This document shows, in pieces, positions 1 through 47,864 of a stretch of DNA of 47,864 nt (position 1 is its first letter; each line of letters starts with the position of its first letter). Below the pieces are notes generated by a model that saw only the letters and a list, made by a program, of their open reading frames with translations, was not told the DNA's origin and made no database searches. Location of the stretch: contig JAESPD010000028.1 in NCBI GenBank assembly GCA_016756855.1, positions 1 to 47,864 of the forward strand, given 5' to 3'. The stretch comes from a gamma proteobacterium endosymbiont of Lamellibrachia anaximandri. Its GTDB lineage: Bacteria; Pseudomonadota; Gammaproteobacteria; Chromatiales; Chromatiaceae. A program made the position numbers and the translations under genes.

Positions 1-108
1 TTCGAGAAAACCCCATTGGATCAGTTGCTTATGAAATCCGATTGCAAAAGTGAAGAATGCGCCATGGATAACCAATTGAATTTATTCGATTTAACGTTGG
101 GACACTAG
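1..108 (+). CDS. C-terminal fragment of an IS transposase (5' end outside window)
   Basis: The first 35 codons are open from base 1 and end at a TAG at 106-108. The peptide finishes NQLNLFDLTLGH, and a tail of this NQL-x-LFDL type is common on IS4-superfamily DDE transposases. The stop lies inside the 19-bp terminal repeat at 92-110, as expected when a transposase gene runs to the edge of its element. No catalytic residue is in view, so the family is a guess. The same terminal repeat occurs inverted at the other end of the window. Confidence 0.5.
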   Translation, partial: FEKTPLDQLLMKSDCKSEECAMDNQLNLFDLTLGH

Positions 109-110
109 TG
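92..110. repeat. IS terminal inverted repeat, right end of the left-hand element
   Basis: TAACGTTGGGACACTAGTG is the exact reverse complement of 47738-47756. The outer eight bases, CACTAGTG, are themselves a palindrome. The true end of the element could therefore be at TGTCCC with a CTAG target duplication, or the full 19 bp could belong to the element. The repeat supplies the last codon and stop codon of the minus-strand gene at 105-1406. Confidence 0.75.
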
Positions 111-1406
111 ATAGAATATATTGTTATGGATTTGGTAGGTTCCAGTGTTGGTTCCACTGCCGTTGTCCTCAAACCCTACAGGCGTCTCAGAAATTGAGTT
201 TCCCATGAAGTAAATATCACTGGTATATCGGGTCTGAAACCCCATATATTCAAGATGATGCATTTTGTTGCCTATTACATAGACGGTTGTAGGAACATCG
301 TCATTGACACGCAATCCTACCAAGCCGTCATACATCTCATTGAAGAGGAACCAGGCAAGCTTGGAGCCTTCATGTCCGCCAATGGCGACAGTACCATCTG
401 AGTCAAAACCAGGCACATATCCATGCATTTTGTTTTGCGATACGATTACATGTTTACTTCCTTTAATATCAATCGCATTTTCAACATCATTATTCATCTC
501 ATTGCCGCCTACATAGATATATTCTAGATTCAGGCCACGAGTTTGAACGGAATCGCCTCCGTTATGATGCATATGATTATTTATTATCCAAACATGGTTG
601 ACATCTGAGCCCAGAGCCAAACCATGGTTATCTTTTGTGTGATTAACTCCAACTGCAGGATCATCATATTTATAGGCATGATGAATCTCATTATTATAAA
701 AGACGATATTATCGTTGGAAAAACCATTCCAACCACCCGTGCTTATCAAAGATGAATGATATAGGGCAGTAAGGGTGTAATCATGAATGTTGTTTCCCCT
801 AATTGAGATATGGTGATTTGGGGCGCGGAAGATAAGCACCTGGGTCTCGTTGATATCGAGGTTTTCCATGATGAAATAGAACCCCTGGATACGAAGGTCG
901 TCAGCATCATCGACCAGAGGAACTTTATTTGCGAAGCTGGCGCCACGAATAAAGACAGGCTTCTCTGCAGTTCCCTCACCAATAATATAGTGAGTACCAC
1001 CTGTCATGTAAGGCCCGCCATGAATTTCAACCACTGAACCTTCAACAAGTGGCAATGAGTTGTATGGAATAAAGCTGCATCGTGGCGTCGCTGCTGTTCC
1101 ATATTCATTATCTGTATCTGTACAATTTGGATCAGTATTATCGAGATAATGAGTATATGGCCCGTTACCAGCGTCGCGATAATCAAAACCGCCCGCGGCA
1201 TAGTGCTGACCCTGATACATCTCATGGGTCTCAACCAAACCGAAGGAAGGAGCTGGGATGCCTATTGGCATTTGGTAGTCACTACCGTTAGTGTAGGTGT
1301 CATCACTATCGTAAGCGTAGTTATTAGCGGACGCATAGGACATCGGCAGGCCAAAAATGCAGAGCATCGACGCTGTCTTGATTAAGTTCCACATTGATTT
1401 CTTCAT
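105..1406 (-). CDS. secreted right-handed beta-helix protein, 3' end cut by an IS
   Basis: This 433-residue protein has a signal peptide (MKKSMWNLIKTASMLCIFG... with probable cleavage after SYASA near residue 27). A parallel beta-helix follows from about residue 125 to the end, seen as a rung repeat of the form hxxNxhhxxxxx with many NN(E/H/K)(I/M)HH motifs. This is the fold of polysaccharide lyases and epimerases and of some surface proteins, but I see no catalytic signature and assign no reaction. It lies downstream of the exopolysaccharide genes in the same direction, so an extracellular polysaccharide role is reasonable. The last rung reads HNNIFYH and then stops. The final CAC codon and the TAG lie in the IS terminal repeat, so the original protein was probably longer. 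Start: ATG at 1406. Confidence 0.75.
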   Translation of the reverse strand: MKKSMWNLIKTASMLCIFGLPMSYASANNYAYDSDDTYTNGSDYQMPIGIPAPSFGLVETHEMYQGQHYAAGGFDYRDAGNGPYTHYLDNTDPNCTDTDNEYGTAATPRCSFIPYNSLPLVEGSVVEIHGGPYMTGGTHYIIGEGTAEKPVFIRGASFANKVPLVDDADDLRIQGFYFIMENLDINETQVLIFRAPNHHISIRGNNIHDYTLTALYHSSLISTGGWNGFSNDNIVFYNNEIHHAYKYDDPAVGVNHTKDNHGLALGSDVNHVWIINNHMHHNGGDSVQTRGLNLEYIYVGGNEMNNDVENAIDIKGSKHVIVSQNKMHGYVPGFDSDGTVAIGGHEGSKLAWFLFNEMYDGLVGLRVNDDVPTTVYVIGNKMHHLEYMGFQTRYTSDIYFMGNSISETPVGFEDNGSGTNTGTYQIHNNIFYH

Positions 1407-1815
1407 GGGTAATACTCAATTGTTTAGAATACTAAAGACATTCACAATGAACATTTACGCGAAAGTCCACTTCTTTGGGTATAGTCTAGTCGGAATAAGC
1501 ACCATATTATGTGATTCCATGCCCAAAATACAGACTCCTTGCCCCACCAAACTCAACCTGGTTAGCGCCTGCCCTGAAGTCATATCCAACCACGAAGAGA
1601 AAAATATAAGCCATTGATTAACAATATTTTTTATCATATTTCGCGGTTAAAATAGTGTTTCCGGACGAACACTGCTATAAAATGCGGCAATCACGCCCGT
1701 TCCTGAAGAGAAACTTGTGCGAAAAAGCGCACTTAATGCCTTAATCGACTTGGGAAAACAAATTTATGACTCGTACTCGCGGATTCCCGCAGCAAACACC
1801 TGAACCAACCGCTCC
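1407..1815. other. 409-base gene-free stretch with a degenerate mobile-repeat relic
   Basis: No convincing gene is present. The segment at about 1597-1675 resembles 19331-19415. Both run from a TTGATTAAC-ATAT segment through a CG-GGTWAAAA segment to an AGT...ACT inverted repeat of 20 bases. In this copy the repeat is AGTGTTTCCGGACGAACACT (1654-1673). A further short hairpin, GTGCG-AAAAAG-CGCAC, lies near 1718. The upstream region of the beta-helix gene must lie here, but I do not see a clean promoter. Confidence 0.5.
1654..1673. repeat. MITE-like inverted repeat, copy A
   Basis: AGTGTT-TCCGGACG-AACACT has perfect 6-bp arms around a core containing the palindrome TCCGGA. The flank matches copy B at 19395-19414. 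The pair looks like decayed termini of a non-autonomous element, but no transposase or target duplication is visible. Confidence 0.45.
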
Positions 1816-2958
1816 CTAATTTTTCAGGGAGTAAAATTCCTGATACATCGCTTCTGTTTTCTCGGCAAGTTTCTGCGTCGAAAACTCTTCAAAGATACGC
1901 GCCCTCGCATCCTTGGCCATCTGATTTCTTCTGGATTCATTTTCCAGCAGTTCAATCCACTTTGCGGCAAGCTCCTCATGCTCATTCAAAGTAAATAGAT
2001 GCCCGCTCTTGCCATCCTCTATGACAAGACTGTTGTCAGCGACATCAGATGCGATCACCGGCACACCGCAGGACATGGATTCAAGAATCACATTTGGAGT
2101 GCCTTCGTATTCCGATGGCAATACTGTCAGATCACACAGATTATAGAACTCTTCCACATTGTCCTGATTACCCAGAAAGAGGCAGTTATCTCTTAATCCA
2201 AGACGATCAACCAACTCCATTATGGAATTTTTATACTCATCTGACCCCTCCTTCGCCTGAAACAGGACGTCACCCACGAGAAGGAGTTTGATGTTGGGTA
2301 GCTTTTTCAGAACCTCATTTGCCGCCAGGAAAAAAGTGTCGTGGCGTTTTTGTTTTTTGAAGCTGGCAAACATGCCGATAACAGGCTCGTCTCCAATCCC
2401 ATTTTTTTGTTTAGCCTCTAACTTATTCTCAACCGGTTTGAATTTTTCCATATTCACGCCGTTATGGACTACCCGATATCTCTCATCATCGTAGCCAAGT
2501 AGAGAACGGTTGAAGGCTGCCCCTGCTCTTGAGTTGGCAACGATCCAATCCACCCAGTTGCGGGTGATTTTATAGGCCAGCAACTGGTGTCCACCGTAGC
2601 GATGATAGCAGTTCCGTTCAGACCCCAGGATAATACGGGTTCCTGCGAGCTTACCTGCCAGACGCACAGCGATTTCAGCATCGAAGAGATAACCATGGAC
2701 AATATCAATAGCCTGCTGCTTTAGAATTTTAGCCAATCTGGTAGCCACGGTCAGGTCAAATTTAGCCTTCTTCTCAACGACAAAAAAACCATTCTCTTCA
2801 TCAATCAATTCCTGCCGCATCGGGGTATAGGGCGATAACACACAAATTGAGAGATCGAATCTTTCCCTGTCGATATTATTTGCAAGCTCGACAACCTGCC
2901 GCTGGGCGCCACCATACTCCAGGTTACTGATAACAATCATTACTTTGATTTTTTTCAT
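1816..2958 (-). CDS. GT4-family glycosyltransferase
   Basis: GT-B fold retaining glycosyltransferase of about 380 residues. The N-terminal acceptor half opens with VMIVISNLEYGGAQRQVVELA, and the GGAQR loop is typical of GT4. The C-terminal nucleotide-sugar half contains the SEYEGTPNVILESMSCGVPVIAS region, the E-x7-E motif of family 4. It should transfer one sugar onto the lipid-linked exopolysaccharide precursor at the cytoplasmic membrane face; donor and acceptor cannot be read. The ATG at 2958 (MKKIKVMIV) places the first strand as in the family. A longer in-frame form starts at GTG 2994. It is the last gene of the minus-strand polysaccharide block, directly after the sulfotransferase. Confidence 0.85.
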   Translation of the reverse strand: MKKIKVMIVISNLEYGGAQRQVVELANNIDRERFDLSICVLSPYTPMRQELIDEENGFFVVEKKAKFDLTVATRLAKILKQQAIDIVHGYLFDAEIAVRLAGKLAGTRIILGSERNCYHRYGGHQLLAYKITRNWVDWIVANSRAGAAFNRSLLGYDDERYRVVHNGVNMEKFKPVENKLEAKQKNGIGDEPVIGMFASFKKQKRHDTFFLAANEVLKKLPNIKLLLVGDVLFQAKEGSDEYKNSIMELVDRLGLRDNCLFLGNQDNVEEFYNLCDLTVLPSEYEGTPNVILESMSCGVPVIASDVADNSLVIEDGKSGHLFTLNEHEELAAKWIELLENESRRNQMAKDARARIFEEFSTQKLAEKTEAMYQEFYSLKN

Positions 2959-3010
2959 TCTTCTGTCATCAACGCCTTTGTTTAAAATTTCCACCGTCTA
3001 CCGGCAATTC

Positions 3011-4003
3011 TCACGAATAACCAAGCATGCGGTTTTTTTCACCTGCAATCTCTGAAAATATGCGTAGATCCTTTTCAGCCAATCTCTCTTTCCAACGCTC
3101 GTCCAAACTGATTTCACTCCTGTCATCCAGGCGCATACCATTTCCGATGACATGATGTTCGACGCTGCGAAAATTTTTCACCCTTTTGTCTGGATCAACA
3201 CCGATAAAGGAAAATACTTCGCCAAGCATTCTGTCCGGATCAGCGCAAAGATCCTCATATTTTATCTGCACAAGCTGATCAGGGTCCAAACTCGAGGCGA
3301 TTGCATCGGCCTCCTCATTGCTTCGCAGCCAGCGCTTTGCCGCTTCCTGCATGCTAACCATATCTTCACGCCGGTCTCCACCCATACCGCCGCCGCGTAA
3401 CTCGGGATTTGTCGCATCGGCAAAACCGGCGGGATCCATATAGGTCAGGGCAACAGCCCTTCCATCACGATTGACTCGTACGACTTTTAAGTCGATCGAC
3501 TCGATCCGCTTGATGAATTTTAGCCTTAAACCGATTTTGGAAGAGTCAACTATAACTCTTTTCCCAGAAACCTCGGCTACGGAGTGGATCAAATCTTCAT
3601 TTTTCTTGAGTACTTTTGGATACTCTCTGCGCCAGGTGGGATCCAGCATCAATGCAGTATCACGAACAGATTCCAGCATCCCACCCCTGTAGAGTGGGCG
3701 AAGCAGTCTCTTGACATAACTACTGCCGATGCCTCGGAAATCGGTTCCTGCTCTGGCAATTTCAAACTGATAGCCTTTATCAGCCATTCGTTCATTGACT
3801 TGTTTCCAGAACGGACACTCTCTGATCAGTGCCTGGCAGGAACAGCGATACCGATCAATATCCCCAAGCGCAGTGACTTTCAACTCACCTGTGGTATGAG
3901 TGTCGGGATGGGAGTTGAGCAGCATCGCTGTAAGCGTTGAGCCGGAATGGCTCGCCGCCAACAGATACACAAGCTTGATTTTTCCATTTGCTAATTCAGC
4001 CAA
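3011..4003 (-). CDS. PAPS-dependent sulfotransferase
   Basis: This 330-residue protein has both PAPS-binding elements of the sulfotransferase superfamily. The 5'-phosphosulfate loop is near residues 15-30 (AASHSGSTLTAMLLNSHP), and the 3'-phosphate element is near 175-190 (VVRVNRDGRAVALTY). Such enzymes move sulfate from PAPS to a sugar hydroxyl or other acceptor. Lying between the polymerase/ligase and a GT4 transferase, it probably sulfates the repeat unit of the exopolysaccharide. The start is TTG at 4003, inside the end of the upstream gene (13-base overlap), which suggests translational coupling. A four-cysteine stretch at about residues 53-64 (CSCQALIRECPFW) is unexplained. Acceptor unknown. 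Confidence 0.8.
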   Translation of the reverse strand: MAELANGKIKLVYLLAASHSGSTLTAMLLNSHPDTHTTGELKVTALGDIDRYRCSCQALIRECPFWKQVNERMADKGYQFEIARAGTDFRGIGSSYVKRLLRPLYRGGMLESVRDTALMLDPTWRREYPKVLKKNEDLIHSVAEVSGKRVIVDSSKIGLRLKFIKRIESIDLKVVRVNRDGRAVALTYMDPAGFADATNPELRGGGMGGDRREDMVSMQEAAKRWLRSNEEADAIASSLDPDQLVQIKYEDLCADPDRMLGEVFSFIGVDPDKRVKNFRSVEHHVIGNGMRLDDRSEISLDERWKERLAEKDLRIFSEIAGEKNRMLGYS

Positions 4004-5451
4004 AGTCTTTCGTCCACTTCTTGTTTTGTACGGGTATCGGGAAATTGTTTGTTCATCTTCTTACGCTGGGTAAACAGTCGTAACATCAAGAACATAGCGC
4101 ACAGCATCGTCACCGCGCTTTCCCGCGGATAAAATGACTGACTCCCCACTGAGGCGATAAGTTGGGCAGCTATAAGGGAAAAAGCAATGCCTCCAACCGC
4201 AGTGAAATAGTCACTTCGTTTATCCCGGAAAATACTCAATGAAGCTTTTATTGCATAGAGATAGAAAAGCATGACAACTGCAAGTGCTATATAACCATTG
4301 TCGAGCGTCCACTGCAGATAGGCATTATGCGGATGGGGGAAACCCTCGTGTAGATAGTCCCATAAAAACTCACTGACGCCGGTGCTTTGCATCGCCTCCC
4401 TGCCGTGTCCCCACCAAGGGCTCTCTTCGATCTTATCGATGACAAACGGCCAGGCAACACTCCGTCCTGCGGTGATCGTATACCAATCCGGTTGTCCATC
4501 TTCCGAACCTGTTAAACCCTCTTCCTCCGCTTGCTCATTGGTATCGACGGAACCCTCGGTAAACCCCCGCATCATCCTGTCTCTTGTTGCAGGTATGAGC
4601 ATAACTACCACAATAAGAAATATTGGCCCCAGAACCAGTAGCTTTCTCCATTTTAAGAGACCCACGACCAAGCCGATCACCCCCCAGGTCCCATACCCCG
4701 TCCGCCCACCGGTCAGAGCCTGACCAAAAAAGGCGATGAAACTGGCAAACCAGATAAACTGGGCTGTTGTTTTGCTTGGCATAAGCATTCGCACAGAGAA
4801 TATTGCCCAGGATCCTCCTGCCAACATCATGGAGACATCCACACGATGAAAACCCACCTCTTTATTCATAATCTTCAGGCTCAATCGTGTCAGCTTGTCC
4901 CCATCACCATCGACGAGAGCCATAACCGGCATCGCCCTGATTACCTGTATTGCAATCAGAAAGTAGACAATAAGAATCGCAGCCATGGTCAATCGCATGC
5001 GCTCCTCACTGTTACAGCCATAAAAAACCAATACTGCCGGAGCCAAAAATTTCAGCGTATTGATAAAACGCTCAGAGATCACATCCATAGTGGTCAGTGC
5101 TTCCCGCCCAACAAAAAGCTGATAGCTGTTGACGACGCTTAAATCAGTGATGAGTCGAAAAAAACCAACCAGGACAAACCCCAGATAGGCCCAAAGAAGT
5201 AAGGTGAGGAATTTTGGCATATCCCATTTCAGCTTCTCTTGTCCTTTCTGTCCAAGAAAGCCCATCACAACGAATATCAGCAGCAGGTTCCACAGATTGA
5301 GTCCCTGTATGCCCAATATTGTCTTTGGCATGTCGGGATGCTCGACCACCGCCATCAATGCGATGAGGACACACAGAGACTTATACCAATCCTTAAATGC
5401 ATAGCCGGAAAAAAAGAGAACAACCATGTAGAGGAGAGTAATTCTGATCAT
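3991..5451 (-). CDS. O-antigen ligase / Wzy-type polysaccharide polymerase
   Basis: Integral membrane protein of 486 residues with about ten to twelve hydrophobic segments. The large periplasmic loop in the second half contains the family signature around PHPHNAYLQWTLDNGY, with the conserved His and the following helix. Upstream is GGRTGYGTW, the Arg-containing motif seen in O-antigen ligases and Wzy polymerases. It would join lipid-linked repeat units, or transfer the finished chain, at the periplasmic face. The two activities share this domain and cannot be separated by sequence. The gene overlaps the sulfotransferase start by 13 bases and follows the WecG-type gene after 17 bases, so these genes are co-transcribed. 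Confidence 0.8.
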   Translation of the reverse strand: MIRITLLYMVVLFFSGYAFKDWYKSLCVLIALMAVVEHPDMPKTILGIQGLNLWNLLLIFVVMGFLGQKGQEKLKWDMPKFLTLLLWAYLGFVLVGFFRLITDLSVVNSYQLFVGREALTTMDVISERFINTLKFLAPAVLVFYGCNSEERMRLTMAAILIVYFLIAIQVIRAMPVMALVDGDGDKLTRLSLKIMNKEVGFHRVDVSMMLAGGSWAIFSVRMLMPSKTTAQFIWFASFIAFFGQALTGGRTGYGTWGVIGLVVGLLKWRKLLVLGPIFLIVVVMLIPATRDRMMRGFTEGSVDTNEQAEEEGLTGSEDGQPDWYTITAGRSVAWPFVIDKIEESPWWGHGREAMQSTGVSEFLWDYLHEGFPHPHNAYLQWTLDNGYIALAVVMLFYLYAIKASLSIFRDKRSDYFTAVGGIAFSLIAAQLIASVGSQSFYPRESAVTMLCAMFLMLRLFTQRKKMNKQFPDTRTKQEVDERLWLN

Positions 5452-5468
5452 CTGGCTGACTCAGTCTC

Positions 5469-6224
5469 CTACTTGAGAAGTCCCAGTTTTTCTTTTATCA
5501 ACAATCCAATAAAGGCTAGATTCGTAAAGAGATACCGTTTCCATAGACGTCCTGGCTCCTGTTTGACCCGATACAGCCACTCCAGGCCCAATTTCTGCCA
5601 GCGTTCTGGAGCACGTTCGACCTTGCCAGAATAGACATCGAATGACCCGCCGACCCCGTGACAGACTGAGACACCCATGTAGTCCATCCATTTGGCCAGA
5701 AACTGTTCTTTCTTGGGAGAGGTCATCGCCACCAGAAGAATATCAGCATTTGAATGCTTGATATCGTCGGCAATTGACTGCTGTTCATCCTCTGAATAGT
5801 AACCGTGGTGTCTGCCGGCCAGTACCAAACCCGGATAGTCACGCGCGATATTTTCCTCGACCTTTCTGGAGACCTCTTCGGTCGCCCCGAGACAGTAGAC
5901 ACGATAGCCATGTTCCTTGCCTCTTTCGAACATGCCAAACATCAGATCAATTCCGGTGACACGCTCAGGTAGTGACTGACCCAATATTTTGCTTGCCAAC
6001 ACCACTGCCGCACCGTCAGCAAAAATGATGTCGGATGACAGCACATCCTCACGCAGTGCAGGGTCACGGTGCATGTTTACAACCTTGGCGGCATTCACCA
6101 CGCCAATCTGCAGCTGCTCATGTTGGGAAATCGCATGATGGACAGTATCGAGCGCCTCTTCCATTCCCATAGCTTCTACGGGAATACCAAACAGGTTTAT
6201 CTTAGCGGGTGAGGTCATCTTCAT
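5469..6224 (-). CDS. WecG/TagA/CpsF-family glycosyltransferase
   Basis: GT26-family enzyme that adds the second sugar to an undecaprenyl-PP-sugar at the membrane. Features seen: FGIPVEAMGMEEAL at the start, the VVNAAKVV loop, the FADGAAVV acidic motif near residue 75, ERVTGIDLM near 95, YCLGATEEV, and the C-terminal ERAPERWQKLGLEWLYRVKQEPGRLWKRY block, which anchors the protein to the membrane. The chosen start is ATG at 6224; a second ATG lies two codons on, and an in-frame TTG at 6251 is less likely. It sits between the initiating transferase and the polymerase, which fits its role as second step in repeat-unit assembly. Confidence 0.85.
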   Translation of the reverse strand: MKMTSPAKINLFGIPVEAMGMEEALDTVHHAISQHEQLQIGVVNAAKVVNMHRDPALREDVLSSDIIFADGAAVVLASKILGQSLPERVTGIDLMFGMFERGKEHGYRVYCLGATEEVSRKVEENIARDYPGLVLAGRHHGYYSEDEQQSIADDIKHSNADILLVAMTSPKKEQFLAKWMDYMGVSVCHGVGGSFDVYSGKVERAPERWQKLGLEWLYRVKQEPGRLWKRYLFTNLAFIGLLIKEKLGLLK

Positions 6225-6329
6225 GCCATTTCGTAGTAATTGAACAAACAAGGCGGATGTTTATGAGTGGATGCAGCGTCCGGCCCGACTTCAGACAGCA
6301 ACGCGGCGCTTTTTTTGTATTGGGAGGCC

Positions 6330-7745
6330 CTAGACAGCACCACTTCCCTTGAGAACAACCGGTATGGTTAATAAGAGGATTTTCAGGTCGAGCAAGAGTG
6401 ACCATTCATCGATATATTTCAGATCCAGCTCCAGCCATTTTTCGAATGGCAGGTTACTTCGGCCTGAAATTTGCCAGATACAGGTCAATCCGGGTTTCAC
6501 ACTGAACCGCTTGCGTTGGATACCACTGTCGAACAGTTCAACATCGCGCTGGGACATCGGACGGGGGCCCACCAAGCTCATATGGCCGCGTATTACATTC
6601 AGCAATTGCGGGAATTCGTCGAGACTCGTCTTGCGGATAAAGTCACCGACACGAGTCACCCTGGGATCCCTCTCGATCTTGAAGATCGGTCCCTCCGCCT
6701 CGTTCAGGTGCTCGATCTCTTTCATCTTGGCCTCAGCATCCACACACATCGAGCGGAATTTAAGCATGGGAAACAGGCGTTTACGCAAACCCACCCGATG
6801 CTGGACGAAAAAAACCGGGCCGCCGTCATCAAGTTTGATGGCAAGCGCGATTAATCCCATCACAGGGAGGATGACCGGCATGGCTGCCAGCACGATGATT
6901 AGATCCATCAGGCGTTTGGCCAGCAGCATGCCTTCATTCTGAGCAACAGGATCAAATGTCAGCAGAGGGATACCATCGAGATCCACCAGTTGTGTGCGGG
7001 CAACTTCCATCTCGAAAACATCCGCCATAAACCGAAAACGAACGCCCTGCTCTTCGCAGGCGCTGACGATCTCCTCCATGTGACTCAAGCGGCTGCGTGG
7101 CACTGCCAAAATCACCTCATCGATGACCTGACTGGTCAGGATCTCCTGTATTTTATCTGCCGTGGCGAGCACTTTTGCGCCCATCACTTCCTCACCGACG
7201 TGCTCCGGATCTGTGTCGAGGTAGCCCACGATATCAATGCCCCACTCGCTATGGCGATTCAACATTTCCGTCAGACGCTGGGCTCTCTCACCCACGCCTA
7301 TAACCAGAACTTTCAGAAAATTTTCGCCTTTCTGAATCGAACGTCTGAAATACCACCATTTGAGGCCCGCGCGGACGCCGACAAGAACCAATATGTCGAG
7401 CACGGTAAATGTCACCATCAGAGGGCGACTGACAAACTGCACCTTGAGCAAAAAAAGCAATCCGATAAGTAGTGCAAGACTGATCCCCAAAGCCTTTGCC
7501 ACCATCCAGGCATAGGACGGAATGGCGACAACCCGCAGTCCAGTGTAGGCGCCGAAACGAGAGAGAAAATATCCCAGGGGCACCCAAACAAGTGGCACCA
7601 AGGCAAAATGGGAAACCAGATCGGCACTGACACCTGGAATGAATATCTGACGCAGACGATATGCCAGCAGGAACACCAATAGCGTTAGCAGAATATCAAG
7701 AAGGTATAGTAACCTACTTATTTCCCTTGATTTTTCGTCAAACAT
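6330..7745 (-). CDS. polyprenyl-phosphate sugar-1-phosphate transferase (initiating enzyme)
   Basis: This 471-residue protein is of the WbaP/WcaJ polyisoprenyl-phosphate hexose-1-phosphate transferase type. It has four N-terminal membrane helices (residues 12-125), a Rossmann-like CoA-binding-type domain (about 140-250), a re-entrant helix near 275, and the C-terminal catalytic domain. Catalytic motifs include KFRSMCVDAEAKM, the DEFPQL segment, SLVGPRP and the WQISGRSNLPFEKWLELDLKYIDEWSL block. It transfers a sugar phosphate to undecaprenyl phosphate and so starts each repeat unit. It is the first gene of the minus-strand block and starts at ATG 7745. The operon promoter is presumably in the 288 bases before hemN's end, where I see no clear consensus. 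Confidence 0.88.
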   Translation of the reverse strand: MFDEKSREISRLLYLLDILLTLLVFLLAYRLRQIFIPGVSADLVSHFALVPLVWVPLGYFLSRFGAYTGLRVVAIPSYAWMVAKALGISLALLIGLLFLLKVQFVSRPLMVTFTVLDILVLVGVRAGLKWWYFRRSIQKGENFLKVLVIGVGERAQRLTEMLNRHSEWGIDIVGYLDTDPEHVGEEVMGAKVLATADKIQEILTSQVIDEVILAVPRSRLSHMEEIVSACEEQGVRFRFMADVFEMEVARTQLVDLDGIPLLTFDPVAQNEGMLLAKRLMDLIIVLAAMPVILPVMGLIALAIKLDDGGPVFFVQHRVGLRKRLFPMLKFRSMCVDAEAKMKEIEHLNEAEGPIFKIERDPRVTRVGDFIRKTSLDEFPQLLNVIRGHMSLVGPRPMSQRDVELFDSGIQRKRFSVKPGLTCIWQISGRSNLPFEKWLELDLKYIDEWSLLLDLKILLLTIPVVLKGSGAV

Positions 7746-8033
7746 TAAAGTCTCTTTTCAGCACCTTATTCCATGCCAGCCAATCAATTGATCGATATTG
7801 AATCGACAACCTCACCCTGCGCGCGCGGGCAATGATCAAGCTGTTAATAATCCCATGTACACCCGTAGAACATCAACTTCATCGGGGTAAGCAATAGTGA
7901 CGAATTGTATTCCTTAACCAGCGGCAATATTGAGAAGACGATCTCCCATTCAGTTACTCGGAGTGACTATTGGTAAAATAGTGTTACAGAGCATCCCAAA
8001 TACAAAGACCCGCACTCCCTCAGCGACCCAAAA

Positions 8034-9419
8034 TCAAATTACTTTAGAAAAACTGCCTTTGGACTCCTTGGAATTCAGGTAGGCATCAAACTGCATACAG
8101 ATATTTCTTATCAAGAGTCTTCCTCTCGGCAGGACATCGATGCCTCTCTCTGTGAGATCCACCAACCCGTCTTCTGCCATCCCACTCAGGTTTTCGAGCT
8201 CTGAGGCAAAATAATTCTGGAAATCGATCTCACACTGGGCGTTGACGACCGCGAAATTGAGGGTGAAATGGCAGATCAAGCGGGTAATGACATCCCGACG
8301 AATCTGATCGTCCCGATTCAGCTCCACTCCGCGAAAAACCGCGAGTTTCCCCTGATCGATACGATCATAATATTCATCCAGTGTGCGTTTATTCTGTGCA
8401 TAGGTCGGCCCGACCATGCCGATGGATGTTGCGCCTAACGCCACCAGATCACAATCCGCATGGGTGGAGTAGCCCTGGAAGTTTCGATAGAGCGTACCGT
8501 TCCGCTGGGCTATGACCAACTCATCATCAGGCTTGGCGAAATGATCCATGCCGACATAGACGTAACCTGCCCCGGTGAGCTTTTCGATGGTCATCTGGAG
8601 GATATCGAGCTTCTCCTGTGGGCTTGGAAGCTCAGCCTCATTGATGCGCCGCTGGGGTTTGAAGCGTTCCGGCAGGTGCGCATAGTTGAAAACAGAAAGC
8701 CGGTCAGGGTCGACTTCCAGAATCTGATCCAAAGTCCCTGCAAAACTGCCGAGGCTCTGAAACGGCAGACCATAGATCAAATCAATGCTGATCGACCGAA
8801 AACCCTCATCCCTGGCCGACTGCAGGACACTCAGCGTATCCTCCTTAGACTGGATACGGTTGACCGCCTTCTGCACACTCTCCTCGAAATCCTGCACCCC
8901 CAGGCTCATGCGGTTAAAACCCAGCTCACGCAACACCTTGATGGTATCGCCCAAAGCCTCCCGAGGATCTATTTCTATGGAGTACTCGCCACTGTCGTCA
9001 TCGAGCAGCGTAAAGTGTTTGCGCGTCTGCCGCACCAGCTCACGCATCTCATCATGACTGATAAAGGTCGGGGTTCCACCACCCCAATGCAGCTGTTCCA
9101 CCTTGCGGGATCGATCAAAGAGCGCCCCCTGCATCTCAAGCTCTTTATAGACCCGCTGCAGGTACTTGTCTGCAAGACTTCGATCCTTGGTCGCCACCTT
9201 GTTGCAGGCGCAATAGAAGCATACCGTGTCGCAAAATGGGATGTGGAAATAGAGTGACAGCGGGTCACCAGAAGCATTGCTCTCCCGGGCAATCCGCTGG
9301 TAGTCGGCTTCTCCAAAACCCTCGTGAAACTGAACTGCGGTGGGATAGGAGGTGTAACGCGGTCCGCTCTGATCGTATTTTGCGATCAGATCAAGATCGA
9401 AGACAATTGATTGATCCAT
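8034..9419 (-). CDS. hemN: oxygen-independent coproporphyrinogen III dehydrogenase
   Basis: Radical-SAM enzyme that converts coproporphyrinogen III to protoporphyrinogen IX without oxygen. Its 461 residues match HemN length. The cluster motif is C63-x3-C67-x2-C70-x-C72 (PFCDTVCFYCACNKV), including the fourth Cys of true HemN. Other HemN marks are RYTSYPTAVQF at the N-terminus, LHWGGGTPTF, the SIEIDPRE strand, SLGVQDFEESVQKAVNRIQ, and the C-terminal domain. This separates it from HemW, which lacks the N-terminal trip-wire and the last Cys. The start is ATG at 9419. It follows the small unknown gene by 30 bases, so it may share a transcript with prmB. Confidence 0.95.
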   Translation of the reverse strand: MDQSIVFDLDLIAKYDQSGPRYTSYPTAVQFHEGFGEADYQRIARESNASGDPLSLYFHIPFCDTVCFYCACNKVATKDRSLADKYLQRVYKELEMQGALFDRSRKVEQLHWGGGTPTFISHDEMRELVRQTRKHFTLLDDDSGEYSIEIDPREALGDTIKVLRELGFNRMSLGVQDFEESVQKAVNRIQSKEDTLSVLQSARDEGFRSISIDLIYGLPFQSLGSFAGTLDQILEVDPDRLSVFNYAHLPERFKPQRRINEAELPSPQEKLDILQMTIEKLTGAGYVYVGMDHFAKPDDELVIAQRNGTLYRNFQGYSTHADCDLVALGATSIGMVGPTYAQNKRTLDEYYDRIDQGKLAVFRGVELNRDDQIRRDVITRLICHFTLNFAVVNAQCEIDFQNYFASELENLSGMAEDGLVDLTERGIDVLPRGRLLIRNICMQFDAYLNSKESKGSFSKVI

Positions 9420-9449
9420 AGTAGTTTCTCTTTTTTGCCCGAGGCTTGA

Positions 9450-9773
9450 TCAGCCGTTGGATGCGTCCACATCGATCCCCTTACGGTGGGTTTCGTTGAT
9501 CTGCCGCAACAGCACGGCGAAGGGGATATCATCAGCGTGCCGGTTTACCATATCCATGAAAGGCAGATCTTCCCGGCCAAAATGGTATTCGCCATCGACC
9601 ATGCTCTGCTGGATCGTCTTGATCCCCTCCTCCAAGTGTGCCAAGAAGGCAGGGAAGCGCTCCATCTCCTCCAGCTCGTACTCCATACAGCTGCGAAGAT
9701 CCTGCACCTCAAACATGGCTTGCCTGATCCACTCCACATACTCTTCAGCACTCCGGGCGCGCTGCAAACTCAT
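9450..9773 (-). CDS. small conserved-looking protein of unknown function
   Basis: This 107-residue acidic, mostly helical protein resembles no family I know. It has no signal peptide, membrane segment or Cys cluster. The first 60 residues read as two amphipathic helices rich in Glu and Met, and the tail is VLLRQINETHRKGIDV. The ATG at 9773 is chosen because GGGAGTGGAG precedes it at the right distance; a TTG at 9800 overlapping prmB is also open. It lies between prmB and hemN with short gaps, so it is likely in their operon, but that gives no function. Confidence 0.6.
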   Translation of the reverse strand: MSLQRARSAEEYVEWIRQAMFEVQDLRSCMEYELEEMERFPAFLAHLEEGIKTIQQSMVDGEYHFGREDLPFMDMVNRHADDIPFAVLLRQINETHRKGIDVDASNG

Positions 9774-9796
9774 CGACTCCACTCCCTCGCAAACCG

Positions 9797-10732
9797 TCAA
9801 AACGTCTCGCGATATCTGACCAATTCTTCGGCTGTAAACAGAAAAACACCGTCTCCCCCACGCTCGAACTCGAGCCAGGTAAACGGAATCTCAGGATAGC
9901 GTGCCATCAGCGTCTCCGCGCTGCTTCCCACTTCAATTACTATGATACCCCAGGACGTCAGATGACTGGAGGCCTCCCGCAGAATCCGGGCAACCAGCGC
10001 CAGTCCCTCCTCGTCAGCCGTCAGCCCGAGGCGGGGTTCCCGATGATACTCCTGTGGCAACCGATTCATCTCCGACTCGCTCACATAGGGCGGATTGCAG
10101 ACAATCACGTCGTACTGACGGCCTTCAAGGGCAGAAAAAAGGTCAGACTGTATGACTTCGACCCGATCTCCCAAGTCATGTTCCGCCACATTGCCCGCCG
10201 CCACAAGTAGCGCCTGGTCGGAGATATCCGTCAGATCCACCGCCGCATCCGGCAGATAGACCGCTGCGGCTATGCCGATGCAGCCGCTACCACAGCAGAG
10301 ATCAAGTACCCGGGAGATGCGATCCGCCTCGATCCAGGGTTCAAATTCACGCTCCACCAGCTCGGCAATCGGAGAGCGGGGTACCAGTACATGCTCATTG
10401 ACATTGAATCGCAGACCGGCAAACCAGGCCTCACCGGTCAGATAGGCGGCTGGGAGGCGTTCATCTATGCGACGTTGCAGCAACATGGTGACATCTGTCT
10501 GCTCCGCTTGGGTGAGGCGACTCTGAAACCAGCTGCCGGGGAAATCGGGAGGCAGATGAAGCGCATGCAACACAAGCACTGCGGCTTCATCAAGCGCATT
10601 GTCCGTACCATGTCCGAAAAACAGATCCGCGTCGTTGAAACGACTTGCGCCCCATCGGATGAAGTCGGCTATGGTCTGCAAAGATTGCATTCGAGTGGCA
10701 GCGCCTGGAAAAAAGCGTGAATCATAGCCCAT
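9797..10732 (-). CDS. prmB: ribosomal protein L3 N5-glutamine methyltransferase
   Basis: SAM-dependent methyltransferase that modifies a glutamine of ribosomal protein L3. It has the helical N-terminal domain (LQTIADFIRWGASRFNDADLFFGHGTDN), then AAYLTGEAWFAGLRFNVNEHVLVPRSPIAELVE, which is the PrmB form rather than PrmC. SAM motif I is DLCCGSGCIGIA and the catalytic motif is NPPYV, which binds the target glutamine. The ATG at 10732 gives 311 residues, close to the usual length; ATG 10690 would be about 11 residues short at the N-terminus relative to the E. coli protein. No strong ribosome-binding site helps to decide. Confidence 0.9.
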   Translation of the reverse strand: MGYDSRFFPGAATRMQSLQTIADFIRWGASRFNDADLFFGHGTDNALDEAAVLVLHALHLPPDFPGSWFQSRLTQAEQTDVTMLLQRRIDERLPAAYLTGEAWFAGLRFNVNEHVLVPRSPIAELVEREFEPWIEADRISRVLDLCCGSGCIGIAAAVYLPDAAVDLTDISDQALLVAAGNVAEHDLGDRVEVIQSDLFSALEGRQYDVIVCNPPYVSESEMNRLPQEYHREPRLGLTADEEGLALVARILREASSHLTSWGIIVIEVGSSAETLMARYPEIPFTWLEFERGGDGVFLFTAEELVRYRETF

Positions 10733-10795
10733 TGACCCGGATTTCTCACCATGATTTGGATTTTTGGACAATATGAATCTTCAATTATTTTCCAC

Positions 10796-10837
10796 AAACA
10801 AAAACGGGCTGCCGAAACCGGAGGTTTCAACAGCCCG
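10796..10837 (-). terminator. rho-independent terminator downstream of iscR
   Basis: Read on the minus strand, a CGGGCTG...CAGCCCG stem (10805-10837) encloses a second GAAACC/GGTTTC pairing and is followed by a T-rich run. It ends the iscR transcript before prmB. A second perfect hairpin, CCCTGACA-ATC-TGTCAGGG (10849-10867), lies between iscR and this one, without a T-run. Confidence 0.8.
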
Positions 10838-10888
10838 CTGCCAACTCTCCCTGACAATCTGTCAGGGTTATCACATTCCGGGTACGAA

Positions 10889-11356
10889 TCAGGCCGCGCG
10901 GGAACCCTCATCGTTGACGACACTCAAGTGTGCTGCCTTGTCGGCTTTCTTGTGTTCCCCACGCCGGATCAGATCACCAAGAGAAATTTTGGTCAGAAAA
11001 TCGAAGATTTCGCTACTCAGGTCATCCCATAGGGAGTGGGTCAGACAGCGCTCACCGCCACTGCAGTTCTTGCGACCGCCGCAGCGGGTAAATTCCACCC
11101 ACTCATCAACAGCGCAAATGATATTTGCAATGGAGATATCATCGGCACCGCGGCCGAGATAGTAGCCGCCACCAGGCCCTCGAACGCCTCGTACGAGCTC
11201 TTTTGCACGCAGAGAGGCAAACAACTGCTCCAGATAGGATAGTGAAATACCCTGATTTTCAGAAATTTCAGCCAGGGTCACCGGGCCATCTACACCATTC
11301 AGTGCCAGATCCAACATGGCGGTAACTGCGTATCGACCTTTCGTTGACAGTCTCAT
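10889..11356 (-). CDS. iscR: Rrf2-family iron-sulfur cluster regulator IscR
   Basis: This 155-residue protein has an N-terminal winged helix ([19 protein letters not shown]) and the IscR recognition helix segment [14 protein letters not shown]. The cluster ligands Cys92, Cys98 and Cys104 ([14 protein letters not shown]) are at the E. coli positions. It senses Fe-S status through a [2Fe-2S] cluster and represses its own gene. AGGAG lies 10 bases before the ATG at 11356. Unusually, no iscS, iscU or iscA follows: the gene is closed by a terminator and then prmB, so any cluster-assembly operon lies elsewhere or is controlled in trans. The promoter and operator upstream are readable. Confidence 0.93.
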
Positions 11357-11398
11357 CTTTATCTCGCTCCTAAAATGCGCAAAACATTTCCTACTAAT

Positions 11399-11432
11399 TT
11401 ACTTGGTAATAAGATTAGCAGTAACCAAGTAA
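11399..11432. promoter_or_regulatory. inverted-repeat operator over the iscR -10 region
   Basis: TTACTTGGT and ACCAAGTAA form perfect 9-bp arms separated by 16 bases. The structure covers the -10 hexamer and part of the spacer of the iscR promoter. It overlaps the IscR-type site by 12 bases. It could be a second IscR dimer site or a site for another repressor. Confidence 0.55.
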
Positions 11433-11445
11433 TTTAGTCAACTTT
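11412..11445 (-). promoter_or_regulatory. iscR promoter with a type-1 IscR binding site
   Basis: On the minus strand, TTGACT (11436-11441) and TAATCT (11412-11417) are spaced 18 bases apart. The 25 bases at 11421-11445 (AAAGTTGACT, then AAATTACTTGGTTAC) fit the type-1 IscR consensus ATASYYGACTRWWWYAGTCRRSTAT at about 20 positions by eye. This supports autorepression by cluster-loaded IscR. Confidence 0.7.
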
Positions 11446-11501
11446 TAAACCACACTTTTTAGAGAGATAAATCCCAAATCGCTTAAAAACAGGGAAAAAG
11501 G

Positions 11502-12245
11502 CTAATCAGAAATGCGCTGCCGAAGGGCTTCGAAGAGACAAACGCCGGTGGCAACCGAGACATTGAGGCTCTCAACAGCCCCCAACATGGGCATATGAAC
11601 CAGGGCATCACACTGCTCGCGGGTCAGTCGACGCATACCCTTGCCTTCGCCGCCCATAATAATAGCCAAAGGCCCTTTGAGATTCGCCTGGTAGAGTCTG
11701 GCTTCCGCCTCACCCGCAGTACCGATAAGCCAGACCCCCTGCTCCTGCAGCCACTTTAAGGTGCGCACAAGATTGGTGACCTGGACAAAGGGTACCGTTT
11801 CTGCCGCTCCGCTGGCTACCTTGCAGGCCACTGGCGTCAAGCCGACAGAACGGTCCCGGGGAGTTATCACGGCATGTATCCCGGCAGCATCAGCGGTGCG
11901 CAGGCATGCACCAAGGTTATGCGGATCCTGGACACCATCAAGCACCAGCAGAAAAGGGGCACTATCCAGCCCCTCCAGCAGGCGTTTGAGATAGCCTTCA
12001 TCCCGCACCGCCGGTGCCTGGGTAAAGGCAACCACGCCCTGGTGGTTTTCACCACGGGAGAGCGCGTCGAGTTCGGCGCGCTCAACCTGTACGACATCGA
12101 CCCCGCCCTGCCGTGCAAGGCCTAGGATCTCTTTTATTCTGCCGTCTCTGCGACGCGCCTCGACGCGAACCCCGGTAACCGCATCGCCATGCTTGAGCGC
12201 GGTTCGCACTGCGTGCAGGCCGATGATCAGCTGGGATTGGGACAC
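11502..12245 (-). CDS. rlmB: 23S rRNA (guanosine-2'-O) methyltransferase
   Basis: SpoU-family (trefoil-knot, SPOUT) methyltransferase of 247 residues that methylates the 2'-O of G2251 in 23S rRNA. The N-terminal substrate-binding domain (IIGLHAVRTALK) is followed by the catalytic half with LDGVQDPHNLGACLRTADAAG, IIMGGEGKGMRRL and the knot LNVSVATGVCLFEALRQR, all typical. It starts with GTG at 12245, two bases after the RNase R stop, the same rnr-rlmB pairing found in E. coli. The two genes are clearly one operon. Confidence 0.93.
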   Translation of the reverse strand: MSQSQLIIGLHAVRTALKHGDAVTGVRVEARRRDGRIKEILGLARQGGVDVVQVERAELDALSRGENHQGVVAFTQAPAVRDEGYLKRLLEGLDSAPFLLVLDGVQDPHNLGACLRTADAAGIHAVITPRDRSVGLTPVACKVASGAAETVPFVQVTNLVRTLKWLQEQGVWLIGTAGEAEARLYQANLKGPLAIIMGGEGKGMRRLTREQCDALVHMPMLGAVESLNVSVATGVCLFEALRQRISD

Positions 12246-12247
12246 AG

Positions 12248-14575
12248 TCAGCTATTAGCCCTTTTGCGGGGTCTACGCCGGCGTTTCTTTGTGCTCTTCT
12301 CAGCCTTCTCTTCAACTGGCTGGGTCGGCTTGTTCGGAGACTTTTTACTCCTGCGACGAGTTTTTTTCGCTGACTTTTTCGGTGTTTCCTCTTCCGCTGC
12401 CAAGACGAAGTCTATCTTACGGTCATCCAGATTGACCTTCGCCACCTGGATGCGCAAGGGATCACCCAGACGAATCACCTTCCCCGTTCGTTCGCCGGAA
12501 AGTCGATGCCCAACCGGGTCATAATGGTAGTAATCGTTGTCCAGAGCAGTGATATGGACCAGGCCATCCACATAGATATCCTTGAGCTCCACGAACACCC
12601 CAAAAGAGTTGACGCTGGTGATGATACCGTCGAAGGACTCCCCCACCTTGTCCATCATGAACTCGCACTTCAACCAGTCAGTAGCGTCGCGGGTCGCCTC
12701 ATCGGCGCGGCGTTCGGTACTGGAACAGTGTTCGGCTATGCTCTGCAGTTCGGACTTGGTGTAGAGAAAGTTATCTGCCGTGCCCTTCTCCCCCAAGTGC
12801 TTGAGTGCGCGGTGTATCACCAGATCCGGATAGCGGCGGATCGGCGAAGTAAAGTGGGTATAGGCGGGAAACGAGAGACCGAAGTGACCCACGTTGTCAG
12901 AGCTGTAGACCGCCTGCCGCATGGAGCGCAACAGCACGGTCTGGATCAGGTGAGCATCTTCCCGTCCCTTGATGCCATCCAGCAGCTTGGCATAGTCAGC
13001 CGCTGTCGGTTTGTTGCCGCCCGGCAGACTTAGGCCCAGTTCTCCCAGGAATTCCCGAAGATCGGTGAGTTTCTCTTCCGCAGGCACCTCGTGGATACGG
13101 TAGAGTGCCTGCAACTTCTTACGCAGTAACATACGAGCTGACGCTACATTAGCCGCCAGCATGCACTCTTCGATCATGCGGTGAGCATCATTACGATAGA
13201 CCGGCACGATGCGTTCAACCCGGCTCTTCTCATTGAACTCAATCTTGGTCTCGGTGGTATCGAAATCGATCGCCCCCCGCTCCCGCCGTCCTGCGTTCAA
13301 TGCCTGATAGAGCCGATGCAGTTCGTGGATATGGGGCAGCAATTCTGCGTATTGCCCGCAAAGCGCCTCATCCCCATCGAGCATTGCGGCCACCTGGTCA
13401 TAGGTAAGACGCGCACGGGAGTGCATCACAGCCGAATAGAACTTGGACCGGGTAATCTTTCCGCTATCGTCAACATAGAGCTCGCAGGTCATGCAGAGCC
13501 GATCAACTTTGGGATTAAGAGAACAGAGGCCGTTGGAGAGCACCTCCGGCAGCATCGGAATCACTCTGTCGGGGAAGTAGGCCGAGTTGCCGCGCTCACG
13601 ACCCTCGACATCCAGAGCAGTGCCCGGACTCACGTAGTGAGAGACATCGGCGATGGAAACCAGCAGTTTCCACCCTTTCGGCTTACGTTCGCAATAGACC
13701 GCATCATCAAAGTCGCGGGCATCGGCGCCATCGATGGTGACCAACGGCAGCTTGCGCAGGTCGGTACGGCCTTTCTTTTCCGCCTCCAGCACCTCGCCGG
13801 AGAGTCCGGCGATCTGCGCCTCCACGTCATCCGGCCAGGCGACGGGTATCTCGTGGGCACGGATGGCGATATCCGTCTCCATGCCCGGCGCCATGTGGTC
13901 GCCCAGAATCTCAGCGATACGGCCGATGGGCTGAGTGCGCTTGGTGGGCTGATCGAGGATCTCAGCCACCACCATCTGGCCCTGAGCAGCACCACCGAGT
14001 TCGGTGCGGGGAATGATCACATCCTTGCTCAGACGTTTATTGTCCGGCACCACGAAACCAACCCCGGTCTCCTGGTAGAGACGCCCCACTACGCTGTGGG
14101 TATTGCGTTCCAACACCTCCACCACGGAAGCTTCCAAACGCCCCCGCCGATCCATACCTGTCACCCGCACTACGGCGCGGTCGTCGTGAAACAGCGAACG
14201 CATCTCTCTGAACGAGATATAGAGATCCTCGCCACCATCATCCGGCTTGAAGAAGCCAAATCCATCGGGATGCCCGATCACCCGGCCTGCGATAAGGTCG
14301 CGATTGTTGACGATGCAGTAGTTTTCCTTGCGGTTTCGCACCAGCTGACCATCCCGTTCCATGGCACGCAAGCGACGGCGTAACGCCTCCAGCTGATCCT
14401 CGTCATGCAGATCGAGCTTCTCGGCCACATCGGGAAGATTCATGGGGACGCCATGTTCCTCCATGGTCTCCATGATGAATTCACGGCTGGGGATGGGATT
14501 GTCGTACTTGCTTGCTTCCCTGGATTGATGGGGATCCATCTTACCGGCGGACTTATTTGGTTTGCGTCTGGCCAC
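12248..14575 (-). CDS. rnr: ribonuclease R
   Basis: Processive 3'-5' exoribonuclease of 775 residues that can degrade structured RNA. Order seen: a helix-turn-helix-like N-terminus (NPIPSREFIMETMEEHG), two cold-shock domains, the RNB catalytic domain with the acidic cluster DGADARDFDDAVYC near residue 282, the S1 domain (GESFDGIITSVNSFGVFVELKDIYVDGLVHI), and a long Lys/Arg-rich tail (KKSAKKTRRRSKKS...). The GTG at 14575 has AAACGAGA in front. An internal ATG at 14539 (MDPHQSRE) aligns better with the E. coli start, so the first 12 residues are uncertain. Followed at once by rlmB. Confidence 0.95.
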   Translation of the reverse strand: MARRKPNKSAGKMDPHQSREASKYDNPIPSREFIMETMEEHGVPMNLPDVAEKLDLHDEDQLEALRRRLRAMERDGQLVRNRKENYCIVNNRDLIAGRVIGHPDGFGFFKPDDGGEDLYISFREMRSLFHDDRAVVRVTGMDRRGRLEASVVEVLERNTHSVVGRLYQETGVGFVVPDNKRLSKDVIIPRTELGGAAQGQMVVAEILDQPTKRTQPIGRIAEILGDHMAPGMETDIAIRAHEIPVAWPDDVEAQIAGLSGEVLEAEKKGRTDLRKLPLVTIDGADARDFDDAVYCERKPKGWKLLVSIADVSHYVSPGTALDVEGRERGNSAYFPDRVIPMLPEVLSNGLCSLNPKVDRLCMTCELYVDDSGKITRSKFYSAVMHSRARLTYDQVAAMLDGDEALCGQYAELLPHIHELHRLYQALNAGRRERGAIDFDTTETKIEFNEKSRVERIVPVYRNDAHRMIEECMLAANVASARMLLRKKLQALYRIHEVPAEEKLTDLREFLGELGLSLPGGNKPTAADYAKLLDGIKGREDAHLIQTVLLRSMRQAVYSSDNVGHFGLSFPAYTHFTSPIRRYPDLVIHRALKHLGEKGTADNFLYTKSELQSIAEHCSSTERRADEATRDATDWLKCEFMMDKVGESFDGIITSVNSFGVFVELKDIYVDGLVHITALDNDYYHYDPVGHRLSGERTGKVIRLGDPLRIQVAKVNLDDRKIDFVLAAEEETPKKSAKKTRRRSKKSPNKPTQPVEEKAEKSTKKRRRRPRKRANS

Positions 14576-14703
14576 TATCTCGTTTCTTTACTGACTAAAA
14601 ACGAGCATTTTAACAGTATATGGTGCTCAAACCCTATGGGTAATATCAATCAACGGTTTATTTAAAGTATCCTTGTGACAGAAAAATCGAAAAGAAACCC
14701 TGA

Positions 14704-16686
14704 ATGAACATCCATACCCTACAGATCATCCTGCTGCTGCTCGCCATTGCTGTGATCACAGTGACCCTTTTCCGGCGCTTCCACCTGCCGCCGATTCTCG
14801 GTTACCTGATCGTCGGCATTCTGGTTGGGCCTTTCGGCAGCGGTTGGGTGGCATCCACTGAAGATACCCGCTTTCTGGCTGAGTTCGGTGTGGTCTTCCT
14901 ACTATTCACCATCGGCCTGGAATTTTCCCTGCCACAGATGATCGCCATGAAAGGTTCGGTTTTCGGTCTCGGCGGCAGCCAGGTCCTGGCGACCGGGGGA
15001 CTGGCCACCGGCATCGCCTGGGCATTGGGCATCGATCTCAACGCAGCAATCATCGTTGGCGCCATTCTGGCCCTGTCATCCACCGCCATCGTCACAAAAC
15101 AGCTGTCAGAACAGCTGGAACTCAATTCTGAACATGGCCGCCTCGGCGTCAGCATCCTGTTGTTTCAGGATCTGGCAGTCATCCCGTTGCTGGTGGTGAT
15201 ACCGATCCTGGCCGGAACCGGTGAGCAGGGCATGGCGATGCCGCTGTTGTCGGCGCTGCTCAAGGCAGCCTTGGTGTTCGTGGTCATCATGGCAGCCGGT
15301 CACTGGCTGCTGCGGCCACTGTTTCATGAGATCGCCAGAGCCCGCTCTGCTGAACTCTTCACCCTAACTGTATTGCTGGTAACCCTGGCGGCCGCCTGGC
15401 TCACCCATGAGGCAGGGTTGTCGCTGGCTCTTGGCGCCTTCCTGGCCGGCATGATGCTGGGAGAGACCGAATTCCGCCATCAGATCGAGGCCGACATACG
15501 CCCCTTCCAGGACGTCTTTCTCGGCCTCTTCTTTGTCACAGTGGGTATGCGTGTCGACCTGCTCTCACTGCTCCCCATCCTGCATTGGGTGCTGCTGCTC
15601 GCCGCCGCGCTTATTTTGGTTAAAGGCGCCATCATCCTTGGTCTGGTCCGCGCCACCGGCAATTCGATGTCTCCTGCATTTCGCACCGGCATTCTGTTGG
15701 CGCAGGGCGGAGAGTTCGGTTTCGTGCTGCTGGATCTCTCCCTGGAGTCCTCCCTGCTGCCCGGCCCTATCGGGCAGATCCTTTTTGCCTCAATCATTGT
15801 CAGCATGACGGCATCACCCTTCCTGATCCGGAATAACGGCCGCCTGGCAAAGCAATTCTGCACCCTGCGCAACTTCAGTGATGAGGTTCAGATCATCAGC
15901 GACCTGGCGGAGGAGACCGAGCAAATGGAGCAGCACGTCATCATCTGCGGATATGGCCGCATCGGACAGAACCTTGGACGTCTGCTCGGCCACGAAGGTT
16001 TTCCCTACGTGGCGCTCGATCTCGATCCTACTGTGGTAAGGGAGGCACACGAAGCCGGCGACCCGGTTCATTTTGGAGATGCCTCACGCCGTGAGATCCT
16101 CGATGCCGCCGGTCTCAGCCGCGCCAGCGTGGTAGTGCTCAGCTTCGAGGACCACGCCTCGGCAATGAAGATACTGCACCAACTGCACAAATCCCACCCA
16201 CAACTCCCGATACTGGTGCGCACCCGCGACGATACGCACATGGACGAACTTGAGGCCGCCGGCGCCACCGAGGTGATGCCGGAAGCGGTCGAAGCCAGCC
16301 TGATGATGGGGGGACAACTGTTGCTGCTGCTCAAGGTTCCCGGCTCCCGCATCTTCAAGATCATGCGTGAGATTAGAGAGAACCACTACAAACTGCTGCG
16401 TGACTTCTTCCATGGAGAAGAATCGATCGATATGGAACACGATGAGGCATTCCAAGAGCGGCTGCACACGGTGACCCTGCCGGAAAAGGCCTTTGCCGTG
16501 GACCACACTATCGAAGACCTCCACCTCTGGGACTGGGATGTCAGTGTGACCGCCGTCAGACGCGGCGGCATCCGTGGAGAGACTCCCGCACCCGAAACCC
16601 GTCTACAGAGTGGCGATGTGCTGGTGCTGGCAGGTACGCCCCAGCATCTGGAACATGCAGAAGGGCTGCTGCTCTATGGGCATTGA
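14704..16686 (+). CDS. Kef-type potassium/proton antiporter with TrkA domains
   Basis: CPA2-family monovalent cation:proton antiporter of 660 residues. About twelve membrane helices fill residues 1-380, with the PPILGYLIVGILVGP start, the LALSSTAIV segment of the ion site, and AQGGEFGFVLL. A TrkA-N Rossmann domain starts near 412 (HVIICGYGRIGQNLGRLL). A TrkA-C domain occupies the last 80 residues and ends in GDVLVLAGTPQHLE. It would export potassium under ligand control, protecting against electrophiles or setting pH. KefB, KefC and YbaL types are not separable here, so no symbol is given. The next gene starts inside its last codons. Confidence 0.88.
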   Translation: MNIHTLQIILLLLAIAVITVTLFRRFHLPPILGYLIVGILVGPFGSGWVASTEDTRFLAEFGVVFLLFTIGLEFSLPQMIAMKGSVFGLGGSQVLATGGLATGIAWALGIDLNAAIIVGAILALSSTAIVTKQLSEQLELNSEHGRLGVSILLFQDLAVIPLLVVIPILAGTGEQGMAMPLLSALLKAALVFVVIMAAGHWLLRPLFHEIARARSAELFTLTVLLVTLAAAWLTHEAGLSLALGAFLAGMMLGETEFRHQIEADIRPFQDVFLGLFFVTVGMRVDLLSLLPILHWVLLLAAALILVKGAIILGLVRATGNSMSPAFRTGILLAQGGEFGFVLLDLSLESSLLPGPIGQILFASIIVSMTASPFLIRNNGRLAKQFCTLRNFSDEVQIISDLAEETEQMEQHVIICGYGRIGQNLGRLLGHEGFPYVALDLDPTVVREAHEAGDPVHFGDASRREILDAAGLSRASVVVLSFEDHASAMKILHQLHKSHPQLPILVRTRDDTHMDELEAAGATEVMPEAVEASLMMGGQLLLLLKVPGSRIFKIMREIRENHYKLLRDFFHGEESIDMEHDEAFQERLHTVTLPEKAFAVDHTIEDLHLWDWDVSVTAVRRGGIRGETPAPETRLQSGDVLVLAGTPQHLEHAEGLLLYGH

Positions 16687-17308
16687 AACAGACTCAACCC
16701 TCTTCTATATCCACGACCCGATGTGCAGCTGGTGCTGGGCATTTCGACCCGTGCTCGCACAACTGGGCGAACAGCTGCCACCTGCGGTGAAACTGCAAAA
16801 ACTACTGGGCGGCCTGGCTCCGGACAGCGATGACCCGATGCCGGAAGAGATGCAGCAGACCCTCCAGGCCACCTGGAAGCGAATTCAGGAGAAGCTGCCG
16901 GAGACTCGCTTCAACTTCAATTTCTGGCAGCAGTGCAGACCCCGCCGCTCCACCTACCCGGCCTGCCGGGCGGTGATCGCCGCAGGATTACAGGGCGCGG
17001 CTTTTACCGAAGCGATGATTCTGGCCATCCAGGAAGCCTACTATCTCCATGCACAAAACCCCTCCGACAGCGAAATCCTGATCCAACTGGCCAACAACAT
17101 CGGGCTGGATGAACAGCAGTTCTCAGAGGCGCTGAAATCACCGGTCACCCGTCGGCTGCTGGAAGAGGAGGTCGAAAGCAGCCGTTCAATGGGGGTTCGC
17201 AGTTTTCCGGCCCTGATCCTGCAGCAAGGCGTGGGATTCTGGCCCATACCTGTCGACTACCATAATGTTGAGCCTATCCTGGAGACCCTGGATATGGTGC
17301 TTGATTGA
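16676..17308 (+). CDS. DsbA-family thioredoxin-fold protein (FrnE-like)
   Basis: This 210-residue protein starts at ATG 16676, overlapping the antiporter stop by 11 bases. The CSWC pair (residues 17-20, in DPMCSWCWAFRP) heads a thioredoxin fold with a helical insertion, and the cis-Pro loop is near SFPALIL. There is no signal peptide, so it acts in the cytoplasm. FrnE-like proteins are thiol oxidoreductases or isomerases. The tight coupling to a Kef-type antiporter, a class often gated by glutathione adducts, suggests a shared response to thiol stress; that link is inference. Confidence 0.82.
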   Translation: MGIETDSTLFYIHDPMCSWCWAFRPVLAQLGEQLPPAVKLQKLLGGLAPDSDDPMPEEMQQTLQATWKRIQEKLPETRFNFNFWQQCRPRRSTYPACRAVIAAGLQGAAFTEAMILAIQEAYYLHAQNPSDSEILIQLANNIGLDEQQFSEALKSPVTRRLLEEEVESSRSMGVRSFPALILQQGVGFWPIPVDYHNVEPILETLDMVLD

Positions 17309-17338
17309 CTTTCCCACCGAGGATAAAACTCCGCCGCC

Positions 17339-17932
17339 ATGCTGGATCGAGAAACACTGGAAAAATACCGTCGGGACATCGTCTTCGATACCCGTCTGCG
17401 GGATCAGCACTTTGTCTTTCACACTACCTGGGGACTCTTCTCCCCGCGCGATATCGACGAAGGCACCCGCTTGCTGGTGGATCGACTGGAGATCGAGACA
17501 ACGGATAACTGTTTCGATCTCGGTTGCGGTTATGGTCCCATCGGTCTACTGATGGCCCGCCTTGCCCCACAGGGCCAGACTCTGATGGTGGACAAGGATT
17601 TTATCGCCGTGGATTACAGCAACGGCAATGCCGAAAGAAACGGCCTGGACAATGCCAGAGCCATGCTCAGTAACGGCTTCGACCAGGTCGACCCCACTCT
17701 GCGTTTTGACGTTATCGCATCGAACATCCCGGCAAAGGTGGGCAAAGAGATGCTCAGCCTCTATCTGCATGACGCCCTGGCACGGATGAATCCCGGCGGC
17801 CGCCTCTATCTGGTCACCATCAACGGCCTGCGCCAGTTTATGAAGCGCAATCTGAACGAGGTTTTTGGTAACTATAAGAAACTCAAACAGGGCAAGTCCT
17901 ATACCGTGGCTTTTGCCCGCAAGGAAGATTAA
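17339..17932 (+). CDS. class I SAM methyltransferase, RsmC/RlmG-like
   Basis: This 197-residue protein has the 'methyltransferase small' fold used by RsmC and RlmG, which methylate guanine N2 in rRNA. Motif I is FDLGCGYGPIGLLMA near residue 60, and motif II holds MVDKDFIAVDYSNGN. The catalytic NPP(F/Y) of the RNA enzymes is replaced by SNIPAK near 122, so substrate and activity are uncertain; a small-molecule target is possible. It lies 30 bases after the DsbA-like gene in the same direction and ends at a hairpin shared with the convergent tcdA. Confidence 0.75.
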   Translation: MLDRETLEKYRRDIVFDTRLRDQHFVFHTTWGLFSPRDIDEGTRLLVDRLEIETTDNCFDLGCGYGPIGLLMARLAPQGQTLMVDKDFIAVDYSNGNAERNGLDNARAMLSNGFDQVDPTLRFDVIASNIPAKVGKEMLSLYLHDALARMNPGGRLYLVTINGLRQFMKRNLNEVFGNYKKLKQGKSYTVAFARKED

Positions 17933-17940
17933 CCCCGTAT

Positions 17941-17966
17941 GCCGGATCCGCTGCGCTTGATCCGGC
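17941..17966. terminator. REP-like palindrome between convergent genes
   Basis: GCCGGATC-CGCTGCGCTT-GATCCGGC is followed by CTACG, very like enterobacterial REP units (GCCGGAT...ATCCGGCCTAC). It lies in the 34 bases between two convergent genes, where it could end both transcripts or protect 3' ends. No T-run is present, so factor-independent termination is unlikely. Confidence 0.55.
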
Positions 17967-18743
17967 CTACGATTTGCCTGCGGCCAGCACTTTAAGGACA
18001 TGGGACACCGCCACCAATCCGAAGGTGGCAGTCACCGTCATGGCCGAACCATAACCACCACAGTTGAGCGAACCCTCCCCCCTACCCGGCTTGGTATCAC
18101 AGACACCTCCAGTCTCATCAGGATATGTCAGGTTTTCGGTAGAGTAGACACTTGGCACATGGAACCGGCGTTTTGACTCAGCAGCCGGATAGCCGTATTC
18201 ACGCCGCAACAATTTGCGGGTCTTGGCAAGCAACGGATCCTGCCTGGTGCGACTCAGGTCAGCAAGGCAAATACGGGTGGGATCGGTCTGTCCACCTGCA
18301 CCACCGATGGTAATCAATCCCACCCGCTGGCGGCGGCAAGCAACAATCAGCGCCGCTTTGACCCGAGAGCTGTCGATACAGTCGATGACATAGTCGAAGT
18401 CACCGCTCGTTATCCGTTCGAGATTATCCGCCTCTATAAAAGACTCAATGATAGAAACCCGGCAGTCAGGGTTGATCCCAGAGACCCGCTCCGCCATGGC
18501 TTCGACCTTAGCCATTCCCAGCGTGGTATCCAGCGCATGGAGTTGGCGATTGATATTGGATTCCGCAATATGGTCGAGATCGACCAGGGTAATGGCGCCA
18601 ATACCACTGCGGGCAAGCGCCTCCACAGCCCAGGAGCCAACGCCGCCGATACCGATCACGCAGACATGCGCCGCAGAATAATTTTCCAGGGCCGACTGAC
18701 CATAAAGCCTGTGAATACCACCAAAACGGCGCGAATGATCCAA
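17967..18743 (-). CDS. tcdA: tRNA threonylcarbamoyladenosine dehydratase
   Basis: E1-like (ThiF/MoeB superfamily) enzyme of 258 residues that cyclises t6A37 to ct6A37 in tRNA using ATP. It shows RFGGIHRLYG, the ATP-binding GIGGVGSWAVEALARSGIG, the Asp switch DLDHIAESNINRQLHAL, and DYVIDCIDSSRVKAALI. It starts with TTG at 18743, supported by a GGAGG five bases ahead and by alignment to the E. coli start; no upstream ATG fits. The usual CsdE/CsdA partners are not adjacent. Confidence 0.9.
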   Translation of the reverse strand: MDHSRRFGGIHRLYGQSALENYSAAHVCVIGIGGVGSWAVEALARSGIGAITLVDLDHIAESNINRQLHALDTTLGMAKVEAMAERVSGINPDCRVSIIESFIEADNLERITSGDFDYVIDCIDSSRVKAALIVACRRQRVGLITIGGAGGQTDPTRICLADLSRTRQDPLLAKTRKLLRREYGYPAAESKRRFHVPSVYSTENLTYPDETGGVCDTKPGRGEGSLNCGGYGSAMTVTATFGLVAVSHVLKVLAAGKS

Positions 18744-18879
18744 ACGAACCTCCAGGATTCGAACAACCTATTCCTGGCCATTTTCTCATATATATTGAAT
18801 CGGGTTCGAGCCCTGATTGACATCATTGTCGCTTACACGCACTGTTTAACTCACTGCAATCACTGCACTGGAGGCACAG

Positions 18880-19248
18880 ATGCAATTCAGATTTCTCCGT
18901 CCCACCATGACACTCTGCATCCTTCTCGGCGGCATCTGTCAGCCTGCCCTGGCACTGGAATTGCGTTGGCTTCAATATTCGCCCGTCCGCTACTTTACAG
19001 ACACGGACTGGGACATGATGAAAAAGACGGCCCGAGAGCTGTTGAACAGTGGAAAGGATGGTGACAGTGCGACATGGAAAAACCCGGAATCAGGCAACCA
19101 AGGCAGCTTGGAGGCTCTGTCAACCATCGAAAAAGGCGGCACAACCTGCCGTGAAGCAGAAATCACCAACCAGGCCGGAAAACGCAGCGGCACTTCAAGA
19201 TTCACCTTCTGCCGACAGGACGACGGCACATGGAAAATCTCACGCTGA
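18880..19248 (+). CDS. small secreted protein resembling 17-kDa surface antigen C-terminal domain
   Basis: This 122-residue protein has a signal peptide (cleavage near PALALE, residue 25). The mature part has the pattern W-x-NPESGNQGS...TCREAE...FCRQDDGTWKI, which matches the small beta domain found at the end of RT0821/Lpp0805-type and 17-kDa surface antigens. The usual glycine-zipper half is missing, so this is a stand-alone domain, probably periplasmic or at the outer membrane. GGAGG lies five bases before the ATG. Function unknown. Two cysteines may form a disulfide. Confidence 0.7.
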   Translation: MQFRFLRPTMTLCILLGGICQPALALELRWLQYSPVRYFTDTDWDMMKKTARELLNSGKDGDSATWKNPESGNQGSLEALSTIEKGGTTCREAEITNQAGKRSGTSRFTFCRQDDGTWKISR

Positions 19249-19619
19249 GGTAGTGAATAAAGGCAGCCTATGATATTTACCCGGCTATTCAATACCCATC
19301 TGGATACACATACCTAACTATAAAGAATATGAAGATAAGAGATTGATTAACGATATATTTTCTTTGTGTACTTCGTGCTCTTCGTGGTAAAAACAGTATT
19401 TTCTGACGGACACTAATTTAACGCAAGAATTCAGAATTAAAGTTTTTCGCTAAATGGTCGAAAGTAATTTTGATAACTATCTAGATGATAGCTGGTCGCA
19501 ATATATTCAACAGAGGCAGGGGGATGGAATCCAGGCAATTGAACTAAAGGGAACAGCTCCTCTGTTTTGCATCGAAAGATGCCACATCATGTAGAAAGCT
19601 TGAAGGAAACAACCCAGCA
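19249..19619. other. 371-base gene-free stretch with MITE-like repeat copy B
   Basis: No gene is visible. 19331-19415 is the partner of the relic at 1597-1675. It contains the phrase TGTACTTCGTGCTCTTCGTGG, a kind of tandem-like CTTCGTG text I have often seen in proteobacterial spacers. It ends in AGTATT-TTCTGACG-GACACT (19395-19414). The last 60 bases should hold the start signals of the next gene; AAGGAAAC lies about 15 bases before its ATG. Confidence 0.5.
19395..19414. repeat. MITE-like inverted repeat, copy B
   Basis: AGTATTTTCTGACGGACACT is an imperfect counterpart of 1654-1673 with the same outer AGT/ACT and central gap. It sits in the same order after a TTGATTAAC-type segment, which makes chance unlikely. 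Confidence 0.45.
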
Positions 19620-22600
19620 ATGCAGTTACAAACCAAAGTCCTGGCTGTTACTGCAATCGTCTTTTTAGGCCATTTTGTGACCGTGGAGTATATGGGTCAC
19701 CGGCAGGTCGAATCTCAGGTAGTCGAAAATATCCGCGACCATGCCCGAACCGTTCGCGGCATGCTGATGCCTTTGCGAAATGTCTATCAAAGACATTTTC
19801 TCACCCACAATATCCCCGTCGATGAAAAAACCCTGGGATTTCTCCCGGCCCATTCCATCAGCCGAATTTCCAAAGAGTTCAAAAAATGGGTGGATTCCGG
19901 CCTGACCTTCAACAATGTCTCAGATCGCCCGAGAAACCCCAATAACAGGGCGGATGAGATTGAGATGGAGGCTATCCGTCACTTTCAGGACAACCCGGAG
20001 GAAAAAGAGCGAATGGTTCCTTTTGCCGGACCCAACGGTGAACCTTTCTACCATTTTTCCCAACCGATCTGGATCAAGCCCCACTGTTTAAAATGTCATG
20101 GTAAACGGGAGGATGCACCACCCAGCATCAGGGAGCGTTACGACCTGGCTTACGAATACGAACTCGGTGATCTGCGGGGTGTAATGAGCATCAAACTGCC
20201 CGGAACGATTATCGCAGAGCGGGTGGCCGCCCAAACCCGCCAGAATATCATCAGCCACTCCATCGGATTCATCCTCACATTCCTGATCCTCTCATGGTTA
20301 CTCAGGCAGACCATCATCAAGCGGATCGGCAAGCTGAAAAATACCGCCCTGCAACTGGCACAGGGAAACTATACAGTATCCGCATCCATGCCCGGAGAGG
20401 ATGAGATCTCTCATGTTGCTGCGGCATTCAACGAGATGGCTGAAAAGATCGGTCTGCGGGAACATGCGCTGACCGCCCAAAAATCCTTGTATGCCGCACT
20501 TTCACATACCAACAAAACCATCATACGGCTCCACTCACCTGAACAGCTATTCGAAAAAGTCTGCCATATTGCAGTAGAGCTTGGTGGCCTGAAATTCGCA
20601 TGGATTGGTCTGGTAAACATTCGCACCAGTTCGGTGGAACCCATCGCAAGCGCCGGCGATGATGTTTCATGCCTCGCAAAAACCGAGTTTTCCCTGGACC
20701 CCGATCACACCAAGGGAAGCGGGCCTCTCTCCATTTCGATCAATGAGCGACGGCATGTGATTATCAACGACCTGCATGAAAGCACCATAACCGCTCCATG
20801 GCAGGATCTGGCCCGGAAAGCGCATATCCATTCAGCCGCCATCTTTCCCATCACGATGGATAAGAAAGTGATAGGCACCTTCTGTGTCTATTCCGGGGAG
20901 AGCGAATTTTTCAATGCCGATATTGTTGACCTCCTGCACGAAATGACCTCCGACATCTCCTTTGCCATTGGTAACTATAAGCAGGCTAAGGAGCATAAAC
21001 AGGCCCATAAAAAACTTTCGGAGTCCTCTGCTGAACTTGAAAAAATAAACAGCCAGATGCGTCTGTTGCTGGAGTCGACAGGCGAAGGGATATACGGCAT
21101 TGACACCAAGGGAAACGTCACCTTCGTCAACCAGTCCGCGCTCAAAATGCTTGGATTCTCACGAGAAGAGTTGTTGGGAGGTGATATTCACACATTGACA
21201 CACCACACTTATACGGACGGCACGCCTCTCCCCATCGGGGAGTGTTCAATCCATAAAGCATTCCGCACCGGCATATCCTGCCAGATCAACAACGAGGTTT
21301 TCTGGCGCAAGAACGGCACCTCCTTCCCTGTCGAGTATTCGGCCTATCCGATCAATGAAGAGGGAGAGATCAAAGGCGCCGTAACCGTCTTTCGCGATGT
21401 CACCGAAAGCCATGCAATCGCCCAGCAGATGAATTTTCTGGCAACCCACGATACCCTCACCAACCTGCTGAACCGCTACTCGTTTGAAAAACATCTCAAC
21501 CAAGCCTTCAACAATGCGCAAAGCGGTGACATCAATTATGCGCTCTGTTACATGGACCTTGACCAGTTCAAGGTGGTTAATGATACCTGCGGGCATGTCG
21601 CCGGTGACGCACTGCTACAGATGGTCTCACGCCTGCTGCAACAAACCATCAGGCACAGTGATATTCTGTCACGGCTCGGCGGCGATGAGTTTGGCCTGCT
21701 GCTTGAGGACTGTCCTCTGGAACAGGCTATTCGGCTGGCCAACAAAATCTGCGAAAACGTAAAGGATTTCCGTTTCTCCTGGCAGGAAAAGACATTCACC
21801 ATCGGTGTGAGCATCGGTATCGTCAGCATCGATCATGAAAGCGAAGGTCCGGAAAGCGCTCTGAGTGCTGCGGATGCCGCCTGTTATGTCGCCAAAGACC
21901 TGGGACGAAACCGGGTGCACGTGCATAGAAGCCATGATGATGAAACCATTCGCCGACAGGGAGAGATGCAATGGGTCTCCAGAATTCAGCGCGCAATCGA
22001 GGAGAAACGGCTCTGCCTCTACCAACAACCCATCGTTCCTCTGGATGACGATGAAGAGGCCGGACAACATTTTGAGATTCTGCTGCGAATGACAGATGAA
22101 GATGGCCGGATGGTGCCTCCTGGCGCTTTTATTCCCGCAGCAGAAAGATACAACCTGATGCCGACTCTGGATCGCTGGGTAATCGATGCAACCTTCCAGT
22201 GGCTGGCGGATAACCCAACCCGGGTGGCAGATATTGAGCTCTGCGCCATAAACCTCTCCGGACAGTCCCTGGGAGACAACAGCCTCCCCGGATACATCAC
22301 CGACAAACTCAATCACTACAACCTGGATGCCAACACCATCTGCTTTGAGGTGACCGAAACGGCCGCCGTCAGCCGCCTGGACCAGGCCATCCACTTTATC
22401 ACCAATCTGAAACACATCGGTTGCCGCTTTGCGCTGGACGATTTCGGCACCGGCATGTCCTCATTCGCCTATCTGAAAAACATGCCGGTGGACTATCTCA
22501 AGATCGACGGCAGCTTCGTCAAAGATATTGCGGATGACCCGATAGACCGGGCGATGGTGGAGTCCATCAGCGAGATCGGCCACCTGATGGGACTCGAAAC

Positions 22601-22721
22601 CATCGGGGAGTATGTGGAGAACGATGCCATCCGGAAGATCCTGACCAGCATCGGTGTTGACTACGCTCAGGGGTTCGGCATTGCAAAGCCACAGCCACTG
22701 GGCACACTCGACGAAAACTGA
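19620..22721 (+). CDS. diguanylate cyclase/phosphodiesterase with periplasmic CxxCH sensor
   Basis: Multi-domain c-di-GMP enzyme of 1033 residues. Order: membrane helix (5-25); a periplasmic DUF3365/Tll0287-like domain carrying CLKCH at 156-160, a c-type haem motif; membrane helix (about 212-228); HAMP; GAF (about 290-450); PAS (about 485-600); GGDEF (about 610-770) with an intact GGDEF in RLGGDEFG; EAL (about 790-1030). The EAL motif itself reads EIL in EILLRM, but the metal-binding INLSG, FEVTET, DDFGTG, YLKIDGSF and AQGF elements remain, so the phosphodiesterase may be active. The haem domain suggests control by redox state or a gas ligand. It stands alone on its strand and ends 13 bases before dgt, which is convergent. 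Confidence 0.9.
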   Translation: MQLQTKVLAVTAIVFLGHFVTVEYMGHRQVESQVVENIRDHARTVRGMLMPLRNVYQRHFLTHNIPVDEKTLGFLPAHSISRISKEFKKWVDSGLTFNNVSDRPRNPNNRADEIEMEAIRHFQDNPEEKERMVPFAGPNGEPFYHFSQPIWIKPHCLKCHGKREDAPPSIRERYDLAYEYELGDLRGVMSIKLPGTIIAERVAAQTRQNIISHSIGFILTFLILSWLLRQTIIKRIGKLKNTALQLAQGNYTVSASMPGEDEISHVAAAFNEMAEKIGLREHALTAQKSLYAALSHTNKTIIRLHSPEQLFEKVCHIAVELGGLKFAWIGLVNIRTSSVEPIASAGDDVSCLAKTEFSLDPDHTKGSGPLSISINERRHVIINDLHESTITAPWQDLARKAHIHSAAIFPITMDKKVIGTFCVYSGESEFFNADIVDLLHEMTSDISFAIGNYKQAKEHKQAHKKLSESSAELEKINSQMRLLLESTGEGIYGIDTKGNVTFVNQSALKMLGFSREELLGGDIHTLTHHTYTDGTPLPIGECSIHKAFRTGISCQINNEVFWRKNGTSFPVEYSAYPINEEGEIKGAVTVFRDVTESHAIAQQMNFLATHDTLTNLLNRYSFEKHLNQAFNNAQSGDINYALCYMDLDQFKVVNDTCGHVAGDALLQMVSRLLQQTIRHSDILSRLGGDEFGLLLEDCPLEQAIRLANKICENVKDFRFSWQEKTFTIGVSIGIVSIDHESEGPESALSAADAACYVAKDLGRNRVHVHRSHDDETIRRQGEMQWVSRIQRAIEEKRLCLYQQPIVPLDDDEEAGQHFEILLRMTDEDGRMVPPGAFIPAAERYNLMPTLDRWVIDATFQWLADNPTRVADIELCAINLSGQSLGDNSLPGYITDKLNHYNLDANTICFEVTETAAVSRLDQAIHFITNLKHIGCRFALDDFGTGMSSFAYLKNMPVDYLKIDGSFVKDIADDPIDRAMVESISEIGHLMGLETIGEYVENDAIRKILTSIGVDYAQGFGIAKPQPLGTLDEN

Positions 22722-22734
22722 GCGATAAAAATTG

Positions 22735-24096
22735 TCAGCCCGGCAGAGAGATTCCCGTCACCTTTTTATAGAGTGAAACGGCATATGAATCGGTCATGCC
22801 GCCGACGAAATCAGTCAAACGCAACAGCCGGGTGTAAGCATCTTCCGCCGGTTTTCTATCGGGACCGATAAACTGATCCGGCACCAGAAGAATCATCATC
22901 TTGCTGCGGGAACTCGCCTGCAGGCCATGCTCGGCAACGTCATCTACAACCTGAATAAAGCGCTCCAGCAGTTCGCTGATCACCTGAAAACCCGCAACCT
23001 CAATCTCAATCACCTCTGGCGCATTGTAGATCTTCTCCACCGCCACCTCGATCAACTGGTTCATCTCCTCCCGCTTGGGTATAACGCTCAGGAGAGGCTG
23101 ATCGAATCTGCCTGCCAGTATGTCATCCTCACAATCCAGAAAACAGGTCATCGACTGACCGATCGCCTGATTGATCACCTTGGCACGCAGAAACTCGATC
23201 TTCTCCTTGTTTCCGCTGATGCCACGCAACCGTTTCTCCTGCCGCTCAGGTTCAGAAAGCACATGCAGAAAAAGCCCCAGTGCCTCATCGAAGGTAAGGT
23301 GCCCCAGACGGTAACCGTCTTCAATATCGATCACCCGATAGCAGATGTCGTCCGCAGCCTCCACCAGAAAAGCCAGCGGATGGCGGTGCCAGATCGCCAA
23401 TATCGGATCCCGGCGTATCAGCCCCGTATTCTCCACCACGGCTTCAAACAGCTCCCGATCCGCAGCGGTAAAACCCGGTTTTTTAGCACTGACCCCATCA
23501 AAGCGCCCTTTGCCGATACAGGATTCACGGGGGTATTTACTGAATGCCGCCAAGGTGGCGCTCGTCAACTGCAGGCCACCGGGATTGTCACGGTTCTGCA
23601 AACGTGAAAGCACACGAAAACCCTGGGCATTACCTTCAAAATTGAGGAAATCCTCCCGCTGACTGCCGTGCAGTACCCCAACCCGCCCTTTGCCATAATC
23701 CCCCGCCTCGGCCCACAGACGGATCGCATCCTCGCCTGAATGGCCGAAAGGCGGATTGCCGATATCATGGGCCAGACAGGCCGCAGCGCATATATCACCA
23801 AAATCGGAAGCCTCGGCAGATGCCAAACCATGACGGGTTATGATCTGCTCTCCAACCAACGTCCCCAGAGAACGGCCCACACTGGAAGATTCCAGACTAT
23901 GAGTCAGGCGGGTTCTGACATAGTCAATCTTCGACAGCGGAAAGATCTGCGTTTTGTCCTGCATACGCCGGAAGGCAGAGGAGAAAACAATCCGGTCGAG
24001 ATCCCGCTGGTAGTCGGTGCGGGCAGTCGTCTCGGAGGGCTCATCGTCTGATCCCAGGCGTTTGCGGGAGAGCAGTTGCGGCCAGTTCATCGCCAT
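22735..24096 (-). CDS. dgt: deoxyguanosinetriphosphate triphosphohydrolase-like protein
   Basis: HD-domain dNTP triphosphohydrolase of 453 residues that releases triphosphate from dGTP or related dNTPs. Marks: DYQRDLDRIVFSSAFRRMQDKTQIFPL, RTRLTHSLE (first His), LAHDIGNPPFGHSGE (the HD pair), and RRDPILAIWHRHPLAFLVEAADDICYRVIDIEDG. Length and motifs fit the Dgt/dNTPase type 1 group; whether it truly prefers dGTP cannot be read. Start ATG 24096; a second in-frame ATG lies at 24090. A glycine-zipper lipoprotein gene precedes it by eight bases on the same strand. Confidence 0.88.
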   Translation of the reverse strand: MAMNWPQLLSRKRLGSDDEPSETTARTDYQRDLDRIVFSSAFRRMQDKTQIFPLSKIDYVRTRLTHSLESSSVGRSLGTLVGEQIITRHGLASAEASDFGDICAAACLAHDIGNPPFGHSGEDAIRLWAEAGDYGKGRVGVLHGSQREDFLNFEGNAQGFRVLSRLQNRDNPGGLQLTSATLAAFSKYPRESCIGKGRFDGVSAKKPGFTAADRELFEAVVENTGLIRRDPILAIWHRHPLAFLVEAADDICYRVIDIEDGYRLGHLTFDEALGLFLHVLSEPERQEKRLRGISGNKEKIEFLRAKVINQAIGQSMTCFLDCEDDILAGRFDQPLLSVIPKREEMNQLIEVAVEKIYNAPEVIEIEVAGFQVISELLERFIQVVDDVAEHGLQASSRSKMMILLVPDQFIGPDRKPAEDAYTRLLRLTDFVGGMTDSYAVSLYKKVTGISLPG

Positions 24097-24104
24097 TCTA
24101 GCCT

Positions 24105-24545
24105 CTATTCCCAGCCGATGACTTCGTAACCGCGTTCACTCAGACAGCGCTGCACAAACCGCTTGAAGGTGGGGTTGAGTTCCGCAGACTGAAAGGCTCC
24201 GCCGACAGCTCCCGTTGCCGCACCGGCCGCCGCGCCTGCGACGGCCCGCTCTCCCGCATCGCCACGAAACAGCCCCCACACACCGGAAGCAATACCGCCG
24301 ACAACAGCACCTTTGGCAGCCTTCTTTCCAACCTCGCCATCCTGGTTCTCACTCACATCGGAATCCATGGCCAAAGCCATGCAGGACTCGGTATCCTGTT
24401 GCGACTGGCTCTTTCCCACAGTTTTCATATGATCATTGGGATAGAAGACCGGACGCTTTGGTCCCGATGCGCAACCGGCCAGCGTCAAAGCAAGAACAAC
24501 AGACATGGCAAACATTGCTGGTCGAAATGATCGCATTCTTCTCAT
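24105..24545 (-). CDS. glycine-zipper lipoprotein
   Basis: This 146-residue protein has a type II signal peptide (lipobox LAGC, Cys25). A glycine-zipper segment at residues 75-115 (KGAVVGGIASGVW and AVAGAAAGAATGAVGGAFQ) has Gly/Ala every fourth residue. It ends FVQRCLSERGYEVIGWE, a tail also seen on other short Gly-zipper lipoproteins. It is likely outer-membrane anchored with the zipper inserting in membrane. Cys54 and Cys133 could pair. Function unknown. It lies eight bases before dgt on the same strand. Confidence 0.75.
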   Translation of the reverse strand: MRRMRSFRPAMFAMSVVLALTLAGCASGPKRPVFYPNDHMKTVGKSQSQQDTESCMALAMDSDVSENQDGEVGKKAAKGAVVGGIASGVWGLFRGDAGERAVAGAAAGAATGAVGGAFQSAELNPTFKRFVQRCLSERGYEVIGWE

Positions 24546-24824
24546 CAGGGCACGTCCCTATGGGCGGTCAGAAAAATTCAAGGAGATGATGAAATATACT
24601 GGAACACGGCACAAGTCTCCATCAAATCGGATTCCATCCGGCGTCGCTCCAGCCATTCCGCTTCCAGCTATGGTAAAAACGCTGAAGAGTCTGTCCACAC
24701 AACGACCTCAGACCTCCCTGAAAAACCCTTTGGAAGTCGCACATAAAGCACTCTCCTCCTGTGTCAGAATAACTGGAATATGGCACAATGTTGCAAAATT
24801 TCTCCAACCACGAGTGACTGTCTC

Positions 24825-25472
24825 ATGAACTCCGTTCGCATGACATTTCTGCTGTTATCCCTATCGCTGATCGCTGGCTGCTCCACCGTCTACTACGACA
24901 CCATGGAAAAAGTGGGCGTCCATAAACGTGACATTCTCGTAGATCGGGTGGAGTCAGCCCGTGACGCCCAGACTGAGGCCCAGGAGCAGTTCAAATCAGC
25001 CCTGGAACAGTTCGCCTCTGTCATCAAGGTTGAGGAGACAGACCTGAAATCGGCCTATGAAAAACTGAACGACGAATTCGAAGATAGTCAGTCAGCCGCA
25101 GATGACGTCTCCAGTCGTATCGATAAAGTCGAGTCGGTGGCAGACGCCCTCTTCGAAGAGTGGCAGGAGGAGTTGGATCTCTATCAGAATAAAAACCTCA
25201 AAGCCGCCAGCGCAAAAAAACTGCGGGCCACCAAAAAGCGCTACGGCCAGATGCTCAAATCGATGCACCAGGCCGAAAAGACCATGCAGCCGATCCTCGA
25301 CAGCTTTCGCGACAACGTGCTCTTTCTCAAACACAACCTGAATGCACAGGCCATCGGCGCCCTGCGTGGCGAGTTCAGTAATCTGAAGTCAGGTATCGGC
25401 AGGCTTATCAAGCGGATGAACCATTCCATAGAACGCTCGAACAGTTTCATCGAGTCACTTCAGCAACCTTAG
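24825..25472 (+). CDS. DUF2959 family lipoprotein
   Basis: This 215-residue lipoprotein has the lipobox IAGC near residue 19, followed by STVYYDTMEKVGVHKRDILVDRVESARDAQTEAQEQF, the head of the DUF2959 family. The rest is a long helical, coiled-coil-like rod rich in Glu, Lys and Gln. The start is ATG 24825 because it gives a clean signal peptide; upstream codons in frame add a Cys-containing stretch that would spoil it. The family has no settled function. It lies 18 bases before the Pit transporter, and such proteins can accompany phosphate transport, but this is only context. Confidence 0.8.
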   Translation: MNSVRMTFLLLSLSLIAGCSTVYYDTMEKVGVHKRDILVDRVESARDAQTEAQEQFKSALEQFASVIKVEETDLKSAYEKLNDEFEDSQSAADDVSSRIDKVESVADALFEEWQEELDLYQNKNLKAASAKKLRATKKRYGQMLKSMHQAEKTMQPILDSFRDNVLFLKHNLNAQAIGALRGEFSNLKSGIGRLIKRMNHSIERSNSFIESLQQP

Positions 25473-25490
25473 CACCCAAGTTCGGCCAAC

Positions 25491-27059
25491 ATGGAACTCT
25501 CAAACATAAAGCAGATTGAAGACGCCACCCGTTTCGGCCGTCCCGAACTCTTCCGTCTTGGCATCGGCATCATTTTCATCGCAGCGGTGATGCTCTTTAC
25601 CGACTTCCGCTTTGGTAATACCACCGACAACACCATGTTGATCGTGGCAGCGATGATCGGCGGTTATATGGCGATGAATATCGGGGCCAACGATGTCGCC
25701 AACAATGTCGGTCCGGCGGTGGGTTCAAAGGCGCTGACACTGACTGGCGCTATCATACTTGCCGTAGTCTTCGAGGGAGCAGGGGCATTGATTGCCGGCG
25801 GCGACGTGGTGGACACTATCAGGAAGGGCATTATCGACCCCTCCCTGATTGCCGACAGGGACACCTTCATCTGGATTATGATGGCGGCCCTGCTGGCCGG
25901 GGCAGTCTGGCTCAACATCGCCACTGCAATGGGCGCACCTGTCTCCACCACCCACTCCATCGTCGGCGGCGTTCTGGGTGCGGGCATTGCCGCCGGCGGG
26001 GTCGATATCGCTAACTGGAACAAGGTGGCAACCATCTCCGCCAGTTGGGTCATCTCCCCGGTTCTGGGTGGACTGATCGCCGCCAGTTTCCTCTACCTCA
26101 TCAAACGCACGATAACCTACCAGAGCGATATGACCCGTGCCGCCAAAAGAGCGGTGCCACTGCTGGTCGCACTTATGGTAATGGCCTTCTCAACCTATCT
26201 CATCCTCAAGGGGCTGAAACAGGTCTGGAAGGTTGATTTCCAGACCGCCGCACTGACGGGTCTTTTCTTTGCGACTGCGGTCTATATGCTTGTCCATCCT
26301 GTCATCGAAAAAACCGCAGACCGCCTGCCTAACAGCAAAGTCGGCGTTAACAGTCTATTCACAGCCCCACTGATCTTCGCTGCCGCCCTGCTCAGCTTCG
26401 CCCACGGTGCCAATGATGTTGCCAATGCAGTTGGGCCGCTTGCAGCCATCAACGAGGCAATTTCCGGATCCGGAATTGTCCAAAAAGCTGCAGTTCCTCT
26501 CTGGGTGATGATGGTGGGCGCTTTCGGTATCGCCTTGGGACTGGCGCTCTATGGCCCTAAGCTGATAAAAACAGTGGGTTCCGAAATCACCGAACTGGAC
26601 CAGATGCGAGCCTTCTGCATCGCCATGGCAGCTGCCATCACAGTCATCATCGCCACCCAGTTTGGTCTGCCCGTGAGTTCCACCCATATTGCCGTCGGTG
26701 CGGTATTCGGTGTCGGCTTCCTGCGAGAGTTTCTGAAGGCCACCTATGCCCGTACAATGGAAGAGATCATGAGCCATCACGATGGACAGGATCAGGTGGT
26801 CGTTGAGGCATTTCTTGATGAGTTCCGCCGCGCCTCGATCACCCGAAAGGGAGAGATGCTGACACAGCTCAAGGCACACTCCGCCGATGCCGACCTCACC
26901 AAGAAAGAGCGTAAAGGCCTGCGCAAGATCTATCGCCAGCAACTTGTAAAGCGATCAGCCCTGTTGAAAATCGTCGCCGCCTGGTTGATTACCGTGCCGG
27001 TATCCGGCTTGTTGGCCGCCATACTCTTCTACGTTATCAGGGGCTTTATGCTTCCTTAG
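25491..27059 (+). CDS. low-affinity inorganic phosphate transporter, Pit family
   Basis: Integral membrane protein of 522 residues with about ten helices. The family's internal duplication is visible as GANDVANNVGPAVGSKAL (about residue 66) and GANDVANAVGPLAAI (about 307), each followed by a helix with STTH (APVSTTHSIVGGVLG and LPVSSTHIAVGAVFG). It would move metal-phosphate with protons or sodium. A cytoplasmic segment of about 70 residues (EEIMSHHDGQDQVVVEAFLDEFRRA...) lies before the last helix. No PhoU/Pit-accessory protein of the usual kind adjoins. Its stop overlaps the convergent next gene by four bases. Confidence 0.9.
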   Translation: MELSNIKQIEDATRFGRPELFRLGIGIIFIAAVMLFTDFRFGNTTDNTMLIVAAMIGGYMAMNIGANDVANNVGPAVGSKALTLTGAIILAVVFEGAGALIAGGDVVDTIRKGIIDPSLIADRDTFIWIMMAALLAGAVWLNIATAMGAPVSTTHSIVGGVLGAGIAAGGVDIANWNKVATISASWVISPVLGGLIAASFLYLIKRTITYQSDMTRAAKRAVPLLVALMVMAFSTYLILKGLKQVWKVDFQTAALTGLFFATAVYMLVHPVIEKTADRLPNSKVGVNSLFTAPLIFAAALLSFAHGANDVANAVGPLAAINEAISGSGIVQKAAVPLWVMMVGAFGIALGLALYGPKLIKTVGSEITELDQMRAFCIAMAAAITVIIATQFGLPVSSTHIAVGAVFGVGFLREFLKATYARTMEEIMSHHDGQDQVVVEAFLDEFRRASITRKGEMLTQLKAHSADADLTKKERKGLRKIYRQQLVKRSALLKIVAAWLITVPVSGLLAAILFYVIRGFMLP

Positions 27060-27574
27060 GAGGCTGTCGGGTCTGCTTTGGCCACCACGTCATCAGGCGG
27101 GGGAAATCTTTTCACTATTCCGTTGGGCAGTTCCGCCTTGGCAGCCATGAAGATGCCACTGGATTCCAGCACAAAGCAGACCATCACTGTAAGCAGGGCA
27201 GGTACGATGGCGACACGAAAGAAGGCGTCCGCCATGATCGCACCTTTACTGTCCCCGGAAGTTGCCATAGTGGTCAAGCCGATGATGGCGCCGGTAATCA
27301 CATATCCGACCAATAAAATTTTGGTGCGGTTTGCCGCCAGCCGCCAATGCGCAGCCACGAACCAGGGATCCTGCTTCTCCGCCCTGCTCGCGCGAATCCA
27401 GAAAAACACAATGATCAGCAGTGAGACCGAGAGTGGTATCAGCAATCCCGGTTTGCCCATGAAGACAAATGAAGCGGGAGCAGCCAGCAGGTGAATTCCA
27501 GCCAGGTTCAGCATGAAAATATCATGGGGGTTTTTGGCCCGCTTACGAACAGACTCATCGATCTCGAACAGCAT
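27056..27574 (-). CDS. four-helix membrane protein of unknown function
   Basis: This 172-residue protein starts at ATG 27574. It has four probable membrane helices (about 22-40, 44-62, 88-108, 120-140) with short loops and a polar C-terminus ending KRFPPPDDVVAKADPTAS. I do not recognise the family. There is no Cys or His pattern for metal binding. The gene is convergent with the phosphate transporter and shares four bases with its end, so the two are not co-transcribed. Confidence 0.65.
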   Translation of the reverse strand: MLFEIDESVRKRAKNPHDIFMLNLAGIHLLAAPASFVFMGKPGLLIPLSVSLLIIVFFWIRASRAEKQDPWFVAAHWRLAANRTKILLVGYVITGAIIGLTTMATSGDSKGAIMADAFFRVAIVPALLTVMVCFVLESSGIFMAAKAELPNGIVKRFPPPDDVVAKADPTAS

Positions 27575-27710
27575 AAGCCCTCTCAGATTTACCGGGTATT
27601 CCAGACAGGAAACAAGATGAATTCTGCATGATGACGCAAGTATCGTCGTTGATATTACGCAACCTGCGGCTGTTCGACAGGCACGTTTGCCGCTTTTCGC
27701 AAAAAGTCTA

Positions 27711-27738
27711 TTGACCTGCCCCCAAAAACCCTTAAACT
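27711..27738 (+). promoter_or_regulatory. sigma-70 promoter of tRNA-Asp
   Basis: TTGACC (27711-27716) and TAAACT (27733-27738) are 16 bases apart. The GC-rich stretch ACCGCGC follows, a discriminator typical of stringently controlled stable-RNA promoters. The tRNA begins 17 bases after the -10 hexamer. Confidence 0.65.
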
Positions 27739-27754
27739 ACCGCGCTTCTTCTTC

Positions 27755-27831
27755 GGAGCGGTAGTTCAGTTGGTTAGAATACCGGCCTGTCACGCCGGTG
27801 GTCGCGGGTTCGAGTCCCGTCCGCTCCGCCA
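27755..27831 (+). tRNA. tRNA-Asp (anticodon GTC)
   Basis: The 77 bases fold as a full cloverleaf. The acceptor stem is GGAGCGG/CCGCTCC, the D-arm is GTTCAGTTGGTTAGAAT, and the anticodon stem CCGGC/GCCGG carries loop CTGTCAC (anticodon GTC at 27789-27791). The T-arm is CGGGTTCGAGTCCCG, and the CCA end is encoded. Confidence 0.97.
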
Positions 27832-27885
27832 TTTTCCCTCTCCGGGTTAAGCCAACTGAAACCCGGCAAAAACCGATTCCCAAAA

Positions 27886-28956
27886 TCACTCCGCCAAACC
27901 CAGTGGATTATTAGGGTCGATACCTTTCATGAATGGGTATTTCCGCTCCTGATGAGTGATCTGGTAAACCTTGCCGATCCAGTTGCCCAAGACTGCCTCA
28001 GCCGTATCGTGCCAGGTATTGTGGATGGAATCACTAATCAACGCTTCCGGAAACTCAGGCAGTTCGCCTCCTTCGTCGAGTGCAGTCAACAAGCGGTCAT
28101 GATATTCGCAGAGAATCGCTTTGTCCCTGGCGTGTAGATAGTTGTCGGGAAAGGGTGGGAAATCCACCCTTTCACCCGCAATAAAGTGCTTCACTTCGCG
28201 CTTGTACTCTTTGAAGAGGCTGATGGTGTCATACTCGGGATGACCCTGAAAATAGACCACGCGAAAGCCATCTTCACTGACAGCGAGATGCACCCCACCG
28301 TCATCACTCTCCACAAGCACTTTCAGACCCGCCGATTCAAACTGGTCGCGGGTTATCTCATTGAAGCGGGAGTGAGGGACATCGAACAGGGTGTTGACGT
28401 CGTTGACCAGCGGATGAGTCCGGTCGACCACCTTATGGCCATACACGCCCCAAAGCTTGTCTCCCATATGCCGCCGTTTCTGGCCATGATGAAACTCCAT
28501 CACCGCGTGGGTTGCCAGACATGAACAGAGCATGGATGTGACATTCTCGTGAGCCCAGTCGACCACCTCGATCAACGGCTTCCAGAACGGCTCCTGAGAG
28601 AGGTTGGGATGGGTGACGTTGGCTCCGGTAATAATCAGGGCATCCAACCCCTCTTCCTTTAGCTGCTCGAAAGATTCATAGTACTGCCCGATATGTTCAC
28701 GGGCCTTATCATCCCGGGGCAATCCTTCCAGTGTAAATGGATGAATGTAGAACTGCGCAATTTGATTCGCCTCTCCAACGAGACGAAAAAACTGCCGTTC
28801 AGTGGCGCCAAGCGCCGCATCCGGCATCATATTGAGCAGACCGATGTGCAGCTCCCTGATGTACTGTTTCGCCGCTCGTTCAGGGGGTAAAACCGTCTGT
28901 CCCTCCTGCTGCAGGCGCTGGAAGGTAGGCAGTGATGAGTGTGCGACCAGTGGCAT
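27886..28956 (-). CDS. MetA-family homoserine O-acyltransferase
   Basis: Class I glutamine-amidotransferase-like acyltransferase that activates homoserine for methionine synthesis. Seen: LHIGLLNMMPDAALGATERQF, the nucleophile Cys region MLCSCLATHAV, and the HSRFNE and YFQGHPEYD segments with the catalytic His and Glu. The start is ATG 28956, which has GAGGAG in front and gives 356 residues, longer than the 309 of E. coli MetA because of a C-terminal region. The Glu that selects succinyl-CoA in E. coli (Glu111) aligns with Asn118 here, so I leave the acyl donor open and give no symbol. The gene is ten bases downstream of a P-loop ATPase gene. Confidence 0.85.
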   Translation of the reverse strand: MPLVAHSSLPTFQRLQQEGQTVLPPERAAKQYIRELHIGLLNMMPDAALGATERQFFRLVGEANQIAQFYIHPFTLEGLPRDDKAREHIGQYYESFEQLKEEGLDALIITGANVTHPNLSQEPFWKPLIEVVDWAHENVTSMLCSCLATHAVMEFHHGQKRRHMGDKLWGVYGHKVVDRTHPLVNDVNTLFDVPHSRFNEITRDQFESAGLKVLVESDDGGVHLAVSEDGFRVVYFQGHPEYDTISLFKEYKREVKHFIAGERVDFPPFPDNYLHARDKAILCEYHDRLLTALDEGGELPEFPEALISDSIHNTWHDTAEAVLGNWIGKVYQITHQERKYPFMKGIDPNNPLGLAE

Positions 28957-28966
28957 GAAGAGCTCC

Positions 28967-29821
28967 TCAAACACTTGGTGAATTTCGTTCAATCACACCT
29001 TCAAGCATGACCAAAAAATCATCGGCATTCTGGACCTGGGCAAGCTCGTCAGTGGTAACTGTGTAGCCATAATCCTGTGCAATCGCCTCATACCGGGGAA
29101 TCCGGCTACGAAACAGTTTGGGAAAGACCCAGCGCACGAATTTAATGGGTTCGATCATCGCCACATAGGGCAGATCCTGTTCCTGTAAATAGAGATCGAG
29201 CTGCTCATCGAGAAAGTTCTCCCGATAGTAGAGTGGCTTGGGGTCACGCACAGCCCGCTCGATCAGCGCTGTCTCGTCACGCTCCGAAGCCCGAATATAG
29301 AGTATCATCGTATGCTCGGAGAGCAGTTCGATGATGCCCGGTTCGTCCAACTCACACAGACTGCCCCCTACATCGTTGATGAAATGGCGATACCCATAAA
29401 TCCGTTGTGCCTTGCGGATAAATCCTGGCACATCCCTCATGGCCGCAATCTCCGCCTCGCGATGCAGATTCTGACGCCGTTTGAATTCACGCAACGGCAT
29501 ACCGCCAAGCTCAGGGTTACCCAGCATGCCCAGAAAGATCGAAACCGGCTTGAGATGATCGACAGTGATATTATTGCGAATATAGATGGAGTCGGAACGA
29601 AGCAGGTCCCGCAACACAGGCACCTGCATCGCCTGCTCCTTGATATGATCGAGGATCGGCTCATCCAGATAATGGGTGCCGATCCGGTAATCTCCCGAAT
29701 AGTGAAACCAGTCACTGTCACGCAGGATATTGGACAGACGCGTCTTTCCAACGCCTGACATCCCCATCAGCGTCACGCACTTGTGCTCCCATACCCGGAA
29801 GTCACCCACACTCAGTTTCAC
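28967..29821 (-). CDS. P-loop ATPase of unknown role upstream of the MetA-type gene
   Basis: This 284-residue protein has a Walker A motif GMSGVGKT near residue 20 and a probable Walker B-like strand TMILYIRA near 170. The long helical middle contains LDEPILDHIKEQ, PELGGMPLREFKRRQNLHREAE and DVGGSLCELDEPG. No helicase, transport or kinase signature is complete; a nucleotide-dependent kinase is possible. The start chosen is GTG 29821, because AGGAG lies 10 bases ahead; GTG 29830 is only one base from it. It shares a transcript with the MetA-type gene, so a role in amino-acid metabolism is possible but not shown. Confidence 0.7.
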   Translation of the reverse strand: MKLSVGDFRVWEHKCVTLMGMSGVGKTRLSNILRDSDWFHYSGDYRIGTHYLDEPILDHIKEQAMQVPVLRDLLRSDSIYIRNNITVDHLKPVSIFLGMLGNPELGGMPLREFKRRQNLHREAEIAAMRDVPGFIRKAQRIYGYRHFINDVGGSLCELDEPGIIELLSEHTMILYIRASERDETALIERAVRDPKPLYYRENFLDEQLDLYLQEQDLPYVAMIEPIKFVRWVFPKLFRSRIPRYEAIAQDYGYTVTTDELAQVQNADDFLVMLEGVIERNSPSV

Positions 29822-30015
29822 TGCAACCACACTCCTAAAGAAATCCGGCTTGATGCCGATACCCAGCTAGTCGATCGATTCTACGAGGGTAGACGAAGGG
29901 TGCCAAGCTGAGAACACTTCACTTTACCTATATTATCGCCAGAGAAGCCCAATGACCTCGTTTCATCCTCGATCATCCGGCCGTTTACAACATTTTTGAC
30001 TGTAACAGGATTCAC

Positions 30016-30822
30016 ATGAGCCAATTGGAGTTAAGTGACCTCAGCGTCATCCTTGTCGAGCCTTCGTTGACCCAGAGGCATATCATCGATGGCTATCTCT
30101 CTGACTTGGGCATCTCCAAGATTGAAACCTTGGAATCCGGTGAAGCAGCACTGGAGGCCATGCGCCGCACCCCACCAGACCTGGTCATCAGCACGCTCTA
30201 TCTGCCCGATATGACCGGGACCGACCTGGTCACTACGATGCGTAGCGAACCACTACTCGTGGATACAGCCTATATCCTGATCTCCAGCGAAACCCGGTTC
30301 CGCTTTCTGGACCCGATTCGCCAGGCAGGTGCAATCGCCATTCTTCCCAAGCCCTTTTCGGAAGATGACCTGAAGATTGCCTTGAAATCCACTGTCGACT
30401 ATATCGAAACACCCGAAATCCATCTCGACAATATCGATACCGAATCGTTAAGCATTTTAGTGGTGGATGACAGCCAGATGGCGCGAAACCATATTCGCAG
30501 GCTGCTGGAAGCCATGGGCATGGAGCAGATCACCGAGGCGAAAAATGGCTCAGAGGGGGCACAACTGGTCAATGACCACTATTTTGACCTCGTCATCACC
30601 GACTACAATATGCCGGAGATGAATGGGCAGGAGTTTATCGACTATATCCGAAATAACAGCTTACAGCCGACCATTCCCATTTTGATGATTACGAGCGAGT
30701 CTAACCAGAGTCGTCTTGCTGCCGTACAGCAATCAGGCGTTTCCGCCATCTGCGACAAACCTTTCGAACCCATCATTCTCAAGCGCTATCTGGAAAAAAC
30801 GCTGGCAGACGATAATAACTGA
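30016..30822 (+). CDS. dual-receiver response regulator, first receiver degenerate
   Basis: This 268-residue protein is two CheY-like domains and nothing else. REC1 (about 10-130) keeps the Lys of LPKPF, but its acid pocket reads VEP, and the phospho-acceptor position, by alignment with REC2, is Thr60 in LVISTLYLPDMTG. REC2 (about 146-265) is complete: VDDSQ, Asp196 in LVITDYNMPEMNG, TSE and DKPF. REC1 is thus a pseudo-receiver that cannot be phosphorylated in the usual way. There is no output domain, so it works by protein contact. It lies 284 bases before rpfG on the same strand and probably belongs to the Rpf circuit. Confidence 0.85.
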   Translation: MSQLELSDLSVILVEPSLTQRHIIDGYLSDLGISKIETLESGEAALEAMRRTPPDLVISTLYLPDMTGTDLVTTMRSEPLLVDTAYILISSETRFRFLDPIRQAGAIAILPKPFSEDDLKIALKSTVDYIETPEIHLDNIDTESLSILVVDDSQMARNHIRRLLEAMGMEQITEAKNGSEGAQLVNDHYFDLVITDYNMPEMNGQEFIDYIRNNSLQPTIPILMITSESNQSRLAAVQQSGVSAICDKPFEPIILKRYLEKTLADDNN

Positions 30823-31106
30823 ACATTGCAAAAAATTAAGCTAACACATTGTAAAATAATATAAATATGAGATCATTCACCTGTTCCTGCCTGCAAATGC
30901 TATTTTTTTAACGAGTGGGATTTACCCTGAACCCAGCCTTCCATTAACAGAAGCTCACAGTATCGTTGTTTGATCGTGAAAAGGTCACATGACCAACACC
31001 TGATTTGTGATTTTAATTCTGCTAAAATGTTGCCTGAAACCACCCATCAGGTAAAGTTGGGTTTGCACTACTTTTCAATGAGTTGGCAATGAGGTTAGAC
31101 TAAGAC

Positions 31107-32180
31107 ATGCCCCAGGTTCTAATCATCGATGATCAATCCATCAGCCGGATGATTCTGGAGGAACTCACCCGCTCAATCGAACCGGACGTCACCACGCAAT
31201 CCTTTGCCGACCCTGTCACTGCGCTGGAGTGGGCCAAACACAACGAGTTCGACCTTGTCATTACCGATTTTAAAATGCCGCAGATGGATGGCGTGGAGTT
31301 TATCCAGTGGCTGAGAAAAATCCCCTCCTGCAGTGATATCCCCGTTGTGATCATCACTTGTGTCGAGGATAAGTCGGTGCGATACCGTGCACTCGAATCA
31401 GGCGCAACCGATTTCCTGACAAAACCGATTGACCATACCGAATGCAGGGCCAGGTGCCACAATCTGCTGACAATTCGCCGTCAACAGCAGATTATCAAGG
31501 ATCGCGCCTCCTGGCTGGAACGGGAGATCAGGGATACCACCGAGGAGTTGCATCTGCGCGAACAGGAGACTCTGCTGCGCTTGGCAAAAGCAGGTGAGTT
31601 CCGTGATCAGGAAACCGGGAACCATGTACTGAGAATGTCTCAATACAGCGAGATCATTGCCGAAGAGATCGGCATGTCTAAAGATGAGTGCCACCTGATC
31701 AGGCACGCAGCACCAATGCACGATATCGGAAAAATCGCTATCCCGGACGCGATTCTGCGCAAGGCTGGCACCCTAGCGGCCGATGAGTGGCAGATCATGC
31801 AGAACCACTCACAGGCAGGATATGACATCTTATGTGAGAGCCCTTCCAAATATCTGCAGATGGGCGCGATTATCGCCCTCCATCACCATGAGCACTTTGA
31901 TGGCAGCGGCTATCCACACGGAAAAAAAGGAGATAGAATCCCAATAGAGGCGCGCATCGTAGCTGTTGCCGATGTTTTCGATGCCTTGATTTCGGAAAGA
32001 CCTTACAAGAGAGCATGGAGCATAAACGGAGCATTGAACTATCTGAAGCAGGAGAAAGGCCGCCATTTCGACCCAGACTGTCTGGGGGCATTTCTCACAC
32101 GCTTTGAGAGGATCATCGAGATTCACAACTCACTCGACGATTCTCCGAAACAGGCCGCAGGTTTAGGGGCCTCTGAATGA
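31107..32180 (+). CDS. rpfG: RpfG-type response regulator with HD-GYP phosphodiesterase
   Basis: This 357-residue protein has an N-terminal receiver with Asp54 (LVITDFKMPQMDG) and Lys in TKPID, a linker helix, then an HD-GYP domain. The metal-binding pair is His205-Asp206 (MHDIGK), the HHHEHFDG stretch follows, and the signature is Gly268-Tyr269-Pro270 (GSGYPHG). HD-GYP enzymes of this type hydrolyse c-di-GMP. All motifs are complete, so activity is likely. The length and layout match RpfG of Xanthomonas, the output regulator of DSF sensing. RpfC and RpfF homologues lie 5-9 kb on, which supports the name. Confidence 0.88.
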   Translation: MPQVLIIDDQSISRMILEELTRSIEPDVTTQSFADPVTALEWAKHNEFDLVITDFKMPQMDGVEFIQWLRKIPSCSDIPVVIITCVEDKSVRYRALESGATDFLTKPIDHTECRARCHNLLTIRRQQQIIKDRASWLEREIRDTTEELHLREQETLLRLAKAGEFRDQETGNHVLRMSQYSEIIAEEIGMSKDECHLIRHAAPMHDIGKIAIPDAILRKAGTLAADEWQIMQNHSQAGYDILCESPSKYLQMGAIIALHHHEHFDGSGYPHGKKGDRIPIEARIVAVADVFDALISERPYKRAWSINGALNYLKQEKGRHFDPDCLGAFLTRFERIIEIHNSLDDSPKQAAGLGASE

Positions 32181-32411
32181 ACCTGGACGTGTTGAATTGT
32201 GAGATAAAATTTTACTATGCGAGGCGGAAATTGCGGGCAATAGGTAGCCTATTGTCCAAATTTTCAACGCAGCAGAGGGGATTTTCTTCAGCGACTCCTT
32301 ACGCCTCACCCCTTCGAGGGTGGCATGAGAGACGGCTCCCGGCCGTTTTTTGGGTCACAAGACTGCCGTCCATACATCGTATGGCAGCTCTTTAACGCCA
32401 AGGAAAGCAAT

Positions 32412-34370
32412 ATGCAAAATCAGCCAACCTTCAATAACAGACATCCGTCCGGTTTCAATCAATTCCCCGATTTTGAAATCGAGCATTCAGGCATTCGCCT
32501 GCTGGTCGCCCTACCGCTTTTTTCCTGGCTGGTTATTCAGACCTACCTCAGCCACACAGGTTCCGAACTATCTCCACCGTTGATCCTTGCGACTGTTTAC
32601 GTTGTTTTTGCCGCTACCATGTTGCTCTTTATTCTCAACGACCCACACCCCTCGTCTTCCCGGCGTATTGCCGGCATCATTGCCGATGTTGCCTTTCTCT
32701 CCTGCCTCACTTTTTTCAGCGGAAAAAATGGTCTGTTTCTGCTATTTCTCTATCCACTGCTCATTAGCAGCAATGGATTTCGGTTTGGCGCCTCCTATCT
32801 CTACTTCACCCTCTCGGCCACTATTCTCGGTCTCGGTATCGTACTGATTGCGAGCACCTTCTGGTCTCAGCATCTAATGCAGGGAATAGGCGCTTTAGCT
32901 GGAATAATCGGCGTCTCTCTCTACCTTGCATCTATCATTAAGGCCGTGGGAAGTGATAATTGGGATCCATTGGATTCTACAGAGGTCACCACGAAAGAAG
33001 CACTTCCGGAGACTCCGCAAGATACAGGCATCGAGAGTGCCCAGGATACCGCAGATCTGGCATTCCCTTCCTCAGAATCCACATCTGAAGCCGAGTCAGG
33101 TGTATACAGCGATTATCGCAAAGTATTACTGCTTTCCAGAAATCCGACCAATGCGGAGCGCATCAGTACCTATCTTAAAGACTGGAATCATGCATTCGAG
33201 ACAAGTCAGAACAGCATGCAGGCCTTCAACCGATTGATGGTGAACGCCGACACCCAAGGCATTCAACCCTTTGATATCCTGTTGGTGGATCATCGTCAGT
33301 TGGAATTGGATCCGCTACAGATAGCTGCGGCCATTTCCGAAGAGCCGACACTGGCCAGTACTTCCCTGTTTTTCCTTGGTCCGAAACAGCCTGAGCAATA
33401 TCGCCAACAACTTCTCCAGGCCGGCTATTCACAGATCCTTGAGACTCCACTCAACAAATCCATTCTGTTCGCGGCCCTGCGTGCCAACCCAGAGATTCAG
33501 GATAGTGAAAAGAGCGTTGTCAGCCTGATCAGTCGACTTAACCTAAAAGCCTCCTCTCTCCCACCACAAGAGATCCTCGTTGCCGAAAACAATCCTGTCG
33601 ACCGGAACAGCATCGAACGCGCGTTGAAACAGGAGGGCCATCGGGTCTATGCAGTCGAAAATGGAGAACAGGCGCTGGATGCACTCGAGAGCCACCATTT
33701 TGATCTGGCGATTGTCAATCTCTCCATGCCTATCATGAGCGGCATTCAGGTCATCAAACTCCACCATTTCACCCACTCCATGCGCAGATGGATGCCGTTT
33801 GTCGTGATAACAGACGAGAACTCCCCCACAACCATCAGGGAGTGCGAAAGCGCAGAAGCCGATGCCTGCATATTCAAACCCATTCAACAAAACGAGTTGG
33901 TTAAAACAGTCACTGCGGTTATCTCGTCCGATCAGGAAAAAACCAGAGAAAAGGCAACGGCAACACTTGAAGAGGGTGTCACCACCCGCTTCCATAACGC
34001 CGATACACTGGATGTCAGCGTTCTAAAAAATCTCGAAATACTCGGAAACGATCCGCAGTTCATCTCCAATCTGATTACAACCTTCACTCTCGATAGCGAA
34101 AGAACCCTGCAACAGATGGATCAGGCCCTTGCCGATAACGACAGTGAACTGTTTAAAGACCTCGCTCATCTGTTCGTGGACAGCGCAGGACACTTGGGGG
34201 CATTCGCCCTCTATGAATACAGCCTCAGCGCATCACGTATACTGCCTTCCGAATTCGATGCTCATGGAGCCAACATCCTGCAGGAGATGCGCACCACCTT
34301 CACCCGCACCAGTGACGCACTCATGCGATTTCTCTCCCAGGACGATGAAACCAGCTCCTATCTCAGCTAA
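32412..34370 (+). CDS. kinase-less RpfC/RpfH-like membrane protein: two dead receivers plus HPt
   Basis: This 652-residue protein starts at ATG 32412, with AGGAAAG just ahead. The N-terminal 175 residues hold five or six membrane helices that align with the RpfC input domain of this window: SSRRIAGIIADVA / SHPRRIISIVSDIA, then NGFRFGASYLYFT / NGFRYGERYLHFS and FW-x2-H. A low-complexity linker (176-230) leads to a diverged receiver-like domain (about 235-355) and a second receiver (about 376-500). In the second, the phospho-acceptor Asp is Asn436 (LAIVNLSMPIMSG). The last part is an HPt domain with His586 in LAHLFVDSAGHLGA. There is no HisKA or ATPase domain. In Xanthomonas the gene at this place, rpfH, encodes only the input domain; this is an extended version. 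Confidence 0.82.
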   Translation: MQNQPTFNNRHPSGFNQFPDFEIEHSGIRLLVALPLFSWLVIQTYLSHTGSELSPPLILATVYVVFAATMLLFILNDPHPSSSRRIAGIIADVAFLSCLTFFSGKNGLFLLFLYPLLISSNGFRFGASYLYFTLSATILGLGIVLIASTFWSQHLMQGIGALAGIIGVSLYLASIIKAVGSDNWDPLDSTEVTTKEALPETPQDTGIESAQDTADLAFPSSESTSEAESGVYSDYRKVLLLSRNPTNAERISTYLKDWNHAFETSQNSMQAFNRLMVNADTQGIQPFDILLVDHRQLELDPLQIAAAISEEPTLASTSLFFLGPKQPEQYRQQLLQAGYSQILETPLNKSILFAALRANPEIQDSEKSVVSLISRLNLKASSLPPQEILVAENNPVDRNSIERALKQEGHRVYAVENGEQALDALESHHFDLAIVNLSMPIMSGIQVIKLHHFTHSMRRWMPFVVITDENSPTTIRECESAEADACIFKPIQQNELVKTVTAVISSDQEKTREKATATLEEGVTTRFHNADTLDVSVLKNLEILGNDPQFISNLITTFTLDSERTLQQMDQALADNDSELFKDLAHLFVDSAGHLGAFALYEYSLSASRILPSEFDAHGANILQEMRTTFTRTSDALMRFLSQDDETSSYLS

Positions 34371-34388
34371 TCCTTCGGCCGCTGATTA

Positions 34389-35438
34389 ATGCCAAAACGA
34401 CAGATTGACCCAAAGCTCCAGCCATTTGGTTCGGACGCGCTGAAACTGACAGAAAAAAGACTCAACCGTTTTTTTACCCGTGAGTATCAGGAACAGTTGA
34501 CAAATCCTGAAAAACTCTCCGACAAATTAATCCAAATCGCCTCTCATGGCCCCATGTGGGAAACTACAAGTCATCTGATGGCGCAGCATTACGATGCTTC
34601 AGAAGCTTTTTTCCGCAGTTTTCTGGATAGTGAATACCTGGCCTATTCCATGGCGTTCTACAGCGAAAACGGCGCTACAGCCGCGACGATAGAAATATCA
34701 CTGGAAGAGGCGCAGAGAAATAAATTCAAAACCATCTGCAAACGAGCAGGACTCCAGGGTGATGAGCAGATTCTGAACATCGGCTGCGGCTTCGGCTCTT
34801 TCGAGCGCTACCTGATAGAAAACTATCCGCAACTTCAGATTACTTCGATCACAGCCAGCACAACGCAAAGCAGTTACATCAACGAAGCAAGAAACAATAC
34901 CGCGCATCCCCTTTCATCAAAACGTTTCAAACTCATCACAGGTGATTTTGCAGATCTCACCGAAGAGATGCTTGGGATTGAGCATTTTGACAAGGTTTTT
35001 TCCATTGGTGTTCTTGAGCATGCAAGAAACCTCGCGGATTTATTTAAAAAAATAGCAATTTTAACCAAACCTGGCGGCTACGCGTTCCACCATCTGATTG
35101 TTTCCCGCATCCCTATCCCCCGTTTTCTCACCCCCGAAAAAACACTGATTGGAGACTATTTTCCAGGGGGAAGAATCTGGCCTTACGACCTGATTACCAA
35201 ACAAGAGAGCGGTTTCTCCCTGGAACAGGGCTGGTTTGTCAATGGGATGAACTACTGGCGCACGCTGGATCAGTGGCACGAACGTTTCTGGAGTAACATG
35301 GATAACGTCAACCAGGATGAGCTTTCAACGGACGATATCCAGTACTGGAACGACTACTTCTCCCTTTGCAAAGCCTGCTTTGCCCCGATGGAGGGTGAAG
35401 TATTCGGCAATGGCCAGTTTCTCTTCAGGAAGACCTGA
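34389..35438 (+). CDS. cyclopropane-fatty-acid-synthase-like methyltransferase
   Basis: SAM-dependent methyltransferase of 349 residues in the CFA synthase / mycolate-modifying family. Landmarks: MAQHYDASEAFFRSFLD (67-80), LAYSMAFY (85-91), SLEEAQRNK, SAM motif I NIGCGFGSFERY (130-141), SIGVLEHARN (206-214), and FPGGRIWPYDLI followed by NYWRTLDQWHERFW. The Cys of the usual YSCAYF motif is Met88 here. The His of the active-site loop is not at its expected place (GWFVNG), so classical cyclopropanation may be altered. It begins 18 bases after the RpfH-like gene and is probably co-transcribed. An acyl-ACP or free acyl substrate linked to the neighbouring ACP is inferred. Confidence 0.82.
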   Translation: MPKRQIDPKLQPFGSDALKLTEKRLNRFFTREYQEQLTNPEKLSDKLIQIASHGPMWETTSHLMAQHYDASEAFFRSFLDSEYLAYSMAFYSENGATAATIEISLEEAQRNKFKTICKRAGLQGDEQILNIGCGFGSFERYLIENYPQLQITSITASTTQSSYINEARNNTAHPLSSKRFKLITGDFADLTEEMLGIEHFDKVFSIGVLEHARNLADLFKKIAILTKPGGYAFHHLIVSRIPIPRFLTPEKTLIGDYFPGGRIWPYDLITKQESGFSLEQGWFVNGMNYWRTLDQWHERFWSNMDNVNQDELSTDDIQYWNDYFSLCKACFAPMEGEVFGNGQFLFRKT

Positions 35439-35457
35439 GACACACCTGCATTCTTTG

Positions 35458-36666
35458 TTACTGAAAGGCACGCACGGCAAGCACCGCATTCAACCCACCA
35501 AAAGCGAAAGAGTTACTGAGTGCTGCATTTATGGGCCCAAACCTCACTTCATTGGGCACATAATCCAGATCACATCCATCACCCGCTTCAGTAAAATTCA
35601 CTGTTGGCGGTATGAAGCCTTCCTTCACAGACAATACCGTCGCCACCAGTTCAATCCCACCCGCAGCCCCCAGTGCATGTCCATGCATCGATTTCGTTGA
35701 ACTCACTGCCAAAGAAGCGGCGTTTTCCTTGAAGACCTTGTTGATCGCAGCCGTTTCCGTAACATCATTTGCCTGTGTCGCGGTGCCGTGGGCATTGATG
35801 TATTGCACATCCGCCGGACTCAATTGCGCATCCTGCAGGCACAACCCGATGGTTCTTGCCGCTCCATCCACGGAAGGATCAGTAATATGCCCCGCATCCG
35901 ATGACATGCCGAAACCCGCCAATTCAGCATAGATCTCTGCACCCCTTGCCTTGGCGTGACGTTCCGATTCAAGAACAAGGATACCTGCCCCTTCCCCGAG
36001 CACCATGCCAGATCTGTCCTTGGAAAATGGCCTGCAGGTATCCTTTGACAACACCCGCAGCATATCCCAGGACTTTAACAGTCCACAGGTGAATGGTGCA
36101 TCGGTGCCACCCGCGATAGCAACGTCAACCAGACCATGTCGTATCATCAACGCTGCCTGAGCAATGGCATGTCCAGACGAGGAACAGGCGCTTGTTACGG
36201 AAAACACTGGCCCTTTGATCTTCATTTGCAGACTGACTTGGCTTGCTGCCGCACTCGGCATTCCTTTTGGTATCGTCAGTGGATGTACACGTGATCGCCC
36301 GTCACGATAGAGCTGGGAATAGGTGGTCCCATCCGTCTCCTTTCCACCACAACCTGTACCGATAATCGCAGCAGCATTCTCATATTGCCCGGCGGTTAAT
36401 CCAGAATCAGTCAAAGCCTCTTTGGTTGCAATCAAGGCAAACTGTGAAAAACGATCGAGATAGGGCAGTAGCGCCTCGTCGAGAAAGTCGACCGCCTTGA
36501 AATGCGGTACTTGAGCACCAACGACCACCCGCAAACCACTGCAGTCTATTTTTTCAAGATTACGAATCCCGGCAGTCCCCGCAAGCAATGCCGAGCGAAA
36601 CGGCTCAATGCCCACACCAAGCGCGGAAACAGATCCCAACCCGGTAATAACAATACGTTCGCCCAC
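35458..36666 (-). CDS. NodE-like beta-ketoacyl-ACP synthase
   Basis: Condensing enzyme of 402 residues with a complete triad: Cys161 (VTSACSSSGHA), His293 (NAHGTATQAND) and His330. The segments TIPKGMPSAAA, GGTDAPFTCGLLKSW, DTCRPFSKDRSGMVLGEGAG and KSMHGHALGAAG are the NodE form. Housekeeping FabF has KSMTGH where this has KSMHGH. NodE works with NodF to make the special unsaturated acyl chain of rhizobial Nod factors. Here the gene follows the ACP gene by five bases. I infer a dedicated acyl-chain elongator for a signal or lipid, not general fatty-acid synthesis. It is convergent with the methyltransferase gene. Confidence 0.85.
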   Translation of the reverse strand: MGERIVITGLGSVSALGVGIEPFRSALLAGTAGIRNLEKIDCSGLRVVVGAQVPHFKAVDFLDEALLPYLDRFSQFALIATKEALTDSGLTAGQYENAAAIIGTGCGGKETDGTTYSQLYRDGRSRVHPLTIPKGMPSAAASQVSLQMKIKGPVFSVTSACSSSGHAIAQAALMIRHGLVDVAIAGGTDAPFTCGLLKSWDMLRVLSKDTCRPFSKDRSGMVLGEGAGILVLESERHAKARGAEIYAELAGFGMSSDAGHITDPSVDGAARTIGLCLQDAQLSPADVQYINAHGTATQANDVTETAAINKVFKENAASLAVSSTKSMHGHALGAAGGIELVATVLSVKEGFIPPTVNFTEAGDGCDLDYVPNEVRFGPINAALSNSFAFGGLNAVLAVRAFQ

Positions 36667-36671
36667 GGAAC

Positions 36672-36914
36672 TTACTTGCCCGCAAGCAGGCTGCCGATAC
36701 CGTCCACGATGTCGCCAACCGTTTCCAATTTTTCAAGTTCAGCATTAGGTATCTCGACGTCGAAAGCCTCCTCGACCTCATAGACAATCGTTATTGCGTC
36801 CAGTGATGAGACACCCAAATCCTGAAGACGTGATTCACGTTTGATGTTGGCTGTATCCAGCTGCTTTTGTGTGGCGATCGCCGATATTACGACTGTTTCA
36901 ATATCCAGACTCAT
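36672..36914 (-). CDS. dedicated acyl carrier protein (NodF-like partner)
   Basis: This 80-residue ACP starts at ATG 36914; a longer in-frame form begins at 36941. The attachment Ser is Ser37 in LGVSSLDAITIVYEVEEAF; the usual Asp before it is Ser36, as in some specialised ACPs. The remaining helices (DVEIPNAELEKLETVGDIVDGI) are standard. It carries the growing chain as a phosphopantetheine thioester for the ketosynthase gene, which it precedes by five bases. Housekeeping AcpP lies beside fabD/fabG/fabF, which are absent here, so this is a second, special-purpose carrier. Confidence 0.85.
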   Translation of the reverse strand: MSLDIETVVISAIATQKQLDTANIKRESRLQDLGVSSLDAITIVYEVEEAFDVEIPNAELEKLETVGDIVDGIGSLLAGK

Positions 36915-37269
36915 CTCTCTGATTACCTTTACTAATACCAACCAAATGCGAATTAAAGACCATGACCGAAAAATGCCTCAATGTCGTGTCCTGAAACAAT
37001 CGCTGCGAAGAGATACAAAGCAAATATGAATTAATTATTTCACATCGAAATGCAGAATAAATATTGTTGTTCGTTATAATATCAGTGCTTCTTCGCATTC
37101 TCTGGCATAGACTTGGAATATGCTTATACGCGATCCTTCAACCTCAAAGGAGGAAACACGCATACCATCGTCAGACACTCCAATAAAGGAACAACACCCT
37201 AAATTCCGGCTATCGGCCTATTGACCAACCCTATCCAACCAAATCCCGCACAACGATATTATACAAGTT
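36915..37269. other. divergent promoter region between the ACP gene and rpfC
   Basis: These 355 AT-rich bases separate two divergent units, so both promoters must be here. TATAAT lies at 37075-37080 facing rpfC, but I see no good -35 before it. At 37120-37224 a 34-codon frame (MLIRDPSTSKEETRIP...) is open but has no ribosome-binding site. A strong AAAGGAGG at about 37147 is followed at the right distance by ATA rather than a normal start. No clear Shine-Dalgarno precedes the rpfC ATG at 37270. Confidence 0.4.
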
Positions 37270-39831
37270 ATGCAGTCTATTAAAGACATTTATCAATTTC
37301 TAAAACGCATATTTGTAGGCAGAGAAAACTCTGAGCAGGAACAGGCGCTTGTCCGCATCCTCCTGTCGTCCGCCGTGCTTATCTATCTGTTATTTTCAGG
37401 ACCGACCAATCTGCCCCTGCAGCATCCCCGGACACTGACCACGATCCTGATATCCAGTTTTCTCATTTTTTCCATTGGAATTTTCATTACTACGTTGATC
37501 TGGAGGGGAGTATCCCATCCACGCCGCATCATCAGCATCGTGTCGGATATAGCTGGTTTCAGCATCGTATCAAGTTTTACCAGTGACCTCCTTGCACCAT
37601 GGGTCTGGCTTTATCTATGGGTGACGTTCGGCAACGGGTTTCGCTATGGAGAGAGGTATCTCCATTTTTCCACAGTCCTTTCCGTCGTTGGTTTCAGTAT
37701 CGTCATTGCCACCAATGAATTCTGGCACTCCCATATCAGCCTGGGATTAGGCCTGCTTGCATCTTTTCTGGTATTACCAGGATATGCCGCAGTGCTGATC
37801 AGGCGCATTCATAAAGAACGTAAACGTGCTGAGGACGCTAACAGGGCAAAAAGTGATTTTCTCGCCCGCATGAGCCATGAAATCAGAACCCCTCTAAACG
37901 GAATCATTGGTATCAGTGAGCTGTTGAAGTGCTCCGATCTTCCCGCAGAAGAGCGTGAGTATGCCGATGCCATCGCCAATTCAGGCCAAACACTTTTCAT
38001 GCTCATTGAGGACATACTTGACTTTTCCAAGATTGAAGCAGGAAAACTCATTCTCGAACAGACACAATTTGATCTGCATGAGCTGATTACTCACACCGTG
38101 CGCATGCTATCTCCGCAGGCGCAACAGAAAAATATACGTTTGATCAACAATGTCAGCCTTGAAATTCCTCACCTACTCATAGGCGACCCCTTACATCTGC
38201 GCCAGATTTTGATCAATCTGATCGGCAATGCAATCAAATTCACCTCTACGGGAACCGTAGAGATACGCTGCCGTTTAAATCAGCTCATTGAAGAGCAGGC
38301 TTTGATTCATTTCGAGGTCATAGACAGTGGAATCGGTATTCCGCAAGAGAAGCAGGCAACCATCTTCGATAAGTTCAACCAAGCTGATGAAAGCACCACC
38401 CGACGTTTTGGTGGTAGTGGCCTCGGAACCGCCATCGCCAAGCAGCTGGTCGAGTTGATGGGTGGGCAGATTGGATTGGAAAGCACACCTGACGTCGGCA
38501 CGACTTTCTGGTTCGATATCGAATTCAAATCCAGTTCAATCCCAGCCAAAGCCGGCATAGACGGACAATTGGAAAACTGCCGGGTAGTCCGACTCTGCGA
38601 AAAGACCGGCGAAAAGACTAGGACCGGAAATTATCTTCAGGAGTGGGGAGTCTCTTTTCAGGATGTCCAGAGTTCACGGGAGATGTTTCGGCTCATACTC
38701 GGAGAAAACCATCAGCAGGCACCCTATCAACTATTAATTATCGATAAAGTCCCTGTGGATGAGCAGATGCGGGAACTGCTCGAATCCTTCCGTGACGAAC
38801 TTGCACTGGACAGTTTCGACATTTTGATTGTACTACCCGATGGTGTGCCAACGTTTCCATTGGGCGAGGTTAGCAGACTTATATCAACCATCCCCTCTCC
38901 CGTTGACAAATCCATGCTCTTCAACGCACTGCATGCCGCCCATGCTAACCGGGCTGAACAAGAGGCTGTCGCAGACTTGAAAGCAAAAGCTGCAAACAGC
39001 CTGAGCGGCTCAAAAAAGCAGCGCATTCTTGTCGGCGAGGACAACTCGACCAATCGAATGGTGGTGGGAAGAATGCTCGAGCTTGCAGGACACCAATTCA
39101 AACTTGTCGAAAACGGTCAGGAGGTACTCGATGCCTTGGAGAGCGCACCATTCGATCTTGCCATTGTCGATATGCAGATGCCGGTTCTCGGTGGACTCGA
39201 TGCTTTCAAGATGTACCAATTCGCCAATGGCGTGGATGCAAACGTCCCATTTGTCATGTTAACCGCCAACGCCACACTGGAAGCCAGGCAGGAGTGTGAA
39301 GACGCCGGGATTCAATTTTTCCTGACAAAACCTGTTTCTTCATCGAAACTCTTGGACACCATTGCTCAAGCTACTCATACAGAGCCAGAAAAAACAGCTT
39401 CCATTAAATTGAGTTCGATAGCACAGCCCCAAGCTGCGGATGCCGTTCCTGCCGTCATCGATCGCAGGGTGTTTGATGAAGTCGTCAACCTGGGTCAGGA
39501 CAATGACTTTCTCGAACGCCTGGTAGACAACTTTCTGCACGACAGCCGGCAGCTGATCAGCGCCATGAGCAAAGCACTCTCAGCCAACAACCCCGCCGAT
39601 TTCAAAGACTCGGCCCACGCCATGAAGGGAACCGCTGCCTATCTTGGCCTACAAGAACTCACCAGAGCTTCAACTGATGCTAATCAGGTGGACGACTTGG
39701 CGCTCAACAACAGGGGTGCGCATACGCTGACGTCCATTGAAGAAGCATTCAGCCGCGCAGAATCAATCCTGCGACAGGAGCTGATATCACGCTCAGCAAC
39801 TGGAGATAATCGGTCTCAGCCCACCGCCTGA
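37270..39831 (+). CDS. rpfC: RpfC-type hybrid sensor kinase for a DSF-family signal
   Basis: This 853-residue protein has the RpfC layout. It has five or six membrane helices (about 30-180) with SHPRRIIS and GNGFRYGERYL, which match the DSF-sensing input domain of Xanthomonas RpfC. HisKA follows, with His203 in FLARMSHEIRTPLNG, then HATPase (NLIGNAIKF, DSGIGIP, GGSGLGTAIAKQLVELMGG). A diverged receiver-like segment (about 435-560) lacks an acceptor Asp. A complete receiver carries Asp634 (LAIVDMQMPVLGG), and HPt carries His783 (AHAMKGTAAYLG). It would autophosphorylate and relay to RpfG. The N-terminus FLKRIFVGRENSEQ aligns with the start of RpfC, so the ATG is right. The last 16 bases overlap the end of rpfF. 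Confidence 0.9.
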   Translation: MQSIKDIYQFLKRIFVGRENSEQEQALVRILLSSAVLIYLLFSGPTNLPLQHPRTLTTILISSFLIFSIGIFITTLIWRGVSHPRRIISIVSDIAGFSIVSSFTSDLLAPWVWLYLWVTFGNGFRYGERYLHFSTVLSVVGFSIVIATNEFWHSHISLGLGLLASFLVLPGYAAVLIRRIHKERKRAEDANRAKSDFLARMSHEIRTPLNGIIGISELLKCSDLPAEEREYADAIANSGQTLFMLIEDILDFSKIEAGKLILEQTQFDLHELITHTVRMLSPQAQQKNIRLINNVSLEIPHLLIGDPLHLRQILINLIGNAIKFTSTGTVEIRCRLNQLIEEQALIHFEVIDSGIGIPQEKQATIFDKFNQADESTTRRFGGSGLGTAIAKQLVELMGGQIGLESTPDVGTTFWFDIEFKSSSIPAKAGIDGQLENCRVVRLCEKTGEKTRTGNYLQEWGVSFQDVQSSREMFRLILGENHQQAPYQLLIIDKVPVDEQMRELLESFRDELALDSFDILIVLPDGVPTFPLGEVSRLISTIPSPVDKSMLFNALHAAHANRAEQEAVADLKAKAANSLSGSKKQRILVGEDNSTNRMVVGRMLELAGHQFKLVENGQEVLDALESAPFDLAIVDMQMPVLGGLDAFKMYQFANGVDANVPFVMLTANATLEARQECEDAGIQFFLTKPVSSSKLLDTIAQATHTEPEKTASIKLSSIAQPQAADAVPAVIDRRVFDEVVNLGQDNDFLERLVDNFLHDSRQLISAMSKALSANNPADFKDSAHAMKGTAAYLGLQELTRASTDANQVDDLALNNRGAHTLTSIEEAFSRAESILRQELISRSATGDNRSQPTA

Positions 39832-40715
39832 CACATCAAATCTTCTTTTACTCCCCAACGCCGTTCTTGGGCACGTAGCAGATAGTCCATGAGCCGCAGG
39901 TTTTTCTTACTCAGCCCCATCGCCGCATCTACCCACATCGTGGTGATCTTCATCAGCTCTTCATAGGTAACCGGATTAAACTGATCCATGATCTTATCGA
40001 GACAGACAAATCCCGCTGAGCGATTCTGCTGGTACTTTATATAGTTGTTGACCGCATCCTCGCCCTTGCCATCCGGGGCAACCACATCAACAAGCCCCAG
40101 CTCATACAGTTCCCGTGCCGTGTAGACTTTGCCGGAAGCAATTACACGTTTTGCCAGTGCAGGTGCCATGCGCCTGGCGAGAAAACTAAAGGCACCCATC
40201 CCCGGAAAGAGACCGAAAACCGTCTCCGGAAAACCAAAGGTTGCGCTCTCCTCGGCAATCAACACGTTGGTGGAAAGCGCCGCCTCAAAGCCGCCTCCCA
40301 GCGCCTCTCCCTGCACCAGGGAAATTGTCGTAAATGGCAGGCCATAACCGATCGATGAAGGATAGAGAATATCGATACAGGATTTAGCATATTCCATCAG
40401 GGATTCGCGGTCTTTACGCTCAATCAAGTCGATAAAATGAGCCAGATCCCCCCCCAGATTGAAAACACCCGGGGTCGCCGAACTCAGAACCTGATACCGC
40501 AAACGATTTTCATCATTTGTATTATGTCCGTAGCTGGCATATTCACGAATCAGCTGCTGCGCCTTGGCAACATCATCCAGCAACTCCATACTCATGCATG
40601 GGCGTCCTGGATACTGTAGTTTCGCCCAAACTGCGTTGTACTCAGGTTCATATTTAACTTCAACATGATCATATGAGTTGTTAAGACGGATTTGAGGTTG
40701 CAGTTTATTCATCAT
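39816..40715 (-). CDS. rpfF: RpfF-type DSF synthase (crotonase fold)
   Basis: This 299-residue crotonase-fold enzyme has the RpfF-specific form of the active site. Glu144 is in ALGGGFEAALS and Glu164 in GFPETVFGLFPGMGAFSF. The 20-residue spacing and context equal Glu141 and Glu161 of Xanthomonas RpfF, which dehydrate 3-hydroxyacyl-ACP and release the cis-2-unsaturated acid. The tail WVDAAMGLSKKNLRLMDYLLRAQERR is also RpfF-like and is absent from beta-oxidation hydratases. The ATG at 40715 has AGGGG eight bases ahead. The gene is convergent with rpfC and overlaps it by 16 bases. No rpfB (acyl-CoA ligase) is in the window. Confidence 0.92.
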   Translation of the reverse strand: MMNKLQPQIRLNNSYDHVEVKYEPEYNAVWAKLQYPGRPCMSMELLDDVAKAQQLIREYASYGHNTNDENRLRYQVLSSATPGVFNLGGDLAHFIDLIERKDRESLMEYAKSCIDILYPSSIGYGLPFTTISLVQGEALGGGFEAALSTNVLIAEESATFGFPETVFGLFPGMGAFSFLARRMAPALAKRVIASGKVYTARELYELGLVDVVAPDGKGEDAVNNYIKYQQNRSAGFVCLDKIMDQFNPVTYEELMKITTMWVDAAMGLSKKNLRLMDYLLRAQERRWGVKEDLMCQAVG

Positions 40716-41050
40716 CGTTCATCCCCTAAAAATATTGTCGTGTAGAGTATTTGTTCCAAGTCGCCGCCCAAATTGAAATCCTTCTCAAACATGCTGAATA
40801 ATCACGAATCACATGACATCAACACTACTGCCCAGCACTGCCTTCACGCTTACTGACCCTAGAAACCCTATCATCTTGTGGGAATAAGGTGCAGATTAAT
40901 AATAATGTAAAGTGAATTATCCATCCTGGATATCACTATTTGATGGTAAAATTCGTGTAATATTGAAACACTACGCATTTCTGCTGTGAGCTTTTTACCC
41001 GAATCTGCTTCTTTTTACCCACTTGTCCACCATAAAGCCAGCCCGCAAGC
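40716..41050. promoter_or_regulatory. divergent spacer between rpfF and mobA
   Basis: These 335 bases have no gene. Facing rpfF, TTGGAA (40754-40759) and CAATAT (40732-40737), both read on the minus strand, are 16 bases apart and would start the message about 10-15 bases before AGGGG; this is only a tentative promoter. Facing mobA I see no convincing hexamer pair. Confidence 0.3.
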
Positions 41051-41659
41051 ATGATAGATAACGTTTCCATTGCCGGCGTCATTCTCGCCGGGGGACAGGC
41101 AAGCCGGATGGGGGGTGAGGATAAAGGTCTCACCCCTCTCAACGGACGACTTCTGATCGAGTATGTGATCGAGGCGGTAAAGCCCCAGACAGACCATCTG
41201 CTCATCAGCGCCAACCGAAATTTCGACCGATACGGTAATTTTGGATTTGCAGTAATTCCAGATCCGGTCGATGGTTTTCCCGGCCCTCTGGCAGGCATGC
41301 TGTCCGCACTGCAACATACGACAGCCGATCTACTGCTTACGGTCCCCTGTGACAGCCCCTGGGTGCCCACAAATCTACTGGAACGGCTTTTCACTACATT
41401 GATAAATGAGAATGCCGATGTCTGCTGCGTTCATGATGGAGACCGAATGCATCCGGTGTTTTCACTGATCCGGCGGGAGTTGACAACTGAACTTGCTGCC
41501 TACATCGATGCCGGCGGACGAGCTGTCCATCGCTGGTTCAAACAACAACGGCTGGCACTTGCCGATTTCTCTTCTGATCCCGAACTATTCACCAACATAA
41601 ACACGCCCGGTGAGTTGGAACGAATCGAAAAGCTGATGCAGGAACAGGCAAGGAACTAG
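41051..41659 (+). CDS. mobA: molybdenum cofactor guanylyltransferase
   Basis: Nucleotidyltransferase of 202 residues that joins GMP to molybdopterin to form the bis-MGD cofactor. It shows the N-terminal GTP loop VILAGGQASRMGGEDKGL (residues 10-27), the metal-binding VPCDSPW near 98, RMHPVFSLI near 133, and the ending FTNINTPGELER. These are MobA-specific rather than general GT-A features. The start is ATG 41051. It stands alone; other moa/mob/moe genes are not in the window. It ends at a perfect palindrome shared with the convergent hrpB. Confidence 0.92.
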   Translation: MIDNVSIAGVILAGGQASRMGGEDKGLTPLNGRLLIEYVIEAVKPQTDHLLISANRNFDRYGNFGFAVIPDPVDGFPGPLAGMLSALQHTTADLLLTVPCDSPWVPTNLLERLFTTLINENADVCCVHDGDRMHPVFSLIRRELTTELAAYIDAGGRAVHRWFKQQRLALADFSSDPELFTNINTPGELERIEKLMQEQARN

Positions 41660-41677
41660 GGCCTGTTAACAGGCCCT
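41658..41677. terminator. 20-bp perfect palindrome between mobA and hrpB
   Basis: AGGGCCTGTTAACAGGCCCT overlaps the mobA stop and lies six bases before the hrpB stop (convergent). The stem would be GC-rich with a tight TTAA turn. Without a T-run it is at best a weak or bidirectional end, or a transcript-protecting hairpin. Confidence 0.5.
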
Positions 41678-41682
41678 ACAAC

Positions 41683-44208
41683 TCATCTTCTTCGTGGTTT
41701 AGCCCTGGCAGTTGCCTGAGCCTGCCAGGGATCATCCGGCCAGTGGTGTTTTGGATACCGCCCTTTGAGCTCCTTTTTGACTTCGCTGTAGGTGCGATCC
41801 CAGAAACCACGCAGATCCTGGGTGACCTGAATCGGCCGCTGGGCGGGTGACAGTAGATGCAGCATGATCTGAATCCGGTTGCAGCAGATCCTTGGAGTAT
41901 CTGCCAACCCAAACATCTCCTGCAGCCGCACCGCCAGTACAGGCGCTTTTCCCACTTCGTATGTCAGCGCCTTGCGGGAGCCGCTGGGTACCGTCAGATG
42001 AGTGGGTAATGCTTCATCAAGCGCTCCGCGCTGCTCCCAGGAGAGCAAATTCTGAAGAATATCCGCCAGATTCAGTCGCTGCAGATGCTCCCGTCTGGTG
42101 ACACCATCAAGCCAAGGCTCAAGCCACTCACCAAGATGCCCGGTAAGCCAACGATCCGTTAGATCCGGCCAGTTATCTTCAGGCATCCATGCACGCATAC
42201 AGACCACGCGTGTCTGCCACTGCCGCAGTTTATCCGTCCAGGGCAGCGATTCCATTCCCATCTGTTCGATACCCTGCAGCATTGCCTGCTTAAGCGTTTC
42301 GGGATCTGGAGCTTCCAAGTGAAAACTGGCCAGCAGCAATGCGCCCAGTCGCTCTTCACCCCTGGCCACCACCCTGCACCTTGCAGAATCCCATTCGATC
42401 CGTGCAACCTGTCGCAACCGCAGATCCGGCAACGCCTTGATTTCATCCTTATTCAAGGCTGCTGCCAGCTGTATGCGACCCTCGGTACGCCCTGCATCCA
42501 TCTTCGCAACGACTATATATCGCTCTCCAGCCAGTGCATCATTCTCGGCCAGTATCGCCCCTCTGCCGGAAGCCAACAGATAACTGCCGTGACTACGCTG
42601 TTTAGCTATCCTGTCCGGATAGGCCATCGCCAGCAGGCCACCTGGAGAGAAAACCTTGCCGGGGGCACTCATCCCCTCATTTTTTGATAACTGCCGCCAT
42701 TGACGACTCACCTTGTCCACCCGGCGACATCCTGCTCTGTCCAGATTCTGTTCGGACGACTGCCGGCCACTCTGCTCGCGCCAGTGGTTCAATGCAGTCA
42801 GGCGGCGCTCCACATCAACACTCCAAGTCTCCCTGGAGCCGCGCCTGAAGATATCCTGTTCACTCAGCAGCGCAGCAATATCTGCAGCCATCGTACTCTC
42901 ACCGTGCTCCACACCCACCAACAACATATGTCCAAGTCTGGGATGCAGGGGCAGTCTTGCAATCTGTTGGCCGGTCTTTGTTATTCGACCCTGCTGATCC
43001 AGGGCATCGATAGATTCCAGCAATTCACGGGCCTGGGAGAATGCCCCGGCAGGAGGGGCATCCAGCCAGCGCAGTTGAGCTGGATCACAAACCCCCCACT
43101 GGGCCAGATCCAGTGCCAGAGGTGCCAGATCAGCCTCCTGGATTTCAGGGGGATGTTGGGCTGGAAGCCGATCCTGCCGCTGTTCACTCCAGAGACGGTA
43201 ACAGTGTCCAGGACAGAGCCGCCCTGCCCTGCCGGTACGCTGATCGGCCGCTGCCCGTGAAACCGGAACAGTCTCCAGACGCGTCAAGCCAATACCGGGT
43301 AGAAAACGGGGCATTCGAGACCAACCACTGTCCACGACGCAGGTCACTCCCTCGATGGTAAGGCTGGTCTCAGCGATGGATGTGGCAAGCACGATCCGGC
43401 GTCGCCCACCGGGATCAGGGCGAATGGCTCGATCCTGTGCCTCTCGTCCAAGGTCACCATAGAGCGGACAGATCAGTGGGGATCCAGCGTTGGTGAGAAG
43501 ACGCTCCAGGCGCTCCACCGTCTGCTTTATCTCTCCAACGCCCGGTAGGAACACCAGCAGATCTCCCTGCTGTTCTTGCAGAACCTGAAGCACAGCGGCT
43601 GCCACCGAGTCGGGCAGACGTCTCATTGCGGGCGGGTCACCAAGATAGTGGAGTTCGACTGGATAACTGCGTCCTTTGCCCTCCACCACCGGCGCCCCCT
43701 CCAGCAGATCCGACACTGCACCTGTGTCCAGGGTTGCCGACATCACCAGGATGCGCAGATCCTCTCTCAGTCCGGCCATTACGTCGAGACAGAACGCTAG
43801 CGCAAGATCCGCATGCAGACTGCGTTCGTGGAATTCATCAAAGATCACCAGCCCGACCCCCTGCAGTTCGGGATCATGCTGCAATCGCCGGCTGAGGATA
43901 CCCTCAGTCAAGACTTCGATTCGGGTCCGCCGGGAAACCTTGTTGCCGAGGCGGATACGATAGCCGACCTGCTCACCCACCCGTTCGCCCAACAGTTCAG
44001 CCATGCGTGCCGCTGCGGCCCGGGCAGCCAGGCGGCGCGGTTCAAGCAAAAGGATTTTGCGTCCCTGCAACCAGGGTTCGTGGAGGAGTTCGAGAGGAAC
44101 GAGCGTGGTTTTACCGGATCCTGTCGGTGATGCCAGAACGGCGCTTTGACGACTGCTCAGAATTCGCCGCAGTGTGGGCAGTACGGCGGTAACCGGCAGA
44201 TCATTCAA
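41683..44208 (-). CDS. hrpB: ATP-dependent RNA helicase HrpB
   Basis: DExH-box helicase of 841 residues. Motif I is ASPTGSGKTT, Ia is LLEPRRLAARAAA, II is DEFHER, and III is MSATLD. Motif V/VI read VLATSIAETSLTIEGV and QRTGRAGRLCPGHCYRLW. The winged-helix, ratchet and long C-terminal domain of HrpB follow (WLTGHLGEWLEPWLDGV, LTVPSGSRK, LLSPAQRPIQVTQDLRGFW). The start is TTG 44208, sharing bases with the stop of the upstream gene (TTGA), and MNDLPVTAVLP aligns with the E. coli start, so coupling by overlap is likely. Cellular substrate unknown. Confidence 0.93.
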   Translation of the reverse strand: MNDLPVTAVLPTLRRILSSRQSAVLASPTGSGKTTLVPLELLHEPWLQGRKILLLEPRRLAARAAAARMAELLGERVGEQVGYRIRLGNKVSRRTRIEVLTEGILSRRLQHDPELQGVGLVIFDEFHERSLHADLALAFCLDVMAGLREDLRILVMSATLDTGAVSDLLEGAPVVEGKGRSYPVELHYLGDPPAMRRLPDSVAAAVLQVLQEQQGDLLVFLPGVGEIKQTVERLERLLTNAGSPLICPLYGDLGREAQDRAIRPDPGGRRRIVLATSIAETSLTIEGVTCVVDSGWSRMPRFLPGIGLTRLETVPVSRAAADQRTGRAGRLCPGHCYRLWSEQRQDRLPAQHPPEIQEADLAPLALDLAQWGVCDPAQLRWLDAPPAGAFSQARELLESIDALDQQGRITKTGQQIARLPLHPRLGHMLLVGVEHGESTMAADIAALLSEQDIFRRGSRETWSVDVERRLTALNHWREQSGRQSSEQNLDRAGCRRVDKVSRQWRQLSKNEGMSAPGKVFSPGGLLAMAYPDRIAKQRSHGSYLLASGRGAILAENDALAGERYIVVAKMDAGRTEGRIQLAAALNKDEIKALPDLRLRQVARIEWDSARCRVVARGEERLGALLLASFHLEAPDPETLKQAMLQGIEQMGMESLPWTDKLRQWQTRVVCMRAWMPEDNWPDLTDRWLTGHLGEWLEPWLDGVTRREHLQRLNLADILQNLLSWEQRGALDEALPTHLTVPSGSRKALTYEVGKAPVLAVRLQEMFGLADTPRICCNRIQIMLHLLSPAQRPIQVTQDLRGFWDRTYSEVKKELKGRYPKHHWPDDPWQAQATARAKPRRR

Positions 44209-44708
44209 CTCCCTTGCGGCAGTTTTGCCACACCGATATGCGCCTCAGGATGATGACTGAGGATCATCTTCTGAGTCTTGGCCACATCGTGTCTGGGTAC
44301 ATCCACCATCAGGAGCACTTCCCCCGCTTCTATGGCACGCTGAAAAGCATCGAGATCGTGGTTGTGTTCGTGACTGGAGAGCAGCGCAGAGACCACCGCG
44401 CCAAAACCCGCGCCGGCAACGGCGGCGGTCAACAGCGCCCCGCCGCCCAGTATGATGCCTGCTGGGGGGAACGCCATTGCCAGCAATCCCCCTAATCCTC
44501 CGGCAACACCGCCCAGCCCGGCACCCCACTCCAGACCGTGAGTCAACTCGGTCTTCTGCAGAATACCGGCCTCTGGCAGACCATCCAGTCTCTGCTCAAT
44601 GCCTGCCACTGCATGCAGGTGTCGCTCGGGGATGCCTGTCTCCTCCAGTTCAGCGACCACAGATTGACAGGACTCCACATTCGGCATCAGAAAAAAGAGA
44701 CGGCGCAT
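44205..44708 (-). CDS. glycine-rich membrane protein, DUF1269-like
   Basis: This 167-residue protein has an N-terminal alpha/beta part (MRRLFFLMPNVESCQSVVAELEETGIPERHLHAV) like the small ligand-binding or 'permease-associated' folds. A Gly/Ala-rich double membrane stretch follows (about 60-110, GAGLGGVAGGLGGLLAMAF...GAVVSAL), then a second alpha/beta part ending in GEVLLMVDVPRHDVAKTQKMI. This layout resembles DUF1269/general-stress membrane proteins. Function unknown. Its stop overlaps the hrpB TTG start by three bases, so the two are translated together, although no functional link is known. Confidence 0.7.
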   Translation of the reverse strand: MRRLFFLMPNVESCQSVVAELEETGIPERHLHAVAGIEQRLDGLPEAGILQKTELTHGLEWGAGLGGVAGGLGGLLAMAFPPAGIILGGGALLTAAVAGAGFGAVVSALLSSHEHNHDLDAFQRAIEAGEVLLMVDVPRHDVAKTQKMILSHHPEAHIGVAKLPQGS

Positions 44709-44786
44709 AATCTGGTGCTCCTTCGATTACCTACTCTCCTCGTCCGGAGGCCGGGAAAGGAGATGTAGGATGTGATGAGGCGGTTT

Positions 44787-44855
44787 GTCGGGTTACGTCA
44801 CGCGCAGGTTGCTGTGCTCTATTCCGGCCTTGTACTGTTGCACGACTAACCCGAC
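44787..44855. repeat. REP-like inverted repeat
   Basis: GTCGGGTTA (44787-44795) and TAACCCGAC (44847-44855) followed by CTACG are perfect 9-bp arms 51 bases apart. Short versions of this GTCGGGTTA...TAACCCGACCTACG unit are common intergenic elements in proteobacteria. A separate hairpin CGCGATC...GATCGCG (44883-44908) adjoins the stop of the next minus-strand gene. Confidence 0.5.
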
Positions 44856-44909
44856 CTACGTTGAATTGCACTGAGTAGTTACCGCGATCTTTACGTTTCA
44901 GGATCGCGC

Positions 44910-46778
44910 TTAGATGCTGTTCATTTCCCTGTCACATTCGATATGCAGATCGAAATGAACGTCATCTGGAAACTCTTGGCCGATGATCCAGATTTGCGTC
45001 AGCTCTTCACTTAGCGTCGGCAATACCGTGAGTGAACTGCGAGTGCGTCTTTGGTCAAAAAAGGCGAAGGGTTCATCGAGAAAGAGAAACTGCTCGGCAT
45101 CAACGGTGCGCTTGATCAGTTCCTGGGAGAGCGCCAGCCGCACCGCCAGCATAATCTGCCGTTGGGTACCACTGGAAATCTCATCCAGATCCATGAAATC
45201 ACGTTTTTCACTGGAAAATGCCCGCACGCTGAGATCATCTGCAATCTGCAAATGTTCATATCGGTGCTCGGTAAACAGCGGGAGCATATTGCTTACCAAA
45301 GATTTGAGCTTGACGTTGAACTTGTTGGAGACCTCGCGGATGGCACCCTGAATCAGTTCGGCAGCAAGTTCACAGGTTGCGACCTGTTGCGCCTGTTCAG
45401 CCACTTTGTTTTTCAGGCTGTCGCGGATGGTGATCAGGCCGTCCGCCTTGTCAATCCTGGCCTGTTCCTGCCGAATCGCTTCATCCAGCTCCCCAACCCT
45501 CTCCTGAGCCTTGTCGATAGCATAGCGCAGCAGGTTTTGCTCGTTTCCGACCCCATCCCGAACCTCAGGGGCATCCGCCATAAACCCAGCCACACGCTGG
45601 CTCAGGCGTTCTCTTGCCGCCTTATCCACTACCACAGTTACGATTGATTGAGGTTCATCATCCATGTCACCGGTATTTTCGGTTTCATCGACAACTTCAG
45701 GACTGTCTGATTCCTGCACGGCTTCAACTGGGTTTTCAAGGCCATCCAGTTCGGCTGCCAATGTCTGCGCTACTGCTTCAAGACTGGCGGCACGACGATT
45801 GAACACGCCACGACGAATCCAGAAAATGATGAAGAGAACAGCAAAGACCGCTACTGCGATAAGCAGCATCTCCACCTGCCACTGCGGTACATGCCCTGCA
45901 AGCCAGTCGGAGGCCTTCATCGCAAATTTATGCTCAGGCATCCTCACCAGCAGACCCCAGAGTCCAGCGGTAACCAGCGTCAGGATCAACAGAATGAAAC
46001 GAAAAAAGGCGGCTCGCCCCCGGCCGCCGAGCGCTGCCTTACGCACCGGCAGTGCGTCCTGATAGGCGTTGGACGCATCGTCGAGCGTTTCAACATGGTG
46101 ATTATGGTCACCGATCTGCCTGTTGAGCTGGGCTCGTTCATCCTCGAGCAGGTGCAGATATCCCGGATCAATGCCGACATCGTCGATCTGTTCATTTAAA
46201 TCAGAGATTTCCCGATCCGTCTCTTCAATAACGCCTTCAGCTTCGGCGATATCCTCCTGATTGGCAGCAGCGCAATATTCGAGCGTCACCACCCCTGCCA
46301 TTGTTTTGACCACGTAGCTGTGAGGATGAGGAGTCGTGATTTCCCGCTGCGCCAGATAGAAGGATTCGATGAATTCATCGAATTCATAGCCAATCAAGTC
46401 GTAGAGTTTGTCGGCAACCGCTTCCACACCACGAGCCAATGGCTCACCACCGGTAATCTCCTCCAGGATGGAGAGCATAGCACTGTGGTTTCCCGCATCA
46501 TCGAGAAAACGCTCCAGGTGATATCGCTTATGGTCACTTGCGGTGAAATCCAGTTCCACGGAACAGTGTGTCTCTCCCCACAGAATAATCTTTTCGAGGT
46601 CATCGTCGCCGAGGGAAAAACTGCGTCCGAAGAGCGCAAAACAGACGGTTTCACCGATGGTGCTCTTACCCGACTCGTTGGGGCCGGTAATACCGATCAG
46701 ACCATTTTCCGGCAGATTCTCAAGCTTGAGGCTGGAATATTTCAGGACGTTTTTAGCAACGATGCGGTGAATTATCAT
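44910..46778 (-). CDS. membrane-spanning SMC/Rad50-like ATPase (YhaN-like)
   Basis: This 622-residue protein has the split ABC-type ATPase head of Rad50/SbcC/YhaN. Walker A GPNESGKST is near residue 33, the Q-loop region SFYLAQREITTPHPHSYV is near 143, the signature SSGTQRQIMLAVRLAL is near 545, and Walker B LFLDEPFAFFDQRRTRSS is near 575. Two coiled coils flank the middle, but in place of a zinc hook there are two membrane helices (about 262-283 and 303-325). The start is ATG 46778, overlapping the small upstream gene as ATGA with GAGGG ahead. No SbcD/YhaO-type nuclease lies beside it. A DNA-repair, DNA-transport or defence role is possible; none is shown. Confidence 0.8.
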   Translation of the reverse strand: MIIHRIVAKNVLKYSSLKLENLPENGLIGITGPNESGKSTIGETVCFALFGRSFSLGDDDLEKIILWGETHCSVELDFTASDHKRYHLERFLDDAGNHSAMLSILEEITGGEPLARGVEAVADKLYDLIGYEFDEFIESFYLAQREITTPHPHSYVVKTMAGVVTLEYCAAANQEDIAEAEGVIEETDREISDLNEQIDDVGIDPGYLHLLEDERAQLNRQIGDHNHHVETLDDASNAYQDALPVRKAALGGRGRAAFFRFILLILTLVTAGLWGLLVRMPEHKFAMKASDWLAGHVPQWQVEMLLIAVAVFAVLFIIFWIRRGVFNRRAASLEAVAQTLAAELDGLENPVEAVQESDSPEVVDETENTGDMDDEPQSIVTVVVDKAARERLSQRVAGFMADAPEVRDGVGNEQNLLRYAIDKAQERVGELDEAIRQEQARIDKADGLITIRDSLKNKVAEQAQQVATCELAAELIQGAIREVSNKFNVKLKSLVSNMLPLFTEHRYEHLQIADDLSVRAFSSEKRDFMDLDEISSGTQRQIMLAVRLALSQELIKRTVDAEQFLFLDEPFAFFDQRRTRSSLTVLPTLSEELTQIWIIGQEFPDDVHFDLHIECDREMNSI

Positions 46779-46972
46779 GACCATCCCTCGTCTTCAAGTA
46801 CCTTTAGTTTACGCAGCACTCTCTCCATCGCGACTGCAAAACTCTCCTCATCGAACTCATCTCCTGAGTTTCGGCGACGATCTCGTTCCGCTTCGCAATA
46901 ATTAATGAATTCCCGGGCCGAAACAGCAGTTTCCTCGGCCTTTGTGATCTCTGTCTGGTCGGGCAAAGACAT
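46775..46972 (-). CDS. small acidic helical protein coupled to the ATPase
   Basis: This 65-residue protein (MSLPDQTEITKAEETAVSAREFINYCEAERDRRRNSGDEFDEESFAVAMERVLRKLKVLEDEGWS, shown here only as its make-up) is mostly charged helix. It contains one Cys, no signal peptide and no known domain. The start is ATG 46972. Its TGA overlaps the ATPase ATG in the sequence ATGA, so the two are translated as a pair. It is probably a partner subunit, perhaps binding the coiled coil; function unknown. Confidence 0.65.
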   Translation of the reverse strand: MSLPDQTEITKAEETAVSAREFINYCEAERDRRRNSGDEFDEESFAVAMERVLRKLKVLEDEGWS

Positions 46973-47053
46973 GAAAATCTCCAGCTTGTTTTATCTCCGG
47001 CTAGAGTATAAGGAGAATTTGCGGGCAGGTCATCACCTCACAGCGACCAATTT

Positions 47054-47093
47054 TTGACAATTCTCCAATCAATATACATACTGGTCGGTATGT
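47054..47093 (+). promoter_or_regulatory. tetR promoter with overlapping palindromic operator
   Basis: TTGACA (47054-47059) and CATACT (47077-47082) are 17 bases apart and face the tetR gene. The perfect palindrome ACATAC-TGGTCG-GTATGT (47076-47093) covers the -10 region. A site of this form is typical of TetR-family regulators, so the gene most likely represses itself. Confidence 0.75.
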
Positions 47094-47121
47094 TTCTGCT
47101 TTAAACAGTGGATTTTGAACA

Positions 47122-47715
47122 TTGCAACCTGATACGACACGCCAGGTACTGCTGGACGCCGCATTTCATGAGATCCACCGCAAAGGCTTCCAGTCCGCCA
47201 GTCTGACGGCGATACTCCACAAGGCCGGGGTTACCAAAGGTGCGCTCTATCATTACTTCGGCAGTAAAAAAGAGCTGGGCTATGCTGTTCTGGAAGAGGT
47301 GATCAGTGACCATTTGCGTACTCTCTGGCTCGAACCGCTGGCTGGGGCAACGGGTGACCCGGTTACACAATTGAAGGATTGTCTGATCAAGGCCGGTGAA
47401 CAGCTGAATGATAAGGACATCCGGCTTGGCTGCCCCTTGAACAATCTGGCCCAGGAGATGTCTCCCATTGATCAAGGGTTCAGAGAACGAACCGACGTTA
47501 TGTATAAACTCTGGTTACAAACCATCTCTTCCGCACTGCAAAACGGTCAACAGCTTGGTAAGGTAAGGAAGGAGATCGATCCGGAGGAGACCGCGCTTTT
47601 TATCGTGGCGACGCTGGAAGGCTGCATGAGCATGGCAAAAAATACCCAAGACAAAGCAGTGCTGTTGCAGTGCGGGAAAAGTGTTTTAAATTATCTGGAC
47701 AGTCTGGGAACCTGA
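47122..47715 (+). CDS. TetR/AcrR-family transcriptional regulator
   Basis: This 197-residue repressor has the N-terminal helix-turn-helix TRQVLLDAAFHEIHRKGFQSASLTAILHKAGVTKGALYHYFGSKKELGYAVL (shown by its typical GALYHYFGSKKEL end). The helical ligand domain contains LGCPLNNLAQEMSPID, a motif seen in the NemR/AcrR-like subgroup with a Cys that may sense electrophiles. It starts at TTG 47122, the first possible start after a stop at 47116; the family N-terminus fits. There is no target gene left beside it: the right-hand IS begins 22 bases after its stop. Inducer unknown. Confidence 0.85.
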   Translation: MQPDTTRQVLLDAAFHEIHRKGFQSASLTAILHKAGVTKGALYHYFGSKKELGYAVLEEVISDHLRTLWLEPLAGATGDPVTQLKDCLIKAGEQLNDKDIRLGCPLNNLAQEMSPIDQGFRERTDVMYKLWLQTISSALQNGQQLGKVRKEIDPEETALFIVATLEGCMSMAKNTQDKAVLLQCGKSVLNYLDSLGT

Positions 47716-47737
47716 CCCATAAACATATTAATCAAAC

Positions 47738-47864
47738 CACTAGTGTCCCAACGTTACCAAACTAAATACGTATAACCAACTGTATTATCAATAAAAATCA
47801 CCAAATCATGAAGGGCGTCGACTTGAACTACATGGAACCCTGTGAATACTCCACCGGCTAAAGC
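47738..47864 (+). mobile_element. left end of an insertion sequence (rest outside window)
   Basis: CACTAGTGTCCCAACGTTA (47738-47756) is the exact inverted counterpart of the repeat at 92-110. The following 108 bases share nothing with 1-91, as expected if this is the opposite end of the same kind of element. A short frame from ATG 47808 stops after 17 codons, so the transposase start is probably beyond the window. Confidence 0.65.

Follow-up and report, generated by a model that had tools for sequence, protein, structure and literature searches.

The stretch of DNA analysed here (the window: 47,864 nucleotides of contig C127 in the 4.26-Mb genome of a gammaproteobacterial endosymbiont of Lamellibrachia anaximandri) contains, at 30016–40715, an expanded Rpf locus in which genes for fatty-acyl chemistry are embedded, and we consider it reasonably likely that this locus encodes an Rpf/DSF-type quorum-sensing system with its own precursor-building module. 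The observation of the expanded locus, made in the first-pass annotation, is confirmed: RpfG, an RpfH-like protein, RpfC and RpfF are all encoded, as judged from the domain architectures and the presence of both catalytic glutamates in RpfF, and the genes for a SAM methyltransferase (MT), a beta-ketoacyl-ACP synthase (KAS) and an acyl carrier protein (ACP) sit between the RpfH-like gene and rpfC. Two details of that description have to be corrected. The gene at 30016 (30016–30822, plus strand), there taken for RpfG, encodes a protein with two REC domains (Pfam Response_reg, two stretches), relatives of which flank rpfG in several of the fetched loci; RpfG itself, with the REC and HD_5 architecture of an HD-type c-di-GMP phosphodiesterase, is encoded at 31107–32180 (plus strand). 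The three acyl genes do not form a single operon: the MT gene (34389–35438) is on the plus strand and starts 18 bp past the RpfH-like gene, whereas the ACP gene (36672–36914, with an ATG at 36914 and an alternative TTG start at 36941) and the KAS gene (35458–36666) lie 5 bp apart on the minus strand. The ACP-KAS pair and rpfC (37270–39831, plus strand) are divergent, and the 355 bp between them (36915–37269, counted from the ATG starts) are conserved in the six congeneric sequences aligned and probably contain promoters in both directions. A promoter scan of the whole locus yields no more than the chance level (12 found versus 12.3 expected), and terminator-like sites are somewhat above chance (16 versus 10.4 expected, sd 3.6). 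A 287-aa ORF that adjoins the locus (28967–29830) has no Pfam match and is kept in congeners.

The window RpfF (39816–40715, minus strand; its gene is convergent with rpfC, with 3' ends overlapping by 16 bp) is a crotonase-family protein and a predicted cis-2-enoyl signal synthase. It matches Xanthomonas RpfF (3m6m) with E = 3.3e-61, and its Glu144 and Glu164 align with conserved glutamates that we take to be the catalytic E141 and E161 of the Xcc protein. With 342 bits, it exceeds the cutoff of 177 for the NCBIfam crotonase model NF006452; unlike Xanthomonas RpfF, it falls below the NCBIfam RpfF equivalog cutoff (NF053515; 248 versus 550 bits) and is a divergent RpfF-family protein rather than a close orthologue of the Xanthomonas enzyme. 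The next RpfF matches in the same genome are partial (36 and 31% identity), and relatives at 95–96% identity come from the endosymbionts of Escarpia laminata, E. spicata, Lamellibrachia barhami and L. anaximandri, which makes the source organism a symbiont of vestimentiferan tubeworms, of the Endoriftia kind. RpfC is a hybrid sensor kinase (HisKA, HATPase_c, REC and Hpt), so that an RpfF with both glutamates is accompanied by the RpfC hybrid kinase and the REC-HD protein RpfG, as in the Rpf/DSF systems. The locus shares with Xanthomonas the architecture of RpfF, RpfC and RpfG, the order of rpfG, the RpfH-like gene and rpfC, and the convergent orientation of rpfF relative to rpfGHC, and differs in the three acyl-chemistry genes inserted between the RpfH-like gene and rpfC. 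The rpfGHC operon of Xanthomonas is described in excerpts of PMC3744752. As a separate observation, RpfF-type crotonases with 37–42% identity to the window protein (hits H56–H61) are encoded on plasmids of Methylobacterium, Sphingomonas and Bosea.

The RpfH-like protein (32412–34370, plus strand, with an alternative start at 32325) contains an N-terminal membrane sensor homologous to that of RpfC (28% identity over 134 aa, E = 9e-17), a REC domain and a weak Hpt match below the Pfam cutoff, and no kinase domain was found in the domain scan. Xanthomonas RpfH is small; the window protein resembles it as a sensor-like membrane protein, and differs from it in that it is more than a sensor domain, carrying the receiver and the weak Hpt match. 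The window protein, larger and kinase-less, may serve as an additional receiver of the signal. In locus L062, an apparent fusion of RpfH and MT spans a run of N and reflects a gap in the assembly rather than a true fusion.

The description of the KAS as NodE-like in the first-pass annotation holds, in the sense that the protein groups with NodE, apart from the two FabFs tested. Its ketoacyl synthase domain has an intact Cys-His-His triad, and Cys161, His293 and His330 are invariant in the 14 sequences aligned. At the position matching the E. coli FabF chain-length residue, presumably Ile108, most of the rpf KAS shown have Cys, a replacement that may widen the pocket. The phosphopantetheine serine of the ACP (Pfam PP-binding) is present in an alignment with solved ACPs. 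Other ketosynthases of the genome are 43, 39 and 36% identical to the window KAS, which misses the NCBIfam fabF equivalog (TIGR03150; 443.7 versus 493.75) and passes the broad NCBIfam KAS II subfamily model NF005589 (430, cutoff 387), and in view of the latter match FabF-like chemistry is conceivable. In a tree of 34 sequences made by a careful method, with E. coli FabF and one FabF of the same genome as the only references (two other FabF copies of this genome and the near copies L024, L026, L027, L028, L055 and L061 were left out), 32 sequences are split from both FabFs at 100/100. This set consists of the rpf KAS, NodE, the X. sacchari and G573 proteins and one Paracoccus protein; L113 and L114 are identified as NodE from the position of their ACP-KAS genes next to nodB and nodC, and L116, which is without annotation, is taken as NodE from its location on pSymA and its grouping in the tree. 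The rpf KAS form a group of 26 (99/96) that includes the unlinked L123, and strict monophyly of the 25 rpf KAS without L123 is neither supported nor rejected (p-AU 0.159). Among the matches listed, rhizobial plasmid KAS of the NodE kind are 45.5–49.0% identical to the window protein. As in rhizobial NodF/NodE, the ACP gene directly precedes the KAS gene on one strand; unlike NodF/NodE, the pair lies within a DSF locus, and its KAS belongs to a group of its own. No nod genes are present among the locus genes scanned, and the KAS is therefore named NodE-like rather than NodE.

The MT, termed CFA-like in the first-pass annotation, merits this name at the superfamily level (Pfam CMAS, E = 2.7e-38) and not as a canonical CFA synthase, an identity that is ruled out by the active site and the model cutoffs. 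Compared with the bicarbonate site of E. coli Cfa, which we take to consist of C139, E239, H266, I268 and Y317, the 15 MT sequences counted (of 23 collected) all lack Cys139, with Met in 14 and Thr in one, and mostly keep the other residues (Glu239 in 13, His266 in 15, Ile268 in 14 and Tyr317 in 15); the score against the NCBIfam CFA synthase equivalog is 115.5 bits, far from the cutoff of 400. In the alignment with E. coli Cfa, the shared domain begins at residue 65 of the MT and at residue 118 of Cfa, so that the MT lacks most of the Cfa N-terminal part. The mycolic enzymes, which are also without this part, act on ACP-bound chains and provide a precedent, by analogy, for an ACP-bound substrate of the MT. 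The structural model is good (pLDDT 86.4, pTM 0.88), and its first 45 fold matches are plant N-methyltransferases (TM 0.75–0.81 for the top 20), followed by the Aquifex CFA synthase (0.68) and mycobacterial enzymes (0.63–0.68). The MT resembles the superfamily of CFA synthases, mycolic-acid enzymes and coclaurine N-methyltransferase (CNMT) in its CMAS domain, fold and largely retained Glu, His, Ile and Tyr. The position aligned with Glu204 of CNMT, presumably a catalytic residue (the fold matches include a related enzyme with an E204A mutation), is Gly in the window MT, and no amine chemistry is recognised in the locus, which weakens an N-methyltransferase reading as far as the alignment is a guide.

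The window RpfF has matches in 21 of 55 genomes (the source genome included), in 26 named loci, and in 91 of the 210 order genomes and 67 of the 369 class genomes searched. The genes of the loci were identified with the window proteins as tblastn queries. The neighbourhood is visible in 77 of the 91 order genomes with RpfF, in 21 cases by way of named records assigned to genomes from their contig coordinates, and the other 14 are covered by genome-wide KAS and MT searches only (cut-offs for KAS and MT, respectively, of E = 1e-155 and 1e-60 in the order and 1e-160 and 1e-50 in the class). RpfF is called window-type at an identity of at least 57% or when it is a copy from genus code g29, a typing that follows the RpfF tree, with off-tree sequences placed by identity; the RpfFs of L078, L079 and L081 (48–50%) fall outside the module group in the tree. 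The conserved co-occurrence with rpfF that had been suggested as a check is found: window-type RpfF is present in 39 of the 210 order genomes, 32 of which have the KAS and 27 the MT, and among the 52 with other RpfFs only, the KAS occurs in two (G019 and G057, both unlinked) and the MT in none. Fisher tests give 2e-15 for the KAS and 4e-14 for the MT, values that are descriptive only because related genomes are not independent and inflate the counts. The opposite pattern named in the first-pass annotation, with the module genes beside unrelated loci and never with rpfF, is not what the genomes contain, given that 27 of the 30 MT genomes have a window-type RpfF. Of the 119 order genomes without an RpfF match, G029, G077 and G199 have both KAS and MT; their ACP-KAS contigs break off towards rpfF, of which G199 retains a fragment of 38 residues. 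In G215, the KAS is present but unlinked. Seven genomes with window-type RpfF are without KAS: in G076, G120, G191, G192 and G228 the contig breaks off within or next to rpfF, rpfC or the ACP gene, and in G078 and G079 (L070 and L071) rpfH adjoins rpfC directly and no KAS or MT is found elsewhere in the assembly.

The order rpfF, rpfC, ACP-KAS, MT, rpfH-like, rpfG recurs through Sedimenticola and its kin at 57–67% RpfF identity. In genus code g29 (L073, L075, L076 and L092), the module block is present at 47–51% RpfF identity (58% for a partial copy), with rpfF and rpfC kept beside the module and rpfG and rpfH absent from the fetched stretch. Two genomes from other families of the class contain the same block of rpfF, rpfC, ACP, KAS and MT genes beside rpfG (L121 and L122, with rpfG inverted in the latter), and in L068 the module is kept with rpfF and rpfC in a shuffled order. 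Among the 369 class genomes, the KAS clade is represented in five, namely the source genome, G289 and G566 (linked), and G458 and G573 (unlinked); in G458, RpfF is encoded on another contig than the KAS, with an ACP gene beside it, and the G573 KAS is near the X. sacchari type. The MT clade is represented in the source genome, G289 and G566, the latter two from other families, and appears sharply bounded in our samples since the next best matches in 200 genomes of the phylum score 142–158 bits versus 558 for the window MT itself. Thus, the module is linked with RpfF and RpfC. An ACP gene also neighbours rpfF in two genomes from other families in which no KAS is linked (L035:10504–10746 and L141:4188–4379). 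The L049 record is titled Candidatus Polarisedimenticolaceae (Acidobacteriota by name) and is, by coordinates, G224 of the family of the window, so that its label looks wrong.

The association extends to the type of RpfF. A tree of 78 RpfF sequences made by a quick method (27 with the module, 45 without and 6 on cut contigs; the near-identical congeners L024, L026, L027 and L028 and the short, cut or odd ORFs L037, L074, L085, L090 and L108 were left out) contains one group of 36 (SH-aLRT 97) that unites all 27 module sequences, the 6 from cut contigs, L070, L071 and the long-branched L035, which is without the module. None of the remaining 42 has the module, and the module label needs three changes on the tree; strict exclusion of L070, L071 and L035 from the module clade is neither supported nor rejected (p-AU 0.226). 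When 35 sequences of this clade (L070 and L071 included) are compared with the 42 others, leaving L035 in neither group, several positions differ, for example 168, four residues from a catalytic Glu (Gly in 35/35 versus Asn in 41/42), 189 (Lys in 32/35 versus Glu in 39/42), 272 (Asn in 35/35 versus Asp in 38/42) and 278 (Tyr in 35/35 versus Arg in 39/42). The joint change of charge at the last three positions would fit a new partner surface or pocket; ancestry alone could explain it. Four genomes (G191, G192, G195 and G200) have two RpfF matches each. The first copy (49–58% identity) lies within a module locus in G195 and G200, and in G191 and G192, where the contig is cut, its type is assigned from identity. 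The second copy (36–46% identity) is encoded with rpfC and without the module in the stretch seen, which is only 3.3 and 10.7 kb for G191 and G192, and the three of these four copies that are in the tree group with conventional RpfFs. G195 and G200 thus have a conventional second RpfF without the module, and, judging from identity, G191 and G192 probably do as well. In G015 (L032:3088–14911), a conventional RpfF and two RpfC-like genes lie between HrpB-MobA and double-receiver neighbours; the same neighbours flank the module locus of G056 (L064), which shares the genus code of G015, an arrangement that looks like an exchange of entire rpf loci at a single site.

Given the acyl-ACP chemistry of RpfF, which dehydrates 3-hydroxydodecanoyl-ACP and cleaves the thioester (excerpts of PMC5011732), a gene set that joins an ACP, a condensing KAS and an MT to RpfF is most simply read as a precursor-tailoring module. 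With the gene content, the active-site residues of RpfF, KAS and ACP, and the linkage of the module, RpfF and RpfC as observed, we infer a substrate shared by the module and RpfF, an order of reactions, a site of methylation and a product as follows. The private ACP and the NodE-like KAS would build a particular acyl-ACP, with reduction and dehydration carried out by enzymes of the housekeeping fatty-acid synthase, and the MT would add a SAM-derived one-carbon group to the chain while it is carrier-bound. RpfF would then turn the 3-hydroxyacyl-ACP into the cis-2-enoyl form and release the acid, to be detected by RpfC and perhaps also by the kinase-less RpfH-like protein with its sensor of the same type, upon which RpfG would change c-di-GMP. 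Several observations count against this reading: the module contains no ketoreductase or dehydratase; the closest fold matches of the MT are plant N-methyltransferases, and its active site deviates from that of CFA synthase; the MT and ACP-KAS are separated in G029; and RpfF occurs without the entire module in L070 and L071 and without the MT, with ACP and KAS retained, in L047, L049 and G223, and therefore does not need these genes. The locus, the insertion, the NodE-like KAS and the co-occurrence claimed in the first-pass annotation all stand, and its product chemistry is retained here in conditional form.

In the main alternative, the product of the module is an independent lipid or secreted metabolite under Rpf control, and RpfF produces ordinary DSF from housekeeping acyl-ACPs. 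NodE-like ACP-KAS pairs do occur in unrelated clusters, such as the rhizobial nod genes and a plasmid cluster of Xanthomonas sacchari, relatives of the KAS are unlinked in G019, G057, G215, G458 and G573, and in G029 (L130 and L140) the MT travels with rpfH-rpfG on one contig, with other genes on its KAS side, away from ACP-KAS on another. Furthermore, RpfF persists without the module in L070 and L071. Against a separate product, the module is bound to a single type of RpfF, remains beside rpfF-rpfC in loci without a visible rpfG (L075 and L076), and is not accompanied by any further recurring biosynthetic or export gene in a non-systematic survey by tblastn with the window proteins and reading of some ORFs. 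We regard this alternative as unlikely, if still a serious contender.

Rather improbable is a division of labour in which ACP-KAS only supply flux or set the chain length of an ordinary DSF, and the MT acts off the signal or after its release, e.g., on the carboxylate or on a membrane lipid. The loci with ACP and KAS and without the MT are compatible with this possibility, as are the separation of MT and KAS in G029 and the radical SAM protein that takes the place of the MT in L053; by contrast, the MT clade is confined to genomes with the KAS (30/30 in the order and 3/3 in the class), and the two genes lie within 5 kb on one contig in 27 of the 30 order genomes (in G117 both are at contig edges, and in G119 the KAS is). 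There is only a very slight probability that the inserted genes adjoin the rpf genes by chance and without functional significance, a reading that is largely refuted: the rpf block often adjoins HrpB and MobA genes within the family, so that some of the linkage is plain vertical inheritance, yet the same block is found in two other families, its order is shuffled in L068, and all eight locus genes are under purifying selection (dN/dS 0.04–0.28 versus four congeners).

The reading of the module as a supplier of precursors to RpfF has a more specific form, to which we tentatively give somewhat less than an even chance: the product would belong to a new class of DSF-family signals, with a chain built on a private NodF/NodE-like pair and methylated by SAM or cyclopropanated before release by RpfF, and lineages would acquire different dialects through exchange of the modifying step, for which there is a CFA-type MT, a radical SAM protein (L053) or no enzyme at all. 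Comparison of the loci suggests a core of RpfF, RpfC and usually ACP-KAS combined with an exchangeable modifying step. The radical SAM gene occupies L053:13897–15408, and G071, the same genome by coordinates, has no match to the MT clade. In rhizobia, the NodF/NodE pair shapes the acyl tail of the signal to the host, and a private ACP, NodE-like synthase and MT joined to RpfF would, if this interpretation is correct, amount to a parallel, dedicated route to a distinct signal. The DSF signals of Xanthomonas, by comparison, draw their chains from the general fatty-acid cycle (excerpts of PMC5011732). RpfC-RpfG have already been reported in vestimentiferan symbionts and Sedimenticola (PMC10300362, from whose passages on which we draw the module is absent), and a literature search that covered titles and the beginnings of abstracts, with subscription papers outside its scope, found no description of such a cassette; the parts are known, and the combination appears undescribed in the literature searched. 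The module occurs in vestimentiferan tubeworm symbionts and, according to strain records, in cultured Sedimenticola (S. selenatireducens and S. hydrogenitrophicus). Its presence in free-living Sedimenticola means that the cassette is not specific to symbiosis, and because these bacteria are cultured, structure and function are testable and quorum sensing in deep-sea symbioses becomes approachable.

Two further observations concern defence-related genes. The rpf KAS and MT genes of the Sedimenticola thiotaurini MAG BK-3 have between them an IetA/IetS-like pair (PADLOC; AAA ATPase and subtilase) at L051:6092–9404. In the window itself, 44910–46784 encodes an SMC/AAA_23-type protein with weak matches to the defence models mad3 and LmuB.
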